A DNA stretch of 64,000 nt, taken from Chryseobacterium cucumeris (GTDB lineage Bacteria > Bacteroidota > Bacteroidia > Flavobacteriales > Weeksellaceae). The translations under genes and the position numbers were made by a program. Under the pieces are notes generated by a model. The model was not told where the DNA came from, ran no database searches, and saw only the letters and a program-made list of their open reading frames with translations. Shown one piece after another: positions 1-64,000 of the stretch (its first letter is position 1; each line of letters begins with the position of its first letter). Location of the stretch: positions 186,001-250,000 of the forward strand of contig NZ_LUVZ01000044.1 of NCBI RefSeq assembly GCF_001593385.1, in the 5' to 3' direction.

Positions 1-859
1 AGAGAGTAATTCTCAACCAAATATAAAGATAGGTGATATTATTACCGAAATTGACCATAAAAAAATAGAAGATATTATAAAAGAAAAGGCTAAATATGAA
101 CAAGCATCAAATCAAAACGGACTTTTAAGAAATATTTCCTTCAATATATTTCGTACCAACAACAATTTCTTGTCTTTGAAAATTAAGAGAAATAAATTTA
201 GTGATGAATTAAATGTAAATGTAAAATGTATTCCAAATAGTAGCATTGAGTATAATAAAAAATTGCCATCCCATAAACTTGTATCTGAACAAATAGGTTA
301 TATAAATCCAGGTTTTCTTAAAGAAAATGAAATTGATTTAATCATGGATGAGTATATAAATAAAAAGGGAATTATAATTGATCTTAGATATTATCCTTCA
401 GATTTTATTGTATATAGTCTTTCAAAATATTTAGTATCATCTCCTACCGATTTTGCTAAGTTTACTCGAACTTCTTTTGATGATATTGGAAAATTTACAA
501 TTGGAAATCCTGCTCAAGTAGGTGAAAATTACAAAAAACAATTTAAAGGAAAAATTGCAATCTTAGTAGATGAAATGACACAGAGTAATGCTGAGTTTAC
601 CGCAATGGCTCTTAGAGTAGCACCAAAATCGGCTGTAATTGGAAGTCAAACAGCGGGAGCTGACGGTAATGTTTCAACAATAATTTTACCAGGAAATCTA
701 AGTACCTCAATAACGGGAATAGGAGTACTATATCCCAATGGTAAAGAGACACAAAAAATTGGAATTGAAATTGATATTCCAGTAAAAACTACAATTGAAG
801 GAATAAGAACTGGCAAGGATGAAATATTACAAGAAGCAATAAATTTTATTGTTCAATAG
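1..859 (+). CDS. S41 family peptidase, C-terminal part (5' end outside window)
   Basis: The frame is open from position 2 to the stop at 857-859, so the gene begins before the window; the internal TTG at 170 is not a start. The first ~55 residues look like a PDZ domain (IKIGDIITEIDHKKIEDI). The rest is a tail-specific-protease (S41) domain: DLRYYPSD, the nucleophile-Ser region DEMTQSNAEFTAMALR, and GSQTAGADGN, as in many exported Bacteroidota S41 peptidases. It lies 28 bp before a LanC gene on the same strand, so it may process a leader or help export of a modified peptide; that role is inferred. The family call is secure, the substrate unknown. Confidence 0.85.
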   Translation, partial: ESNSQPNIKIGDIITEIDHKKIEDIIKEKAKYEQASNQNGLLRNISFNIFRTNNNFLSLKIKRNKFSDELNVNVKCIPNSSIEYNKKLPSHKLVSEQIGYINPGFLKENEIDLIMDEYINKKGIIIDLRYYPSDFIVYSLSKYLVSSPTDFAKFTRTSFDDIGKFTIGNPAQVGENYKKQFKGKIAILVDEMTQSNAEFTAMALRVAPKSAVIGSQTAGADGNVSTIILPGNLSTSITGIGVLYPNGKETQKIGIEIDIPVKTTIEGIRTGKDEILQEAINFIVQ

Positions 860-887
860 TCATACTTATTAATCATGAAATCTAGAA

Positions 888-2084
888 ATGGAAAGGCTAC
901 ATCTAAAACTAAAAGAAATTAATCATGTAATAAAAGAAGAAGTTTCTAAAGAAAATAATGTTGGAATACTTGATGGCTTATCTGGTATTGCATTATTTCA
1001 ATTCTATTATTCTAAGTATTTAGAGAGTGAAAATATATATGAAGATGCTTTAATTACATTACAAAAATGTTTTGAAAAAATTAATGATGGGTACAGTTTG
1101 CCTACGTTTTGCTCTGGAATTGCTGGGTTTGGTTGGACAATAGATCATCTGGTCGAAAATAATTTTATTGAACTTGATAATGATGAATTATTATCTGGGT
1201 TTGATGAATATATTCATAATGTAATGGTTTTTAGTTTGAATAAGAAAAACTTTGACTTTTTGCACGGTGGAATTGGGTATGCATTATATTTTATCAACAG
1301 ATATAGAAATACATCTCTAGAATCATTAAAACTTAGTTATAAAGCAAAAATTTATGAGTTTATTTCATTGCTAGAAAGTTTTGCAGACAAAACATCAAAT
1401 CAATATAAGTGGGAAAAAGTTTCAAATGGTGAGAAAGTGTATGATTTAAGCTTATCACATGGAATGTCTAGCATTATTGGAATTTTAAATAAATTATATG
1501 AATTGCCCGAGTTTAGAGACAGAGTTAGGGACATCTTAGTAGGAACTATAAATTTTATAGTTGAGCTTCATTATCTTGAAAATAAGTTATCACTATATGC
1601 TTCAACGATTTCTGTAGTAAATAATAAAAATCAGGATAATTCTAGATTAGCATGGTGTTACGGGGATTTAGGTATAGCTACTGTACTTCTTCAATCCTCT
1701 TATTTGCTTAAATCTGAGAGTCTCAGAAAAAAAGTAATATATATATTAGAATTTTCATCTAAGAGAAAAAATTTAGAAGAAAATTCAGTTTTTGATTTGG
1801 GAATCTGCCATGGTACAATGGGAATATCTCATATTTTTAAGAATATTTGTCATAAGTTAAATACCAATACCTTTCAAGATACCTCTAAATATTGGTTAAA
1901 TAAAGGGTTAGAATTATCAATTTATGATGATAATTATTTAGGTGTAAAGAAATGGGATCCTTCAATTAAAAGCTTTATTCCTGACCTATCATTGTTAGAA
2001 GGTGCTGCTGGAGTTGGATTAGTAATTATAAATTCATTAGCTCCTTTAAATACTAAGTGGGATGAATGTTTAATGTTAAATTAA
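888..2084 (+). CDS. LanC-like lanthionine synthetase C family protein
   Basis: 398-residue alpha-toroid cyclase of the LanC family. Known LanC enzymes add Cys thiols to dehydroamino acids to form lanthionine rings, using a zinc ion. The signature residues are present: LSHGM (His191, general acid/base position), AWCYGD (Cys257) and GICHG (Cys307-His308) as the three zinc ligands, and a late EGAAGVGL repeat. The ATG at 888 is the first good start; an ATG at 875 is in another frame and stops quickly. It is followed after 6 bp by the LanB gene, so the two are almost surely co-transcribed. The DNA is A+T-rich compared with the core genes further on. Confidence 0.9.
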   Translation: MERLHLKLKEINHVIKEEVSKENNVGILDGLSGIALFQFYYSKYLESENIYEDALITLQKCFEKINDGYSLPTFCSGIAGFGWTIDHLVENNFIELDNDELLSGFDEYIHNVMVFSLNKKNFDFLHGGIGYALYFINRYRNTSLESLKLSYKAKIYEFISLLESFADKTSNQYKWEKVSNGEKVYDLSLSHGMSSIIGILNKLYELPEFRDRVRDILVGTINFIVELHYLENKLSLYASTISVVNNKNQDNSRLAWCYGDLGIATVLLQSSYLLKSESLRKKVIYILEFSSKRKNLEENSVFDLGICHGTMGISHIFKNICHKLNTNTFQDTSKYWLNKGLELSIYDDNYLGVKKWDPSIKSFIPDLSLLEGAAGVGLVIINSLAPLNTKWDECLMLN

Positions 2085-2090
2085 TAATTG

Positions 2091-4331
2091 ATGAAAAATA
2101 ACCATTACGATCTACTTCCAAATTTTATTCTAAGAACTCCTATATATTCTCTTACAAAATATAATACATTTACTTCAGGGAAATCTATTACTGATGAGCA
2201 AGTAAAAGACTTATGTAATGATCCTATATTTATTGAAGCAATATATCTAGCTTCACCTGCTTTGCATTCGGAAGTGAAAAAATGGGTAAATAATGAAATT
2301 TCAAATATTGAAAAAGTAGAAAAATTAAAACTTTCAATAATAAAATACTTTTCTAGAATGACATCTAGGTGTACTCCTTATGGACTTTTTGCTGGGTGTT
2401 CACTAGGTATTTTTGCTGATGAAACTAATATTATCCTTGAACAAGCACAGAATCATAATAGGCATACACGTTTAGATATGAATTATTTAGTGTCATTGTC
2501 TCAGAGTTTAGCAAAAGATGATATTATAAAAAACAAAATTAATTACTTTCCTAATAATAGCATTTATAAACTTGGTGATAAAATAAGATATGTTGAGTAT
2601 TATTATCAGAACGGACACCGTTACCATAACATTGTAGCAGTTGATTCCTCCGAATATTTAGAAATCATTCTCGATAGGGCAAGCTATGGCTCAACAATTA
2701 AGGAATTAGTACTTCTGTTAATTGATGATGATATAACTGAAGAGATTGCTTACGAGTTTATTTGTGATTTAATTCAAAATCAAATTTTGATAAGTGAATT
2801 AGAACCTTCTGTTTCAGGAACTGAATTTATCGTACAAATTCAAGATACCCTTAAAGATAAGTTTTCATTAGAAGAATTTCAATCACTCAGCACAATGAAC
2901 TTAATTAACAAAAGGTTAAACAGCTTAGATAGAAAAATTGGTAATGATATAGAGAATTATTTGGAGATAGAAAAAATAGTTACAGAAATGAGTGTTGAAT
3001 TTGACCATAAACATTTATTTCAAACAGATTTAATTACAAGAACTGTAACAAATAAATTAAATAGGAAAGTTATAAAAAGTGTTAAAAAAGCAATCGTTTT
3101 ATTGAATAAAATTACTCGTGAAAGACATCGTTCTGATATTGATTCCTTTAAGATAGCCTTTTATGAGAGATATGAAGATAGAGAAATGCCACTTGCTTTT
3201 GTTTTAGATAATGAAACAGGAATTGGGTATGGTAGACATACTCAATCAGGTAATGTAAGTCCTCTTTTAGAAGGATTACCTATTCTGGCAAAGACAAATA
3301 AGAATAGTTATGAGGTTCGTTGGTCAAAAATCATTGATTTCTTCTATAATAAAATACTTGATGCAGTTAAAAACAATGATATTGTTAAGTTAAACGATAA
3401 AGATTTTGAAAGTTTAGAGGCTAACTGGGAGGACTTGCCAGATACTTTCTCTGCAATGATTGACATAGTCCCTGACAATAATGATCTTAAATTTAGACTT
3501 ACTGGTTGTGGAGGAAACAGTGCTGCAAATCTAATAGCAAGATTTTGCCATGGTAATAATGAATTATACGATTTCACGAAAGAAATAGTAAATATTGAAA
3601 AAATAATTAATCAGGATAAGCTAGTTGCAGAAATAGTACATTTACCACAAGCGCGAATTGGTAATATTCTATCCAGACCTACTCTTAGAGACATGGAAAT
3701 TCCATATTTAGCAAAATCTATACAGAGTAAAGATAAACAGATAGATATTAATGATTTAATGATTTCTATTAAGAATGAAACACTATTTTTAAGATCGAAA
3801 AAATATAACAAGGAAGTCATTCCTAAAAATACAAATGTATATAACTATACTAATAATCCGCTCCCTATCTATCAGTTTTTATGTGACATGCAGTCAGAAA
3901 AAGTAAGAAGTAGCCTTTGGATAGATTTAGGTTTTTTGTCCAATAAATTTAAGTTTATTCCTAGAATAGAATATGAGAATATAATTTTACAAAATGCTAC
4001 ATGGAATTTAAGTAACGAAGACGTCTTAGAACTTTCTAAAATAAAAAATAATGATAAAAAATTAGAGAATTCTATAAATGAATTCATAGAAAAATTCAAG
4101 CTTCCAAATTATATTGTTTTGGTCGAAGATGACAATGAATTGCTTATTAATTTAAGAAATATAACTTGCATTAAAATGTTCATAAATACTATAAAAAATA
4201 AAAGAACATTTCAGTTGCAAGAATTTATTTTTAAAAATGATGAAGAGTTTATAAAGGATATAAATGGTGAGCAATATACAAATCAGTTTATTTTTTCAAT
4301 TTATAACAAAAGTAAACTTCAAGCTAATTAA
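2091..4331 (+). CDS. Lantibiotic dehydratase, glutamylation (N-terminal) domain protein of a split LanB
   Basis: About 746 residues beginning MKNNHYDLLPNFILRTP, a typical Lant_dehydr_N start. In class I lanthipeptide synthesis this domain transfers glutamate from glutamyl-tRNA to Ser/Thr of the precursor. Family-like stretches include SRMTSRCTPYGLFAGC near residue 95 and TGCGGNSAANLIARF near residue 475. The elimination domain that follows in a full-length LanB is absent here and is encoded by the next gene, so this is a split dehydratase. I chose the ATG at 2091 over the TTG at 2088. It starts 6 bp after lanC stops and ends 4 bp before the next gene. Confidence 0.88.
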   Translation: MKNNHYDLLPNFILRTPIYSLTKYNTFTSGKSITDEQVKDLCNDPIFIEAIYLASPALHSEVKKWVNNEISNIEKVEKLKLSIIKYFSRMTSRCTPYGLFAGCSLGIFADETNIILEQAQNHNRHTRLDMNYLVSLSQSLAKDDIIKNKINYFPNNSIYKLGDKIRYVEYYYQNGHRYHNIVAVDSSEYLEIILDRASYGSTIKELVLLLIDDDITEEIAYEFICDLIQNQILISELEPSVSGTEFIVQIQDTLKDKFSLEEFQSLSTMNLINKRLNSLDRKIGNDIENYLEIEKIVTEMSVEFDHKHLFQTDLITRTVTNKLNRKVIKSVKKAIVLLNKITRERHRSDIDSFKIAFYERYEDREMPLAFVLDNETGIGYGRHTQSGNVSPLLEGLPILAKTNKNSYEVRWSKIIDFFYNKILDAVKNNDIVKLNDKDFESLEANWEDLPDTFSAMIDIVPDNNDLKFRLTGCGGNSAANLIARFCHGNNELYDFTKEIVNIEKIINQDKLVAEIVHLPQARIGNILSRPTLRDMEIPYLAKSIQSKDKQIDINDLMISIKNETLFLRSKKYNKEVIPKNTNVYNYTNNPLPIYQFLCDMQSEKVRSSLWIDLGFLSNKFKFIPRIEYENIILQNATWNLSNEDVLELSKIKNNDKKLENSINEFIEKFKLPNYIVLVEDDNELLINLRNITCIKMFINTIKNKRTFQLQEFIFKNDEEFIKDINGEQYTNQFIFSIYNKSKLQAN

Positions 4332-4335
4332 TGAT

Positions 4336-5214
4336 ATGGATAAGTTAATTGAAAGAACTAATATAATTGGAGGAGAATGGATATATTATAAAATATATTC
4401 TGGTGTAGAAAATGCTGATGAAATTATAAGAATTGTTAATGAAGTTGCATTAAAACTATTTGATCTAGAAGTTCTTGAACTTTGGTTTTTTATAAGATAT
4501 GCTGATCCTAAGCAACATTTAAGAATTAGATTTAAATGCAAAAATTCTGAGGCTGTAGGTAGTATTATAAGTGAAATGCATAAAGCTTTAAACCCTTTAG
4601 TCAGCAAGGACTTAATATGGAAAGTACAATTAGATACTTACAATCGAGAAGTTGAACGATATGGTAAAAATACTATTGAATATTCTGAGATTCTATTTTA
4701 TTATGATAGTATAATGGTTGTAGATTATCTAAACAACTTTAACGATGAAAATTTACGTTGGATGTTTTCCCTTATAGCAATTGATAATCATCTAGATATA
4801 TTCAATTACAATTTAAATGAAAAATATAATTTGTTAAATAGTTTAAGCACGGGTTTTAAAAATGAATTTATCCAATCAAAAACTCTAAATCAAGGACTTA
4901 ATGATAGATACAGATTATATAGAAAAGATATTGAAAGTGTGATGAATAAAACGAATGAATATTCTTTATTCTACAGTATTTTAGAAAACAAAAAAAGAAG
5001 TTTAAAAAAAATTTCTGATTATATTATATCTCTTAAAGAAAAAAATAATTTAGAGGTTGATTTTGATGAATTAAACTCTAGTTATATTCATATGATGATG
5101 AACAGACTTTTTTCCATGGAGAATAGAAAGTTTGAAATGGTTTGTTATGAGTTTCTTAATAGGTACTATAAATCGAAAATAGCACAACAAAAATTGTTTA
5201 AAGAAAATTCATAG
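4336..5214 (+). CDS. Thiopeptide-type bacteriocin biosynthesis domain protein (SpaB C-terminal/LanB elimination subunit)
   Basis: 292 residues. The N-terminal part contains GGEWIYYKIYSG and LELWFFIRYADPKQHLRIRF, the hallmark of the SpaB_C/thiopeptide-type bacteriocin biosynthesis family, which removes the glutamate from glutamylated Ser/Thr to leave dehydroamino acids. As a free-standing protein right after the glutamylation subunit it completes a split LanB. The ATG at 4336 (MDKLIERT) is 4 bp after the lanB stop; the longer frame upstream to 4264 only overlaps lanB. No precursor-peptide gene is seen between 860 and 5377, so the substrate is probably encoded before the window. Confidence 0.87.
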   Translation: MDKLIERTNIIGGEWIYYKIYSGVENADEIIRIVNEVALKLFDLEVLELWFFIRYADPKQHLRIRFKCKNSEAVGSIISEMHKALNPLVSKDLIWKVQLDTYNREVERYGKNTIEYSEILFYYDSIMVVDYLNNFNDENLRWMFSLIAIDNHLDIFNYNLNEKYNLLNSLSTGFKNEFIQSKTLNQGLNDRYRLYRKDIESVMNKTNEYSLFYSILENKKRSLKKISDYIISLKEKNNLEVDFDELNSSYIHMMMNRLFSMENRKFEMVCYEFLNRYYKSKIAQQKLFKENS

Positions 5215-5229
5215 TTCTAGAAGTTACTG

Positions 5230-5299
5230 ACCAACACAAAATCAAAACATAATATTATAAATCAATCACGATTTAACTTGACAGTTGATTTATGTTGGT
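5230..5299. repeat. Inverted repeat between the LanB operon and the TIR gene
   Basis: An arm at 5230-5245 (ACCAACACAAAATCAA) pairs imperfectly with 5285-5299 (TTGATTTATGTTGGT), leaving about 39 bp between the arms. It sits just after the last LanB-type gene, where a terminator would be expected, but no T-run follows the right arm. It could also be a boundary scar or recombination site. Function is unknown. Confidence 0.4.
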
Positions 5300-5377
5300 G
5301 CGGGTGTAGTGTAACGATCAAAATATGAAGATATAGGGTTATAGAATTACTTTGACAAAATATTTAAATAAACTAAT

Positions 5378-6154
5378 ATGAACGAAGAAAAAATTATTCG
5401 CCAAGAAGCTCAGGAATTTTTAGAAAACAGTAATCTGTTAAATCCCTACACAGATAGCAGTGAAAGACTTTTTTTATTAAAATCTAAACTTAATGATTTT
5501 TATACTTCTGAATATAAAGCCATGTTTTTGGATGAGTTAGAAATTTCTTTAAAAAGAGATCTACAAAATCACAGAGATAAATCACATGGAGGGCAAGCAC
5601 AGGAAGATTGTGAAATAGAGCAATTGACGGAAAAAATACTATTTTACATTAGACAAGAACTAAAGATATTACCAAAAATTGTACATCAAAAAAATGAAAT
5701 TAATGAAAACCCTAAAAGAGAAAAAGTCTTTGTAAGCTATAGTCATTCTGATTCATCCTTTTTAGATGATATAAAAAGACATTTCAAACCTTTCTTAGAA
5801 AAAATTGACTTTTGGGATGATAATAATATTGAGCCAGGTCAAAAATGGAAAGAAGAAATAAAACAAGCAATGTCAAAAGCAAAAGTTGCAATTTTATTAG
5901 TAAGTACTGATTTTCTTGGTTCTGACTTTATTAGAAATGAAGAATTGCCTGAACTTTTAAGTGCCGCAGAAAATGAAGGTGCTGTTATTTTGACTGTTAT
6001 TTTAAAACCTTGTTTATTTGAGGAATTTAGTGAAATTAATATATATCAAGCTATGAATTCACCAAGTTCACCAGTTTCAAAAATGGATGAAAATACTAAG
6101 GAAGAGCTTTATGTAAATCTTGTACGACAAACCTTAAAAGTATTATCAGAATAA
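5378..6154 (+). CDS. TIR-domain protein, probable antiphage/NADase effector
   Basis: 258 residues. Residues 1-110 are helical and not recognised; residues ~115-255 form a bacterial TIR domain: KVFVSYSHSD (117-125), IDFWDDNNIEPGQKW (box 2 area), VAILLVSTDFL (~170-180) and FIRNEELPEL (184-193), which supplies the Glu (188 or 189) expected for NAD-cleaving TIR enzymes. Bacterial TIR proteins commonly act in abortive antiphage defence by consuming NAD+ or making cyclic ADP-ribose signals. A GTG-started HNH-type gene follows after 17 bp, so the two probably form one module. There is no membrane segment. The domain is secure; the defence role is inferred from family and context. Confidence 0.82.
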   Translation: MNEEKIIRQEAQEFLENSNLLNPYTDSSERLFLLKSKLNDFYTSEYKAMFLDELEISLKRDLQNHRDKSHGGQAQEDCEIEQLTEKILFYIRQELKILPKIVHQKNEINENPKREKVFVSYSHSDSSFLDDIKRHFKPFLEKIDFWDDNNIEPGQKWKEEIKQAMSKAKVAILLVSTDFLGSDFIRNEELPELLSAAENEGAVILTVILKPCLFEEFSEINIYQAMNSPSSPVSKMDENTKEELYVNLVRQTLKVLSE

Positions 6155-6171
6155 AAATTCCCAAAACTGTT

Positions 6172-7113
6172 GTGGATAAACTTAATGCAATTGATGAAAA
6201 CTATATTGTATCAAATGTAATTCATCTAAACGAACGGAAAAAAAATTTTTTAGGAAGTAAAGAAAATAGGAAGTGTAGATTTTGTGAACGTACCTCAAAT
6301 GAAACAAAGTTTAAAAAAATAGCACATGCAATTCCTGAATTTGTAGAAAATTATACTCTTTTTAGCTATTATGAGTGTGATGAATGCAATGAAAAATTTT
6401 CAAGAACTTTAGAAAATCATATGTCAAGCTATATGAACTTGCATCATTCCCTTGCTCAAGTAAAGGGCAAGAGAGGTATTCCGTCGTTCAAAATTGGAAA
6501 CAATAAATCGCGCCTTGATTGGGATGAGAACGGATTGGGCATTAAGCAATTTGAAGAAGATAATTTTAATATTATTGAAAAGGATGAAGAGAATAAAATT
6601 ATTAAAATTCGGGGAAAAAGGGCAACTTATATTCCAATTGCTGTCTATAAGTGTTTAACAAAAATGGCATTGAGTATAATGTGCGAAGAAGATCTAAAGG
6701 ATTTTAAAAACACAATAAATTGGATAAATGAGGAGGATCATGAACAAAGTAATTATTTTGTAGGAAATTTAAAGGCATATTTCACATTTATAATAAGTGC
6801 AAAAAATTCTTTTACTTCATGTTTTTTGTTAAAAAGAAATGCGGATAAAAATAGCTCAGTTCCTTACATGCTTTTCTTCCTTTCATATAGTCATTTTACT
6901 TTTCAAATTCATATACCTTTGTGTGAATTAGATAAACATTTATTTAATAAAACAGTAACTTTATATCCAATTCCCAATATGTTTGAAATTGATAAGGAAA
7001 ACCCTGCAAAGATGGATAGAACAATCATAGATTTAACATCTAATCAAAAAGTTAAAGATGACATTGCTGAAATTTATTTAAAATATGAAAGTTCAGCGCA
7101 AACAGAATTGTAA
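6172..7113 (+). CDS. HNH endonuclease-like zinc-finger protein
   Basis: 313 residues starting with GTG at 6172; there is no nearby in-frame ATG and the TIR gene stops at 6154. The N-terminus has a treble-clef/HNH layout: CRFC (Cys35, Cys38), AHAIPE (His52), CDECN (Cys69, Cys72, Asn73) and a His near 83. This order (CxxC, His, CxxCN, His) is that of HNH nucleases often annotated HNH_5. The remaining ~220 residues are not recognised. Its tight linkage to a TIR gene suggests a two-gene defence unit in which this protein cuts or senses nucleic acid. The metal site is seen; nuclease activity is an inference. Confidence 0.65.
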   Translation: MDKLNAIDENYIVSNVIHLNERKKNFLGSKENRKCRFCERTSNETKFKKIAHAIPEFVENYTLFSYYECDECNEKFSRTLENHMSSYMNLHHSLAQVKGKRGIPSFKIGNNKSRLDWDENGLGIKQFEEDNFNIIEKDEENKIIKIRGKRATYIPIAVYKCLTKMALSIMCEEDLKDFKNTINWINEEDHEQSNYFVGNLKAYFTFIISAKNSFTSCFLLKRNADKNSSVPYMLFFLSYSHFTFQIHIPLCELDKHLFNKTVTLYPIPNMFEIDKENPAKMDRTIIDLTSNQKVKDDIAEIYLKYESSAQTEL

Positions 7114-7220
7114 GTTCTTCATAACAGTGTGTTAGAAGATGTATTGACAATTTTGTAAATTGTTAGTGCAAATGTTTATTAATAATATAATTTTATTACA
7201 ATAAAAACGATTGTATATAA

Positions 7221-7982
7221 ATGATTGATGGAAAGAGAATTAAAAATAATGGGGAATATATCATTTTTGAAGGGGATAAAGCAGAGAACGTAAACCCTGT
7301 TGATTATTTCCAAGAAATGATAGTTACTTCATCTTTTGGTTTTACTCATGCCTATTTAACAAAATATATTGAATATTATAAACTTCCAATTAGTGAGCAG
7401 GCTGTTACTAAGGTATCACTAAAAGAAGCCTCTCAAAATTGGAACAGAATATTATCTAAAATTAAGGCAACTGAAATTTCAGTAGAATTAATTGAGATAT
7501 TCAATTCTTCTAGTAAAAAAGAGCAAATTAAATTATTAAAAAATTTAAAAATTAATTCTGATATATTATTAGCTTTTATTTTTAGGGCATGGACTGATTA
7601 CAATTTTGCATTTAGTAGATATGTTTCTGAGCACTATCCCAAAAACACAGAAGAAGATAAATTGCCAAAAGTTGCACATATCATTAAAAATAAAATTGAA
7701 AAAGTTGGAGAAACCGATTTGACAGATGGACAAATAAAACAGGTAATTGAAAATAGAAAAGTTATTGTATCTAATTTTTTTGATAATAAATTTAATTGGT
7801 TCTGTTTATTTGTCACATACGAAAGTCTAAAAGGTAAAGAGGGGTGGAAAAATGGAACTCCACACTATCATTTTATATCAGATAAATTTGGTATTTCAAA
7901 AGAAAAAGTAATCGCACAATTAAATAGTAAAGAATATAAACTTGGAAGTTTGCCACATATTGAAATAGATAGAAAAAGATAA
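7221..7982 (+). CDS. Hypothetical protein, island gene
   Basis: 253 residues, ATG at 7221, 107 bp after the HNH gene. I do not recognise the family. It has no signal peptide or membrane segment and is charged and helical in the middle. The C-terminal part has NWFCLFVTYESLKGKEGW and GTPHYHFISDKFG; the HYH recalls an HUH motif but no matching catalytic Tyr motif is evident, so I do not call it a relaxase or Rep. It is A+T-rich like its neighbours and lies between the TIR-HNH pair and the ArdA gene, so it is probably cargo of the same element. Confidence 0.6.
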   Translation: MIDGKRIKNNGEYIIFEGDKAENVNPVDYFQEMIVTSSFGFTHAYLTKYIEYYKLPISEQAVTKVSLKEASQNWNRILSKIKATEISVELIEIFNSSSKKEQIKLLKNLKINSDILLAFIFRAWTDYNFAFSRYVSEHYPKNTEEDKLPKVAHIIKNKIEKVGETDLTDGQIKQVIENRKVIVSNFFDNKFNWFCLFVTYESLKGKEGWKNGTPHYHFISDKFGISKEKVIAQLNSKEYKLGSLPHIEIDRKR

Positions 7983-8221
7983 TTTCCTGCAATTTTGTTA
8001 ATAAATGTGAAATTAAATACAGATGGTTAGTTACTTTTATTTACAATTTTGCATAAACCATACAAAGGATTTACTACCCAATCTATACAAAATCAAATTA
8101 CTGGAACAGAAATATAATGGTAAATCCCCTCCCACAGAAATACCCCCTCCCAATTTCTCTCAATAGTTCAATCATTCCTTTATAGAAGAATTTGTAACAA
8201 TTTAACACCAAAAAATCTTTA

Positions 8222-8347
8222 ATGAGTGTACGGACAGATGGTACTAAGGACAAAGAGGTGGAGGTCAAGAGACTTTTTTTTTGCTACCCCTACCAGATTG
8301 TCAAACTTTTTCTCATACAGTTGTTTTGCTGTATTCGGTTTTTCTGA
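8222..8347 (+). CDS. Possible small protein (41 residues)
   Basis: An ATG at 8222 opens a 41-codon frame (MSVRTDGTKDKEVEVKRLFF...) ending TGA at 8345-8347. The N-terminal half is charged and the C-terminal half is hydrophobic and rich in Phe, Leu and Cys, which would suit a small membrane peptide. No good promoter or ribosome-binding site was found, and the hydrophobic half comes from T-rich DNA, so it may be chance. Confidence 0.2.
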   Translation: MSVRTDGTKDKEVEVKRLFFCYPYQIVKLFLIQLFCCIRFF

Positions 8348-8575
8348 TCTAATTTTATTTTCCACTTAATCTTTTGTACTGGTTATACTTTTAAACTAAA
8401 TGTTTTGTTAATATTTTTTTTGACAGTTTTTGTTCTGTTTAAAAATATTTTAAAAAACTTTAATTTTATAGTTAAAATCTCTGTCAATTGGCATGAATAT
8501 TGACTTTATTAATGTGTCAAAGAATTATTTCAAGTTCTTTTTTCCTAGATTGATTCCTAAAATAATATATAAAAA

Positions 8576-8617
8576 ATGCCTAGAAGTGCTACGAACACAA
8601 CTAGGCCACATCAATAA
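8576..8617 (+). promoter_or_regulatory. Putative leader ORF and hairpin upstream of ardA
   Basis: A 13-codon ORF (MPRSATNTTRPHQ, 8576-8617) stops 27 bp before the ardA ATG. GCCTAG (8578-8583) and CTAGGC (8601-8606) form an inverted repeat lying inside this ORF. Short leader peptides overlapping hairpins control translation in some Bacteroides conjugative transposons, so an attenuator for ardA is plausible. This is inference from layout only. Confidence 0.35.
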
Positions 8618-8644
8618 ATTTTAACACGTCTAAAACTTATCAAC

Positions 8645-9175
8645 ATGACAAATTTACAAAATTGTCTTGATTCTTGCAGTATCTATGTAGGAACGTATTC
8701 AAAGTACAACAACGGGAGTCTATATGGCAAATGGCTGAACCTTTCTGATTATTCCGATTATGACGAACTACTTACGGCAATGTATGAACTACACTCAGAT
8801 GAATCTGAGCCAGAATTTATGTTTCAGGATTATGAAAACTGTTCTTTCTTCGAAAAGTTAGGATTAATAGGAGAAAGTTATGTGTCAAATGAGATATCTG
8901 AAATAGCAGGCCAAATAAACGATTCTGGACACGATTTAGAAATTTTTGAAGCTTACCTTAGTTGTGTTGGAAAAATGGATTTTCAGAGTGTTTATGATGG
9001 TGTAATAAACTATTATATGGGCCAGTATGTAGATGATGAAACATTTGCACAATATATTTTAGAAGAAAGTATTCCCGAAAGTTTACCAAACTATATCTAT
9101 ATTGATTGGGAAGCTACAACAAGAAATTTAATATATGATTATTTTGACAGTAATGGCCATTATTTTAAATCGTAG
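8645..9175 (+). CDS. ardA: Antirestriction protein ArdA
   Basis: 176 acidic residues matching the ArdA family. The start IYVGTYSKYNNGSLYGKWLNLSDYSDYDELL and the next segment ELHSDESEPEFMFQDYENC are the family signature. ArdA proteins mimic the bent B-DNA bound by type I restriction enzymes and so protect incoming mobile DNA. The gene is full length and intact, begins ATG at 8645, and lies between the island cargo and the tmRNA gene. ArdA is typical of conjugative elements, so its presence beside an ssrA integration site supports a mobile-element origin for 1-9358. Only ~185 bp separate its stop from the tmRNA 3' end, and no integrase gene lies in that gap. Confidence 0.9.
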   Translation: MTNLQNCLDSCSIYVGTYSKYNNGSLYGKWLNLSDYSDYDELLTAMYELHSDESEPEFMFQDYENCSFFEKLGLIGESYVSNEISEIAGQINDSGHDLEIFEAYLSCVGKMDFQSVYDGVINYYMGQYVDDETFAQYILEESIPESLPNYIYIDWEATTRNLIYDYFDSNGHYFKS

Positions 9176-9358
9176 TATATTTGTAATATTATAAACCGTT
9201 TGTATACTTTTAAAATTCAAATAGGTTTAATTAAATTCAAACAGATTCAAAAAAGTACATTTCAAAAATTTGGGTACAACTTTGGGTACAAAAACAAAAA
9301 AGAGAAAATGTAATCATCTAAAATTCAATAATTTACATTTTCTCCTTAATTTGAAAAG
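9176..9358. mobile_element. Terminal segment of integrated element abutting ssrA (attachment-side end)
   Basis: This segment joins ardA to the 3' end of tmRNA. It contains a direct repeat, TTTGGGTACAA at 9269-9279 and 9281-9291 (12-bp period), of a size and place that would suit integrase arm-type sites. Tyrosine-recombinase elements commonly insert at the 3' end of ssrA and regenerate it, so an att core should overlap 9359-9400. The matching copy at the other end is not in this window. Mobile-element status is inferred from gene content, composition and the ssrA junction. Confidence 0.5.
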
Positions 9359-9757
9359 TGGAGTTGGAGGGATTCGAACCCTCGTCCAAACAAGCAATAC
9401 ATAAGCTTTCTACATGCTTATTCTACCATTGGTTTTCGACTGGAAGCAGAGGATAGACACCCAACTACCAGCTTATCTTCTGAAATTTTCGAGCTTTAGC
9501 CAAAGCTTCTAAAGCCTTATTTCTGCATTCCTATACCCCAGGATCAAACGCCGCAGAACAGAGCATTTGTGGAATATCTTGCTTCCCTACTGAAATCTTC
9601 GGGAAAACGCTTGATCTACTATACTTCGATATTAAGCTGCAAGAGCGAACTCTTCGTTGCCAGTTAAAATTTTGTAGCAAGGGATTATAGAGATCGCGCT
9701 ACGGTTCTCTGCATGCTTACTTACCCATTGGTCTTGCTGTCGAAACCAGTCAACCCC
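9359..9757 (-). ncRNA. ssrA: Transfer-messenger RNA (tmRNA)
   Basis: Read on the minus strand, the 5' end at 9757 is GGGGTTGACTGG... and the 3' end has the T arm GGGTTCGAATCCC followed by CAACTCC and a discriminator A at 9359. GGGGTTG pairs with CAACTCC as a 7-bp acceptor stem. CCA is not encoded (CTT follows). The tag frame runs from 9661 down to 9632 and encodes GNEEFALAA followed by TAA, a normal proteolysis tag ending ALAA. tmRNA with SmpB rescues stalled ribosomes. Length is about 399 nt. The 3' end is intact although a probable mobile element lies directly against it. Confidence 0.95.
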
Positions 9758-9773
9758 ATGAATAAAGTGAATG

Positions 9774-9781
9774 CAAAGATA
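9774..9781 (-). promoter_or_regulatory. -7 box of the ssrA promoter
   Basis: On the minus strand this is TATCTTTG, a match to the Bacteroidota TAnnTTTG box, 16 bp before the tmRNA 5' end. No good TTTG -33 element is seen at the right spacing. Confidence 0.5.
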
Positions 9782-9973
9782 GTGCTTTTTGTTTACATTT
9801 CATTAATGTAGATGGTTTTAATAGAAATTAGGAAATAAAATGAGTAACCTGAAGGTAGTAAGAATTGAATATCCAGTAATTGTGGATAAAAATATTATTG
9901 TTTGCTAACAGGCTTTAATACGGGGTTTTTTAATAGTCATAGGGTGTAGTAGTGATTGTTTATGGCAATATAT

Positions 9974-10004
9974 TTTGTGTTCTCATAAAAATTGTCTAGT
10001 TTTG
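9974..10004 (+). promoter_or_regulatory. Promoter of rpsU
   Basis: TTTG at 9974-9977, 19 bp, then TAGTTTTG at 9997-10004: a full Bacteroidota primary-sigma promoter 23 bp before the rpsU ATG. Confidence 0.75.
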
Positions 10005-10027
10005 CAATCCAAAATGAGATGTAAAAT

Positions 10028-10225
10028 ATGTTAATAATTCCAGTAAAAGATGGTGAATCCATCGACAGAGCTTTAAAAAAATACAAGAGAAAATTTGATA
10101 AAACAGGAACTGTTCGTCAATTAAGATCTAGACAACAGTTTATTAAGCCTTCTGTAACTTTGAGACAAGCTAGACTAAAAGCGGCTTACAAACAAAGAGC
10201 GCTTAGCAAAGAAGAGCAGGCTTAA
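10028..10225 (+). CDS. rpsU: 30S ribosomal protein bS21
   Basis: 65 residues, beginning MLIIPVKDGESIDRALKKYKRK, highly basic and helical as expected of bS21 in flavobacteria. bS21 sits at the 30S platform near the 3' end of 16S rRNA and helps initiation. In Bacteroidota the anti-Shine-Dalgarno is masked in a structure involving S21, so this gene is of interest for translation control. The start at 10028 is fixed by the promoter 23 bp upstream. xerC follows 75 bp downstream. Confidence 0.95.
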   Translation: MLIIPVKDGESIDRALKKYKRKFDKTGTVRQLRSRQQFIKPSVTLRQARLKAAYKQRALSKEEQA

Positions 10226-10247
10226 GATTTTTTCTTAACCATATATT

Positions 10248-10290
10248 AATTCACTTCTTAAATTCTTATATTTGAGGAGTGAATTTTTAT
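10248..10290 (+). terminator. Hairpin between rpsU and xerC
   Basis: AATTCACT (10248-10255) pairs with AGTGAATT (10278-10285), extendable by weaker pairs, and is followed by a T-rich run. The right half also contains TATATTTG (10267-10274), which could be a -7 box for xerC, so this may be a terminator, a promoter or both. Confidence 0.45.
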
Positions 10291-10300
10291 TTTTATACCT

Positions 10301-11191
10301 ATGATGCTGGAAAAGTTTTTAGAATACTTACAATTCGAAAAAAGATATTCTCCTCATACCATCACAAGCTACAAAAAAGACCTTGAAGACTTTTCCCATT
10401 TCTTTCTCCGAACGGAATCTTCCGACAATTTAGCCAAGGCAGACAAAAAGATTATCCGAAATTTTATTGTTGAACTCAGTGAAAATGACATTTCCAAAAG
10501 AAGTATTAACAGAAAATTATCCTCGCTCCGTAGTTTCTATCTTTTTCTTTTAAAAATAGGGGAGATTAAAGTCTCTCCTACCGAAGGTATTTCTTCCCTG
10601 AAGTTTTATGCTGAAAAACAGATTCCTATGTCTAAAGAGGAAATGGAAGACCTTAATGGAAGGGTTTTCGAACAGGTACATGGTGTGCTTGAAAAATGCA
10701 TTATGGAAGTTCTTTATCAGACAGGAATGCGTAAAGCTGAACTTTGTGGCCTGATATTTGAGAATGTTGACTTATATGAAAATGAATTAAAAGTAATAGG
10801 AAAAGGGAATAAAGCAAGGGTAATTCCTATTTCCGATGAACTGTCTGAACTTCTAAAAAGTTATCTGGAAATAAGAAATCCACAGACAGAATTTAAATCA
10901 TATTTTTTCGTGAATAAGAAAGGGAAAAAACTCAATGAAAAATTTGTTTATGTGGTAGTTAATAAGTACCTTAGTCTTGTAACAACGAAAGAAAAAAAAA
11001 GTCCTCACATCCTTCGGCATAGCTTTGCTACTCACGTTTTGGATAATGGGGCGGAGATCTCCAAAGTGAAAAAAATATTAGGGCATTCCAGTCTTGCCAG
11101 TACTCAAGTCTATACGAATGCTAATATTGAACAATTGAAAAAAGTGTTTAATCAGGCTCACCCTCGAGCATCAAAAAAAGAAGAATTATGA
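10301..11191 (+). CDS. xerC: Tyrosine recombinase XerC-type
   Basis: 296 residues: a SAM-like core-binding N-terminal domain (~1-95) and a catalytic domain with Arg144 (TGMRKAEL), a Lys near 168 (GKGNKARV), His236-x-x-Arg239 (HILRHSFATH), His262 (LGHSS) and Tyr271 (STQVYTN). All the residues of an active tyrosine recombinase are present. Xer recombinases resolve chromosome dimers at dif with FtsK. Its core-gene neighbours rpsU and hpf and its length suggest the housekeeping XerC rather than an island integrase. ATG at 10301 or 10304; it overlaps hpf by 4 bp (ATGA). Confidence 0.85.
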   Translation: MMLEKFLEYLQFEKRYSPHTITSYKKDLEDFSHFFLRTESSDNLAKADKKIIRNFIVELSENDISKRSINRKLSSLRSFYLFLLKIGEIKVSPTEGISSLKFYAEKQIPMSKEEMEDLNGRVFEQVHGVLEKCIMEVLYQTGMRKAELCGLIFENVDLYENELKVIGKGNKARVIPISDELSELLKSYLEIRNPQTEFKSYFFVNKKGKKLNEKFVYVVVNKYLSLVTTKEKKSPHILRHSFATHVLDNGAEISKVKKILGHSSLASTQVYTNANIEQLKKVFNQAHPRASKKEEL

Positions 11192-11478
11192 AGATTTCAG
11201 TTCAATCAATCGGTTTAACACCACACGAACCACTAGAGTCACACATCGACAAAAAAGTTAGCAAATTGGATACCTTCTATGACAAGATTCAGGAGTGTAA
11301 GGTATTTTTGAAAGTAGAAAATAATGCTGACAAAGCAAATAAAACAGCCGAGATTATTTTGGCGGTTCCGGGAGACGATATCGTAGTAAAGAAGACATCT
11401 ACAAGTTTTGAAGAAAGTTTGGACCTTTGTGTTGATACTGCTAAAAAGCTATTAATCAAGAAAAAAGAAATGGCATAG
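11188..11478 (+). CDS. hpf: Ribosome hibernation-promoting factor, short form
   Basis: 96 residues of the HPF/RaiA (S30AE) family: MKISVQSIGLTPHEPLESHIDKKVSKLDTFYD, then a beta-strand and helix pattern with VFLKVENNADKANKTAEI. Short HPF binds the 30S subunit at the mRNA/tRNA channel and promotes inactive ribosomes in slow growth. It lacks the C-terminal dimerisation domain of long HPF. It starts at an ATGA overlap with the xerC stop, so the two are translationally coupled. A tRNA cluster follows 110 bp downstream. Confidence 0.9.
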   Translation: MKISVQSIGLTPHEPLESHIDKKVSKLDTFYDKIQECKVFLKVENNADKANKTAEIILAVPGDDIVVKKTSTSFEESLDLCVDTAKKLLIKKKEMA

Positions 11479-11508
11479 AAAAAAAAGTTAAAAAAAGTTT
11501 ATAAAATA

Positions 11509-11540
11509 TTTGAGAATTCAAAAAATCCGTTCTATATTTG
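11509..11540 (+). promoter_or_regulatory. Promoter of the tRNA cluster
   Basis: TTTG at 11509-11512, 20 bp, then TATATTTG at 11533-11540, 47 bp before the first tRNA-Thr. Confidence 0.7.
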
Positions 11541-11587
11541 CACTCGCAAAAAAGGAACAGCGATCTTTTGAATTCTTTTTTATATTT

Positions 11588-11661
11588 GCCTCCATAGCTC
11601 AGTTGGCCAGAGCACGTGATTTGTAATCTCGGGGTCGTGGGTTCGAATCCCTCTGGAGGCT
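11588..11661 (+). tRNA. tRNA-Thr(TGT), copy 1
   Basis: 74 nt cloverleaf. Acceptor GCCTCCA pairs with TGGAGGC; T-arm GGGTTCGAATCCC; anticodon loop TTTGTAA gives TGT. CCA is not encoded. It is identical to copy 2 at 12009. Confidence 0.95.
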
Positions 11662-11679
11662 CATAAAATATAAACTTTT

Positions 11680-11760
11680 GGGGAGATTCCAGAGTGGCTA
11701 AATGGGACTGACTGTAACTCAGTTGCTTCGGCTTCGTAGGTTCGAATCCTGCTCTCCCCA
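11680..11760 (+). tRNA. tRNA-Tyr(GTA), copy 1
   Basis: 81 nt class II tRNA with a long variable arm (TTGCTTCGGCTTCGTA area). Acceptor GGGGAGA pairs with TCTCCCC; anticodon GTA. CCA is not encoded. It is identical to copy 2 at 12104. Confidence 0.95.
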
Positions 11761-11783
11761 CTTTATATTTTTATAAAAAAAAC

Positions 11784-11814
11784 TTGCAAGATTAAATAAG
11801 TTTTCTTAGTTTTG
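11784..11814 (+). promoter_or_regulatory. Internal promoter before tRNA-Gly copy 1
   Basis: TTG at 11784-11786, 20 bp, then TAGTTTTG at 11807-11814, 34 bp before tRNA-Gly. The same element recurs at 12205-12235 in the duplicated unit. Confidence 0.6.
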
Positions 11815-11848
11815 CACAGCGTTTACCAATAGTTTTGGAAACAAAATT

Positions 11849-11921
11849 GCGGAAGTAGCTCAGTTGGTAGAGCGTCAGCCTTCCAAGCTGAATGTCGCGG
11901 GTTCGACCCCCGTCTTCCGCT
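11849..11921 (+). tRNA. tRNA-Gly(TCC), copy 1
   Basis: 73 nt. Acceptor GCGGAAG pairs with CTTCCGC; anticodon loop CTTCCAA gives TCC. It is identical to copy 2 at 12270. Confidence 0.95.
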
Positions 11922-11922
11922 C

Positions 11923-11952
11923 AAAGAAATCACCATAAAAGTGATTCTTTTT
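11923..11952 (+). terminator. Terminator after the first Thr-Tyr-Gly unit
   Basis: AATCAC (11928-11933) pairs with GTGATT (11941-11946), followed by CTTTTT. A short hairpin with a modest T-run. Confidence 0.45.
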
Positions 11953-12008
11953 AACACTGAAATGTGTAGAGTAGAGTTTCTCGATCAGTTTCAGTCCTTT
12001 ATTAAAAT

Positions 12009-12082
12009 GCCTCCATAGCTCAGTTGGCCAGAGCACGTGATTTGTAATCTCGGGGTCGTGGGTTCGAATCCCTCTGGAGGCT
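12009..12082 (+). tRNA. tRNA-Thr(TGT), copy 2
   Basis: 74 nt, same sequence as 11588-11661. Confidence 0.95.
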
Positions 12083-12103
12083 CCATTTTAATATAAAATA
12101 TCT

Positions 12104-12184
12104 GGGGAGATTCCAGAGTGGCTAAATGGGACTGACTGTAACTCAGTTGCTTCGGCTTCGTAGGTTCGAATCCTGCTCTCCCCA
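12104..12184 (+). tRNA. tRNA-Tyr(GTA), copy 2
   Basis: 81 nt class II tRNA, same sequence as 11680-11760. Confidence 0.95.
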
Positions 12185-12204
12185 CATTTTATATTATAAA
12201 AAAC

Positions 12205-12235
12205 TTGCAAGATTAAATAAATTTTCTTAGTTTTG
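12205..12235 (+). promoter_or_regulatory. Internal promoter before tRNA-Gly copy 2
   Basis: TTG at 12205-12207, 20 bp, TAGTTTTG at 12228-12235; duplicate of the element at 11784-11814. Confidence 0.6.
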
Positions 12236-12269
12236 CACAGCGTTTACCAATAGTTTTGGAAACAAAATT

Positions 12270-12342
12270 GCGGAAGTAGCTCAGTTGGTAGAGCGTCAGC
12301 CTTCCAAGCTGAATGTCGCGGGTTCGACCCCCGTCTTCCGCT
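12270..12342 (+). tRNA. tRNA-Gly(TCC), copy 2
   Basis: 73 nt, same sequence as 11849-11921. Confidence 0.95.
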
Positions 12343-12346
12343 CAAC

Positions 12347-12377
12347 AAAAAATCATGCTGCTTAGTATGATTTTTTT
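12347..12377 (+). terminator. Terminator-like hairpin after tRNA-Gly copy 2
   Basis: AAAAAATCAT (12347-12356) pairs with ATGATTTTTT (12367-12376) around a 10-nt loop, ending in T7. Confidence 0.55.
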
Positions 12378-12384
12378 AGTTGAT

Positions 12385-12456
12385 GCCGACTTAGCTCAGC
12401 GGTAGAGTGCTTCCTTGGTAAGGAAGAGGTCACGGGTTCAAGTCCCGTAGTTGGCT
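12385..12456 (+). tRNA. tRNA-Thr(GGT)
   Basis: 72 nt. Acceptor GCCGACT pairs with AGTTGGC (one G-U); anticodon stem CTTCC/GGAAG with loop TTGGTAA gives GGT. It is not part of the duplicated unit. In many bacteria this tRNA precedes tuf, but here tuf is 10 kb away. Confidence 0.95.
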
Positions 12457-12464
12457 CTCGATTT

Positions 12465-12489
12465 TCCCGAATCTCTTCGGGATTTTTTT
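12465..12489 (+). terminator. Terminator after tRNA-Thr(GGT)
   Basis: TCCCGAA (12465-12471) pairs with TTCGGGA (12476-12482) around a 4-nt loop, followed by T7. Confidence 0.7.
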
Positions 12490-12595
12490 ATGCCCAAAAG
12501 AATTTAATTTTACTATCTGATCATTTTACAGTTAAACATCTGCTTAGATAAATTCTAAAATTATTTCCTTCTTCAATTTTTTTCAGATTCGTTTC

Positions 12596-12617
12596 TTGAT
12601 GATAGCACTATCATCAA
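12596..12617. promoter_or_regulatory. 22-bp perfect palindrome upstream of the two-component genes
   Basis: Arms TTGATGATAG (12596-12605) and CTATCATCAA (12608-12617) around CA, 68 bp before the response regulator ATG. Perfect symmetry, no T-run and this position suggest an operator rather than a terminator. Autoregulation by the downstream regulator is a guess. Confidence 0.5.
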
Positions 12618-12685
12618 AACTTTTACTTCATCTTTACAATCACAATCATAAAATTTTCTTTAAATTCGTGTAAAATAAATTTTTG

Positions 12686-13366
12686 ATGAATATTCTTTTA
12701 CTGGAAGATGATCTCATTCTGTCTGCAGAATTGTGCAGATTTTTAGAATCAAATAATTTTAACTGTGATAAGATCTATGACGGGGAGACTTTTCTTCGTC
12801 AGATAAAAAATAGTACTTATGATCTGTATTTACTAGACATTAATGTTCCTAAAATAAATGGACTTGATGTCTGTCAGACGATCCGTTCTTTTGATAAAAA
12901 TACTCCTATCATTATCATTTCTGCTTATGGGGATATCTCTGATAAAAAAGATGCCTTCACCAGGCTGGCTGATGATTATCTTGTAAAGCCATTCCAGTTT
13001 GAGGAACTTCTGTTAAGAATCAATTCACTATTAAGAAGAAAAGCACCTTCTGATAATTCTGATCAGGATATTTTAAGAATTGATGATCTTATTATCAACA
13101 AAACAGAGCAGAAGGTTTATCGTGGAGGAAATGAAATAACCCTTACCTTAAAAGAATTCCAATTGTTGGTTTATCTTGCGGAAGCGCAGGGAAGAACGGT
13201 TTCCAAGCAACAGATCACAGAACATGTCTGGGAACACAATTTCAATACAAATACCAATACGGTGGAAGTTTATATCAATTTCCTGAGGAAGAAGATCGAT
13301 AAAGATTTTAAAATAAAACTGATCCACACCCGTTCAGGTTTCGGATATTACCTAAGTCCATTATAA
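12686..13366 (+). CDS. OmpR/CusR-type response regulator
   Basis: 226 residues. A receiver domain (1-~115) with acidic pocket Asp8/Asp9, phospho-acceptor Asp51 (LLDINVP) and the KPF motif (LVKPFQFEELL), then a winged-helix DNA-binding domain (LTLKEFQLLVYLAEAQGRTVSKQQI ... NTVEVYINFLRKKI). ATG at 12686 is preferred to TTG at 12683. It is directly followed by the histidine kinase, whose ATG starts on the base after this stop. The adjacent metal-efflux operon suggests it activates that operon in response to metal. Confidence 0.9.
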   Translation: MNILLLEDDLILSAELCRFLESNNFNCDKIYDGETFLRQIKNSTYDLYLLDINVPKINGLDVCQTIRSFDKNTPIIIISAYGDISDKKDAFTRLADDYLVKPFQFEELLLRINSLLRRKAPSDNSDQDILRIDDLIINKTEQKVYRGGNEITLTLKEFQLLVYLAEAQGRTVSKQQITEHVWEHNFNTNTNTVEVYINFLRKKIDKDFKIKLIHTRSGFGYYLSPL

Positions 13367-14731
13367 ATGTCTTTAAAAAGAAAGATCGCTTTAACAATAA
13401 GTATTGCCTTTTCATTATTATTTGGAATGGTGATGGCGGTCATTTATTTATCTTTTAATGATTTCAGAAGAGATGAGTTTAAAGAAAGATTTAGGCAGAG
13501 ACTTGAGTTTACTTCTCATTTCATCTCAAAATCCAAAGACTTTGAAGAGGAAGCACCCGTTTTTTTCAATGAAAATTCAGATAACATTCTTTTGAATGAA
13601 AAGATTTTAATTTTCAATGAAAAAAAAGAATTAATCTACAGTACGATCAAAGACAGAAATGTCATCTGGGACAGTGCAATGCTTAAAGAGCTGGATAAAA
13701 AGAAGATTATCTATACCGAAAAAACCGTTCCCGAAATTTATGCAGCCCTTAGAAATATCAACGGTGAAAATTATTATATCCTTACCAGTGCTTTTGATAC
13801 CAATGGGAAATCCAAACTGGGATACTTAAAATATCTTTTGATTACAGCTTATGTGATGAGCACTATGCTTATTGGTTTTTTCAGCTATTATTTTGTGGAA
13901 AAGTTCCTACGTCCTTTGGAAGATCTGAACAAAGAAATTTCTGAAGTTACGGCTCATAAGCTTACCACACAGATTCCGGTAGAACAATCTAATGATGAAG
14001 TAAGTGTTCTTGCAAAATCTTTTAATACAATGATTGGGAGGCTGGATGATGTATTTCAGTCACAAAAAGATTTTACGGCCAGTGCTTCACATGAGATCAG
14101 AACTCCTATAACAAGAATGGCATTTCAGCTGGAAAACCTTATCAAATTTGAAGAGCATTCTCCGGAAACTCTGTCTTCTTTAAAACAAATTCAGAGAGAT
14201 GTCTATCAGCTGTCAGATCTGACAAATTCACTTTTACTGCTTACAAAATTTGATAAAGAAAATATCCAGAGTATTTATGAGGAAGTAAGGATTGACGAAG
14301 TTATTTTTGAAGCTTTTGAAGCGGTGGAGAAAAGTTATCCGCAACTTAAGCTGGATTTTCTGATTAATGAAGAAAGTTCTGAAAATGCTTTTCTGACTAT
14401 AAAAGGAATTCAGTCACTATTGGTAATTGTATTTATCAACTTGTTTAAAAATGCAGCGGTGTACTCAGATAATACAGAAGTGAATGTTCTCATCACTGAA
14501 ACCAATGATAATCTTTCCATCGAAGTTATTTCCCATGGTAATACTATTTCTGAAGATGAGCAGGCTAAACTGTTTGAAGCTTTCACGAGAGGGAATAATG
14601 CACAGAATATAGCAGGATCAGGATTAGGTCTTAGAATCGTCAAAAGAATTCTGGAATATCATGATGCAGATATTGTATATTCTTCACCTGAGGAGTATAT
14701 GAATAAGTTTACCTTATTTTTTAAAAAATAA
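13367..14731 (+). CDS. Sensor histidine kinase, partner of the preceding regulator
   Basis: 454 residues. A transmembrane helix at ~7-29, a periplasmic sensor region to ~155, a second helix (~158-178), a HAMP domain (~180-230), HisKA with the phospho-acceptor His242 (SASHEIRTPITR), and HATPase_c with an N box (INLFKNAAVYS) and a G box (GSGLGLRIVKRIL). The layout matches CusS/CzcS-type metal sensors. The periplasmic part has no obvious His/Cys-rich metal site, so the signal is not proved. The start abuts the regulator stop with no gap. Confidence 0.88.
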   Translation: MSLKRKIALTISIAFSLLFGMVMAVIYLSFNDFRRDEFKERFRQRLEFTSHFISKSKDFEEEAPVFFNENSDNILLNEKILIFNEKKELIYSTIKDRNVIWDSAMLKELDKKKIIYTEKTVPEIYAALRNINGENYYILTSAFDTNGKSKLGYLKYLLITAYVMSTMLIGFFSYYFVEKFLRPLEDLNKEISEVTAHKLTTQIPVEQSNDEVSVLAKSFNTMIGRLDDVFQSQKDFTASASHEIRTPITRMAFQLENLIKFEEHSPETLSSLKQIQRDVYQLSDLTNSLLLLTKFDKENIQSIYEEVRIDEVIFEAFEAVEKSYPQLKLDFLINEESSENAFLTIKGIQSLLVIVFINLFKNAAVYSDNTEVNVLITETNDNLSIEVISHGNTISEDEQAKLFEAFTRGNNAQNIAGSGLGLRIVKRILEYHDADIVYSSPEEYMNKFTLFFKK

Positions 14732-14735
14732 AATG

Positions 14736-14772
14736 AAAAGCAACTGATATGAAAAACAGTTGTTTTTTTTTG
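14736..14772 (+). terminator. Terminator after the histidine kinase gene
   Basis: AAAAGCAACTG is followed by CAGTTG plus a long T-run; the core stem is 14741-14746 with 14757-14762. It separates the two-component genes from the efflux operon. Confidence 0.65.
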
Positions 14773-14951
14773 TTAAACTCCTGATTGAAATTTTTAATAA
14801 AAATTCAATGGTTAGAGAAAAATTCACTGCTTTTTGTATGATGGGTTATTGCATAAACAGCTTGTTCAGGCCTATTTTAATATTTTTTTAAGCGTCATTT
14901 AAGTTTCTTTTAATAGCATCAAAGCAATTTTGTAATTTAAAAAGAAAAATA

Positions 14952-16193
14952 ATGAACAGAATTGCAGTGCTGTGCCTAGCCGTTTCCTCATTCATGGCAG
15001 CACAACAGCAGATGTCTCTTTTGGATTGTGAAGAAGCTTTCCAGAAGAACAACCTCCAGCTGCTCGCCGAACAGTACAATATCAATATGGCTGATGCGGA
15101 TATTCTGCAGGCTAAAATCTGGGAGTTACCTCAATTAAGCGGGCAGTTCAATGCTTATAATCCTCAGGACAAGAAGTTTTTTGATGTAGGACATTCTAAA
15201 GGAGCGGGTATTACTCAATTGATTTATATGGGGGGTAAAAAGAAAAACGAAATCGCTTTTGCCAAATCCAATAAAGAACTTGCTCAACTTCAGTTTTCAC
15301 AATTGCTGGTAGATTTAAGATATCAACTCCGTTCTACCTATTTCAATCTTTATTATGAAAAACTAAAACTCGAGAATACCAACAGGCAGCTGGGGTATAT
15401 GAATGATCTTTTAAACGCCTATCGTGTGCAGTCAGCAAAAGGAAATGTTTCCCTTAAAGACGCTGTAAGACTGCAGAGTATTGTGATCCAGCTGAATCAT
15501 GATAAACTGGAGATCAATAAAAATATTCTTGATTTTGAACAGAATTTGAAAGTTCTGACAGGAGTTACTGAAGAAATAGAGCCTACGATGTCTGAAACCG
15601 AAGCTAAAGAAGCTCTGGTGGCACAGCCTTTCGGTGATGAAGAAGAACTGAAAAGCAAAGCCTTGGAAAATAATGCGGATTACCGATATAATTTGAAACT
15701 TATTGATAACAGTAAGTTGTATGCACAATGGCAGAAATCATTGAATGTACCGGATGTTACCGTAGGTGCTGCATGGGACCAGGCAGGCGGAACCTTCAAT
15801 AACGAAGCGAATCTTACCTTGGGAATTCCTTTACCGCTATGGAAAGCCAATCAGGGAAATGTAGTGAAAGCAAACTATGCTATCCAGCAGAATCAGAAAA
15901 ATGCAGACTTTCAAAAACTGACTTTGGAAACTAAAGTTCAATCTGCCTATAAAACCTGGAAAGCACAATATGACCAACTTCTGGATGTGAAAACGACTGA
16001 CCTTCAGAATATGGAACTTGTTTACAACGGAATGCTGACCAATTTCAGAAAAGGAAATGTCAGCCTGATTGAATTTACAGACTTTATGGACAGTTACAGG
16101 GAGACAGCCCTTCAGATCTATGATATGAAAAATGAAATCATGCAGTCCGCAGAACAGCTTAATCAACTAGTACAAACGAAAATCTTCTATTAA
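14952..16193 (+). CDS. czcC: TolC-family outer-membrane efflux protein (CzcC-like)
   Basis: 413 residues with a signal peptide (MNRIAVLCLAVSSFMAAQQQ). The remainder is long alpha-helical hairpins typical of outer-membrane efflux proteins, with two OEP repeats. It would form the outer-membrane channel for the RND pump encoded two genes later. Spacing to the next gene is 1-4 bp, so it heads a tripartite operon czcC-czcB-czcA. Family is sure; the gene symbol rests on context and on the metal-type RND subunit. Confidence 0.82.
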   Translation: MNRIAVLCLAVSSFMAAQQQMSLLDCEEAFQKNNLQLLAEQYNINMADADILQAKIWELPQLSGQFNAYNPQDKKFFDVGHSKGAGITQLIYMGGKKKNEIAFAKSNKELAQLQFSQLLVDLRYQLRSTYFNLYYEKLKLENTNRQLGYMNDLLNAYRVQSAKGNVSLKDAVRLQSIVIQLNHDKLEINKNILDFEQNLKVLTGVTEEIEPTMSETEAKEALVAQPFGDEEELKSKALENNADYRYNLKLIDNSKLYAQWQKSLNVPDVTVGAAWDQAGGTFNNEANLTLGIPLPLWKANQGNVVKANYAIQQNQKNADFQKLTLETKVQSAYKTWKAQYDQLLDVKTTDLQNMELVYNGMLTNFRKGNVSLIEFTDFMDSYRETALQIYDMKNEIMQSAEQLNQLVQTKIFY

Positions 16194-16194
16194 A

Positions 16195-17283
16195 ATGATG
16201 AAAACATATATTATTCCCGCATTGATGGTCCTTTCATTAATGGCCTGTTCCAAAAAAGAGGAAGAGAAAAATATTCACCCCAAAAAAGGGTTTGAGCTCA
16301 GTAACACCATGCTGAATTCTATTTCCCTGGCAAAAGTTGAAAAAAAGAATATAGAAGATGAATACAGCTTTTATGGAAAGATTTCTGCAGACAAAAACAG
16401 CTATATAGATGTATACCCATTGGTTGGAGGAAATGTGATGAGTGTCAATGTAGAATTGGGTGACTATGTGAAAAAAGGGCAGGTACTGGCAACCATCAGA
16501 AGTACTGAGCTTGCAGAAATTCAAAAGGATGTAAGTGATGCAAAAACAGATCTAGTAGTGGCCAAAAATAACCTCCGTGTTGCAAAAGAACTCTACGAAG
16601 GAAAGCTTAATACGGAAAGGGATGTTCTGGAAGCTAAAAGCCAGTTACAAAAAGCAGAAGATCAGTTGCAGAGAGCAGCGGCTGTAAGTACGGTTTATAA
16701 TGTGAAGACCGGAAATATATACAGTGTTGTAGCACCTATTAGCGGTTATATTGTTCAGAAAAGTATCAATAAAGATATGCAGCTGAGAAGTGACAGAAGT
16801 GATAATATATTTGATGTGGCCAATACTACCAATGTATGGGCGATTATGAATGTCAATGAATCTGATATCGATAAGATTAGTCTTGGAATGAAAGCCCAGG
16901 TATCCACCCTGTCTTATCCGGACAAAGTTTTTGATGGAAAAATTGATAAAATATTCAAAATTATTGATCCACAGACCAACGCCATGCAGGCAAGAGTAGT
17001 ATTGGACAATGCCAACGGACTTTTAATCCCGGAAAGTAAAGCCACAATAAAAGTTTCCAGTCTGGAAAGCAACGCTACACTTACCGTTCCATCAAAAGCT
17101 GTGATTTTTGATGATAATAAAAGCTTTGTGGTGATTTTTAAATCCAGAACAGATGTAAAGATCAGAGAAATCAAAGTGTTAAAGCAGGTTGGTGATGTTA
17201 CTTATATTGCAGACGGTCTGAAAGAAGGAGAAGAAGTGATTACCAACAACCAGCTGCTGATATACCGCTCGCTGAACAGCTAG
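16195..17283 (+). CDS. czcB: RND periplasmic adaptor subunit (CzcB/CusB-like), lipoprotein
   Basis: 362 residues. The N-terminus MMKTYIIPALMVLSLMACSKKEEE carries a lipobox (LMAC), so the protein is lipid-anchored. It has the split biotinyl-lipoyl motif (VYPLVGGNVMSVNVELGDYVKKGQ and VAPISGYIVQKSI) around a helical hairpin with EAKSQLQKAEDQLQRA, then beta-barrel and membrane-proximal domains. It links the RND pump to the TolC channel. Either ATG at 16195 or 16198 may be used. No His-rich metal-binding N-terminal extension is seen. Confidence 0.87.
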   Translation: MMKTYIIPALMVLSLMACSKKEEEKNIHPKKGFELSNTMLNSISLAKVEKKNIEDEYSFYGKISADKNSYIDVYPLVGGNVMSVNVELGDYVKKGQVLATIRSTELAEIQKDVSDAKTDLVVAKNNLRVAKELYEGKLNTERDVLEAKSQLQKAEDQLQRAAAVSTVYNVKTGNIYSVVAPISGYIVQKSINKDMQLRSDRSDNIFDVANTTNVWAIMNVNESDIDKISLGMKAQVSTLSYPDKVFDGKIDKIFKIIDPQTNAMQARVVLDNANGLLIPESKATIKVSSLESNATLTVPSKAVIFDDNKSFVVIFKSRTDVKIREIKVLKQVGDVTYIADGLKEGEEVITNNQLLIYRSLNS

Positions 17284-17352
17284 TCTTATTAAACCATTAA
17301 GAATGTTTGCATTTTTCTTTAACGGCTTTTTTAGGTCATCAATGTATCTATC

Positions 17353-20300
17353 ATGAATAAATTCATAAAAAATATAATCGCTTTTTCATTAAAAAATAAA
17401 GCATTTACCTTTATCTGGGTAGCGATTTTAGCCATCTCCGGTTTTATCAGTTTCAAAAATATGCCTATTGAAGCTTTTCCGGATGTAACCAATACCCAGA
17501 TTGTCATCATCACCCAATGGAATGGGCGTAGTGCAGAAGAAGTAGAGCGTTTTGTCACGACACCCATTGAATTGGCGATGAGCCCGGTTCAGAAAAAAAC
17601 AAGTGTAAGAAGTACCACCATGTTTGGGCTTTCTATTGTTAAAATTCTGTTTGACGACGGGGTGGACGATACTTTTGCCAGAAATCAGGTCAATAACCAG
17701 TTACGAACCATTAGCCTTCCTGATGAGGTAGATCCCGAAGTACAGCCACCCTACGGGCCAACCGGTGAAATTTTCAGATATACACTGGAAAGTAAAACAA
17801 AAGATTCCCGTGCATTGCTTACCCTGCAAAACTGGGTAATAGACCGTGCTCTAAGAGGTGTTCCCGGTGTGGCGGATATCAACGTTTTCGGAGGACAGGA
17901 TAAAGTTTTTGAACTCAGTATTGATCCGAGAGCATTGGATAAATATAACCTGACTCCGCTTCAGGTATATGATGCCGTTACCAAGAGCAATCTGAACGTA
18001 GGAGGAGATGTCATTGAAAAAAATGGTCAGGCTTATGTGGTAAGAGGTATAGGTTTGGTAAAATCTGTTGCAGATATTGGAAATATTACCATTCAGAATG
18101 ACAGTGGAAACCCTGTTTTGGTAAAAAATGTTGCAGAAGTTCATGAAAGTTCAATGCCCAGAGTAGGGCAGGCCGCTCTTAATCATCATGATGATACGGT
18201 AGAAGGAATCGTTGTTATGAGAAAAGGGGAGAACCCGAGAGAAGTTTTAGTTGGTGTGAAGGCCAAAATTAAAGAGCTTAATGAGAAAGTACTTCCAAAA
18301 GATGTCAAAATGGTCACTTTCTATGACCGCGACAATCTGATGGACTTCACAACCCATACCGTAATGCATAATCTTATTGAAGGAATTGTTCTGGTAACGG
18401 TAATCGTTTTAATCTTCATGGCAGACTGGAGAACTACGCTGATTGTTTCCATCATCATTCCTCTGTCCTTGCTATTTGCCTTTTTATGTTTAAAACTGGC
18501 CGGGATGAGTGCCAATCTACTTTCCTTAGGTGCCGTAGACTTCGGGATTATCATAGACGGAGCCGTCGTCATGGTGGAAGGTCTATTCGTGATGCTCGAT
18601 CATAAAGCGAAGCGCTACGGAATGGAAAAGTTTAATAAACTCGCAAAAGGAGGCTGGATTAAGCAGACCGGAACCGGATTAGGAAAAGCAATCTTCTTTT
18701 CGAAATTAATTATTATTACCTCCCTGATTCCTATTTTCTCATTTCAGAAAGTAGAAGGGAAAATGTTCTCTCCACTGGCATTTACATTGGGATTTGCATT
18801 AATGGGGGCGTTGATATTTACATTAACATTAGTTCCTGTTCTTTCCCATATTCTTCTAAATAAAAACGTAAGAGAAAAAAATAACCCGTTTGTTAATTTC
18901 TGGGACAGAATTGTTTTGAAAGGCTTTAATTTAACTTTCAAGCACAAAAAGATGAGCATGATTGTAGCGATCTCTTTTCTGGCTGTTACATTATTTTCTG
19001 GAAAGTTTTTAGGAACGGAATTCCTGCCTCAGTTGAATGAAGGTTCATTGTGGATCACTGCAGAAATGCCGATGAGTTCCTCCTTAAAAGAATCTCTGAA
19101 AACAGCAGACCTTTTAAAGAAAGATATCATGAGCTTCTCTGAAGTAACAGACGTTCTTGCACAGACGGGAAGAAGTAATGACGGAACAGATCCCAACGGA
19201 TTTGGATTTGTACAGTTTGCAGTAAACCTTAAGCCAAGAGAAGAATGGAAGCGTAAGATTACTTATGATGAACTGATCAATGAAATAGATAAAAAGCTTA
19301 GAAGTTACCAGGGAATTACCTTCAACTATTCGCAACCGATTTCCGATAATGTAGCTGAAGCTGTGGCGGGTTTTAAAGCTGAAAACGGAATCAAAATCTA
19401 TGGTGATAACCTGGAAACCCTTGACAAATTAGCCCACGAAGTTTTGCTTAAAATTAAAGACGTACAAGGCGTGAAGGATCCGGGAATTATTAAAAATATC
19501 GGCCAGCCGGAAGTAAGCGTGGTTTTGGACAGAGATAAAATGGCCGCTTATGGAGTGATGCCCGCAGATGCTCAGGCTGTGCTGGAAATGGCATTTGGTG
19601 GAAAAACTGCCTCTGAAATGTTTGATGGGGAAAGAAAGTTCCCGATCCGTCTTCGGTATTCTCAGGAATACAGAACCAATGAAAATGACATTGCTGCTTT
19701 GATGGTTCCTACACAGGATGGAGCAAAGATTCCTTTAAAAGAAATAAGCACCATTGTTAAAGATAACGGAGCCGCATTTATTTACAGAGACAATATCAAG
19801 CGATACATCGGGGTTAAATTCTCCATCCGTGACCGGGATTTAGGAAGTACGATTGCGGATGCACAGAAAAAAGTAGAAACGATTGAACTTCCGGACGGTT
19901 ATTCAATAGGATGGACAGGTCAGTTTGAAAACCAGCAGCGTGCCTCACACAGACTGGCGCAGGTAGTACCGGTGAGTATTCTGATGATTTTCTTGCTCTT
20001 GTTTATTCTGTTCGGCAATATGAAAGATTCTCTTCTGGTATTAGCGAACGTACCTTTTGCTTTGATTGGAGGAATCATCGCTTTACATGTTACCGGAATC
20101 AATTTTGGAATCTCTGCCGGAGTAGGAATGATTGCTCTCCTGGGAATTTGTATCCAGAACGGGGTAATCCTTATTACAGAATTCCACCAGAATGTTAAAG
20201 ACGGAATGGATATCGATACCGCTATATTAAATGGAGTAAAATCCAGGACAAGACCTGTCATTATGACAGCGCTTATGGCTTCCATCGGATTGATGCCGGC

Positions 20301-20451
20301 AGCCTTGTCTACAGGAATCGGATCGGAGTCTCAGAAACCTCTGGCCATTGTTATTATCGGAGGATTGATTACAGCTACAGTACTTACCCTGCTTATTTTT
20401 CCAATTATTTTCTGGATCTTTAACAGGACAAAAAAGCTCAGTCAGATTTAA
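17353..20451 (+). CDS. czcA: Heavy-metal efflux RND transporter, CzcA family
   Basis: 1032 residues, 12-TM RND pump of the HME family (MNKFIKNIIAFSLKNKAFTF start; two large periplasmic loops; second-half TM cluster near the C-terminus). In TM4 the sequence VDFGIIIDGAVVMVE has Asp-x5-Asp-x6-Glu, the acidic proton-relay spacing of CzcA-type divalent-cation pumps and unlike CusA. This suggests export of Zn2+, Co2+, Cd2+ or Ni2+. It is last in the czcCBA operon, 69 bp after czcB. A convergent hairpin follows. The exact metal cannot be read from sequence. Confidence 0.9.
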   Translation: MNKFIKNIIAFSLKNKAFTFIWVAILAISGFISFKNMPIEAFPDVTNTQIVIITQWNGRSAEEVERFVTTPIELAMSPVQKKTSVRSTTMFGLSIVKILFDDGVDDTFARNQVNNQLRTISLPDEVDPEVQPPYGPTGEIFRYTLESKTKDSRALLTLQNWVIDRALRGVPGVADINVFGGQDKVFELSIDPRALDKYNLTPLQVYDAVTKSNLNVGGDVIEKNGQAYVVRGIGLVKSVADIGNITIQNDSGNPVLVKNVAEVHESSMPRVGQAALNHHDDTVEGIVVMRKGENPREVLVGVKAKIKELNEKVLPKDVKMVTFYDRDNLMDFTTHTVMHNLIEGIVLVTVIVLIFMADWRTTLIVSIIIPLSLLFAFLCLKLAGMSANLLSLGAVDFGIIIDGAVVMVEGLFVMLDHKAKRYGMEKFNKLAKGGWIKQTGTGLGKAIFFSKLIIITSLIPIFSFQKVEGKMFSPLAFTLGFALMGALIFTLTLVPVLSHILLNKNVREKNNPFVNFWDRIVLKGFNLTFKHKKMSMIVAISFLAVTLFSGKFLGTEFLPQLNEGSLWITAEMPMSSSLKESLKTADLLKKDIMSFSEVTDVLAQTGRSNDGTDPNGFGFVQFAVNLKPREEWKRKITYDELINEIDKKLRSYQGITFNYSQPISDNVAEAVAGFKAENGIKIYGDNLETLDKLAHEVLLKIKDVQGVKDPGIIKNIGQPEVSVVLDRDKMAAYGVMPADAQAVLEMAFGGKTASEMFDGERKFPIRLRYSQEYRTNENDIAALMVPTQDGAKIPLKEISTIVKDNGAAFIYRDNIKRYIGVKFSIRDRDLGSTIADAQKKVETIELPDGYSIGWTGQFENQQRASHRLAQVVPVSILMIFLLLFILFGNMKDSLLVLANVPFALIGGIIALHVTGINFGISAGVGMIALLGICIQNGVILITEFHQNVKDGMDIDTAILNGVKSRTRPVIMTALMASIGLMPAALSTGIGSESQKPLAIVIIGGLITATVLTLLIFPIIFWIFNRTKKLSQI

Positions 20452-20475
20452 ATTATCTTTCATTTATATTAGTAA

Positions 20476-20506
20476 GAAGCGCGGAAAACAAAGTTTTCCG
20501 CGCTTC
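20476..20506. terminator. Bidirectional terminator between czcA and the DUF4394 gene
   Basis: GAAGCGCGGAAAAC (20476-20489) is perfectly complementary to GTTTTCCGCGCTTC (20493-20506) with an AAA loop. It sits between two convergent genes. Confidence 0.8.
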
Positions 20507-20531
20507 TCGATTATTGAAATAAAGAATGAGT

Positions 20532-22031
20532 TTAAAATCCTAATCCCAGCGTAAAAGCTTTTACGGTATTGGGATAATCGGAAACAGAAGTGGCTGCTCC
20601 TGTCATTGTATTAATAGAATAAATTCTTGTAGATAAACCTACTGATGCTATTAAGTAAGCCTTTTGGCTCATACTTCCAATATCAAAACCATTAGCATTG
20701 GTAATGTTGATTCCTAAAGAACCTGTTTCGACTAAAGTTCCGTTATTGGGTGGATTTTGCTGATATAATTTATCAGTATTATGATCAATTACAAATAAGG
20801 TAGTTGAGGTAGCTCCGGCAAAGTTGTTGGTATAGGCCGCTGCACTTATCATTGGACTTCCCGGATTCAGTGTGAGATCTGCAGCAGCAATTGTTCCATC
20901 GTTAGGATTCAGGCGGAGATTTTGTCCTGTATTACTTACTACTCTTATTCTGTCAACCGTTGGATTGAAGTCAAATCCGAAATCCGTGCCCGAAAGCAAG
21001 GTAGAAAATGGAGATGCTCCCACAGCAGTAGCGGCACCTGTACCTAAGTTAATTGTATAGATTCTGCTTGAGCTTCCCAAAGCATACAATTGTCCGTTCG
21101 CAGGACGGAAATCTATTCCTAAAATACTCTCACCGCTTTGTAATCCGGTCACTGTTTTAGAAACAGGCATAGGATTGTTGGGATTGAAAATCTGGAGATT
21201 ATTTGAATTGTCAATGGCATAAGCTACCGGTTCTGTAGGGATGGCCATATCGATTATTCCCTGCTGGAGTGATCCTATGGAAGTTGCTTTTCCATTATTC
21301 AGATCCAGAATATGCAGTTTGTCATTAAAAGCTAAAAGAGCAGTACTGTTATCGTATTTGATGTCAAAAGCTGTCTGTCCTGTAAAAGTAGTTCCAAGAC
21401 TTCCAACCTCTACCAAAGTTCCATTGTTGGGAGGATCCTGTTTATATAATTTTCCCAGCATCGGATCAATATCATATAAAATAGTAGTAGCAGCGCCTGC
21501 TTTACTGTTGGTATAGGCTAATCCTGTTATGGAAGGACTTCCTGTTCCATTAATAGTAATATCAGTAGCAGCAACAGCTCCGGTTTCCGGATGTAAACGC
21601 AGATTTTGTCCCGAATTACTCACCAGACGAATTCTGTCAACGGTAGGATTGAAATCAATAGAAGCTATTGTTCCGGAGATCATAGGCGTAAATGCTGTTG
21701 AGCTTACTGTTCTTGCTGAAGCATTGGAGGTATTGATGATATATAATTTGCTTGCATTGGATAAAGCATACAATTCACCTGTTGCAGGTCTGAAGTCTAT
21801 ACTTAATAATTTTTCTCCTGAGGCGACACCGGTTACGGTTGTTTTTGAAGTAAAGATTTTGGGATTGCTGGCATTAAAATAAACAAGCTCGTTCATTGCC
21901 GTTATTCCATATACCATAAGATCCGGGCCTTGAGGTATATTTTCTGACATACTGTTTTCATCGGAATGATCGCATGAAAATAATGTTGTAATAGCAAACA
22001 AGGCTAAATACATGTGTAATAGTTTTCTCAT
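20532..22031 (-). CDS. DUF4394 lipoprotein with two tandem repeats
   Basis: 499 residues from the ATG at 22031 (MRKLLHMYLALFAITTLFSCDHSDE), which gives a signal peptide with lipobox (LFSC); the longer frame would add a non-signal extension. The mature protein is two copies of a ~230-residue DUF4394 unit: FNPTVDRIRLVSNSGQNLRL is matched by FNPTVDRIRVVSNTGQNLRL, and DFRPATGELYALS by DFRPANGQLYALG. This predicts a secreted, repeat-based beta-propeller-like fold. DUF4394 function is unknown. It is convergent to the metal efflux operon and divergent from tuf. Confidence 0.85.
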   Translation of the reverse strand: MRKLLHMYLALFAITTLFSCDHSDENSMSENIPQGPDLMVYGITAMNELVYFNASNPKIFTSKTTVTGVASGEKLLSIDFRPATGELYALSNASKLYIINTSNASARTVSSTAFTPMISGTIASIDFNPTVDRIRLVSNSGQNLRLHPETGAVAATDITINGTGSPSITGLAYTNSKAGAATTILYDIDPMLGKLYKQDPPNNGTLVEVGSLGTTFTGQTAFDIKYDNSTALLAFNDKLHILDLNNGKATSIGSLQQGIIDMAIPTEPVAYAIDNSNNLQIFNPNNPMPVSKTVTGLQSGESILGIDFRPANGQLYALGSSSRIYTINLGTGAATAVGASPFSTLLSGTDFGFDFNPTVDRIRVVSNTGQNLRLNPNDGTIAAADLTLNPGSPMISAAAYTNNFAGATSTTLFVIDHNTDKLYQQNPPNNGTLVETGSLGINITNANGFDIGSMSQKAYLIASVGLSTRIYSINTMTGAATSVSDYPNTVKAFTLGLGF

Positions 22032-22358
22032 AATATTAATTTTAGTTGTTATCTTTATATGTACGAGAAAAAACTGCACTAGGATTTATGGATACGGGTA
22101 ATGATCAATATTTTTTTTTGTCTATATATCCTGTTCATAATTAACGAGATAGTTTATATTTTAAATAAAACGTTTCTAAGGATTTTTTCTATTCGGAAAA
22201 ATGTGTAAATTTGCAGTCTCAATACGTTAAATATAAGGTTTGTCCTTCACTGGATGAGAATATTGAAAGTTTTTTTAATAAAAAGTTTTTGGTATTTAAA
22301 AATTCATTATATTTGCACACCGAAAATTTGAAAAACAATAAATAAATAATTTTAAATC
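22032..22358. other. Intergenic region between the DUF4394 gene and tuf
   Basis: 327 bp. Besides the tuf promoter it holds a second -7-like box TAAATTTG (22206-22213) on the plus strand, so tuf may have tandem promoters. Otherwise A+T-rich, with no gene seen. Confidence 0.6.
22289..22315 (+). promoter_or_regulatory. Promoter of tuf
   Basis: TTG at 22289-22291, 16 bp, then TATATTTG at 22308-22315, 43 bp before the tuf ATG. The spacing is slightly short for the consensus. Confidence 0.6.
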
Positions 22359-23546
22359 ATGGCAAAGGAAACGTTTAATCGTAACAAACCACACTTGAAC
22401 ATTGGTACTATTGGTCACGTTGACCATGGTAAAACTACACTTACTGCAGCTATCAGTAGTGTATTAGCTAACAAAGGTCTTGCTGAGAAAAAAGACTTCT
22501 CTGCTATTGACTCTGCTCCAGAAGAAAAAGAAAGAGGTATCACTATTAATACAGCTCACATCGAGTACGAAACTGAAAACAGACACTATGCACACGTTGA
22601 CTGTCCAGGTCACGCCGACTATGTTAAGAACATGGTAACTGGTGCTGCTCAGATGGATGGAGCGATCTTAGTATGTGCTGCAACTGATGGACCAATGCCT
22701 CAAACTAGAGAGCACATCCTACTTTGCCGTCAGGTAAATGTACCAAGAATCGTTGTTTTCATGAACAAAGTTGATATGGTGGATGATGCTGAGCTTTTAG
22801 AGCTTGTTGAACTTGAACTTAGAGATTTATTATCTACTTACGAATATGACGGAGATAACTCTCCAGTGATCCAAGGATCTGCTCTTGGTGCTCTTAACGG
22901 AGACGAGAAGTGGGTTAAGACTGTTGAAGAATTAATGGAAGCAGTTGATACATGGATTGAGCAGCCTGTTAGAGATCAAGATAAAGCATTCTTAATGCCA
23001 ATCGAAGACGTATTCTCTATTACAGGTAGAGGTACTGTAGCAACTGGTAGAATCGAGGCTGGTGTTATCAACACTGGTGATCCAGTTGATATCGTAGGTA
23101 TGGGTGATGAAAAATTAACTTCTACTATTACAGGGGTTGAGATGTTCAGAAAAATCCTAGACAGAGGTGAAGCTGGTGATAACGTAGGTCTATTGTTGAG
23201 AGGTATTGAAAAAACTGACATCAAGAGAGGTATGGTTATCGCTAAGAAAGATTCAGTTAAGCCACACAAAAAATTCAAAGCTGAGGTTTATATCCTTTCT
23301 AAAGAAGAAGGTGGACGTCACACTCCATTCCACAACAAGTACCGTCCTCAGTTCTACGTAAGAACTACTGACGTTACAGGTGAGATCTTCTTACCAGAAG
23401 GTGTAGAAATGGTAATGCCTGGTGATAACTTAACAATCACTGTTGAATTACTTCAGCCAATCGCTCTTAACGAGGGTCTTAGATTCGCGATCAGAGAAGG
23501 TGGTAGAACAGTAGGTGCAGGTCAGGTAACTGAAATCATCGACTAA
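22359..23546 (+). CDS. tuf: Elongation factor Tu
   Basis: 395 residues, full-length EF-Tu: P-loop GHVDHGKT, switch [18 protein letters not shown], and SALG for the guanine base, then the two beta-barrel domains. It delivers aminoacyl-tRNA to the ribosome. Codon use looks optimised and the gene is clearly less A+T-rich than the island. It is followed by a terminator and then tRNA-Trp, secE and nusG, the usual bacterial order. Confidence 0.98.
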
Positions 23547-23566
23547 TCCACATCTAAAACAATATA

Positions 23567-23606
23567 AAAAGCTTCCGTAAGGAACACTCTTTACGGAGCT
23601 TTTTTA
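23567..23606 (+). terminator. Terminator after tuf
   Basis: GCTTCCGTAA (from 23571) pairs with TTACGGAGC and is followed by T6. It lies directly before tRNA-Trp, so part of tuf transcription may read through. Confidence 0.75.
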
Positions 23607-23609
23607 ACT

Positions 23610-23680
23610 ACGGGCATCGTCCAATGGTAGGATACCGGTCTCCAAAACCGTTGATCAGGGTTCGAATCCTTGTGCCCGTG
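23610..23680 (+). tRNA. tRNA-Trp(CCA)
   Basis: 71 nt. Acceptor ACGGGCA pairs with TGCCCGT; anticodon CCA within CTCCAAA; T-arm GGGTTCGAATCC. It lies 12 bp before secE, the common tuf-trnW-secE arrangement. Confidence 0.95.
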
Positions 23681-23692
23681 CAAATATAAATT

Positions 23693-23899
23693 ATGAGTTC
23701 ATTTGTCGATTTTTTAAAAGGTTCTTATAACGAATTCAGACATAAAGTTGAATGGCCAAAATGGGCTGACCTTCAGTCTTCTACAATTGTAGTGACTATT
23801 GCGACAGTTATTCTGGCTTTATTTACCTTTGGAGTTGATGAATTGTTTTCAAAAGCAATCAGCAACATAATAGGAATGCTAATCAACTTGTTCAATTAA
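23693..23899 (+). CDS. secE: Preprotein translocase subunit SecE
   Basis: 68 residues: a short amphipathic helix (FLKGSYNEFRHKVEWPKWADL) with the conserved VEWPK motif, then one transmembrane helix (STIVVTIATVILALFTFGV). Single-spanning SecE clamps SecY in the SecYEG channel. Followed by nusG after 19 bp, as is usual. Confidence 0.95.
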   Translation: MSSFVDFLKGSYNEFRHKVEWPKWADLQSSTIVVTIATVILALFTFGVDELFSKAISNIIGMLINLFN

Positions 23900-23918
23900 T
23901 AATTAAGTATTTTCCATA

Positions 23919-24461
23919 ATGAGCGAATTGAAATGGTATGTGCTGAAAGCAATCAGCGGACAGGAAAATAAAGTGAAAAACTATATTGAGACAGAAATCA
24001 AACGTCTAGGGTTTGAACAGTACGTTACTCAAGTGGTTATTCCTATGGAAAAGGTAATCCAAATTAGAAACGGTAAAAAAGTTCCTAAAGAGAGGCCTTA
24101 CTATCCTGGATACTTGATGATTGAAGCTGACCTGATGGGAGAGATTCCTCACGTTATTAAAAATATCCCTGGAGTTATTTCTTTCTTAAGTTTAACAAAA
24201 GGAGGTGATCCTGTTCCAATGAGAAAATCAGAGGTGAACAGAATGCTTGGAAGAATGGATGAACTTTCAGAATTTGCAAGCGATGTTGAAATTCCTTATG
24301 TAGTAGGTGAAAACGTTAAAGTAATCGATGGACCTTTCAATGGATTCAATGGTACAGTTGAGAAGATTCTTGAAGACAAAAAGAAAATTGAAGTTTCTGT
24401 ATTGATCTTCGGTAGAAAAACTCCAATGGAATTAAGCTACATGCAAGTAGAAAAAGTATAA
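23919..24461 (+). CDS. nusG: Transcription termination/antitermination protein NusG
   Basis: 180 residues: an NGN domain (KWYVLKAISGQENKVKNYIE ... PYYPGYLMIEADL ... PGVISFLS) and a C-terminal KOW domain (GENVKVIDGPFNGFNGTVEKI). It binds RNA polymerase, and its KOW domain contacts Rho or S10. It is followed by a strong terminator, and rplK, which normally comes next, is 2.7 kb further on. Confidence 0.97.
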   Translation: MSELKWYVLKAISGQENKVKNYIETEIKRLGFEQYVTQVVIPMEKVIQIRNGKKVPKERPYYPGYLMIEADLMGEIPHVIKNIPGVISFLSLTKGGDPVPMRKSEVNRMLGRMDELSEFASDVEIPYVVGENVKVIDGPFNGFNGTVEKILEDKKKIEVSVLIFGRKTPMELSYMQVEKV

Positions 24462-24481
24462 TACATTACTTATAAAATATA

Positions 24482-24511
24482 AAAAGACTGCTTTAAAGCG
24501 GTCTTTTTTTA
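24482..24511 (+). terminator. Terminator after nusG
   Basis: AAAAGACTGC (24482-24491) pairs with GCGGTCTTTT (24498-24507, one G-U), followed by more T. Confidence 0.8.
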
Positions 24512-24955
24512 TATATATTCTTTTCAAATTTTTTTTGGTGATGAATTGCTTATTATTTAGTAATTCTGTAATCCTATTAATTCATAATGAAATATTGGAA
24601 CTTAGTTTTTATATTTTTTCCCTATTGTTAGAGTTTTTTTAAGTTTATTAATATTATTTTGTTGATTCTCAAATTTCGCAACTCTGTGGGTTACTTCTAT
24701 AGTGTACTTTGCTTTAATTTAATTATCACCATTCAGTGATCATACTTTCTTTTTAAGCATTGAGTTTTTTTTAATTGCTTATTTCACCTTCAGATGGCAT
24801 ACTTCTTGCAACCAAGCTGTTAGCTAATCCATAAAATTTTATATTTTTTATTTCATGCACTGGTAACAGAGGTATGGGTAATTTATGTTATTAAATAAAT
24901 ATAAAATTCGGATCAGTTATTCAAAACACAAGCTTTTATATAAACACATAACCCA
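24512..24955. other. A+T-rich intergenic region after nusG
   Basis: About 440 bp with no credible gene. ATCAC/GTGAT half-sites with a 6-bp gap lie near 24726-24741, in the opposite order to a Crp site. No consensus promoter for the following gene was found. Confidence 0.5.
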
Positions 24956-25576
24956 ATGACAAAAATTATTTCGATGATCACTCTGGTGGGTACATCTGTG
25001 CTCATAAGTGCGCAGGTTGGTATCAATACTACGACACCGGAAAAGGAACTTACCGTGAATGGTACTATGAAGACATCAGGAATTGTTTTCAAGCAACCTC
25101 TGGAAAAACTGAAAGCGGACGAGAATTACACTTTCATTATTAAGTCTCCGGCTCCGGAAAACAAAATTACAGCGTACAATGATTCTTTTGTACCTAATTC
25201 ACCGGCACCTATTAATCTTATTCAGTTCAAAATTACCTGTGATCCTACAGATAAGGATTGGGTGAATCAATTTGACACAAAGATCAATTCCAGTAAGTTT
25301 TTGGTGGTAATCTCTTCCTTTGGATTTACACAGCCTACAAGAACGTATTCTGCAGATTGGCTTACACCAATGCCTCAGATTTTTGCCTACTCTTCAGGAG
25401 GAACATGGAAGCTTAAGGCAGATTACCAGGGATTCGCCCCTGATAATTCTTTTCCTACAGGTGTCTGGACACTGAACTTATTGGTGTTTGACAGATCGTA
25501 TGCCAAAGATTTTAATTCAACCCAAAGCCTTAGTGGGGCAGCTACTGGTGCTGCAACAGCTCCATTAATTCAATAA
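24956..25576 (+). CDS. Secreted protein of the QVGINT-type paralogue set, member 1
   Basis: 206 residues with a signal peptide (MTKIISMITLVGTSVLISAQ) and then VGINTTTPEKELTVNGTMKT. This VGINTxxPxxxLxVxG start is common in exported Chryseobacterium proteins and resembles the tip of fibre or adhesin subunits. The body is unrecognised, with a beta-rich pattern ending FDRSYAKDF. The next two genes have the same start and the same FxxS/Y end region, so all three are paralogues. Located between nusG and rplK. No T9SS sorting domain is seen. Confidence 0.7.
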   Translation: MTKIISMITLVGTSVLISAQVGINTTTPEKELTVNGTMKTSGIVFKQPLEKLKADENYTFIIKSPAPENKITAYNDSFVPNSPAPINLIQFKITCDPTDKDWVNQFDTKINSSKFLVVISSFGFTQPTRTYSADWLTPMPQIFAYSSGGTWKLKADYQGFAPDNSFPTGVWTLNLLVFDRSYAKDFNSTQSLSGAATGAATAPLIQ

Positions 25577-25589
25577 AAACATAAACTCT

Positions 25590-26237
25590 ATGAAAAAAAT
25601 TATTGCGATACTCTTCACGGGTTTTGCTGCTTTAAGCATAAATGCACAAGTAGGAATCAATACTGCAACACCTAAAGGAACTTTGGATGTTGAAGGGGAA
25701 ACATTAGTAGAATCCTATTTAATAGATACTGAAAATACAAAGGCAGGCGGAAATTATCTTCTTCTTACCCGATCAAAAGATTCTTCGCCGGTAGGTAAGG
25801 TAAAGCTGCTGGATATATCGCTCCGTAATGTAGCACCTGTAAATATGTATAATGTTGTATTGAAAAATGTGAGACAGGATGAAGTTGTGAATCTCAATAC
25901 AGGATTAGATGCGAGTAAATATGTGGTGGCTATTACAGGTGCTGTTTTTACTGGAGCGGTTTCGGCAGCGAATACCACCACCAGCCCAAAATCGTACGGT
26001 TCCTATGCCACTGAAATTACACAGGTAACCAGTGGAGGTAAAAAATACCATGCTATTAATTTAGCTTTTAAAGGAGCAGGAACTGTTTCCTCCATCAATG
26101 GAACCTGGACACTTACCTTAAATGTCTTTGAAAAATCATTAGTGAAAGACTGGGGAACTTTTAACGGTTCTGTTTCTGCATCTGCTTCACCGGGATATTC
26201 TGGAGTATCAACCAATACGCCTTTAGGGCTTCAATAA
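25590..26237 (+). CDS. Secreted protein of the QVGINT-type paralogue set, member 2
   Basis: 215 residues, signal peptide MKKIIAILFTGFAALSINAQ, then VGINTATPKGTLDVEGETLV. It shares the layout of member 1: an early ITKS/LTRSKDS segment, a DASKYVV motif matching NSSKFLV in member 1, and a late WTLTLNVFEKSLVKDW matching WTLNLLVFDRSYAKDF. It starts 13 bp after member 1, so they are co-transcribed. Function unknown; exported surface or fibre-type protein is inferred. Confidence 0.7.
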   Translation: MKKIIAILFTGFAALSINAQVGINTATPKGTLDVEGETLVESYLIDTENTKAGGNYLLLTRSKDSSPVGKVKLLDISLRNVAPVNMYNVVLKNVRQDEVVNLNTGLDASKYVVAITGAVFTGAVSAANTTTSPKSYGSYATEITQVTSGGKKYHAINLAFKGAGTVSSINGTWTLTLNVFEKSLVKDWGTFNGSVSASASPGYSGVSTNTPLGLQ

Positions 26238-26244
26238 AAAAACT

Positions 26245-26913
26245 ATGAAAAGAAAAATTTATATCGCAATAATCATGTGCCTTGGGATATTTTTGAATGC
26301 CCAAAAAGGAAAAGTAGGGGTGAATACAGCTAATCCTACAGAAACACTTGATGTTAACGGAAAGACCTATACGAATTCTTTGTACTTGAGAAATCCGGGA
26401 GAGCCTACCATGACAGGAGGTAGCTTTTTAGCAACTTCTCAGAATGCTTTACAGTTGTATGATCCGGCTCTGGAAAGCAGCGGACTGTTCAATTACCTTA
26501 AGCTTACTCTTACTGGTGTACCTGGGACAGGAATTACAGATTATGATACTAAAATTGATGCCACCAACTTTTTGGTTATACTTCACAACTATTCATTTAA
26601 GCTGAATGATGGAAATACCAGCGTAATGCTTGATTACGGAGATAATGGTGTGAATGATAATAAACAGGGCTCACCGGATGTAGTAGCCTTCAAAAGTAAC
26701 GGAACATGGCATATAAGAGCAAGATTTACGGATAGCAGAATGATTGCAACCAATACAAGTACACCATCAAGAACTTATAACAACTTTACGGTTGATCTTT
26801 ACCTGATGGCCTATAGACGATTGATTGAAAAACAAAATATAAACGACATCAATGATGATCTTGGAGGAAATGACGGTTCTACAAAAACAATTAATAAACC
26901 TTCCGGTTTTTAA
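26245..26913 (+). CDS. Secreted protein of the QVGINT-type paralogue set, member 3
   Basis: 222 residues, signal peptide MKRKIYIAIIMCLGIFLNAQ, then KGKVGVNTANPTETLDVNGKTY. DATNFLVILHNYSF corresponds to the NSSKFLVVISSFGF and DASKYVVAITGAVF segments of members 1 and 2, and YNNFTVDLYLMAYRRLIEK to their C-terminal strand. It starts 7 bp after member 2. A strong terminator follows, ending this three-gene insert before rplK. Confidence 0.7.
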   Translation: MKRKIYIAIIMCLGIFLNAQKGKVGVNTANPTETLDVNGKTYTNSLYLRNPGEPTMTGGSFLATSQNALQLYDPALESSGLFNYLKLTLTGVPGTGITDYDTKIDATNFLVILHNYSFKLNDGNTSVMLDYGDNGVNDNKQGSPDVVAFKSNGTWHIRARFTDSRMIATNTSTPSRTYNNFTVDLYLMAYRRLIEKQNINDINDDLGGNDGSTKTINKPSGF

Positions 26914-26935
26914 TCAATCTTTCCTTTTAAAAATA

Positions 26936-26972
26936 AAAAACGGTTATTTAATGCAAATAACCGTTTTTATTT
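26936..26972 (+). terminator. Terminator after the three paralogues
   Basis: AAAAACGGTTATTT (26936-26949) is complementary to AAATAACCGTTTTT (26955-26968) with a 5-nt loop and a T-rich tail. Confidence 0.85.
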
Positions 26973-27049
26973 TTCTGGCTGTATTTTAAATTATACAATT
27001 ATGGGTAATGATTTTTTTTCTAAAACTTTTTAAAAATCAGTAATTTCCG

Positions 27050-27080
27050 TTTGCTATTTCAAAAATATTTTATACTTTTG
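27050..27080 (+). promoter_or_regulatory. Promoter of the rplKAJL operon
   Basis: TTTG at 27050-27053, 19 bp, TACTTTTG at 27073-27080: a full Bacteroidota consensus. Transcription would start near 27086, giving a ~90-nt leader before rplK. Confidence 0.8.
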
Positions 27081-27177
27081 CAGTCCAAAAAGTAGGTTTA
27101 TTGTTATGTGAGTGCATAACCTACTGAATAATAAATGCTTCCAAACTCATTAATTATTCAAATTTAAAAAACAAACA

Positions 27178-27621
27178 ATGGCTAAGAAAGTCTTTAAAAT
27201 GGTAAAGCTTCAGGTGAAAGGTGGCGCAGCTAACCCTTCTCCACCAGTAGGTCCAGCATTGGGTTCTGCAGGTGTGAACATCATGGAGTTTTGTAAGCAA
27301 TTTAACGGAAGAACCCAAGATAAGCCAGGGCAAGTTTTACCTGTAGTAATTACAGTATACGAAGACAAATCTTTTGAATTCGTTATTAAAACTCCACCTG
27401 CAGCGATCCAGTTAATGGATGCAGCTAAGATCAAGGGAGGTTCTGGTGAACCAAACAGAAACAAAGTAGGTTCTGTAACTTGGGAACAAGTAAAGAAAAT
27501 CGCTGAAGATAAAATGGCGGATCTTAACTGTTTTACAATGGATTCTGCTCTTTCTATGGTTGCAGGTACTGCTAGATCTATGGGATTAAGAGTAACAGGA
27601 ACAAAACCAACTAACGCTTAA
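27178..27621 (+). CDS. rplK: 50S ribosomal protein uL11
   Basis: 147 residues: [22 protein letters not shown] and the C-terminal rRNA-binding domain ([18 protein letters not shown] ... [13 protein letters not shown]). It binds the GTPase-associated centre of 23S rRNA. First gene of rplKAJL, with 11 bp to rplA. Confidence 0.97.
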
Positions 27622-27632
27622 AACTTAAAGAA

Positions 27633-28325
27633 ATGGCAAAATTAACTAAAAAGCAAAAGGAAGCTTTAAGCAAAGTAGAAAAAGGAAGAATCTATAACCT
27701 TGAAGAAGGTTCAGCTCTTGTAAAAGAAGTGAACACTACAAAGTTTGATGCTTCAGTAGATATCGCTGTAAGATTAGGTGTAGACCCAAGAAAAGCAAAC
27801 CAAATGGTAAGAGGTGTTGTATCTCTTCCTCACGGTACTGGTAAAGATGTTAAAGTATTAGCTCTTGTAACTCCAGATAAAGAAGCAGAAGCTAAAGCTG
27901 CTGGTGCTGACTATGTAGGTCTTGACGAATATTTACAAAAAATCAAAGAAGGTTGGACAGATGTTGACGTAATCGTTACAATGCCAGCTGTAATGGGTAA
28001 ATTAGGTCCATTAGGTAGAGTATTAGGTCCAAGAGGTTTAATGCCAAACCCTAAATCAGGAACTGTAACAATGGAAATTGGTAAAGCAGTAACTGAAGTT
28101 AAAGCAGGTAAAATTGATTTCAAAGTAGACAAGTATGGTATTATCCATGCTGGTATTGGTAAAGTATCTTTCGATGCTGCTAAGATCAAAGAAAATGCTC
28201 AGGAATTAATCCAGACATTGATCAAAATGAAACCAACTGCTGCTAAAGGAACTTATGTGAAGAGCATCTATTTGTCTTCTACAATGAGCCCAGGTATTGC
28301 AATTGATACTAAATCTGTTAACTAA
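27633..28325 (+). CDS. rplA: 50S ribosomal protein uL1
   Basis: 230 residues with the L1 signature ([19 protein letters not shown]) and the two-domain L1 pattern. It forms the L1 stalk at the E site and in many bacteria also represses its own operon by binding the leader mRNA. 17 bp to rplJ. Confidence 0.97.
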
Positions 28326-28342
28326 TAATAATCCTTAAGACA

Positions 28343-28930
28343 ATGACAAAAGACCAAAAAGTTGTAGCAATACAAGAGATCAAAGATTTGCTTCAGGATG
28401 CAAAAGTAGTATACGTAGCAGATTTAGAAGGTTTGAACGCTGGTAAATCTTCAGATTTCAGAAGACAAGCTTTCAAACAAAATATCAAAGTGAAAGTTGT
28501 AAAAAATACACTTTTACAAAAAGCAATGGAGCAAATTGAAGGAGTAGATTACTCTGAAATGTTCCCATCTTTCAAAGGAAACTCAGCGTTAATGATTGCT
28601 GAAACAGCAAACGCTCCTGCGAAATTGATCCAAGGATTCAGAAAGAAAGAAGAAAAGCCAGCTTTAAAGTCTGCTTTTGTTCAAGAAACTTTCTACGTTG
28701 GTGACAATAACCTAGATATGTTGGCTAACATCAAGTCTAGAGAAGAAATGATCGGTGAAATCATCGGATTACTTCAGTCTCCAATCCAGAGAGTTGTTTC
28801 TGCTCTTCAAAATAAATCTGAAACTGTAGAAGCTCAAGCTGAAGAAGCTGCTCCTGTAGTAGAAGAAACTCCTGCTGCTGAAGCTCCAGAAGCTGCTGCA
28901 GAAAGCACTGAAGAAACAAGTGCTGAATAA
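28343..28930 (+). CDS. rplJ: 50S ribosomal protein uL10
   Basis: 195 residues: TKDQKVVAIQEIKDLLQDAKVVYVADLEGL, a core L10 fold and a C-terminal helix for L7/L12 dimers. The last ~25 residues are an acidic Ala/Glu-rich tail (AEEAAPVVEETPAAEAPEAA area), longer than in E. coli L10 but seen in Bacteroidota. It carries the L7/L12 stalk encoded next. Confidence 0.97.
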   Translation: MTKDQKVVAIQEIKDLLQDAKVVYVADLEGLNAGKSSDFRRQAFKQNIKVKVVKNTLLQKAMEQIEGVDYSEMFPSFKGNSALMIAETANAPAKLIQGFRKKEEKPALKSAFVQETFYVGDNNLDMLANIKSREEMIGEIIGLLQSPIQRVVSALQNKSETVEAQAEEAAPVVEETPAAEAPEAAAESTEETSAE

Positions 28931-28976
28931 TTACACTCAAAAAATTAAATAAATAATCAACAAAAACATTACAACA

Positions 28977-29345
28977 ATGTCAGATTTAAAAAATTTAGCT
29001 GAAACGCTAGTAAACCTAACTGTAAAAGACGTAAACGAATTAGCTGCTATCCTTAAGGATGAGTACGGAATTGAGCCAGCTGCTGCTGCTGTAGTTGTTG
29101 CTGCAGGTGGTGCAGGTGATGCTGCTGAAGAAAAGACTGAATTCGACGTAATTCTTAAGTCTGCAGGTGCTTCTAAATTAGCTATCGTTAAATTAGTAAA
29201 AGATTTAACTGGTGCTGGTCTTAAAGAAGCTAAAGATATCGTAGACGGAGCTCCTGCTGCAATTAAGCAAGGTGTTTCTAAAGACGAAGCTGAAGCTCTT
29301 AAGAAGCAATTAGAAGAAGCTGGTGCTGAAGTAGAATTGAAATAA
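28977..29345 (+). CDS. rplL: 50S ribosomal protein bL7/L12
   Basis: 122 residues: an N-terminal dimerisation domain ([23 protein letters not shown]), an Ala/Gly-rich hinge ([18 protein letters not shown]) and the C-terminal factor-binding domain ([22 protein letters not shown]). It recruits translation GTPases. Followed by a strong terminator, so rpoB has its own promoter here. Confidence 0.98.
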
Positions 29346-29368
29346 TTTCAATTGTATTATAAATATAG

Positions 29369-29396
29369 AAGCCCGGGCATTTGCCTGGGCTTTTTT
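29369..29396 (+). terminator. Terminator after rplL
   Basis: AAGCCCGGGCA (29369-29379) pairs with TGCCTGGGCTT (29382-29392), followed by T6. In many bacteria there is read-through from rplL to rpoB; here the genes are 5 kb apart. Confidence 0.85.
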
Positions 29397-29565
29397 GTAT
29401 GTAAGTAATTGTAAATGTGATTCTTATTTTGTAACAGTATTTCAATATTTTTATTTCTGATTTTAATATATCTTTTTACGGTTGAATATTATTTAATAAT
29501 TAACATAATATTTTAATAGTATTTTTAATATTGGTTATTTTGTGTGAATTTTTATTAATAAAATA

Positions 29566-29594
29566 TTGTTTTGGTTGAAAAAATATTATATTTG
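29566..29594 (+). promoter_or_regulatory. Promoter before the 29617 ORF
   Basis: TTG at 29566-29568, 18 bp, TATATTTG at 29587-29594. It would start transcription near 29600 and supports expression of the following small gene or of 30219. Confidence 0.55.
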
Positions 29595-29616
29595 TATCGA
29601 AAAAAACACAATATAA

Positions 29617-30087
29617 TTGGAGAGAAATTATTTTCTTTCCTACGGCCATAAGATTACACTTTTGTTGCTTCTGGCAGCTGTAGGAAAATTAAACACTAAG
29701 TTGATATCTGTAATGAGAACAAAACCTGAGTTATCATATCGTACAGATATTAAAAATCATCTGCAGGATTACTTAGCCGATGTTTCTGTTCATCTGTGCT
29801 CTGAAACCAAAAATGACGGGTCTGTTTCCGAATGTCTCTCTGCTCATCAAAAGGAAACTCATATATTTTATGATGAAGATTCTCAGTCTAAACTCCCTAT
29901 CTTTAATACTACAAAACTTGTAGCCATATCAAATAAATGGAGCTATTCGTATCAGCAATATACGGAGAACGTTTGCCCAATATTTAAAGGCATTAAAAAG
30001 TTCTACAGCAATTCCATAAAACTGGTTGACGGTTTTAAATTTATCATCAAAATTCCTGATAAACCAGTTCTTTCCCTTATTCCATAA
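29617..30087 (+). CDS. Hypothetical protein, uncertain start
   Basis: The open frame from a TTG at 29617 encodes 156 residues; an alternative start is the ATG at 29713 (MRTKPELSYRTDIKNHLQDY). I recognise no family. The first 30 residues from TTG are hydrophobic (HKITLLLLLAAVGKL), which could be a signal sequence. The frame ends 131 bp before the next secreted-protein gene and has a good promoter upstream. Third-position use looks more like a gene than chance, but this is the weakest CDS call in the region. Confidence 0.4.
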   Translation: MERNYFLSYGHKITLLLLLAAVGKLNTKLISVMRTKPELSYRTDIKNHLQDYLADVSVHLCSETKNDGSVSECLSAHQKETHIFYDEDSQSKLPIFNTTKLVAISNKWSYSYQQYTENVCPIFKGIKKFYSNSIKLVDGFKFIIKIPDKPVLSLIP

Positions 30088-30218
30088 CATTCCTTACAAT
30101 TTTAAGCACCTTCTTACAGCATAAGCTGTTATTTCATTTATGATTTAGATGAGAATGCCTGAGAATTGCCCTTTCAAAAAAAAACACATTTACATAAAAA
30201 CAGCAAACATCATTAGAA

Positions 30219-31352
30219 ATGAAAAACAAATTATTAACCATCGCTCTGTTATCACTAAGTTTTCCAACATTCGCTCAGGTAGGGATTAATATTAACCAAC
30301 CACAGGCAACTTTTGATATCGTAGGATCACCTTCTAATCCGGGGAAACTTGACGGTGTGATTGCCCCAAGACTTACAGGAATACAATTGAAAGCTAAAAA
30401 CTATACTGCAGCCCAAACCGGAGCAATAGTATATGTTACAGCAGCTGAGACTGTACCTACAGGACAAACTGTGGATGTTGTTTCATCGGGCTACTATTAT
30501 TTTGACGGTTCAAAATGGAGCAGCTTAAGCGGTAGCTGGCGGCTAGTAGGGAATACTGGCACAACAGCAAGTACTGCAAACTTAGGAACTGACATCACTG
30601 CTGGAAATTATCTGGGAACAAATGACGGTCAGAACTTGGTTTTAGCAACCCAGAAAAACGTAAAAGGAATTCTGGATATTAACGGAACCTTGCAGGGAGG
30701 AAATTCTAATTCTGCATCAGGTCCTTATGCTTCATTAACATGGGGATCAAACAATATCCTTACCAACAGTACTTCCTCAAATATTGCACTGGGAAAAGAT
30801 AATACCGTTTCTGCACAGGGAAATTTTCCGGCTGTAGCTATTGGATTAAACAATGCCGCAAACAATGGAGCTAAAGTAATAGGAAATAATAATACAGCAA
30901 CAGGCGCTAATAACCTTGTCTTTGGAAATCTGAATACAGTAACAGGACTCACAGGGCTGACCATCGGAAATAATCACAATAACAATGGTGGGATTGCCAT
31001 TGGGAGCGGAAATACCACTTCATTAAACAATATAGCTGTTGGCTCAGCAAATACAGCGACAGGGACTGAAGCTTTTGCTATAGGATTTTCAGCTCAGGCT
31101 GCTGCGGGGCAAATGGTGTATGCCAATAAGGAACATGTTTTCTTCAATAAAGGAAATGGAACAGATACCATACTGGGAATTAATATGGCTCCTACAGCGG
31201 CTACTTCTACAGGGGCCGCCCTTCAGATGAAAGGAATTGCTTCCGGCGCCAATGCGGTATGTACAGCAGCGGAAGAAGGTGCAATCCGATATAATACAAC
31301 CGCTAAAGTTCATGAAGGCTGTAACGGTTCCAACTGGAAGGCGCTTTACTAA
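30219..31352 (+). CDS. Secreted adhesin-like protein with YadA-head-type repeats
   Basis: 377 residues. Signal peptide MKNKLLTIALLSLSFPTFAQ, then VGININQPQATFDIVGSPSN, like the three paralogues at 24956-26913. The central part (~residues 175-300) has short repeats such as NSTSSNIALGKDNTVSAQG, NNTATGANNLVFGN, LTIGNNHNNNGGIAIGSGN and NIAVGSANTATGTEAFAIG, the left-handed-roll pattern of trimeric adhesin heads. The C-terminus AAEEGAIRYNTTAKVHEGCNGSNWKALY matches phage and adhesin tail regions of Bacteroidota. A trimeric surface fibre is inferred; there is no YadA anchor or T9SS sorting domain. Confidence 0.7.
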   Translation: MKNKLLTIALLSLSFPTFAQVGININQPQATFDIVGSPSNPGKLDGVIAPRLTGIQLKAKNYTAAQTGAIVYVTAAETVPTGQTVDVVSSGYYYFDGSKWSSLSGSWRLVGNTGTTASTANLGTDITAGNYLGTNDGQNLVLATQKNVKGILDINGTLQGGNSNSASGPYASLTWGSNNILTNSTSSNIALGKDNTVSAQGNFPAVAIGLNNAANNGAKVIGNNNTATGANNLVFGNLNTVTGLTGLTIGNNHNNNGGIAIGSGNTTSLNNIAVGSANTATGTEAFAIGFSAQAAAGQMVYANKEHVFFNKGNGTDTILGINMAPTAATSTGAALQMKGIASGANAVCTAAEEGAIRYNTTAKVHEGCNGSNWKALY

Positions 31353-31386
31353 CTCAATAAAAACACAAACCTTAAAAAAATAAAAA

Positions 31387-33981
31387 ATGACCAGAAAATT
31401 ATTCGAAAAGTTAGCTGTGCTGCTCATGACATTGATGATGTCAGCAGGGGTTTTGGCACAGCAGGGCTATGAACCAATCCGTGGGATGGGTGTAGAAGCA
31501 AAACCTGTCAACAATTCAGGGATATGTCTTGCCTGTTATAACGGAAGTATGAATCCCGTAGTGGATGCCAGCCTTGATAATAATGTAAGTATGGGTAATT
31601 TCGCTTCTCTTTTAAGTGGAAACGGAATCTCTGTAAAGAATAAAAATACAACTTATCCCGCGGGATATATTACCGGTTTCAATGTAGATATTGGAACAAG
31701 TTTTATCACGATAGATCTTTTGAGTTCTTTAAGAATCAGTACTTATAAAAATGGGATTCTTCAGGAAACAACTACCAGCAGTACGCTTTTGTCAGTACCT
31801 GCATTCGGAGGAAGTAAAAACAGAATATTTCTTCATTTTAAAACTTCAAAAGAATTTGATGAAGTAAGATTATATCAGACCAATGCTCTTTCTACATTCA
31901 GTGCAATGAATGTATATTATGCATTTGCATTTGATTCTGCAAAAGTACCTACGGATAACAATGGTATTTGTGATGATATCATTGCGGGAAGCGGTGTGGA
32001 TGGAAATGTATCCGGAAGCAGCAGTTTTCTTGCTCCGCTTTCCTATGTTCAGAATAAAGAAAAAATAGGTGATGGGAACAAAAATTCTTATGGATCAATT
32101 GTTCTGCCAGTGGGATTATTGGGTTCTTATTCAGTAGGCGTTTTAGACAAAAATCAGACCTACCCGGCAGGAAACAGAACAGGTTTTGTAATAGAACCGG
32201 ATGATCAGGGTAAACTGTTAAGTGCAGAGTTTTTAAAAAATATTACCATAGAAACTTATCTTTTTGGACAGCTTCAGGATTCAAAACAGTTGTCCGACGG
32301 AGGAGGCTTGATTAATATCAAAGTATTAGGTTATGGCTCAGGAAAACAAAAGGTTACCTTGACGACTACTAAACCTTTCAATGAAGTAAGGTTAAAAGTT
32401 ACTCAAACCCTAGGATTTAATTTAGGAGCCCTGAAAGTATATTATGCATTCGAAGAACCTGTTACTTGTGATTGTGATGATAAAATCCAGACCAGTGGTT
32501 CTGCTGTACCGGGAAATCTAGTTGCAGGTACTCCATGGACTTCCGGACCAGGATTCCTCGGTCTTATTTTAGCTAAAATGACCAGTCCCGAAGCGATTGT
32601 AGATAATAATCCTTCCAATTATGCTACGGCTACTGTTCCGGCTGCCTCTATTTTCAGTCTTTTCTCAGCGTTTGCTACGGTAGGAACTAATGCAGTGCTT
32701 CCTGCCAATACAATGGCTGGATTTACTGTAGAAAAAGCAGGTAATCTTCTTGGAGTAAGTGTTCTGGAAAATATCACTGTGACATTGTACAACGGAAATA
32801 TCTTGACAGATACTTTTACGAGTTCAGGAAGTCTTATCAGTGGAAATTTCTTCACAACGGATTCTAATAAATTTTATGTTGGAGGGAAATCAACAAAACC
32901 TTTTAACCGTATTAAAATCACTTTCAACAGCGGAACGGCTATTCGTATTCCTCAAAACTATTATATCTACAATGCTTTTGCAAGCAGAGATGATGATAAT
33001 GATGGAGTTCCGAACTGTTTTGATCAATGCCAGGGAGGAGATGACAGCATAGATAATAACGGAAACGGGATTCCTGACTGTGCGGAAGGATGTACAGCCG
33101 TAAATGACAAATCTCCTGCACTCGATACAGATGGTGACGGAATTGTAGATGCCTGTGATCTGGATTCTGATAATGACGGAATTCCGGATGCAGTAGAAGA
33201 TTTTGATAAAAACGGCAAGTTCCAGGATGATGATAATGAAGGAGATATTCTGCTGACGCCGGTATTGGGAGATTCTGTTCCTAATTATCTTGATCTTGAT
33301 TCTGATAATGATGGTATCCTTGATTTATTTGAGTCTGGAATTCCGACCTCAGTCATCAATCAGATTGATTCTGATCATAACGGTATTATTGATGCAAATG
33401 TTCCAGTAGGTAAAAACGGAATTGCAGATATTCTGGAAACTTCCCCTGATTCAGGCATATTGAAATATCCACTTAAAAATACAGACGGAGATGATAAACC
33501 GGACTTTCTGGATATTACTTCCAATGGTTCAGATCCTGACCTTTATCAGATCGGAAAAGCAAACCTTGATACATTAGGAGGAGGTTTTATCTCAATAATT
33601 AATGATAAAGAAAAAGATGGGATTCAGGCTGTTGTAGATACAGATCTTGTAAAAAGAGGATCTCCGGATTCCCCACTTTCACCTTATGCTTCATTATTGA
33701 AAAATGCATCCAGTACGGCAAAAATTACTTCCGCAGAAATTATCGATGCAGTGAATGATGTAAAAGTATATCCGAATCCTGTAAAAGCAGGAGAAAATCT
33801 TAGAATTATATCAGGAGAGGAAGGTGTATATACTTTGTTTTCTGCACAAGGACAGGTTGTTAAGACAGATCGTTTTAATGCTCATACAGGTATTGATACT
33901 TCTTCACTTCCTACAGGAGTGTATATTATTAAAATAGAAACTAAATCAAAAATAAAATCTTATAAGGTTATTGTGAAATAA
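31387..33981 (+). CDS. T9SS type A sorting-domain protein with thrombospondin type 3-like calcium repeats
   Basis: 864 residues. Signal peptide (MTRKLFEKLAVLLMTLMMSAGVLAQ), three related ~180-residue beta-rich units (each with a YPAG...TGF and VRL/VRLK...YYAF pattern), then aspartate-rich repeats (DDDNDGVPNCFDQC, DTDGDGIVDACDLDSDNDGIPD, LDSDNDGILDLFES) of thrombospondin type 3 type, which bind Ca2+. The end DVKVYPNPVKAGENLRI ... GVYIIKIETKSKIKSYKVIVK is a type A Por-secretion sorting domain, so the protein is exported by T9SS and attached to or released from the cell surface. 34 bp after the adhesin-like gene. Confidence 0.85.
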   Translation: MTRKLFEKLAVLLMTLMMSAGVLAQQGYEPIRGMGVEAKPVNNSGICLACYNGSMNPVVDASLDNNVSMGNFASLLSGNGISVKNKNTTYPAGYITGFNVDIGTSFITIDLLSSLRISTYKNGILQETTTSSTLLSVPAFGGSKNRIFLHFKTSKEFDEVRLYQTNALSTFSAMNVYYAFAFDSAKVPTDNNGICDDIIAGSGVDGNVSGSSSFLAPLSYVQNKEKIGDGNKNSYGSIVLPVGLLGSYSVGVLDKNQTYPAGNRTGFVIEPDDQGKLLSAEFLKNITIETYLFGQLQDSKQLSDGGGLINIKVLGYGSGKQKVTLTTTKPFNEVRLKVTQTLGFNLGALKVYYAFEEPVTCDCDDKIQTSGSAVPGNLVAGTPWTSGPGFLGLILAKMTSPEAIVDNNPSNYATATVPAASIFSLFSAFATVGTNAVLPANTMAGFTVEKAGNLLGVSVLENITVTLYNGNILTDTFTSSGSLISGNFFTTDSNKFYVGGKSTKPFNRIKITFNSGTAIRIPQNYYIYNAFASRDDDNDGVPNCFDQCQGGDDSIDNNGNGIPDCAEGCTAVNDKSPALDTDGDGIVDACDLDSDNDGIPDAVEDFDKNGKFQDDDNEGDILLTPVLGDSVPNYLDLDSDNDGILDLFESGIPTSVINQIDSDHNGIIDANVPVGKNGIADILETSPDSGILKYPLKNTDGDDKPDFLDITSNGSDPDLYQIGKANLDTLGGGFISIINDKEKDGIQAVVDTDLVKRGSPDSPLSPYASLLKNASSTAKITSAEIIDAVNDVKVYPNPVKAGENLRIISGEEGVYTLFSAQGQVVKTDRFNAHTGIDTSSLPTGVYIIKIETKSKIKSYKVIVK

Positions 33982-34066
33982 TCATAGGATTAGCTTGTGT
34001 TGTGGAGGGGTTGCTCATATTTGGGCAGCCTCTCTTGTTTTAAGAGTCTCAAAATGAGAGGTTTTA
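33982..34066. other. Short intergenic segment before the rpoB promoter
   Basis: Contains weak hairpins (for example CTCTT at 34032-34036 with AAGAG at 34042-34046) that may end transcription of 31387-33981. No clear T-run terminator. Confidence 0.4.
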
Positions 34067-34098
34067 TTTGTTATTGTGGATAACTTTTTGTATCTTTG
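34067..34098 (+). promoter_or_regulatory. Promoter of rpoBC
   Basis: TTTG at 34067-34070, 20 bp, TATCTTTG at 34091-34098. It lies about 325 bp before the rpoB start codon. Confidence 0.75.
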
Positions 34099-34104
34099 CC
34101 CCTC

Positions 34105-34422
34105 TTTTGGCGCGAAAAATTGTTTGTAAATTTATAAAATACTGAAAATCAACTCTTTCATTGTGGTAAACATGGAAGGGATTTCGTGTTTATAGATATT
34201 GCGGTAATATAGCCTCAAAAGTAATAAAAATATTTTGCATTACGCTGTGAAAAGATATACCAGTGTTGCAGTTAGAAAGAACTATGTACAAAGTTTAAAA
34301 GAGCTTAAGGTCCTTTGTGAGCGCCAAAAACACTTTTACCTTTTACTTTTATCTTGTTTGTTGTTCTTTTCTGATATTTTTTAATGAATCAAAATATTTT
34401 TTAACCCTTTCTTAAAAGTTTT
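34105..34422 (+). other. Long 5' leader of rpoB
   Basis: About 318 nt lie between the expected transcription start (~34104) and the rpoB ATG, with no ORF of note. CAAAG near 34292 and CTTTG near 34316 could close a hairpin. The length suggests a regulatory leader, as expected for rpoBC, but no known motif is recognised. Confidence 0.45.
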
Positions 34423-37400
34423 ATGAGTAAAACAAAATCAACAACTCAAGGAAATCCGAGAATTAATTTCTCATCAGCGAAAGGAAAAATCATCACTCCG
34501 GACTTTTTGGATATCCAAATTGAGTCTTTCAGAGAATTTTTCCAGCTTGATACACTTCCTGAAGCCAGAAAGACAGAAGCTCTTTACAAGACTTTCCAAG
34601 AGAATTTCCCAATTACGGATTCAAGAAACCAATTCGTATTAGAATTCTTAGACTATCTGGTAGATTCTCCACGTTATTCAATCGATGAGTGTGTGGAAAG
34701 AGGACTTACGTATTCAGTTCCTCTAAAAGCTAGACTTAAATTGTATTGTACTGACCCGGAACACGAAGATTTCCAAACAGTGGTTCAGGACGTATACTTA
34801 GGTCCGGTTCCTTATATGACGCCAAGTGGTTCTTTTATCATCAATGGTGCTGAAAGAGTTATTGTTACGCAGCTTCACCGTTCACCTGGTGTATTCTTCG
34901 GACAAACTTACCACGCAAACGGAACCAAACTTTACTATTCAAGAATTATCCCTTTCAAAGGATCTTGGATGGAATTTACAACAGATATCAACAGCGTAAT
35001 GTACGCGTATATCGACCGTAAGAAAAAATTACCATTAACAACTCTATTAAGAGCGATTGGTTATGAATCTGACAAGGACATCCTTCAGATCTTCGACCTT
35101 GCTGAAGAAGTGAAAGTTTCTAAAGCTGCCCTTAAAAAAGTAGAAGGGAGAACATTGGCTGCGAGAGTATTGAACACTTGGTTCGAAGATTTCGTAGACG
35201 AAGATACAGGTGAAGTAGTTTCTATCGAAAGAAACGAAATCATCTTGGATAGAGAAACTATTCTTGAAAAAGAACACTTGGATCTTATTCTTGATGCTGG
35301 TGTGAAATCAATCCTGATTCACAAAGAAAACAGCAACGAATTCTCTATCATCCAGAATACATTACAAAAAGACCCTACTAACTCTGAAAAAGAAGCAGTA
35401 GAGTATATTTATCGTCAGTTAAGAAATGCAGATCCACCAGATGAGGAAACTGCAAGAGGAATTATTGAAAAATTATTCTTCTCTGAGCAAAGATATTCAT
35501 TAGGTGAGGTAGGACGTTACAGATTGAACAAAAAGCTAGGTCTTAATATTCCAACGACAACTGAGGTTCTTACAAAAGAAGATATCATTGCTATCGTAAG
35601 ACACTTAATCGAGCTTGTAAACTCTAAGGCTGAGGTTGATGATATTGACCACTTATCAAACAGAAGAATTAAAACTGTTGGTGAGCAATTAGCTGGACAG
35701 TTCGGGGTAGGTCTTTCAAGAATTGCAAGAACAATCAAGGAAAGAATGAACGTTAGAGATAACGAAATCTTTACTCCACTTGACCTTGTAAATGCTAAGA
35801 CATTAACATCTGTAATTAACTCATTCTTTGGTACCAACCAGCTTTCTCAGTTCATGGACCAAACGAACCCTCTATCAGAAATTACTCACAAGAGAAGATT
35901 ATCTGCACTAGGGCCTGGTGGTTTATCAAGAGAAAGAGCAGGTTTCGAGGTTCGAGACGTTCACCATACTCACTATGGAAGAATTTGCCCGATTGAAACT
36001 CCGGAAGGACCAAACATCGGTTTGATTTCATCCCTTGGTATTTATGCTAAAATCAACAGACTAGGTTTCATCGAAACTCCATATAGAAAAGTAGAAGAAG
36101 GTAAGATTAATCTTAATGCTGATCCTATTTACCTTAATGCAGAAGACGAAGAAGACAAAGTAATTGCTCAGGCAAACGTTGAATTGAGCGATAACGGTGA
36201 TTTCTTAACAGATAGAATTATTGCAAGATTAGATGGTGACTACCCTGTAGTGGAGCCATCTCAGGTTAACCTTATTGATGTTGCACCAAACCAGATCTCT
36301 GGTATTTCTGCATCATTAATTCCGTTCCTTGAGCATGATGATGCGAACCGTGCATTGATGGGATCTAACATGATGCGTCAGGCCGTTCCTCTATTGAAGC
36401 CACAGGCTCCAATCGTGGGTACAGGGCTTGAGCAGCAAGTTGCAAGAGATTCAAGAATTTTAATTAACGCTGAAGGTACAGGTACTGTACAGTACGTAGA
36501 TGCTGACAGAATCGTTATTAAATATGAAAGAAGCGAAGACGAAGATTTAGTACAATTCGAGTCTGCTACTAAAACATACAACCTTACTAAGTTCAGAAAA
36601 ACTAACCAGAGTACAACCATTACCCTAAGACCAAACGTAAGAGTAGGTGATGTAGTGGAAAAAGGACAGGTACTTTGCGACGGTTATGCTACTGAAAAAG
36701 GAGAATTAGCTCTTGGTAGAAACTTAGTGGTAGCGTTCATGCCTTGGAAAGGATACAACTTCGAGGATGCAATCGTAATCAACGAAAAAGTTGTACGTGA
36801 AGACTGGTTTACTTCAATCCACGTAGATGAATATTCTCTTGAAGTTCGTGATACTAAATTAGGTATGGAAGAGCTTACGGCAGATATTCCAAACGTATCT
36901 GAAGAAGCTACGAAAGATCTTGACGAGAACGGTATGATCAGAATCGGTGCTGAAGTGAAGCCTGGAGATATCATGATTGGTAAAATTACTCCAAAAGGTG
37001 AATCTGACCCGACTCCTGAAGAAAAGCTTCTTAGAGCAATCTTCGGTGATAAAGCTGGTGATGTGAAGGATGCTTCATTGAAAGCTGACTCTTCATTAAG
37101 AGGAGTTGTTATCAACAAGAAATTGTTCTCCAGAAACATTAAAGACAAAAAGAAAAGAACTGAAGAAAAACTTAAACTTGAAGAAATTGAAAACACTTAC
37201 AAGGCTAAGTTTGACGAGTTGAGAAATACTTTAATTGAAAAATTAAACACACTGGTAAGCGGTAAAACTTCTCAAGGGGTACAAAATGACCTGGACGAAG
37301 AAATCATCGGTAAAGGTGTGAAATTCACTCACAAGTTATTAACTTCAGTTGAAGATTATGTAAACGTTAGCGGTTCAGACTGGACAGTTGACGCTGACAA

Positions 37401-38244
37401 GAATGAATTGATCAAACAATTGATTCACAATTACAAAATCAAATATAACGACATCCAGGGAGTTAAAAACCGTGAGAAATTCGCAATTTCAATCGGAGAT
37501 GAGCTTCCGGCAGGGATCATGAAGTTGGCTAAAGTTTACATCGCTAAGAAACGTAAACTGAATGTAGGTGATAAAATGGCAGGACGTCACGGTAACAAAG
37601 GTATCGTTTCAAGAATCGTTCGTGAAGAAGATATGCCATTCCTTGAAGACGGAACACCAGTAGATATCGTATTGAATCCACTAGGGGTACCTTCTCGTAT
37701 GAACATTGGTCAGATCTACGAAACCGTTCTTGGATGGGCTGGTAGAAAATTAGGATTGAAGTTCGCTACGCCAATCTTCGACGGAGCAAGTCTTGATCAG
37801 ATTACTGAATATACTGAGAAAGCAGGTCTTCCTAAATTCGGTCACACTCACCTTTATGATGGTGGTACCGGAGAAAGATTTACTCAGGCTGCAACAGTAG
37901 GTATCATTTACATGTTGAAACTAGGACACATGGTAGATGATAAGATGCACGCACGTTCTATTGGTCCTTACTCATTGATTACTCAGCAGCCGTTAGGAGG
38001 TAAAGCTCAGTTCGGAGGTCAGAGATTCGGAGAGATGGAGGTTTGGGCACTTGAAGCATTCGGTGCATCTAACATCCTTAGAGAGATCCTTACTGTGAAG
38101 TCGGATGACGTGATTGGTAGAGCAAAAACTTATGAAGCCATTGCAAAAGGTGAATCTATGCCTGAACCAGGTATTCCGGAATCATTCAATGTATTACTTC
38201 ACGAGTTACAAGGTCTTGGATTAGACGTAAGATTGGAGGAGTAA
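34423..38244 (+). CDS. rpoB: DNA-directed RNA polymerase subunit beta
   Basis: 1273 residues, full length. Recognisable regions include the rifampicin pocket ([41 protein letters not shown]), [25 protein letters not shown], and the C-terminal active-site segment ([44 protein letters not shown] area). The rifampicin-pocket residues look wild type (no obvious resistance substitution). rpoC follows 122 bp later. Codons are strongly biased. Confidence 0.98.
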
Positions 38245-38328
38245 GATATCAGATGTCAGACACAACATGTCAGACTACGACACTCTAACAATTTTATAAT
38301 CCTTGAATTTGGAATGATGATTTCTTCT

Positions 38329-38356
38329 GAAATCTGAAATCTGAAATCTAAAATCT
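38329..38356 (+). repeat. Heptanucleotide tandem repeat before rpoC
   Basis: GAAATCT occurs three times in a row (38329-38349) followed by AAAATCT (38350-38356), ending 10 bp before the rpoC ATG. Just upstream ATGTCAGAC is repeated at 38253-38261 and 38267-38275. Confidence 0.8.
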
Positions 38357-38366
38357 AAAAAAAATT

Positions 38367-41300
38367 ATGTCAAATAAAAATAAATCAAGTAGATTTAATA
38401 AAATAACCATCGGTCTAGCTTCACCGGAGTCTATTTTACAAGATTCAAGAGGGGAGGTTTTAAAGCCGGAAACTATTAACTACAGAACTCACAAGCCTGA
38501 AAGAGACGGGCTATTTTGTGAGAAAATCTTTGGTCCTGTAAAGGATTACGAATGTGCTTGTGGTAAATACAAGAGAATTCGTTACAAAGGGATCGTTTGT
38601 GACCGTTGTGGAGTAGAAGTTACTGAGAAAAAAGTAAGAAGAGAGAGAATAGGGCACATTAACCTTGTAGTTCCAATTGCACACATCTGGTATTTCCGTT
38701 CATTACCAAACAAAATCGGATACCTTTTAGGAATTCCTTCTAAGAAATTAGATATGATCATCTACTACGAAAGATATGTAGTGATTCAGCAGGGTATTGC
38801 TAAAAAATTAGACGGTTCTGATTTTGAAAATATGGAATTCCTTACAGAAGAAGAGTACCTTGACATCATGGAAACTCTTCCTGTAGAAAACCAGTATCTT
38901 GATGATTCTGATCCAAACAAATTCATCGCCAGAATGGGTGCTGAAGCTGTAGAAGATCTATTAAAAAGAATTGATCTTGATGCATTGTCTTTCGACTTGA
39001 GACACAAAGCTCACAACGAAGGTTCAAAACAAAGAAGAACAGAAGCTCTTAAGAGATTAAACGTTGTAGAAGCATTAAGAGGTGCTAATACAAGAATGAT
39101 CAACAGACCAGAGTGGATGATCATGCGTGTACTTCCTGTTATCCCACCAGAACTAAGACCATTGGTTCCATTGGATGGAGGACGTTTCGCTACTTCTGAC
39201 TTGAATGACCTTTATAGAAGAGTTATCATCAGAAATAACCGTTTGAAGAGATTATTGGAGATCAAAGCTCCTGAAGTAATCTTGAGAAACGAGAAGCGTA
39301 TGCTTCAGGAATCAGTAGATTCATTATTCGATAACACAAGAAAATCTTCTGCAGTAAAATCTGAATCAAACAGACCATTGAAATCACTTTCTGATTCATT
39401 GAAAGGTAAGCAGGGTCGTTTCCGTCAGAACTTACTAGGAAAAAGGGTTGACTACTCTGCGCGTTCGGTAATTGTTGTAGGTCCAAACTTACAGCTTCAC
39501 GAATGTGGTATTCCTAAAGATATGGCAGCTGAACTTTACAAACCGTTCATCATTAGAAAACTAATTGAAAGAGGTATTGTAAAAACAGTAAAATCTGCAA
39601 AGAGAATTATCGACAGAAAAGAACCGGTAGTTTATGATATCCTTGAAAACGTGATGAAAGGTCACCCTGTTCTATTGAACAGAGCACCTACGCTTCACAG
39701 ACTGGGTATTCAGGCTTTCCAACCTAAGATGATCGAAGGTAAGGCAATCCAGCTACACCCGTTAGTAACTACGGCCTTCAATGCCGATTTCGATGGTGAC
39801 CAGATGGCGGTACACTTGCCACTAGGACCAGAAGCGATCCTTGAAGCTCAGTTATTGATGTTAGGTTCTCAAAACATCTTGAACCCTGCAAACGGTTCTC
39901 CAATTACAGTACCATCTCAGGACATGGTTCTTGGTCTTTATTTCATGACTAAAGAATTAAACTCTACGGAGACGATGAAAGTAAAAGGAGAAGGTCTTGC
40001 ATTCTATTCTCCTGAAGAAGCAGAAATTGCTTACGCTGAAGGTAGAGTATCTTTAAATGCTAAAGTAAGATGTAGACTACCTATCAAAGAAGATGGAAAA
40101 ATCGTTACAAGATTAATCGAAACTTCTGTAGGTAGAATCCTGTTCAACCAGATTGTACCTAAGCAGGTAGGATATATCAATGAACTTCTTACGAAGAAAT
40201 CATTGAGAAATGTTATCGGTAAGATCCTTGCTGATACAGATTTCCCTACAACTGTGAAGTTCCTTGATGCAATGAAAGACCTAGGGTATTCAAACGCATT
40301 CAAAGGTGGTCTTTCTTTCTCACTTGGGGATATTGTAGTTCCTGTTGAGAAAAAACAGATGATTGCACAATCAATTGAAACTGTAGACGAAATTAGAGCC
40401 AACTATAACATGGGTCTGATTACCGATACAGAACGTTATAACCAGGTAATCGACGTTTGGACAAATACCAACGCTGGGTTAACTGAAATGATCATGAGCA
40501 GAATGAAAACTGACCAAGGTGGTTTCAACTCTGTATATATGATGCTTGACTCTGGAGCGAGGGGTTCTAAAGAACAGATCCGTCAGTTATCAGGGATGAG
40601 AGGTTTGATGGCAAAACCGCAGAAAGCCGGTTCTACCGGAGCGGAGATCATCGAAAACCCGATCCTTGCCAACTTTAAGGAAGGTCTTTCGATTCTAGAG
40701 TACTTTATCTCTACCCACGGTGCTCGTAAGGGTCTTGCGGATACCGCTCTTAAGACAGCCGATGCCGGTTACTTAACGAGAAGATTGGTAGACGTTGCAC
40801 AGGACGTTATCGTTACAGAAGACGACTGTGGAACATTGAGAGGTACAGAAGTTACTGCACTTAAGAAAAATGACGAGATTGTTGAAAGAATCTCTGAAAG
40901 AATCTTAGGTAGAGTATCCCTTCATAATATTTACGATCCTGAAACTGACGAGCTTATCGCAAGTGCAGATCAGGTGATCATTGAATCTTTGGCGAAGAGA
41001 ATCGAAGAAGCAGGATTAGAAGCTGTGGAGGTTCGTTCACCATTAACTTGTGAAGCTAAGAAAGGTATCTGTGCGAAATGTTACGGTAGAAACTTAGCAA
41101 CAGGTAAAGTGATCCATATGGGTGAAGCGGTAGGTGTAATTGCAGCACAATCCATTGGGGAGCCAGGTACTCAGCTTACGTTGAGAACCTTCCACCAAGG
41201 GGGTACTGCAGGTAACGTATCAGAAAACCCATCTATCGTTGCAAGAAGAGATGGTATCGTAGAAATGGATGAAGTAAGAACCATTACTTCTGAAGATGAA

Positions 41301-42632
41301 AACGGTAATACAGCTGAGGTTGTAGTTTCCCGTTCAACAGAATTCAGATTAGTTGCTGATAATGAGTCAAGAACTCCATTAATGGTAGCTAACGTACCTT
41401 ACGGATCTATATTATCTGTAAAACCAGGTGATAAAGTGAAGAAAGGTGATACAATCTGTAGATGGGATCCGTATAACGCGGTTATCATTGCTGAAACTTC
41501 AGGTAAGGTAGAATACGAGGATATCATCCAGGGTATTTCATTCCAGCTTGAAATTGACGAACAAACAGGATTCGAAGAGAAAGTAATCTCTGAATCCAGA
41601 AATAAGAAAGCCGTACCTACCCTGAAAGTGGTAGACTCTAAAGGAGTTGAGCAAAAAGCTTACAACTTACCGGTAGGAGCCCACTTAATGGTAAACGATG
41701 GTGAAAAAATTAAGGCTGGTAAAGTCTTAATCAAGATCCCAAGAAAATCTGCAAAAGCAGGGGATATCACCGGAGGTCTTCCGAGAGTTACCGAATTATT
41801 CGAAGCAAGAAACCCTTCAAACCCAGCGGTTGTTACTGAAATCGACGGGGTAGTTTCTTACGGAAAAATCAAGAGAGGTAACCGTGAACTTATTGTTGAG
41901 GCTAAAACTGGAGAAAGAAAAATTTACTTGGTAAAACTTTCTAACCAGATTCTTGTTCAGGAGAATGACTTCGTAAGAGCTGGTTCCCCACTTTCTGACG
42001 GTTCTATCACACCGGAAGATATCTTAAGAATTAAAGGCCCAACAGCCGTTCAGGAATACTTAGTAAATGAGATTCAGGAAGTTTACCGTCTACAGGGGGT
42101 AAAAATCGACGACAAGCACTTCGAAATTATCGTAAGACAGATGATGACGAAAGTATCTATCGTAGATGGAGGTGATACTCAGTTCCTTGAAGGAGCTCTT
42201 GAGCACAAGTATGATTTCTTGGAAGAAAACAACAGAGTATTTGGTCTTAAAGTAGTAGTAGATGCTGGTGATTCTAAAGAATTCAAACCAGGTCAGATGA
42301 TTACTGCAAGAGAATTAAGAGATGAAAACTCTAAGTTGAAGCGTGAAGATTTAGCATTGGTAGAAGTAAGAGAAGCTCTTCCTGCTACTGCAACTCCTGT
42401 ACTGCAAGGTATTACAAGAGCTGCCCTTCAGACTAAGTCATTCATGTCTGCAGCATCATTCCAGGAAACAACTAAAGTTCTTAACGAAGCAGCAGTTGCT
42501 GGTAAGATAGACGATCTTAACGGTCTTAAAGAAAATGTAATTGTAGGACACAGAATCCCTGCAGGTACAGGTCTTAAAGAGTATCAGAACGTTATTGTAG
42601 GTTCTAAGAAAGAATTCGAAGACCTTAACTAA
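38367..42632 (+). CDS. rpoC: DNA-directed RNA polymerase subunit beta'
   Basis: 1421 residues. Zinc-binding CACGK ... CDRCG near residues 65-85, active-site [15 protein letters not shown], bridge-helix region ([25 protein letters not shown]), second zinc site ([13 protein letters not shown]), and a C-terminal segment typical of Bacteroidota. Intact, with no insert or break. It ends 87 bp before the DUF3467 gene. Confidence 0.98.
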
Positions 42633-42640
42633 AATTAATG

Positions 42641-42697
42641 ATTTGAAATTTGGGATTTGAAATTATTTTTATATTTTCACAATCTCAAATTTCGAAT
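42641..42697. repeat. Hairpin between rpoC and the DUF3467 gene
   Basis: ATTTGAAATTTGGGATT (42641-42657) pairs with AATCTCAAATTTCGAAT (42681-42697), a 17-bp stem with two G-U or mismatched positions and no T-run. It may be a read-through or processing signal. Confidence 0.5.
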
Positions 42698-42719
42698 TTT
42701 AAAAACATAATTTATAACA

Positions 42720-43025
42720 ATGGACAACAATCAAAATCCACAAGACGGAAACATCAACATCGAATTAAACGAAATGGTAGCTGCTGGTATCTATGCTAAC
42801 CTAGCTTTAGTAAACCACTCTCCATCTGAATTTGTAGTAGACTTTATTCAGTTGATGCCAGGTGTTCAGCAGGCTAAAGTAAGATCAAGAGTAATTCTTG
42901 CTCCACTTCACGCTAAAAGAGTATTAAGCGCTCTTCAACAGAACATCGCTAACTACGAGCAGCAGTTCGGAGAAATAAAAGAAGTTGAGCCTTTCGTATT
43001 AGGAGGAAACAACGTTCAAGCGTAA
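42720..43025 (+). CDS. DUF3467 domain-containing protein
   Basis: 101 residues: INIELNEMVAAGIYANLALVNHSPSEFVVDFIQLMPGVQQAKVRSRVILAPLHAKRVLSAL, the DUF3467 signature. Function unknown. It follows rpoC and shares its codon bias, suggesting expression with RNA polymerase. Its constant place after rpoC in flavobacteria hints at a transcription-linked role, which is inference only. Confidence 0.9.
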   Translation: MDNNQNPQDGNINIELNEMVAAGIYANLALVNHSPSEFVVDFIQLMPGVQQAKVRSRVILAPLHAKRVLSALQQNIANYEQQFGEIKEVEPFVLGGNNVQA

Positions 43026-43049
43026 GATTTCTTTTACATAAAATAAAGG

Positions 43050-43079
43050 ATACCCTGGTTTTTACCGGGGTATTTTTTG
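43050..43079 (+). terminator. Terminator after rpoBC/DUF3467
   Basis: ATACCCTGGT (43050-43059) pairs with ACCGGGGTAT (43064-43073), followed by T6. Confidence 0.85.
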
Positions 43080-43261
43080 TTACCTGCTTTTGCATATAAT
43101 TCACTAATCAGTTTCTTTTTTTCTTTTTTTATATTTTTCGCAATTTTATTTAAAAAACATATTAAAAAAACACAAATTATTCAATTTAATGTATAATGTT
43201 AATTTTTGCTATAAATTATTGATAATTAATTTAAATTGGTTAAATAATTAATTTTCTTTAT

Positions 43262-43269
43262 TAAATTTG
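43262..43269 (+). promoter_or_regulatory. -7 box before the beta-propeller T9SS gene
   Basis: TAAATTTG at 43262-43269, 16 bp before the ATG at 43286. A possible -33 TTGG at 43236 is 23 bp away, longer than ideal. Confidence 0.5.
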
Positions 43270-43285
43270 TAAAAAATTGAATGAA

Positions 43286-46123
43286 ATGAAAATCTACCCT
43301 ATTGCAGCGGTTCTACTCTGTATGAATGTGTATGCACAAAAGCAAAATACACTTAAGGACAATCAAAAACACCTGCAGGAACTTTATGCTAAATACGACA
43401 AAAACCTTAAAAAGGCTCATAAAATTGCAAAAGCAGCAGGAATACCTCCTAATTTATACAATGAAGAGGATTACAAAAGAACAATGGATCCTGTAACAGG
43501 GAGAACCAACTTTGAAGGACTGGCAAAGGTAAATGAGGACATCTTAACAGGTAAATATCAGCCTTCACAACCTATGTCTTTTATTTCTAATCACAATACC
43601 TCTACTACGGGCAAAATAGTAGACGAGCCCTGGATTGAAAGAGGACCATATAGTGTAGGAGGAAGAACAAGAGCAATTATGTATGACCCAAATGATCCTA
43701 CAGGGAAAAGAGTTTTTGCAGGAAGCGTTTCAGGAGGGCTTTGGGTAAATCAGGACCCTTCAGTGGCAGCCAATGAATGGCAACCATTAAGTACATTCTG
43801 GGCCAATACCTCTGTTTCAAGTATTACGTATGACCCCAATAATCCACAAATTTTTTATGTAGGAACAGGAGAAGCACCAACCGGTGATGCAGTAGGATCA
43901 GGAATATGGAAATCAACGAACGGAGGAACCACCTGGACGCAGATTTTCACCATTCCAGTAACTTATTCTTCTTCTGGAGTAAGAAATGGTAATTTCTATA
44001 TCAATGATATTAAAGTAAGGAATAATAACGGCGTTTCAGAAGTATATGCCGGAGTAAGTGGTGCTTATGTAGGAATTTCGTTTAATGACGGATGGCAGGG
44101 ATTAAGCCAGGCTGGATTGTACAAGTCTACAGATGGTGGAACAACATTTACAAAAAATAACAGCTTATTAGCTCTTAATACAACTACTGGCGTGACCAGC
44201 ACAACAGGATATTCTATTCAACAGATAGAAATTGGAGCAGACAATGCAGTATGGGTTTCTACCAGATCTTCCAGATTCTCCAATATAGATTCCGGAGGAC
44301 GAATTTTTAAATCCACAGACGGAAATACTTTTAATCAGGTATATAATGTAGGAAGCAGTGGCTCGAGAGTTAACTTTACTCTTTCAAGAACAGATGCCAA
44401 CAAAATATATGCATTTATGCAAGGTGCATCTTCTGCAGAACCTATCAGAATAGCAAAATCTGCAGATGGCGGAACAACTTGGCAGGCAACAAATGACGCT
44501 GCGCCTGTTTTGTCGCTGCCTACTGCAACCGATACTAGTATTCCTGCTAATGACTTTACAAGAGGACAATCTTTTTATGACCTGATCATTGCAACAGATC
44601 CTCTGGATGATAATACCTTGTATATAGGTGGTATTGATCTGCATAAATCTACCAATGGAGGAACAAGCTGGACACAGATCTCAAAGTGGTCCAATAATAA
44701 TAACATGGCAGCCCTACAGGTTTCACAGGTACATGCTGACCAGCATGAAATTGTATTCAATCCTTATAATAATTATGCAACAGGGCAAATGATGTTTGGT
44801 AATGATGGAGGAATCTATTATGCTGCCAATAAAGCTAATGTCGGAGCTGTTGGTGGGCTAGCCTCCAGAAATACCAGATACAATGTAACGCAGTTTTATT
44901 CTGCCATGCTGAACCCCACAAAAACACCGGCAGATGAAGAACTATTAGCAGGAGCACAGGATAATGGCTCATGGTGGCTGTATGGAGTACCACAGGCTAA
45001 TAATTTCCTTACTAGCCAATCGGCTACAGGTGGTGACGGGATGTATACAGAATATGATGATCAGGATAACTACGAAATTGCAAGTTATACAAACAATAAC
45101 CACTATTTATTGACAAATAACGTATATAACCTTATTACTACCAGTGCTAACAGAAGTTTAGGGCACTTTGTGAACGAAATAGCGCTGGACAGAATAAATG
45201 ATGTCTTCTATTCTTACCGTTCCGGTCTTACCTTTTTCAGAACAAGTGGACTTTCTGCATCAGCAACATCTTTTACCAATAATGTGGTGACAGTAGGAAC
45301 CGCACAAACAAATGAGCAGATTTCATGGATGAAAGTATCTCCTTATACAACCGCTTCTACAACACTTTTTGTAGGAACCAACCTGGGGAGAATATTTAAA
45401 GTAACAAATGCCAACACTACTGGATATGCAGCTACCTTGTTGACCTCACCCATAACAGGAACTGTTTCTGACATAGAATTTGGCGCCAACGAAAATGAAA
45501 TTATCGTAACCTTATCCAATTATAACCTTACCAGTGTTTTCTACTCTACAGACGGAGGAACTACATGGCAGAACAAAGAAGGGAACCTTCCTGATATGCC
45601 TGTAAGAACTGTATTAAGGAATCCCGACAATCCAAATGAAGTAATACTAGGAACAGAAATGGGAGTTTGGGGAACAACTAATTTCCTTGCAACAACTCCG
45701 GAATGGGCTTCAGTAACAGGAAATATAGGAAATGTAAGAATTACCAACTTAGATTACAGACCTGTTACCAAAACAGTTTTGGTTTCTACATATGGTAGAG
45801 GAGCATGGACAACCCAGAATACACTACCTGCTTTATCAACAGCTGAAACCAAATCAAGAAAAAACATGAACATTATATATCCGAATCCTTCAAAAGGAAT
45901 TTCTCATCTGAGATTTGATACTGCTAAATACAGCAGTGTGGATATAAGCATAGTGGATGGCTCAGGAAGATTAGTATACAGTAAGAAAAATGTAAAGTCT
46001 GATGAAGAATTCGGACAAAAACTTGTTCCTGGAAATTATATTTTGAAGGCGGAGTTTAAAGGTGAAATCGTATATAGTGGTAACTTCCTTGTGTTAGGAC
46101 GTACGGGAGGTGATGATGATTAG
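43286..46123 (+). CDS. Large secreted VPS10/sortilin-like beta-propeller protein with T9SS sorting domain
   Basis: About 945 residues. ATG at 43286 (MKIYPIAAVLLCMNVYAQ signal peptide) is preferred to the TTG at 43277. The body is built from BNR/Asp-box repeats (GIWKSTNGGTTWTQI, GLYKSTDGGTTFTKN, RIAKSADGGTTWQATN, DLHKSTNGGTSWTQI, SVFYSTDGGTTWQNKEG), the sortilin/VPS10 propeller found in glycosidases and surface proteins. The end IIYPNPSKGISHLRFD ... PGNYILKAEFKGEIVYSGNFLVLG is a Por-secretion sorting domain. It heads an operon with a lipoprotein, a small protein and a TonB receptor, so it may bind or degrade what the receptor imports. Confidence 0.87.
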   Translation: MKIYPIAAVLLCMNVYAQKQNTLKDNQKHLQELYAKYDKNLKKAHKIAKAAGIPPNLYNEEDYKRTMDPVTGRTNFEGLAKVNEDILTGKYQPSQPMSFISNHNTSTTGKIVDEPWIERGPYSVGGRTRAIMYDPNDPTGKRVFAGSVSGGLWVNQDPSVAANEWQPLSTFWANTSVSSITYDPNNPQIFYVGTGEAPTGDAVGSGIWKSTNGGTTWTQIFTIPVTYSSSGVRNGNFYINDIKVRNNNGVSEVYAGVSGAYVGISFNDGWQGLSQAGLYKSTDGGTTFTKNNSLLALNTTTGVTSTTGYSIQQIEIGADNAVWVSTRSSRFSNIDSGGRIFKSTDGNTFNQVYNVGSSGSRVNFTLSRTDANKIYAFMQGASSAEPIRIAKSADGGTTWQATNDAAPVLSLPTATDTSIPANDFTRGQSFYDLIIATDPLDDNTLYIGGIDLHKSTNGGTSWTQISKWSNNNNMAALQVSQVHADQHEIVFNPYNNYATGQMMFGNDGGIYYAANKANVGAVGGLASRNTRYNVTQFYSAMLNPTKTPADEELLAGAQDNGSWWLYGVPQANNFLTSQSATGGDGMYTEYDDQDNYEIASYTNNNHYLLTNNVYNLITTSANRSLGHFVNEIALDRINDVFYSYRSGLTFFRTSGLSASATSFTNNVVTVGTAQTNEQISWMKVSPYTTASTTLFVGTNLGRIFKVTNANTTGYAATLLTSPITGTVSDIEFGANENEIIVTLSNYNLTSVFYSTDGGTTWQNKEGNLPDMPVRTVLRNPDNPNEVILGTEMGVWGTTNFLATTPEWASVTGNIGNVRITNLDYRPVTKTVLVSTYGRGAWTTQNTLPALSTAETKSRKNMNIIYPNPSKGISHLRFDTAKYSSVDISIVDGSGRLVYSKKNVKSDEEFGQKLVPGNYILKAEFKGEIVYSGNFLVLGRTGGDDD

Positions 46124-46126
46124 AAA

Positions 46127-46597
46127 ATGAATAATCAATTGTATTTAATATTATTTTGGATGCTGGCTTCCTGCGGGATGCCGGTATCCTCTTTATATCA
46201 GGATAAGAAAGTATCTGTGATCTCTGCTGAAAAATCAGAATGGATAGGAGGAAGAGCAGGAGTAAGAGGAGCTGTATATATTGTTAAACTGAAGAAGAAC
46301 AATAACAGTGTCATCACTGTAAAAGCTTTTAGAGCGGAAGGAAATACCATTCCGTTTGTACAGAATAATTCAGGCAGTACGATCATAATAAGAGGAAATC
46401 TTCCTTACAAAAATGGTGTAGATACAAAGACTGCTGATCAAATGCAGGCTGGAGTACCTGTAGAAAATTCTGTTCCGCAAAAATTAAATCCAAAAGACAA
46501 TTGGATAGAGTATACTGTCCAGGGATCTCAGGTACCGTATAAAATTAATATTTCAAAATTTACCTTTGTGGTGTCTTCAGAAGAACCTGCCCCTTAA
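46127..46597 (+). CDS. Small lipoprotein, propeller operon
   Basis: 156 residues beginning MNNQLYLILFWMLASCGMPVSS, a signal peptide with lipobox (LASC). No family is recognised; beta-rich, with no Cys after the lipobox. Its ATG follows the propeller-gene stop by 3 bp, so the two are co-translated. A role at the outer membrane with the surface propeller and the TonB receptor is inferred. Confidence 0.75.
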   Translation: MNNQLYLILFWMLASCGMPVSSLYQDKKVSVISAEKSEWIGGRAGVRGAVYIVKLKKNNNSVITVKAFRAEGNTIPFVQNNSGSTIIIRGNLPYKNGVDTKTADQMQAGVPVENSVPQKLNPKDNWIEYTVQGSQVPYKINISKFTFVVSSEEPAP

Positions 46598-46610
46598 ATT
46601 TTTCCATTTT

Positions 46611-47174
46611 TTGAACAAAAAACTACTTTTTATTTTTCTATGTATTCCGGTAATCATATTATTCAGTAATGTGATGTATTCTGTAGTTGCTCATGTTAAA
46701 AAAGAATTATATAAGAAGACGCAATACTGTATTGCGCAAAATCATTTCAGAAAGTACGAAACCATATGTTTTACTGAAAGAGACCTGGCAGAAGCAGAAT
46801 GGAAAGAAGTAAATGAATTTAGCCTTCACGGAGCTTCTTATGACATTATCAAAATAAGTATGGTTAATGGTGAAAAATATTTCTTTTGTTATGTTGATAA
46901 AAAAGATATTATCATCAATTCTTTGTTGAGCTTTTCGAAAAAATTTGCATTCAAAAAAAAATACTTAAAACTACAGATTGATCTTCCCGGTCACAACAAA
47001 AATATACTTAAGATACCAGGTTCCTTTGCCGTTTTTGATAAAAAAGAATTCAGTTTTTTTTCAAATCATTTCTTGGAAACCATTTCAAAATATTATAATC
47101 AACAGAAAAACACTCATTATTTAGCCATTATTTTTCCTCCACCGGAAATGAGCTTTGCGATAAAAAGAATATAA
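46611..47174 (+). CDS. Small membrane-anchored hypothetical protein, propeller operon
   Basis: About 187 residues from a TTG at 46611 (LNKKLLFIFLCIPVIILFSNVMYSVV), which gives one N-terminal transmembrane helix followed by an exported soluble domain with many aromatic residues. No family recognised. The longer frame from 46566 overlaps the lipoprotein gene and has no better start. It sits between the lipoprotein and the TonB receptor gene, same strand, 13 bp and 24 bp gaps. Confidence 0.6.
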   Translation: MNKKLLFIFLCIPVIILFSNVMYSVVAHVKKELYKKTQYCIAQNHFRKYETICFTERDLAEAEWKEVNEFSLHGASYDIIKISMVNGEKYFFCYVDKKDIIINSLLSFSKKFAFKKKYLKLQIDLPGHNKNILKIPGSFAVFDKKEFSFFSNHFLETISKYYNQQKNTHYLAIIFPPPEMSFAIKRI

Positions 47175-47198
47175 TATTAATGGTAAAAAAAATAAATA

Positions 47199-49385
47199 AT
47201 GAAAAAATATATATGCATTGCAGCTTTGCTAGGCTGTACTATTGCACATGCTCAGCAGACACAGGAAGGATCAATTGATGAGGTGAATATCCTTGGCAGA
47301 AAAAAAATTAAACAGGAACGGGCAGAATTCAAAAGGCATGCACAATCTGTAGAAACTCTTTCTGAAGAAGATCTTAATAGAAATAACCCTGCGGCAATAG
47401 ATCAGACGTTATCTACCATGCCAGGACTTCAGGTGGATAAACGAACAAATTTCGGAGGGCAGAGACTTGTACTGAGAGGATACGGGAATGATCAGAAATT
47501 TAATAATTGGGGAGTAAAAGCGTATTGGAATAATATACCTTTAACAAACGCTGAAGGGATTACTGTACTGGATGATGTGGATTTTGCTTATGTAACCAAT
47601 GTTGAGGTAATCAAAGGTCCAGGAGCTACTATGTACGGTGGAGGTGTAGGTGGAGCAGTCCGCTTTTATACCCGTCCGGATTTTACAAAAGGAGCATCGG
47701 TTTCAGAAAATGCGATGTTTGGGGCTTTCAAAACCTTCCAGTCCAGAACACAGTTGAATGTTGCAGATGATAATTATTCGATAAGCGCAGCGTATGGACA
47801 TCTTGAAACAGACGGATACAGGCCTAATGGAGGAGGACTGAAAAATTTCTTCAATGTAAATGGTACCGTGAAATTAAGCAAAAAAGATCAATTAAGTTTC
47901 TTTGCAAGCCAGGCTTACTCGTACGAGCACACTTCAGGACAAATTTCATATGACGATTATTATGCAGGCATAGATAACGGAAACCCAGCATATATCCGTA
48001 AAAATTCAGGAACAAAAATAAAATCAACAAGAGTAGGATTGAGTAATACAGTAAGTCTTACTTCAAACCTAAGAAACTATACAACCCTGTTTTATTACAA
48101 TGCAAATACAGAAAGTGTTTCAGCAGGAGCTTATGGAATTACAAGTTCTCCGAATGTAGGGTTGCGTTCCACTTTTACCTTAAAGAACGAGTTTAATGAT
48201 TTTGAAAACCGATTGGATTTTGGAGCAGAAATACAAAACTCTGTTTCTACTACTTCAAGTTACAGGTTTACAGGCTCAGAAACAGAACCTTTACAAACAA
48301 CAGGCATGAACGGTGCCTCATATTTTAAATATAATAATAATCAATCCACCTATTTTGTGATCGATTATCTTACTTATAAACCTTGGGGACTTACATTATT
48401 AGCCGGAATAAGTGGTAACAGAACCAACTATGACAGGAAAGATCTTTTTGCTTTGCCAGGATTGGTAGCGGGACGTAAGGACCAGTCTTTCAATAAGAAA
48501 TATGACATGGCCTATACTCCTCACTTTGCCTTGCAAAAAGAATGGAAGCATCAGATCTTTAATCTAAGCTACAGTGAAGGCTATAATTCTCCTACGGCAG
48601 CTTCTTCATTTATTACAGCTACAAATACAACGAATGATGATTTAAAACCTGAACGTGCAAAAATGTTTGATTTCAGTGTACATGGCCTTTTACTGAATAC
48701 AAAGCTGGATTACCGTATTTCTGCATTCAGAATAGACTATTCCAATAAACTTACACAGCTGCTTTTACCAGGTAATACAAGCGGGCAAACGTACTGGGCT
48801 AATACCGGAAGTCAGAAAAATACAGGACTTGAGTTTAGTGTAGGATATCAGTACAGAACAGAGAACTCATTTATTGAGAGAATTGTTCCTTTTGTAAATC
48901 TTTCTTATTACGATACAAAATATAAAGATTTTTCAATCTATGATCCTAAATATCAAGATCCTGTTACAGGGAAAACTGTAGGAAAACTAATGGTGTACGA
49001 CCATAAGACAGTAGTAGGAGTACCAAGAAATAAGTACGCTGTTGGATTGGATATCTTTACCAAACCGGGGTTCTATCTTGTAAATACCTATAATTATCTT
49101 GGAAATGTATATTCTGATTTTAATAATACAAATCTCGTAAAAGGATTCGGACTTCTTAATTCCAAGCTAGGATTTAAAAAATCTTTCAATAATTTTGATC
49201 TTGATTTATATGTGATGGGAAATAACCTTACCAGTCAGATCAATTATACCTTCCTGTTCTTAGGAAACAGCATCAATGATTCTGATACAGGAAATGGTTA
49301 TCCCAAAGGAGTAAGTACAGATCTTAATCCGGGACCAGGAAAAGCATATTTCTTTTACGGATTCAATGTTAAGTACAGATTCTAA
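47199..49385 (+). CDS. TonB-dependent receptor
   Basis: 728 residues. Signal peptide MKKYICIAALLGCTIAHAQQ, then a short N-terminus and the plug domain (SVETLSEEDLNRNNPAAIDQTLSTMPGLQVDKR, RLVLRGYGND, VEVIKGPGATMYGGGVGGAVRF) and a long beta-barrel ending FFYGFNVKYRF with terminal Phe. No carboxypeptidase-regulatory extension. TonB receptors import large or scarce substrates such as siderophores, cobalamin and glycans. Here it ends an operon with a secreted propeller, suggesting uptake of a substrate bound or cleaved by it. The ligand is unknown. Confidence 0.9.
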   Translation: MKKYICIAALLGCTIAHAQQTQEGSIDEVNILGRKKIKQERAEFKRHAQSVETLSEEDLNRNNPAAIDQTLSTMPGLQVDKRTNFGGQRLVLRGYGNDQKFNNWGVKAYWNNIPLTNAEGITVLDDVDFAYVTNVEVIKGPGATMYGGGVGGAVRFYTRPDFTKGASVSENAMFGAFKTFQSRTQLNVADDNYSISAAYGHLETDGYRPNGGGLKNFFNVNGTVKLSKKDQLSFFASQAYSYEHTSGQISYDDYYAGIDNGNPAYIRKNSGTKIKSTRVGLSNTVSLTSNLRNYTTLFYYNANTESVSAGAYGITSSPNVGLRSTFTLKNEFNDFENRLDFGAEIQNSVSTTSSYRFTGSETEPLQTTGMNGASYFKYNNNQSTYFVIDYLTYKPWGLTLLAGISGNRTNYDRKDLFALPGLVAGRKDQSFNKKYDMAYTPHFALQKEWKHQIFNLSYSEGYNSPTAASSFITATNTTNDDLKPERAKMFDFSVHGLLLNTKLDYRISAFRIDYSNKLTQLLLPGNTSGQTYWANTGSQKNTGLEFSVGYQYRTENSFIERIVPFVNLSYYDTKYKDFSIYDPKYQDPVTGKTVGKLMVYDHKTVVGVPRNKYAVGLDIFTKPGFYLVNTYNYLGNVYSDFNNTNLVKGFGLLNSKLGFKKSFNNFDLDLYVMGNNLTSQINYTFLFLGNSINDSDTGNGYPKGVSTDLNPGPGKAYFFYGFNVKYRF

Positions 49386-49419
49386 ATTCAAAAGCTTACT
49401 CTACAAGCTTGTTTGATAA

Positions 49420-49449
49420 AATACCTTGGTTTTTGCCAGGGTATTTTTC
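49420..49449 (+). terminator. Terminator after the propeller/TonB operon
   Basis: AATACCTTGG (49420-49429) pairs with CCAGGGTATT (49436-49445, one G-U), followed by TTTTT. Confidence 0.8.
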
Positions 49450-49540
49450 TTGGATGAATGTAAAGAAAGATGTTAATATGGATTAATTGTTAATTTTATT
49501 TAATAAGATGAAAATATGTAGTAACGATATATCAATTTTA

Positions 49541-49548
49541 TATCTTTG
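49541..49548 (+). promoter_or_regulatory. -7 box of the Crp/Fnr gene
   Basis: TATCTTTG at 49541-49548, 27 bp before the ATG at 49576. No clear -33 box. Confidence 0.55.
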
Positions 49549-49575
49549 TTTAAGAAAAAGCAGAAAATATAAGAT

Positions 49576-50226
49576 ATGATTGATAACTCGTTCGCTGTAA
49601 GTAAATTTGGTTTTTTAGGTGCTGAATTTTTATCTGAGCTTGAAAAACATGCTGTTGCTATTGATATAAAAGCAAAGACTGAAATCATTAGAGAAGGACA
49701 GAAAAATAAATTTGTTCCTTTCTTAATAAAAGGTTCTATCAAGGTTTTTACCCTTAATGATGGAAGAGAACTTATCTACTATTATATTAAACCGAAAGAT
49801 AGTTGTCTGATGACCTTTTCATCTATTCTGACAGATTATATCAGCAGGGTATATGCCGTTGCAGAAGAAGATTCGGAAGCGATTCTTATTCCCGTTTCTA
49901 TTATGCACGAATGGCTTACCAGATTTCCGGAGATTAATAAACTCTTTTACCATGAATATGACCGAAGATTTTCAGAAGTGATGAACATGGTGAATGATGC
50001 TGTTTTCCACAGGCTGGATAAGAGGGTTCTGAACTATATTAAACAACAGATTTCATCCACAGGAAACAATCCTATTAAGATTACACATCGTGAAATTGCC
50101 AATAGTTTGGGAACTTCCAGAGAAGTGGTGAGCAGAGTTTTGAAAAAAATTGAAAGCGAAGGTGAAATTGTTCAGACTAAAGAAGGAATAAAAGTTCCTG
50201 TAAATGAAAATGTTAGAATTGTCTAA
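49576..50226 (+). CDS. Crp/Fnr-family transcriptional regulator
   Basis: 216 residues: an N-terminal cyclic-nucleotide-binding-like domain (residues ~10-125), a dimer helix, and a C-terminal winged helix with recognition helix region ITHREIANSLGTSREVVSRVLKKIE (~162-187). There is no N-terminal Cys cluster, so it is not an Fe-S Fnr; it may sense a small ligand or haem/NO as DNR/NnrR-type proteins do (inference). A Crp-like palindrome (50278-50293) lies before the next gene, which starts 126 bp downstream on the same strand, so this regulator probably controls the cluster that follows. Confidence 0.88.
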   Translation: MIDNSFAVSKFGFLGAEFLSELEKHAVAIDIKAKTEIIREGQKNKFVPFLIKGSIKVFTLNDGRELIYYYIKPKDSCLMTFSSILTDYISRVYAVAEEDSEAILIPVSIMHEWLTRFPEINKLFYHEYDRRFSEVMNMVNDAVFHRLDKRVLNYIKQQISSTGNNPIKITHREIANSLGTSREVVSRVLKKIESEGEIVQTKEGIKVPVNENVRIV

Positions 50227-50277
50227 TTTCAATTGTTTGAAAAGTTTATTTCTGTCATTGATAAAAACAATTTGACT

Positions 50278-50293
50278 GGTGACTTTTATCACC
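50278..50293. promoter_or_regulatory. Crp-like operator upstream of the DUF5777 cluster
   Basis: GGTGA-N6-TCACC (GGTGA 50278-50282, TCACC 50289-50293) has the same half-site spacing as the Crp consensus TGTGA-N6-TCACA. Its centre is 43 bp before the predicted transcription start at ~50329, the class II activator position. Confidence 0.6.
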
Positions 50294-50302
50294 TATTTTT
50301 GA

Positions 50303-50323
50303 ATTGAGAACTCAATAAGTTTG
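50303..50323 (+). promoter_or_regulatory. Promoter of the DUF5777 cluster with overlapping palindrome
   Basis: -7 box TAAGTTTG at 50316-50323; the -33 area lacks a good TTTG, typical of activator-dependent promoters. A perfect palindrome ATTGAG-AA-CTCAAT (50303-50316) overlaps the upstream edge of the -7 box and could be a second operator. Confidence 0.55.
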
Positions 50324-50351
50324 TTGTATCATAATTTAATTCAAATTGTAT

Positions 50352-51194
50352 ATGACAAAAACTCTCTTATTTTTGTCAATGTTTTCTTCAGGTCTTGTCT
50401 TTGCACAGGAAGATCTGCTGAAAGATATTGACACTGTTAAAACCAATACAGAAACCTCACAACCGGCCTTCAAGGCCCTTCAGATTGTAACAGGACAATC
50501 TACGAAACTAGCCGCCAAAAAAGAATGGTACATGATTGTTGCCCACAGATTTGGTGACATAAGTGCAGGATTTAAAGATTTCTTCGGACTGGATAATGCC
50601 TCAACCAAATTAGGTGCTATCTATGGTATTTCAGATGCTGTTTCGGTAAGCCTGTCCAGAGAAACAAATATGAAAACCTTTGAAGGAGCAGTGAAGTACA
50701 GGCTGGTAAAACAAAGTGAAAACTTTCCGGTGGATATTGTGGGGTATAATGTAATAGGGGCTAATACTGAACTGGATAAAGATACTTATCCACACCTTAA
50801 ATTCAGTGACAGGCTTTCTTATCTTACCCAGGCATTGATCTCAAGAAGATTCAGTGATAAGCTTTCCGTACAGCTTACGCCTTCCTTTGTTCATAAAAAC
50901 CTTTACGAACCGACCATTGAAAACAAAAATCAGTTTCTGGCAGGTTTGGGAGGACGCTATAAAATCTCAAAAAGAGTTTCTTTAAATGCAGAATACTTTG
51001 TGAATTTTGACGATCACAGTTTTTATAAAAACCCTTTATCATTGGGCGTAGATATAGAAACAGGAGGACACGTGTTCCAGCTTTTACTCACAAACTCCCA
51101 GATAAATTCAGATATCGGATATCTTACCAATGCCACAGGAGCATGGGGAAAGGGACATATTTTCTTTGGGTTTAATCTTTATAGAGTTTTTTAA
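50352..51194 (+). CDS. DUF5777 family outer-membrane beta-barrel protein
   Basis: 280 residues. ATG at 50352 (MTKTLLFLSMFSSGLVFAQED signal peptide). The mature protein is a barrel-like series of beta strands with DUF5777 features (KKEWYMIVAHRFGDISAGFKDFFGLDNASTKLGAIYGISDAVSVSLSR ... GHIFFGFNLYRVF, ending in Phe). Function unknown. First gene of a same-strand cluster with a haem c lipoprotein, YceI, ankyrin and DOMON proteins. Its promoter carries a Crp-like site. Confidence 0.85.
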   Translation: MTKTLLFLSMFSSGLVFAQEDLLKDIDTVKTNTETSQPAFKALQIVTGQSTKLAAKKEWYMIVAHRFGDISAGFKDFFGLDNASTKLGAIYGISDAVSVSLSRETNMKTFEGAVKYRLVKQSENFPVDIVGYNVIGANTELDKDTYPHLKFSDRLSYLTQALISRRFSDKLSVQLTPSFVHKNLYEPTIENKNQFLAGLGGRYKISKRVSLNAEYFVNFDDHSFYKNPLSLGVDIETGGHVFQLLLTNSQINSDIGYLTNATGAWGKGHIFFGFNLYRVF

Positions 51195-51195
51195 T

Positions 51196-51543
51196 ATGAA
51201 AAAGCTAACATCCTTATTGATATTGTCGTCAGCAATCATACTGACGGCTTGTGACAGCAGAACGTATGAAGAGATTTCTGATAACACACCGATAACGGCA
51301 TCTGTAAAATATACAGCAGATGTAAAACCCATTATGGATAACAGCTGCGCAGGCTGTCATTCTGCAGGAAGTTTTAAACCTTTGGTTACATATGATCAGG
51401 TAAAAAATAATATTGACGGAATTCTGGATCGTATCCAGAGACCTAATGGTGATCCGGAGAAAATGCCAAAGGGAGGATCTATGTCCGCAGCTCAAATCAA
51501 TATGTTTATCAAATGGAAAGCTGACGGACTAAATGAAAATTAA
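51196..51543 (+). CDS. c-type haem lipoprotein
   Basis: 115 residues from ATG 51196 (MKKLTSLLILSSAIILTACDS: lipobox LTAC at Cys19). The mature part carries one haem c motif CAGCH (Cys51, Cys54, His55) preceded by YTADVKPIMDNS and followed by EKMPKGG, whose Met90 is a likely axial ligand. This is the small monohaem cytochrome type found with planctomycete- and Bacteroidota-type c-domains. It starts 1 bp after the DUF5777 stop, so they are coupled. Likely an exported, lipid-anchored electron carrier. Confidence 0.85.
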   Translation: MKKLTSLLILSSAIILTACDSRTYEEISDNTPITASVKYTADVKPIMDNSCAGCHSAGSFKPLVTYDQVKNNIDGILDRIQRPNGDPEKMPKGGSMSAAQINMFIKWKADGLNEN

Positions 51544-51553
51544 AAAAAATGAT

Positions 51554-52099
51554 ATGAAAAAATTAGCATTATTAAGCGTATTACTTCTTTCTGCAGGGTA
51601 CGCTTCAGCACAAAAATATAGCTCCAAAACAGGGAAAGTAACTTTTGAAGCTTCGGTACCACTGTTTGATGATATTTTTGCTCAGGATGACAACAATGTT
51701 GTCATTCTCAATGCAGACAATGGTGAAATGGCGTCAGTTTCAAATGTCAAAAACTTTCATTTTAAAACAAAATTAATGGAAGAGCATTTCAATGAAAGCT
51801 ATGCTGAATCTGCAAAATATCCGAAAACCACTTTCAAAGGAAAGATTGTCAACTTTGATAAAACAAAGCTTACCACAAGTCCTCAGAAATATACGGTGCA
51901 GGGAACATTAAACTTTCATGGAGTAGATAAAGCCGTTACCTCTGCTGCCACTTTATATGCCAAAGACGGTAAAATCTATATGCAGGGAGGTTTTGTAGCA
52001 AGACCTGTAGATTATAAAGTGACTATTCCCAAAATGGTTACCAAGAAAGTGGCTGAAAATGTCAATATTGAATACAACTATGTAATGATAAAACAATGA
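51554..52099 (+). CDS. YceI-family protein
   Basis: 181 residues from ATG 51554 (MKKLALLSVLLLSAGYASAQ signal peptide); a shorter-spaced ATG at 51533 would overlap the upstream gene and add a non-signal start. The YceI fold is clear: SKTGKVTFEASVPLFDDIFAQDDNNVVILN ... NVKNFHFKTKLMEEHFNESYAESAKYPKTTFKGKI ... VQGTLNFHGVDKAVTSAATL. YceI proteins are lipocalin-like and bind long isoprenoids or quinones. In this cluster a role in a periplasmic electron or lipid pathway is inferred. Confidence 0.9.
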   Translation: MKKLALLSVLLLSAGYASAQKYSSKTGKVTFEASVPLFDDIFAQDDNNVVILNADNGEMASVSNVKNFHFKTKLMEEHFNESYAESAKYPKTTFKGKIVNFDKTKLTTSPQKYTVQGTLNFHGVDKAVTSAATLYAKDGKIYMQGGFVARPVDYKVTIPKMVTKKVAENVNIEYNYVMIKQ

Positions 52100-52620
52100 G
52101 ACATTTCATCTTAATATTAGGACTGTTCCTGAGTTCAGTAGTATCTGCTCAGGAAAAAGCGAAATCAATATTTGATATTGCAAGAAATGGGACTGTAACT
52201 GAAGTACAGGAGTTGATGAAGCAAAATCCGGATGTGATTAATCAGACCAATGAACACGGATTTTCACCCCTTATTCTGGCCTGTTACAGAGGAAATACAG
52301 ACGTTGCCGATTTTCTGATTGAAAATGTAAAAGATGTCAATTACAAAAGCCGTGAAGGAACGGCATTGGCAGGTCTTGCGATTAAATACAACAAAGACCT
52401 TGTAGAACATCTGCTTAAGAAAAAAGCAGATCCCAATATTGCAGATGAAACAGGATACACCCCTTTATTCTGGGCTGTAAAATCCGGAAATAAAGATTTG
52501 GTAGAACAGCTGCTGAAATATAAAGCAGATAAAACAAAGAAAGATTCAATGGGAATGACCCCTTTCGAATATGCATTACAAACCAATAACAAGGAAATTA
52601 TTAATCTTTTAAAAAATTGA
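52096..52620 (+). CDS. Exported ankyrin-repeat protein
   Basis: 174 residues. Signal peptide MRHFILILGLFLSSVVSAQ, then four to five ankyrin repeats (GFSPLILACYRGNTDVADFLIE, EGTALAGLAIKYNKDLVEHLLKKKADPNI, GYTPLFWAVKSGNKDLVEQLLKYKADKTK, GMTPFEYALQTNNKEIINLL). Its ATG overlaps the yceI stop (ATGA). Periplasmic ankyrin proteins, such as AnkB-type ones, often partner with oxidative-stress or haem enzymes. The partner here is unknown. Confidence 0.88.
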   Translation: MRHFILILGLFLSSVVSAQEKAKSIFDIARNGTVTEVQELMKQNPDVINQTNEHGFSPLILACYRGNTDVADFLIENVKDVNYKSREGTALAGLAIKYNKDLVEHLLKKKADPNIADETGYTPLFWAVKSGNKDLVEQLLKYKADKTKKDSMGMTPFEYALQTNNKEIINLLKN

Positions 52621-52621
52621 T

Positions 52622-53371
52622 ATGAAAAAAACTCTACTAGCGCTAAGCGTACTTCTTGCCAATTTCGCATTGGCACAGTTTTCGTCAGGAACGGTAAACT
52701 TACCGGCAACTTCCATGACGGTGAAATTAGATACAACTCCTTCAGGAGTAACGATTACGGTAACAGGTGACAGCAACTCTATGATGGGAATAGGTTTTGG
52801 AACTACCGGGATGGCTGCTGGATCAGACGGATTTATTTATAACTCTTCTGCCAATAGAGACTATTCGTTCAGTAATGTTCCTAATGCACCTTCGGCCGAT
52901 GCATCTCAGGACTGGACAGAAACTTCGAACACTGTATCCGGATCTACAAGAACTGTAGTGGCAACAAGGTCACTTACAGGTGGAGCAGGAGATTTTGCCA
53001 TTGCCAATGCTGCCGGAACCATCAATATTTTCTATTCCCGTAAAAGTGGAGGAACTTCTTTAGGATACCATGATGCAGGAAGAGGATATGCAACATTGAC
53101 GATGACAGCTGCCTCTTTATCTACCAGTGAAATTACAGCCAATAGCAATAAGGTAAATCTATATCCTAATCCGGCAAAATCAACCGTTAATTTCAAAAAT
53201 TCTGACAAAATAAAATCCGTTGATATCTACGAAGCAACGGGCAGAAAAGTACTGTCAGTAAAACCGGATGGAGAAAGCATCAGTATTGAAAATCTGAAAT
53301 CAGGAAGTTACTATCTTGAAATTCAGCTTAAAGACGGAAGTACATCTTATGAAAAACTGATCAAAGAGTAA
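52622..53371 (+). CDS. DOMON-like secreted protein with T9SS sorting domain
   Basis: 249 residues. Signal peptide MKKTLLALSVLLANFALAQ. Residues ~20-165 resemble a DOMON domain: MTVKLDTTPSGVTITVTGDSNSMMGIGFGTTGMAAGSDGFIY ... WTETSNTVSGSTRTVVATRSL ... NIFYSRKSGGTSLGYHDAGRGY; DOMON domains bind haem b or sugars, and the Met-rich GFGTTGM and GYH would fit a haem site. The end NLYPNPAKSTVNFKNSDKIKSVDIYEATGRKVLSV is a type A sorting domain. It begins 1 bp after the ankyrin gene. Haem binding is inferred. Confidence 0.75.
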   Translation: MKKTLLALSVLLANFALAQFSSGTVNLPATSMTVKLDTTPSGVTITVTGDSNSMMGIGFGTTGMAAGSDGFIYNSSANRDYSFSNVPNAPSADASQDWTETSNTVSGSTRTVVATRSLTGGAGDFAIANAAGTINIFYSRKSGGTSLGYHDAGRGYATLTMTAASLSTSEITANSNKVNLYPNPAKSTVNFKNSDKIKSVDIYEATGRKVLSVKPDGESISIENLKSGSYYLEIQLKDGSTSYEKLIKE

Positions 53372-53410
53372 TTTTTCAGAAAAAACACACCTAAATATTT
53401 TTTTAAAACG

Positions 53411-53445
53411 GATACCTCTGATTTTTCAGGGGTATCATTTTTTTC
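53411..53445 (+). terminator. Terminator after the exported-haem cluster
   Basis: GATACCTCTG (53411-53420) pairs with CAGGGGTATC (53427-53436), followed by T7. It marks the end of the operon. Confidence 0.8.
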
Positions 53446-53549
53446 TTAAAGTCCCAATTTCAGGTAGTTTGCTTTAAAATTCATATATTTGTGTAGATAC
53501 TGATTCTTAATAAAGGAAAATTTTTTGACCTTATAATTTTTACGACCCT

Positions 53550-54395
53550 ATGGAATTCAAAACCTTAGCAGATATCACAATAGATGAACTTTTATCCGTA
53601 TTCAATTACTCATTTTCTGATTATGTTGTTCCTTTTCACTTGACAAAAGAAGTGCTTGTTTCAAAAATCGCAGCAGAAAAATTAGATCTTAGTTTATCTG
53701 CCGGAGCATTTGAAGATGGGAAACTGGTTGGCTTTATCCTTCAGTCCGAAAAAATTGAAAACGGGGAGAAAATTATTTACAATGGTGGTACAGGAGTAGT
53801 TCCGGAAAGCAGAGGTAAAGGCTTGGTAAGAAAAATGTACGATTTTATCATTCCTGTTTTAAAGGATAGAAATGCCAATACCTTACTGCTTGAAGTAATC
53901 GAAGGAAATCAGCCTGCTATCAGGGCTTATGAAAATTTAGGTTTTACAATTGTCAGAAGACTGCTTTGCTTTAATGGGAATATTAAACAGGAAAAAGGAA
54001 ATACTGAAGTATCCATACGAGATTTGAAAGACTTTCAATGGGAGTTGTTATGTTCTTTCTGGGATATTGAACCTTCATGGCAGGGATCTGTTTACGTATT
54101 GGAACCGATGCCTGAAAATTATGTGACTTTAGGGGCTTATGAAGGGGAAAAGCTCGTCGGATATATTGTTTATGGTCCTGTATCGAAAAAAGTATATCAG
54201 TTTGCTGTAGATAAGAATTACAGAAATAAGGGAATTGGTACAAAGCTCTTTAATGCTATCAGAGAAAAAAATCACGGGCAGGCGATAGCGTTAAACAATG
54301 TGGATGATTCTTCAGAAAGTACAGATAAGTTTCTTAGCGAAAAAATAGGACTGAACAACTGGCTGTCACAATTTGAAATGAAAAGGTATATTTAA
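53550..54395 (+). CDS. GNAT acetyltransferase with two tandem domains
   Basis: 281 residues. The first domain has the acetyl-CoA motif VVPESRGKGLVRKMYDF and NQPAIRAYENLGF; the second has VDKNYRNKGIGTKLFNAI. Both are the R/Q-x-x-G-x-G/A motif of GNAT enzymes. Two-domain GNATs modify small amines or peptides; the substrate is not predictable. A TATATTTG box at 53484-53491 may be its promoter. It stands alone between two terminators or gaps. Confidence 0.85.
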   Translation: MEFKTLADITIDELLSVFNYSFSDYVVPFHLTKEVLVSKIAAEKLDLSLSAGAFEDGKLVGFILQSEKIENGEKIIYNGGTGVVPESRGKGLVRKMYDFIIPVLKDRNANTLLLEVIEGNQPAIRAYENLGFTIVRRLLCFNGNIKQEKGNTEVSIRDLKDFQWELLCSFWDIEPSWQGSVYVLEPMPENYVTLGAYEGEKLVGYIVYGPVSKKVYQFAVDKNYRNKGIGTKLFNAIREKNHGQAIALNNVDDSSESTDKFLSEKIGLNNWLSQFEMKRYI

Positions 54396-54505
54396 CAGCG
54401 ATTAATTTTGATTCAAACAAAATAAGAGGTTTTAATATACTTTTAATCTCTTAAACTTTTCAGGGAGAAGGATAGGATGTAACTTTGCCGAAAATTTTTA
54501 AAATA

Positions 54506-55789
54506 ATGAAGCGAGGAATCCATTTTTTACTGCTGCTCATTTCCTTTACGGCTTTTGCCCAGCAGGCCAATATTGATACTGCCCAGGTTGTAATACCAGG
54601 AAGACAAAACAGTACTGAAGCACAGTCGAAACCTTATGTGATTATGATATCAACGGATGGTTTCCGTTATGATTATGCTAAGAAATATAATGCTGAAAAT
54701 CTTTTAAAACTGGCTAATGGCGGTGTAAAGGCTGAAGCAATGATTCCAAGCTATCCAAGTATTACTTTCCCCAACCACTGGAGTCTTATCACAGGGCTTT
54801 ATCCTTCTCATCATGGTTTGATTGATAACTTTTTCTACGATTACAAGAGAAAAGAAGGCTATGCGATGAGCAGTAAGAAAAATGCTGAGGACGGAAGCTG
54901 GTATGGAGGAACTCCGCTTTGGGGGCTTGCTGAAAAACAGGGAATGGTGTCGGCCTCTTTAATGTGGGTAGGATCTGCGAGTGACGCCGGAGGAATGCGA
55001 CCTACTTATTATTATCCTTATCACGAAAAATTTACCCCTTCAGAAAAAGTAGAAAAAGTAGTCAACTGGCTGAAATTACCGGAAGATAAAAGACCACACT
55101 TCATTTCATTATATTTCCCGGAAGTAGATGGAAGCGGACATCATTATGGTCCGGATACCAAAGAAACGGAAACTGCTGTTCATCTTATAGATCAGGCTAT
55201 TGGTGATCTTGTTCAGAAAGTAAATGGTTTAGGATTAAAAAATGTCAACTTTGTTTTTGTTTCCGATCACGGAATGATTAAAGTAGATGGAGGTACACCG
55301 TTGGAAATTCCGGCTCTTCTTGTTGATAAAAACAGATTTGATTTTTACAATTCTCAGACTTTGTTAAGAGTTTATGTTAAAAACCCTGATGAGGTAAAAG
55401 CGGTTTATAAACAACTGAAAGCCAATAAAACATACGACTACGAAGTATATCTTGATAAAAAACTTCCCAGATACCTGCATTTCGCTACAAGAGATGACCA
55501 GTACAACAGAATAGGGCAGATTCTTCTGATTCCGAAAGCACCAAAGATTTTCCTGGAAAAAGGTAAGAAAACATCAGTGGGGAAACATGGTTATAATCCT
55601 AAAGTGGTACCGGAAATGAAAGCTACTTTTTTTGCCTGGGGACCGGAATTTAAAAACAATCTGGTGATTGATGAATTTGCGAATATCAATGTTTATCCTT
55701 TGGTGGCTGAGGTTTTAGGATTAAAAATTGATCAGCCTATTGACGGGAAACTGAAAGTTTTAAAAAGAACTTTAAAAAAGAAAAAATAG
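54506..55789 (+). CDS. Exported nucleotide pyrophosphatase/phosphodiesterase (ENPP/alkaline phosphatase superfamily)
   Basis: 427 residues from ATG 54506 (MKRGIHFLLLLISFTAFAQQ signal peptide); the frame from 54485 is a TTG extension without signal. Metal and catalytic motifs: MISTDGFRYDY (Asp ligand), SYPSITFPNHWSLITGLYPSHHGL with nucleophile Thr and the Asn that follows, PEVDGSGHHYGPD (Asp/His), and VSDHGM (Asp-His), plus GKHGYNP for the last His. All zinc ligands of the family appear present. It likely hydrolyses nucleotide or phospholipid phosphodiesters in the periplasm. Confidence 0.88.
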   Translation: MKRGIHFLLLLISFTAFAQQANIDTAQVVIPGRQNSTEAQSKPYVIMISTDGFRYDYAKKYNAENLLKLANGGVKAEAMIPSYPSITFPNHWSLITGLYPSHHGLIDNFFYDYKRKEGYAMSSKKNAEDGSWYGGTPLWGLAEKQGMVSASLMWVGSASDAGGMRPTYYYPYHEKFTPSEKVEKVVNWLKLPEDKRPHFISLYFPEVDGSGHHYGPDTKETETAVHLIDQAIGDLVQKVNGLGLKNVNFVFVSDHGMIKVDGGTPLEIPALLVDKNRFDFYNSQTLLRVYVKNPDEVKAVYKQLKANKTYDYEVYLDKKLPRYLHFATRDDQYNRIGQILLIPKAPKIFLEKGKKTSVGKHGYNPKVVPEMKATFFAWGPEFKNNLVIDEFANINVYPLVAEVLGLKIDQPIDGKLKVLKRTLKKKK

Positions 55790-55805
55790 TATTGATTTAA
55801 AGATA

Positions 55806-55856
55806 TTATAAAACAAGATTCGGCGCACCTTTGGTGCGCCGAATCTTGTTTTATAA
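55806..55856. terminator. 24-bp perfect hairpin between convergent genes
   Basis: 55806-55829 is perfectly complementary to 55833-55856 around a TTT loop; the core is GGCGCACC/GGTGCGCC. It is longer and more perfect than the other terminators here, lies between convergent genes, and has A- and T-runs on its sides, so it can end transcription in both directions. Confidence 0.8.
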
Positions 55857-56059
55857 ATTGACATAGGAATTAAAAGCGTTAAAAAAATAAGTTTTGTGAG
55901 CGTTAAGAAAATTCTACTGTTTGAAGCGCGGGAATTAAATTCGATACTAAATTAATAGTGAAACCGCGCGAGTTTAGAATTTTTAGAGAACAAAAATTAT
56001 TTTTAGCATTTTAATTCCAGTCTTGAACTTTTGTTTCTTTTGTTTCAAGACAAAAGAAA
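55857..56059. other. Non-coding segment with repeat-like character
   Basis: Contains GCGCGG near 55926 and CCGCGC near 55963, and a TTGAAC...CTTTTGTTTCAAGAC segment near 56024-56050 in which CTTTTGTTT and repeats of it recur. This has the look of an interspersed intergenic repeat of flavobacteria. No gene. Confidence 0.45.
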
Positions 56060-56938
56060 TTAAAATTGAGAAGCAAACTCCTTTGCAAAATCTTCTAATT
56101 TAACACTTCCTGTAACCGGGGAACCATGATCAATAAAATCTTTCTGTACAACACCGGTTCTTATTCCTCTTCCCATTTCAACATACAAATTAGCCATATC
56201 TTCAGGTAATCCCGCCTGAAGCATTCCGTTTAAAGAATCTTCATCAGAGAATTCTACCCATGGAAGTTCAGGTTTATTAACAGATGTTCCCAGAACCTTT
56301 GCAAAGTCAGAAGCTTTTCTTACATCACTTACAATATATCTGATGTTGTTAGCTTTTTCATCTTTTACCAATTCTTCAGCGGCAGCGTTGGCGATATCAT
56401 TGGGATGTACTACAGGTACTTCAATATCTGCAGGATAATTTCCTCCAATGATTCCTGCATTTTGAATCAAAGGAATATCATTGAAAAAATTATTGTAAAA
56501 ATATCCGGCTCTTAAAAAAGTAAAAGAAGTGTTTTCTACTTCATTGTATATTTTTTCAATATTGTGAAGACCCGCAATAGGACCGTTTTCTACCGGAGAT
56601 TCTGCACCTACACTGCTTAACATGACGGCTCTTTTTACATTCGTATTTTTCAAAGCTTCAGCATAATTTTTTCCTGCATTGGTCGTGTTTTCCACAATTT
56701 TATCCGGGCTGATCGCTGGAGGGGTCATCACAAAAACTGCATCCGCTCCATCAAATGTTTGCGTTAAAAAATCAACGTCTGTGATAGACCCAATGGCCGG
56801 AGTTGCACCCAGAGATTCAATATCCTGTTTTCTGGCATCGCTGCTGCTTACTATGGTAATATTGTGCCCGTCGGCAATTAACTTTTGTGCTAATGGTTTA
56901 GCTACATTTCCTAGTGATCCTGTGATTATAATTTTCAT
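56060..56938 (-). CDS. NmrA-like NAD(P)H-dependent oxidoreductase (YtfG/QorB-like)
   Basis: 292 residues from the ATG at 56938 (MKIIITGSLGN); the longer frame would add a charged, non-conserved extension. It is an atypical short-chain dehydrogenase with the Rossmann motif GSLGNVAKPLAQKL and TVSS/TIVSSSDARKQDIESLG, AVFVMTPP and RAGYFYNN. Divergent from an HxlR regulator, the same arrangement as E. coli ytfG (quinone oxidoreductase 2) and ytfH. A quinone or electrophile detoxification role is inferred by that analogy. Confidence 0.8.
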   Translation of the reverse strand: MKIIITGSLGNVAKPLAQKLIADGHNITIVSSSDARKQDIESLGATPAIGSITDVDFLTQTFDGADAVFVMTPPAISPDKIVENTTNAGKNYAEALKNTNVKRAVMLSSVGAESPVENGPIAGLHNIEKIYNEVENTSFTFLRAGYFYNNFFNDIPLIQNAGIIGGNYPADIEVPVVHPNDIANAAAEELVKDEKANNIRYIVSDVRKASDFAKVLGTSVNKPELPWVEFSDEDSLNGMLQAGLPEDMANLYVEMGRGIRTGVVQKDFIDHGSPVTGSVKLEDFAKEFASQF

Positions 56939-56964
56939 ATGTAAATATTTTTTATTTCTGAGAA

Positions 56965-57003
56965 CAAAGTTATATTTGTACTTACTTTTATACAAGTACT
57001 TAC
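56965..57003. promoter_or_regulatory. Divergent overlapping promoters with GTACTTAC repeats
   Basis: On the minus strand TTG (at 56993-56995), 20 bp, TAACTTTG (56965-56972) serves the NmrA gene; on the plus strand TATATTTG (56971-56978) serves hxlR. The two -7 boxes overlap by 2 bp. GTACTTAC occurs at 56978-56985 and 56996-57003, and TTGTA/TACAA (56976-56980, 56991-56995) is inverted around the same spot: a likely HxlR operator. Confidence 0.6.
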
Positions 57004-57019
57004 CCTAAAGTATGTAGAT

Positions 57020-57448
57020 ATGACAGCGATTAAAGAAAGTTCAACCATTCAGGAGAATAAAAAAACAGTGCAGGATTGTCCTGTAATGTACGTTATGGAA
57101 AGAATTGGAGGATTCTGGAAACCGATTATCCTGTTTAATCTTTCCACAGGAGAAAAAAGATACAGTGAATTGAAAAAAGCAATTCCTGCCGTAACAGAAA
57201 AAATGCTTATCCAGCATCTGAAGCAGCTTGAAACAGACGGACTCATTATCAGAACAGCAAAACCTGTAGTGCCACCTCATGTGACCTATAAACTGAGTGA
57301 AGCAGGGAATGAACTGGCTCCAGTGATTGATGCAATGGCAGCATGGGCTTTTCAGGATATGGAAAGAAATGATAATAAATGTGCTGAAGGAAACAGATAT
57401 ATAACGAATCAGGATCAAAATGCTTTTAGCCAAAACCTGAAAAAATAA
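57020..57448 (+). CDS. HxlR-family transcriptional regulator
   Basis: 142 residues, winged helix: CPVMYVMERIGGFWKPIILFNLSTGEKRYSELKKAIPAVTEKMLIQHLKQLETDGLI, with the conserved Cys20 right before the helix. In HxlR proteins such as YodB, HypR and QorR this Cys senses quinones or thiol-reactive compounds. Divergently transcribed from the NmrA-like oxidoreductase, so it likely represses it and itself through the GTACTTAC repeats. Confidence 0.88.
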   Translation: MTAIKESSTIQENKKTVQDCPVMYVMERIGGFWKPIILFNLSTGEKRYSELKKAIPAVTEKMLIQHLKQLETDGLIIRTAKPVVPPHVTYKLSEAGNELAPVIDAMAAWAFQDMERNDNKCAEGNRYITNQDQNAFSQNLKK

Positions 57449-57482
57449 AACAGGCTCTTCAATCTGAAGAACCTGTTTCTGT
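57448..57482. terminator. Bidirectional terminator between hxlR and the alcohol dehydrogenase gene
   Basis: AAACAGG (57448-57454) plus CTCTTC pairs with GAAGAA plus CCTGTTT (57472-57478) around AATCT; A-runs and T-runs on its sides serve the convergent genes. Confidence 0.7.
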
Positions 57483-57500
57483 TACTATTTTATAGAAGAA

Positions 57501-58556
57501 TTATAAAGACTGCATATCAATAACGAAACGGTATTTTACATCGCTTTTAAGCATTCTTTCATATGCATTGTTGATATCCTGCATTTTAATCAGCTCGATA
57601 TCAGATACGATATTATGTTTTCCACAGAAATCTAACAGTTCCTGGGTTTCTGCAATACCTCCGATCAAAGATCCTGCTACAGAACGGCGTTGGAAGATCA
57701 TAGGTCTTGTACTTACCTGCGTTTCCTGGAATTCACCAACGAATCCTACAAGAACCAGAGTTCCGTTCAGAGAAAGAGTCTGCATATAAGGATTGATGTC
57801 ATGTTCGTAAGGTACCGTATCGATGATAAGGTCAAATTTACCTTTTACAGCATCCATTTGGGAATCATCCGTAGAGATTACAACGTGATCTGCTCCAAGT
57901 TGTTTCGCATCATCCGTTTTTCCCGGAGTTCTTGAGAATAAAGTAACTTCTGCTCCCAGTCCTTTTGCTAGTTTAATAGCCATATGACCTAAACCGCCTA
58001 ATCCTACAACGGCTACTTTTGAACCCGGACCAGTGTTCCAGTGTCTTAACGGTGACCATGTGGTAATTCCTGCGCACAGAAGGGGTGCTACTGCTGCCAG
58101 ATCTAAATTTTCAGGAACACTTAAAACAAAATGTTCATCAACAACTACTTTTTGAGAATATCCTCCAAAAGTATGACCTCCAAGGTGCTTATCTTTTCCG
58201 TTATAAGTCCCTGTAAATCCATTCTGGCAATATTGCTCCAGATCGTGCTGACAACTGTCACAATGTCCGCATGAATCCACCATGCATCCTACTGCTGCCA
58301 GATCTCCCGCTTTAAATTTGGAAACCTCACTTCCTACTTTGGTAATTCTTCCTACAATTTCATGTCCCGGAACTACAGGATACAAAGATCCACCCCAGTC
58401 GTTTCTTGCGGTATGAAGGTCAGAGTGGCATACTCCACAATATAGAATTTCAATCTCTACATCTTTTGCGGTTACCTCTCTTCTTTCAATATTCATTTCT
58501 TTCAGATCTGCTGTGGTAGACGCTGCACCATAAGCTTTTACTGTGATTGTACTCAT
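57501..58556 (-). CDS. Zinc-dependent NAD(P)-alcohol dehydrogenase (YahK/CAD-like)
   Basis: 351 residues of the cinnamyl-alcohol dehydrogenase group. Catalytic zinc: CGVCHSDLHTARNDWG with Cys and GHEIVG His; structural zinc: CGHCDSCQHDLEQYC (four Cys); cofactor: GLGGLGHMAIKLAKGLGAEVTLFSR, with Ser/Arg after strand 2 that suit NADPH. It reduces aldehydes, probably broad range, in the cytoplasm. An AraC-type gene lies divergently 257 bp away, a likely regulator. Confidence 0.92.
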   Translation of the reverse strand: MSTITVKAYGAASTTADLKEMNIERREVTAKDVEIEILYCGVCHSDLHTARNDWGGSLYPVVPGHEIVGRITKVGSEVSKFKAGDLAAVGCMVDSCGHCDSCQHDLEQYCQNGFTGTYNGKDKHLGGHTFGGYSQKVVVDEHFVLSVPENLDLAAVAPLLCAGITTWSPLRHWNTGPGSKVAVVGLGGLGHMAIKLAKGLGAEVTLFSRTPGKTDDAKQLGADHVVISTDDSQMDAVKGKFDLIIDTVPYEHDINPYMQTLSLNGTLVLVGFVGEFQETQVSTRPMIFQRRSVAGSLIGGIAETQELLDFCGKHNIVSDIELIKMQDINNAYERMLKSDVKYRFVIDMQSL

Positions 58557-58671
58557 TTTTATATTTAGTTTATTTAGGGTTATAAATTATGATATTCAAT
58601 ATGAACCTATGCTGTTCCTTAACAGAACTCATCTGAAAAAGCTTTTCCCTTTTTGAGGAATGTCCGTATTA

Positions 58672-58705
58672 AAAGTTTCTATAACGATACAAAAGTCGAA
58701 ACTTT
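58672..58705. promoter_or_regulatory. Inverted repeat between the alcohol dehydrogenase and AraC genes
   Basis: AAAGTTTC (58672-58679) and GAAACTTT (58698-58705) are perfect inverted repeats 18 bp apart in the 257-bp divergent gap. A candidate operator; nothing else is seen in this gap except a weak ACCATTTCA/TGAAAGTGGT pair near 58758-58785. Confidence 0.4.
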
Positions 58706-58813
58706 CCTGTAAACAAAACTTATACAGATTACCGAATTACTTACCAATTTTACAGGCACCATTTCAGTTACAAATGAAAGTGGTAATTTTGAATAGCAAT
58801 AAAAATATACTTC

Positions 58814-59716
58814 ATGGAAAATCAGGAGGTTGAAATTTATAACACGGTCTCAGAGTATAATAAAATGGCGAATCATGAAACCCTGCATCCGCTGGTAAGT
58901 ATCATTGATTTTTCCAAGTCTGATCCTATTTGTCAGTATAGAAGAAAATTTGGATTTTATACCGTTTTTCTGAAAGACGTCATGTGTGGTGATATGCAAT
59001 ACGGAAAACACAGCTACGATTATCAGGAAGGAACATTAGTTTTTATTGCTCCCGGCCAGACGTATGGAATTTATAATAAAGACAGATTTGTTCAGCCTGC
59101 AGGTTTTGCCCTGATTTTTCATCCGGATTTAATAAAAGGAACCAATCTAGGAAAGAATATGAAAGATTATTCTTTTTTCTCCTATGATGTACATGAAGCC
59201 CTTCACCTGTCAGAAAAAGAAAGAGAAGTAGTATTGGATTGCTTTAAAAATATTAAACTGGAACTGGAACAGTCTATTGATAAACACAGTAAATCTTTAA
59301 TTGTTAATAATATTGAACTCTTTCTGAACTACTGTATGCGTTTCTATGACCGTCAGTTTATTACAAGAGATCATATCAATCAGGGTGTCATAGGTAAATT
59401 TGAAAATCTGGTAGATGATTATTTAAAATCTGAAAATCCGAAGAATATAGGTTTTCCTATGGTGAACTATTTTGCGGAAAAGCTAAATCTTTCTGCCAAT
59501 TATTTCGGAGATCTGATAAAAAAAGAACTGGGAATTTCCGCACAGGAATTTATCCACAATAAACTTATTGATATTGCCAAAGAACAGATTCTGTATCAGG
59601 CAAAAACAATCAGTGAAATTTCTTATGATCTGGGCTTTAAATATCCACAGCATTTTACAAGGCTGTTCAAAACCAAAGTAGGAATTTCTCCCAGCGAATA
59701 TAAAACCCTCAACTAG
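58814..59716 (+). CDS. AraC-family transcriptional regulator
   Basis: 300 residues: an N-terminal cupin-like sensing domain (GTLVFIAPGQTYGIYNK ...) and a C-terminal double helix-turn-helix (LNLSANYFGDLIKKELGISAQEFI and TISEISYDLGFKYPQHFTRLFKTKVGISPSEYK). Divergent from the alcohol dehydrogenase and close to a carboxylesterase, it likely activates one or both on an aldehyde or related inducer. ATG at 58814. Confidence 0.88.
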   Translation: MENQEVEIYNTVSEYNKMANHETLHPLVSIIDFSKSDPICQYRRKFGFYTVFLKDVMCGDMQYGKHSYDYQEGTLVFIAPGQTYGIYNKDRFVQPAGFALIFHPDLIKGTNLGKNMKDYSFFSYDVHEALHLSEKEREVVLDCFKNIKLELEQSIDKHSKSLIVNNIELFLNYCMRFYDRQFITRDHINQGVIGKFENLVDDYLKSENPKNIGFPMVNYFAEKLNLSANYFGDLIKKELGISAQEFIHNKLIDIAKEQILYQAKTISEISYDLGFKYPQHFTRLFKTKVGISPSEYKTLN

Positions 59717-59846
59717 TTTTTTAACACGAATAACACTAATCTTTTCACCAATGATACCATAATTAATAGTGAATATTTATGTACTCATTTGTGAAATTTG
59801 TGTTTAAATAATTAAATTTAAAGAGAAAAGTTTTCACAGTTTTAAG

Positions 59847-61187
59847 ATGACACCAAATCACCAAGACACTACTGTTTTTAATACCAGATTCGGGAGAATT
59901 ACAGCACTAAATGAACAAGGAATTATAAGGATTAAAAGTATCCGGTACGCCTATTCTGAAAGATTTAAAAAACCAGTCGCCGTAGAAGCTTCTTTATCTT
60001 CAATCATTATTTCTCCGGGAAAAACTCCGGTGTGCCCGCAGGCTTTAAGTCCGCTTGTGGAAAAAATGATCGGAGCGACACCTGTTGAAAGTTTTGAAGC
60101 AGATGAATCTAACCAGTATCTTTCCATAACCCGGCCGCAAATTATATCTGAAAATGAAAAACTCTCTGTTGTTGTCTGGATCCATGGAGGCTCTCATGAA
60201 ATAGGCTGTGGAGATCTGGCCACTGCTGATCCTGCAGAATGGGTGAAAGAGCAACATATTATTGTAGTTACCGTTTCCTATCGCTTAGGATTATTTGGTT
60301 TTTTAGGTGGTGATGAAAAAAGGCCTGCCAATCTTGGATTGCTGGATATCATTGAAGCCTTAAAGTGGATTAAAAACAATATTGCAGATCTGGGAGGTGA
60401 TGAAAAAAATATCACCCTTCTCGGGCAGTCTTCGGGAGGTGATGCTATTGCCCATTTAATGATATCAGAAGGAGTGGAGGATTTGTTCCAGCGCTTGATC
60501 ATCCAGAGTGCTCCATTAGGATTACGTCATAAAAGACAAAAAATGTCTGCAGAATTTCTGAAAAAAACAGAAGTGCTGAAAGAGGAAACCGATGTTTTAA
60601 AAATGATGGATGAGTACAAAGCATTTGTGCCTTCCGTAATAAAATACGGTTTGAAAGCTGCGATGCCTTTCGGAACTCAATACGGACATTTTCCTTTGTG
60701 TAAAGAAGAAGATTCTGTGGAAATGTGGAAAAAAAATGCTCAGAAATTTGATGTCCTGATTGGTTTAAATAATGATGAAACGGCATTCTATCTTAAAACC
60801 TCAGAAGCTTTAAATAAATATTTCGGAAAGGGATTAGGTTTAAAAATCATGGATAAAACGGTTGAAAAAACTACAGCATTGATCTATGGAAATCCGGCAA
60901 GACAGTTTGCCCGGAATCTGGCGGATGCCGGTGGAAATGTCTATCTATTCAGAATTCATTCAAAACTGAAAGACAATCATATCGGAGCACCGCATTGTAT
61001 TGATCTTCCTTTAATTTTCGGGAATGAATCAGCCTGGAAATCTTCCGAATTGCTGAAAGATATTCCATGGAGCCGTATTCATGAAAATGGTAAAAAACTG
61101 AGAGCGCTCTGGGCTGAATTTGCCCGCACCGGAAAAACATCAGATACCTCCGAAAGACCGGAAATCCTTGAACTCCGAAAAGTGTAA
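59847..61187 (+). CDS. Carboxylesterase, type B family
   Basis: 446 residues of the alpha/beta-hydrolase carboxylesterase family. Oxyanion motif VWIHGGSHEIGCGD, nucleophile LGQSSGGDA (Ser), and the His region GAPHCIDLPLIFGN. No signal peptide, so cytoplasmic. N-terminal part TTVFNTRFGRITALNEQGIIRIKSIRYAYSERFKKPV aligns with the family start. Same strand as the AraC gene (131 bp gap), which may regulate it. Substrate unknown (short-chain ester or lactone). Confidence 0.88.
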   Translation: MTPNHQDTTVFNTRFGRITALNEQGIIRIKSIRYAYSERFKKPVAVEASLSSIIISPGKTPVCPQALSPLVEKMIGATPVESFEADESNQYLSITRPQIISENEKLSVVVWIHGGSHEIGCGDLATADPAEWVKEQHIIVVTVSYRLGLFGFLGGDEKRPANLGLLDIIEALKWIKNNIADLGGDEKNITLLGQSSGGDAIAHLMISEGVEDLFQRLIIQSAPLGLRHKRQKMSAEFLKKTEVLKEETDVLKMMDEYKAFVPSVIKYGLKAAMPFGTQYGHFPLCKEEDSVEMWKKNAQKFDVLIGLNNDETAFYLKTSEALNKYFGKGLGLKIMDKTVEKTTALIYGNPARQFARNLADAGGNVYLFRIHSKLKDNHIGAPHCIDLPLIFGNESAWKSSELLKDIPWSRIHENGKKLRALWAEFARTGKTSDTSERPEILELRKV

Positions 61188-61427
61188 GTAGAGATCAAGC
61201 TCATCTAATCTTAACAAATATCCCAACTGGAGACGTAAGAATTCCGCTCCCTTGGAATGGTGGCAAAAATTCTTTGATCTTTTGCCGGGGTGTTTCATCA
61301 TATTCTCAAAATTTATCTTTAATAATTAATATTATATATACTTAATCAAGTAGTTGGTATTGAATGTTTATTCATAATTGTGATTTTTAATGTATATTTA
61401 ATAACTAAACCATAAAAAATAACAATT

Positions 61428-61595
61428 ATGAAAACGTACAAAGAAATCAAAGTAAAAAAATTGAACCGTCAGGAATTAAAGAGTTTAAAAGCCGGAGATT
61501 TAAATTGGGGAAAAGTATGCTGTACTTCCAACGAAGATGGACAATGCTGTGAATGGGCTATAGATGTTTGGAATTGTAGATATATTTACTGCTAA
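61428..61595 (+). CDS. Small Cys-rich peptide with bacteriocin-type leader
   Basis: 55 residues (ATG 61428, TAA 61593-61595). The N-terminal half KEIKVKKLNRQELKSLKAG looks like the amphipathic leader of Bacteroidota natural-product/bacteriocin precursors (KKLsRxELKxIxGG), with AG in place of GG at the likely cleavage point. The core of ~30 residues has six Cys as CC, CC, C, C and several aromatics. There are only two Ser/Thr in the core, so it is not a typical class I lanthipeptide substrate; disulfide links are more likely. A terminator follows. A strong 240-bp upstream gap and the terminator indicate its own transcript. Confidence 0.7.
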   Translation: MKTYKEIKVKKLNRQELKSLKAGDLNWGKVCCTSNEDGQCCEWAIDVWNCRYIYC

Positions 61596-61604
61596 ATCTT
61601 AAAG

Positions 61605-61642
61605 ACCCCTGTCAACGTTCCAAGCCTTGACAGGGGTTTCTT
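61605..61642 (+). terminator. Terminator after the Cys-rich peptide gene
   Basis: ACCCCTGTCAA (61605-61615) is perfectly complementary to TTGACAGGGGT (61627-61637), followed by TTCTT. It lies 10 bp after the stop, and also faces the convergent amylase gene. Confidence 0.75.
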
Positions 61643-61653
61643 ATAAATTAATC

Positions 61654-63126
61654 TTATTCAGGAATCCAGACACTCACATTTCCTGCCGGAGCAGGAAAAT
61701 CTCCCCAGCCGTTTTCATCAATCATTACTTTCTCTTTGAATCGTTTCAAAATATCTTTAAATTTTTTCCCAGCGTAAAGCGTTCCCACTTCCATAGGCTT
61801 ATTGTAAGCATCCTTATTACTTAAAACTACGACACATCCGGTATGTTCATCATCTCCTGTACGTACCCAGCCAAGACAGTTGGCATCTTCAAAATAATCA
61901 TGCTGCTCACCGTAAGCATGATCCTTCCTCGCTTTTAATAGCTCTTCAATACCATCTACTTTTGGCATAAATATTTCCTGATCATTACCTTCTCTGTCTT
62001 TGTCCACATAATGAGCACCATAAAGATCGGGGTAAAATACACAGGGATAACCGTCTTTTCTCAATAAAATAAGGGCATAGGCAATTGGCTTGAACCAAGG
62101 TTCTACGGGAGCTTCAAGATCCTGTAATGGCTGAGTGTCATGATTGGCTACTAAACTTACAGAATGCATAGGATCTGCCTGAGTAAGAGTTTCATCGAAA
62201 ATTCTTCGGAGATCATAAGAATCACCTTCTCTGGAAGCTGTATGAAAGTTATTTTGCAAAGAACTGTCGAAAAGACTCATGCAGCCTTCCGTGACCTCAA
62301 TATACTTTTGAAGAAGATGAAGATATCCCGGAGCCCAGTATTCTCCTACAGCAAAAATATCTTTTCCGGAATTGGAACGGAGCAGTGTGAGCCATTCTTT
62401 ATAAAAATCAAAAGAAATATGTTTTAAAGCATCAAGCCTTACCCCATCAAAATCGGTCTGATCAAAATACCATTTTGCCCAGGTATTAAGCTCTTCCCGT
62501 ACAAAAGGATTCCGGTGCTCAATGTCATTATACATCAGGTAGTCGTAATTCCCTTTTTCATCATCAATCATTTCCTCCCAGTCGTTTCCGTATTCTGACT
62601 GTATTTTGAAGATATGGGAATCCATCCCTTCAGCATAATCTACACCACTGAAACAGGTGAAATTCCACTCAAAATCTGAATATTTTTTTCCTCTTCCCGG
62701 AAAGGTAAATTTCGTGTAAGATTCTATTTCGATCACTTCGGAAATCACCTTTTCCCTGTTTTCCTCATCTACTTTGACAACCTTGAATTTCTCCAGCTCA
62801 TCACCTCCGGCTTTATGTCCCAGAACAATATCTACAATGATCTGTATATTTTGCTTCTTTAAGGCTTTAATGGCTTTTGTGTAATCTTTTTTAGTACCAT
62901 ATTTGGTAGGAAGAGTTCCCTTTTGATCAAATTCTCCGAGATCATACAGGTCGTAGGCATCATAACCGATGGAATAGCCGCCATTTGTCCCTTTGTAGGC
63001 AGGAGGAAACCATACAGAAGTAATTCCAAGTTTTGCTAAATATCCGGCCTGTTTTTCGGCTTCTTTCCACAATTTTCCGTCTCCTTCAGAATACCAGTGG
63101 AAAAACTGGATCATGGTTGGGTTCAT
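61654..63126 (-). CDS. Cytoplasmic alpha-amylase (glycoside hydrolase family 13)
   Basis: 490 residues from the ATG at 63126 (MNPTMIQFFHWYSEGDGKLW); the longer frame to 63159 adds an unlikely N-terminal tail. No signal peptide. GH13 motifs: IVDIVLGHKAGGD (region I), FDGVRLDALKHIS with the nucleophile Asp (II), AVGEYW with the acid Glu (III), VANHDTQPL with the third Asp (IV). Length and HWYSEGD start resemble cytoplasmic AmyA-type (GH13_5) enzymes, which cut maltodextrin or glycogen. Next to dinB by ~45 bp but probably not functionally linked. Confidence 0.92.
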   Translation of the reverse strand: MNPTMIQFFHWYSEGDGKLWKEAEKQAGYLAKLGITSVWFPPAYKGTNGGYSIGYDAYDLYDLGEFDQKGTLPTKYGTKKDYTKAIKALKKQNIQIIVDIVLGHKAGGDELEKFKVVKVDEENREKVISEVIEIESYTKFTFPGRGKKYSDFEWNFTCFSGVDYAEGMDSHIFKIQSEYGNDWEEMIDDEKGNYDYLMYNDIEHRNPFVREELNTWAKWYFDQTDFDGVRLDALKHISFDFYKEWLTLLRSNSGKDIFAVGEYWAPGYLHLLQKYIEVTEGCMSLFDSSLQNNFHTASREGDSYDLRRIFDETLTQADPMHSVSLVANHDTQPLQDLEAPVEPWFKPIAYALILLRKDGYPCVFYPDLYGAHYVDKDREGNDQEIFMPKVDGIEELLKARKDHAYGEQHDYFEDANCLGWVRTGDDEHTGCVVVLSNKDAYNKPMEVGTLYAGKKFKDILKRFKEKVMIDENGWGDFPAPAGNVSVWIPE

Positions 63127-63170
63127 AAATTTGCTGATTTGGTTGATACAAGGTAGCAAAAAAATATGAT

Positions 63171-64000
63171 TTAATCATTTTCAAATTCTTCAAACGGAAT
63201 TTTTAGTTGAACCGAAACCTGCTTTTTTTCTTCTGTATTCAGGTGAGAGAGAGATAATCCGAGCAAACGCACAGCTTTATCAAAAGGACGAAGTTCCCAA
63301 AGTTTTTTTCCGGTGTTATAATACTGTTCCGGTGATGAAAAATAATCTTCCTTTGTGATGCTTCTTGTGAAAAGAGAGAAATCTTTGTATTTTATTTTTA
63401 ACGTTAAAGTTCTACCCAGAATATTATTTTTCTGTAGCCTTTGATGAATTTCTTCTGCAAGACTTTCCAGTTTTTCATTGATCTGTTGTTCATCCAGTAG
63501 ATCTTCAAAAAAAGTTCTTTCTACAGCCACACTTTTCTGAATCCGATGAGGTTTTACTTCAGAAGTATGAATTCCGCGAACCACATTATAATAGTGCTGG
63601 CCGGATTTTCCAAAAAGTCTTATCAGATCTTCAAGTGATCTCTTTTTTAAATCTTTTCCTTTGTAAATTCCTAAACTAAACATTTTGTTAGCCGTAACCT
63701 TTCCAACGCCGTAAAATTTTTCTACAGGCAGCTCTTCCAGAAAATGCTCCATTTTATCAGGATGAATGGTTTTCTGGCCGTTCGGTTTATTAATGTCGGA
63801 AGCTACTTTAGCTAAAAACTTATTGACGGAAATTCCTGCAGAAGCTGTTAATCCGGTCTGTTCAAAAATTTTCTGACGGATTTCTTTGGCGATCAGATTC
63901 GCAGATTCCATACCTTTTTTATTTTCGGTGACATCCAGATAAGCTTCATCCAGAGACAGAGGTTCTACCAGATCAGTATATTCATAGAAAATTTCCCGGA
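63171..64000 (-). CDS. dinB: DNA polymerase IV, N-terminal part outside window
   Basis: Partial: the frame stays open to the window edge (64000), beyond the internal ATG at 63911, and upstream it encodes the catalytic motif EPLSLDEAYLDVT. The rest is a Y-family polymerase: SANLIAKEIRQKIFEQTGLTASAGISVNKFLAKVASDINKPNGQ (palm), VEKFYGVGKVTANKM (helix-hairpin-helix), and a little-finger domain ending ...VQLKIPFEEFEND. It performs translesion synthesis. Convergent with nothing; the amylase ATG lies 45 bp from its stop on the same strand, so dinB is upstream of the amylase gene. Confidence 0.92.
   Translation of the reverse strand, partial: REIFYEYTDLVEPLSLDEAYLDVTENKKGMESANLIAKEIRQKIFEQTGLTASAGISVNKFLAKVASDINKPNGQKTIHPDKMEHFLEELPVEKFYGVGKVTANKMFSLGIYKGKDLKKRSLEDLIRLFGKSGQHYYNVVRGIHTSEVKPHRIQKSVAVERTFFEDLLDEQQINEKLESLAEEIHQRLQKNNILGRTLTLKIKYKDFSLFTRSITKEDYFSSPEQYYNTGKKLWELRPFDKAVRLLGLSLSHLNTEEKKQVSVQLKIPFEEFEND

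Follow-up and report, generated by a model that had tools for sequence, protein, structure and literature searches.

A conserved Chryseobacterium operon with a DUF5777 barrel, a haem c lipoprotein and a YceI protein: a candidate envelope redox module under predicted Crp control

Five genes for exported proteins, preceded by the gene of a Crp/Fnr-family regulator, form a conserved set at positions 49576–53371 of the analysed window (the whole stretch of 64 kb); the genes and elements of the set lie on the forward (+) strand. The six genes named in a preliminary description of this DNA were all found, and the five exported-protein genes are as tightly packed as stated there, with gaps of 1, 10, −4 and 1 bp. 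The neighbourhood search that had been suggested showed the gene order Crp-DUF5777-cytochrome-YceI-ankyrin-DOMON in 71 of 72 Chryseobacterium loci, these being the output of a search that reached close relatives only; the remaining locus (L059) contains an extra YceI fused to the ankyrin protein. The conserved six-gene order is thus beyond chance. We tentatively propose that the operon may be a Bacteroidota envelope redox-protection module that resembles the LcoA-BcnA system but has a different electron donor. Literature searches returned no description of this operon or system, in line with its having been called undescribed. At the 3′ side of the DOMON gene the set ends with a terminator-like hairpin of the intrinsic type followed by a T run (53411–53436; the fold of 53405–53450 has −17.5 kcal/mol, z −6.5). 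A second hairpin (fold of 49418–49456, z −5.6), absent from the terminator-scan list, separates crp from a gene for a TonB receptor that lies upstream. The TonB receptor itself was dropped as a member of the set, being present in only 15 of the 72 Chryseobacterium loci.

The regulator (49576–50226, 216 aa) combines a cNMP-type sensor domain and a Crp-type helix-turn-helix, both above the Pfam cut-offs (cNMP_binding, E 1.7e-7; HTH_Crp_2, E 1.1e-9). Cys77, Arg182, Glu183 and Arg187 are each invariant in 74 of 74 aligned relatives, and the last three presumably form a CRP-like recognition helix, by the roles of these residues in E. coli CRP. The protein shares its domains and a GTGA-type half site with the CRP/FNR family, but Cys77 is its only cysteine, so that it lacks the several cysteines for an iron-sulphur cluster that mark the FNR subgroup. 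Its closest paralogue in the genome adjoins rhodanese/metallo-beta-lactamase and YeeE/YedE-like genes. A literature search on the Crp subfamily of this operon returned nothing.

The intergenic sequence between crp and the operon contains the predicted Crp-family site GTGACTTTTATCAC (50279–50292), a GTGA-N6-TCAC palindrome that is found there in 71 of 72 loci, the exception (L030) being one base off. Column identity is 0.998 in the half sites versus 0.754 in the rest of the intergenic sequence, and the exact palindrome occurs only once in the 64 kb window. Two further elements keep a fixed distance to it. The motif ATTGATAAAAACWAT (50258–50272) is present in 64 of 73 intergenic sequences with a mean column identity of 0.950 (0.754 for the rest), and in all 63 sequences that have both, its centre precedes that of the palindrome by 21.5 bp. 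On the other side lies the TAnnTTTG element TAAGTTTG (50316–50323), which we take to be a Bacteroidetes −7 element. Its first base is 30 bp away from the centre of the palindrome in 71 of 72 sequences as well as L105, and this spacing extends to a second genus with the same Crp. The conserved palindrome and its fixed spacing to the promoter element, in Chryseobacterium as in the other genus, support at the sequence level the control by Crp that had been proposed earlier. The neighbouring Crp-family protein would bind GTGA-N6-TCAC about 42 bp before the transcription start and switch the operon on. Could the palindrome instead be a short terminator of crp, so that the operon lies outside Crp control? 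The terminator scan does report GGTGACTTTTATCACC followed by TATTTTTG at this place. However, most loci read GGTGA-N6-TCACA, which leaves a stem of only 4 bp, the half sites are invariant (0.998) without compensating changes, the distance of 30 bp to TAnnTTTG is constant beyond the genus, and the Arg, Glu and Arg of the CRP-type recognition helix are retained. We therefore regard a terminator as very improbable.

Searches for a larger Crp regulon yielded no supported target beyond this operon: GGTGAN6TCACC occurs at 4 places, a frequency equalled by the backward control, and GTGAYTTTTRTCAC matches exactly at 1 place, in this operon, and at 8 places with one mismatch, versus 13 for the backward control. 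Among 39 DUF5777 loci without Crp no palindrome was found from −4.5 to +2.5 kb of DUF5777; over their full length these loci contain 2 palindromes, versus 7.7 expected by base composition, and L143 has one of the two at a distance of 1.65 kb past DUF5777. The lack of the palindrome where Crp is lacking is weak evidence for a link between the two, since a stretch as short as a promoter would be expected to lack it in any case.

The first exported protein (50352–51194; ATG at 50352 chosen over TTG at 50346) belongs to the DUF5777 family of outer-membrane beta-barrels, with a PF19089 match (E 8.7e-86) that spans the whole domain (positions 1–247 of 247). One protein of the cluster had been called a barrel, and this agrees with the structure model, a predicted 12-strand barrel with a pLDDT of 87.5. 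Among its fold matches are the 12-strand porins NanC (Z 17.3) and KdgM (Z 18.0); small-molecule porins as well as FadL-type channels are represented. A PDB sequence search returned no relative except a designed barrel (E 0.0036). Two histidines of DUF5777, His65 and His240, are invariant.

Of 296 genomes sampled from the phylum, 115 encode DUF5777. Among 45 Bacteroidota loci examined more widely, YceI lies within 3.5 kb of DUF5777 in 43; the number of loci with a haem c or Rieske carrier is likewise 43. Four of these loci carry Rieske without cytochrome (L123, L138, L141 and L144), and an Emticicia plasmid encodes a sigma factor, a Rieske protein, DUF5777, YceI and a c-type cytochrome consecutively. 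Other genomes have a Rieske protein where this one has the cytochrome; since the two carriers appear exchangeable beside YceI and the barrel, the task of the core is likely to be one-electron transfer. Crp is found in 2 of the 45 loci, ankyrin in 4 and the ankyrin-DOMON pair in 4, so that these additional genes are hardly informative about the core; most of the wider loci have no DOMON. The label ‘DOMON’ was dropped for L106, L109 and L110, where it had been caused by T9SS tails. Regulators vary among DUF5777 loci, and in seven of the wider loci a sigma factor, a FecR-like protein or a TonB receptor of the cell-surface-signalling type lies near DUF5777 (FecR and sigma calls by eye, one TonB member scanned). 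An attempted link to aerobic respiration via co-occurrence was given up, as COX1 is present in 285 of 296 genomes and does not discriminate.

In the present operon the carrier is a putative monohaem c lipoprotein (51196–51543) with a lipobox cysteine, a CAGCH motif and Met-Pro; signal peptides and the lipobox were assigned by eye. It shows the features of a class I type c cytochrome, a single CxxCH and a distal methionine, with profile matches below the Pfam cut-offs (Cytochrome_CBB3, 3.9e-4; Haem_bd, 7.1e-4). The lipobox cysteine, CxxCH and methionine are invariant in 103 of 103 aligned relatives.

The next gene (51554–52099) encodes a YceI-family lipocalin-like protein with a signal peptide (PF04264, E 1.9e-10), by Pfam score the weakest and most divergent of eight YceI matches in the genome. 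The nearest described system is that of Burkholderia cenocepacia, in which cytochrome b561 (LcoA) and a YceI protein (BcnA) were proposed to defend against lipid peroxidation; the authors left the quinone mechanism unproven (PMC9113575). Both systems encode a YceI protein together with an electron-transfer haem protein, both belong to the envelope, and stress-type regulation would be expected for both. Here, in contrast, a haem c or Rieske lipoprotein takes the place of cytochrome b561, a DUF5777 barrel is added, together with ankyrin and DOMON proteins in this operon, and the regulators differ. The Pfam scan found no cytochrome b561 gene in the operon, and PF01292 has zero matches in this genome, whereas 8 of 14 control genomes match. 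The absence of PF01292 despite eight YceI matches favours a donor different from LcoA. Among the Riemerella proteins reported to be induced by iron limitation are YceI (B739_2003) and ankyrin (B739_0175) members (PMC5429918); neither could be tied to the present operon.

The exported ankyrin-repeat protein (52096–52620; Ank_2, E 3.4e-29) resembles the AnkB type, of which Pseudomonas AnkB-KatB and Campylobacter Cj1386-KatA are examples: small exported ankyrins that adjoin genes of haem proteins. Ankyrins of this type support catalase or haem delivery, and the family includes the hemin-trafficking Cj1386, cited within the same source (PMC10294975). Unlike them, the operon ankyrin is not encoded next to a catalase, and the Pfam scan found no catalase or peroxidase gene within the operon; in one species (L059) the ankyrin is fused to YceI. 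A paralogue elsewhere in the genome starts 5 bp after a catalase gene and thereby extends the likeness.

The last protein (52622–53371) carries a predicted haem-b-type DOMON domain and a T9SS type A sorting tail. The tail is above both cut-offs (Por_Secre_tail in Pfam, E 1.6e-11; NCBIfam TIGR04183, 1e-10) and gives a Z of 10.5. The Pfam DOMON match (0.0019) is below cut-off; the assignment is upheld by a structure model of middling quality (pLDDT 78.2, pTM 0.56) that resembles dopamine beta-hydroxylase (Z 14.5), the haem-b cytochrome domains of cellobiose dehydrogenase (Z 12.4) and pyranose dehydrogenase (Z 11.7), and chain C of ethylbenzene dehydrogenase (Z 11.6). Met64 and a histidine in the zone 143–156 are each present in 18 of 18 sequences; by order and spacing we assume them to be equivalent to the haem ligands of the solved structures. 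A PDB sequence search with the protein returned T9SS tails only at E < 0.001. It thus shares fold (Z 11.6–12.4), Met and His with the haem-b domains of cellobiose dehydrogenase and the gamma subunit of ethylbenzene dehydrogenase, but it is a bacterial protein that stands alone, ends in a T9SS sorting tail and has a haem that is predicted.

The kept haem c ligands, the Rieske substitution, the haem-b-type DOMON model with its conserved Met and His, and the catalase-linked ankyrin paralogue together support an envelope redox role, which is the part of the earlier suggestion of envelope electron transfer or haem handling that stood; whether this role consists in electron transfer, in antioxidant defence or in haem handling is beyond the resolution of the data. 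A redox-protection module is the reading we favour, on the grounds of gene order, the YceI-ankyrin fusion, YceI and a carrier near DUF5777 and the spacing of palindrome and promoter, and we rate it as somewhat short of probable. Its Bacteroidota-wide core would have three parts: the small outer-membrane barrel DUF5777, YceI to carry a quinone or isoprenoid lipid, and a lipoprotein that carries electrons, either a haem c protein or, in other genomes, a Rieske protein. The lipoprotein would most likely keep YceI-bound quinone reduced, so that it can quench peroxides or radicals of the outer envelope and perhaps spare the envelope lipids, a step modelled on the proposal for LcoA and BcnA. In this genus the core appears to be extended by the AnkB-like periplasmic ankyrin, which might serve a haem-binding partner (possibly the DOMON protein), and by the T9SS-exported DOMON protein, which may carry electrons or quench oxidants at the cell surface. 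Counted against the module are the divergence of the operon YceI, the missing catalase or peroxidase gene, the cytochrome and DOMON matches below cut-off with a middling DOMON model, and the quinone mechanism of LcoA-BcnA, itself left unproven in PMC9113575.

The same proteins could be arranged as an outer-membrane electron conduit, in which electrons pass from the periplasmic haem c or Rieske lipoprotein through or past DUF5777 to the surface DOMON haem b and finally to acceptors outside the cell or oxidoreductases on its surface. The T9SS tail should place the DOMON protein outside, DOMON domains of solved relatives are electron-transfer modules, and one-electron carriers are interchangeable within the core. 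Porin-cytochrome conduits of the MtrCAB type, which share the plan of barrel, cytochrome and surface haem protein, use multihaem cytochromes and a very large barrel. Here a single CxxCH offers too few haems for a membrane span, the barrel with its 12 predicted strands resembles narrow porins, no sequence link to MtrCAB was seen, and DOMON is missing from most wider loci; we consider a conduit unlikely. Slightly less likely still is a haem or iron handling set, in which barrel, YceI and ankyrin would serve the transport or storage of haem or haem precursors, with the haem proteins as cargo or buffers. Two candidate haem proteins, the invariant His65 and His240 and the hemin-trafficking ankyrin relative (Cj1386, as cited in PMC10294975) speak for it, and the FecIR/TonB-like genes adjoining DUF5777 in seven wider loci fit it as well; yet the carrier is replaced by Rieske, a haem-free protein, and few Chryseobacterium loci (15/72) have the upstream TonB receptor. 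The constancy of YceI as neighbour (43/45) and the barrel's likeness to small-molecule porins and FadL-type channels would also suit a transport set, with a DUF5777 channel, YceI delivering an isoprenoid to the outer membrane or taking it away, and redox carriers that merely tune its redox state. This seems improbable to us, as the barrel matches are generic at this level and a nearly constant redox carrier (43/45) is given no leading role.

In its widest form, redox protection would extend to a claim that we think rather unlikely as a whole: DUF5777, YceI and a swappable haem c/Rieske lipoprotein may be an unrecognised Bacteroidota-wide outer-membrane redox machine that acts on isoprenoid quinone under Crp, sigma/anti-sigma, AraC or MarR control, depending on the clade. 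In Chryseobacterium and relatives it would reach through the outer membrane to a T9SS-exported surface haem-b cytochrome, controlled by a cysteine-bearing Crp, a possible sensor of oxidants or reactive sulphur. Little is known of how double-membraned bacteria handle electrons and radicals at the outer membrane, and the roles of the widespread YceI proteins are disputed; the conserved core points to one-electron transfer as a task and names the partners. The Crp site offers an easy handle, with a single operon, a single site and a single adjoining regulator, and the function of DUF5777, once found, would annotate many genomes.

The Crp/Fnr regulator gene (49576-50226, forward strand) is followed after 125 bp by five further genes on the same strand (50352-53371), which encode, in this order, DUF5777, a small c-type cytochrome lipoprotein, YceI, an ankyrin-repeat protein and a DOMON protein with a T9SS sorting tail. 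These five lie 1, 10, −4 and 1 bp apart, which bears out the preliminary description of a tight cluster of exported proteins (signal peptides and lipobox were assigned by eye), and a hairpin with a T run stands just 3′ of the final DOMON gene. The conservation search proposed there recovered 72 loci from named genomes, all of them Chryseobacterium since the scan detects close relatives only, and the six-gene order is unbroken in 71. The flanks are inconstant: GNAT and phosphodiesterase genes downstream, a TonB gene upstream. In the remaining locus, from C. potabilaquae (L059:9985-10986), an extra YceI and the ankyrin protein form one in-frame fusion, encoded beside a YceI gene that stands alone; this fusion suggests that YceI and ankyrin act jointly in one compartment. 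A further locus, L070:9081-10904, carries a tandem second DUF5777-cytochrome-YceI set without ankyrin and DOMON.

The intergenic region between crp and DUF5777 contains the palindrome NGTGAN6TCACN in 71/72 loci, the remaining one (L030) being one base off. Column identity over 73 sequences was 0.998 for the half sites and 0.985 for the 14-bp site, compared with 0.754 for other non-motif columns. An exact GTGA-N6-TCAC occurs once in the window (50279-50292), and 73 such sites were found across the 72 loci (1.18 Mb). In 71 of the 72 palindrome-bearing sequences, window included, 30 bp separate the palindrome centre from the first base of TAnnTTTG (exception L059), and L105, a locus of another genus that has this Crp, shows the same spacing of 30. 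If TAnnTTTG marks −7, the predicted site would be centred near −42, an activator position. A second conserved motif, ATTGATAAAAACWAT (50258-50272), lies 21.5 bp upstream of the palindrome centre in 63/63 sequences having both. Arg182, Glu183 and Arg187 of the Crp recognition helix, which we take to be of the CRP type that reads GTGA, are kept in 74/74 relatives, as is Cys77, the only cysteine of the protein. The closest paralogue in the same genome (33% identity) is found on contig C1 (L168:1550-5823) near a metallo-beta-lactamase/rhodanese protein (Pfam), two YeeE/YedE-like genes (by eye) and a TauE-like gene; in L105 a Crp paralogue adjoins a similar metallo-beta-lactamase/rhodanese and YeeE/YedE-like set ∼2 kb from the operon. 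Given the single conserved cysteine and these neighbourhoods, the signal is possibly a thiol or sulphur species.

Across the phylum, DUF5777 (PF19089) is present in 115/296 genomes. We compared 45 wider loci: 40 chosen by hand from 37 PF19089 genomes and spread across families, four named plasmid loci and the window. Within 3.5 kb of DUF5777, YceI was found in 43 loci, where chance would place it in ∼1–2% by our estimate (eight YceI genes, 5.3 Mb genome), and a cytochrome relative in 39. A Rieske protein replaces the cytochrome in L123, L138 and L144 (by Pfam; L123 was missed by motif) and in L141 (by motif and clustering), so that 43/45 loci hold a carrier; the Emticicia plasmid L174 and L125 hold both. 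Exceptions are L128, without YceI and carrier, L119, without YceI, and L132, cut by a contig end. The ankyrin-DOMON pair is restricted to four loci (window, L105, L111, L115), never one without the other. Regulators vary. The window and L105 have Crp. An ECF sigma factor, paired with a protein that bears a barrel, lies upstream in L121, L125, L126 and L139 (one cluster; Pfam on L126 members) and likewise in the Emticicia plasmid, and an AraC protein that includes an alpha/beta hydrolase domain lies upstream in L131, L133 and L137 (Pfam on L137). L144 has MarR, and sigma, FecR-like or TonB-type genes are close to DUF5777 in L106, L109, L110 and L112-L115 (partly by eye). Upstream of DUF5777 we also observed a small exported tRNA_anti-like (OB-fold) protein (∼131 aa cluster) in 12/41 loci (L110, L117 and others) and Lipoprotein_15 (PF03640) genes in L114:5299-6171 and L118:9894-11498.

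The structure model of DUF5777 has 12 strands (pLDDT 87.5), in line with the barrel predicted earlier, and its best matches FapF (Z 18.4), KdgM (Z 18.0, rmsd 2.1 over 166) and NanC (Z 17.3) point to a narrow barrel. No variation at His65 or His240 was seen across 33 sequences. The same genome has a weak DUF5777 match (E 3e-6) in another barrel protein, encoded among Kdp potassium-transport genes (L002/L169:4338-5423, contig C47). The lipobox Cys, CxxCH and Met of the cytochrome are kept in 103/103 aligned relatives, chosen by similarity with one weak member left out. The DOMON model (pLDDT 78.2, pTM 0.56) matches dopamine beta-hydroxylase (Z 14.5), the cytochromes of cellobiose dehydrogenase (12.4, 12.0, 11.8) and pyranose dehydrogenase (11.7), ethylbenzene dehydrogenase chain C (11.6) and nitrite oxidoreductase chain C (10.5). 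The C-terminal tail of the model resembles T9SS tails (Z 10.5). All 18 sequences compared retain Met64 and a His near 150. The single ankyrin paralogue (36% identity) is encoded 5 bp behind an exported catalase gene, whose product opens with a signal-like stretch (L177:3889-5951, contig C34).

The closest known system is likewise YceI plus a cytochrome: in the available part of PMC9113575, LcoA-BcnA (cytochrome b561 and YceI) shields Burkholderia against lipid peroxidation, and its authors suggest that YceI-held quinone is re-reduced by b561. As the genome gave no match to the b561 profile PF01292 but eight to YceI, we put forward the haem c or Rieske lipoprotein as the electron donor or acceptor of the operon YceI; the exchange would take place at the outer membrane, the site of DUF5777. 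AnkB-type ankyrins aid catalase or haem delivery (PMC10294975, in the part available), in keeping with a task related to haem and oxidants. The operon may instead be an electron conduit or a haem-handling set. 'DUF5777' was absent from the literature searched (main texts of non-subscription journals), and no description of YceI with cytochrome c or Rieske in Bacteroidetes, Flavobacterium or Chryseobacterium was found there, including the available part of PMC5429918. In contrast to LcoA-BcnA, the donor here would be a haem c or Rieske lipoprotein, and the DUF5777 barrel, the putative surface haem protein and the switch are added. The component families are known; within the literature searched, it is the way these elements are combined that is new.
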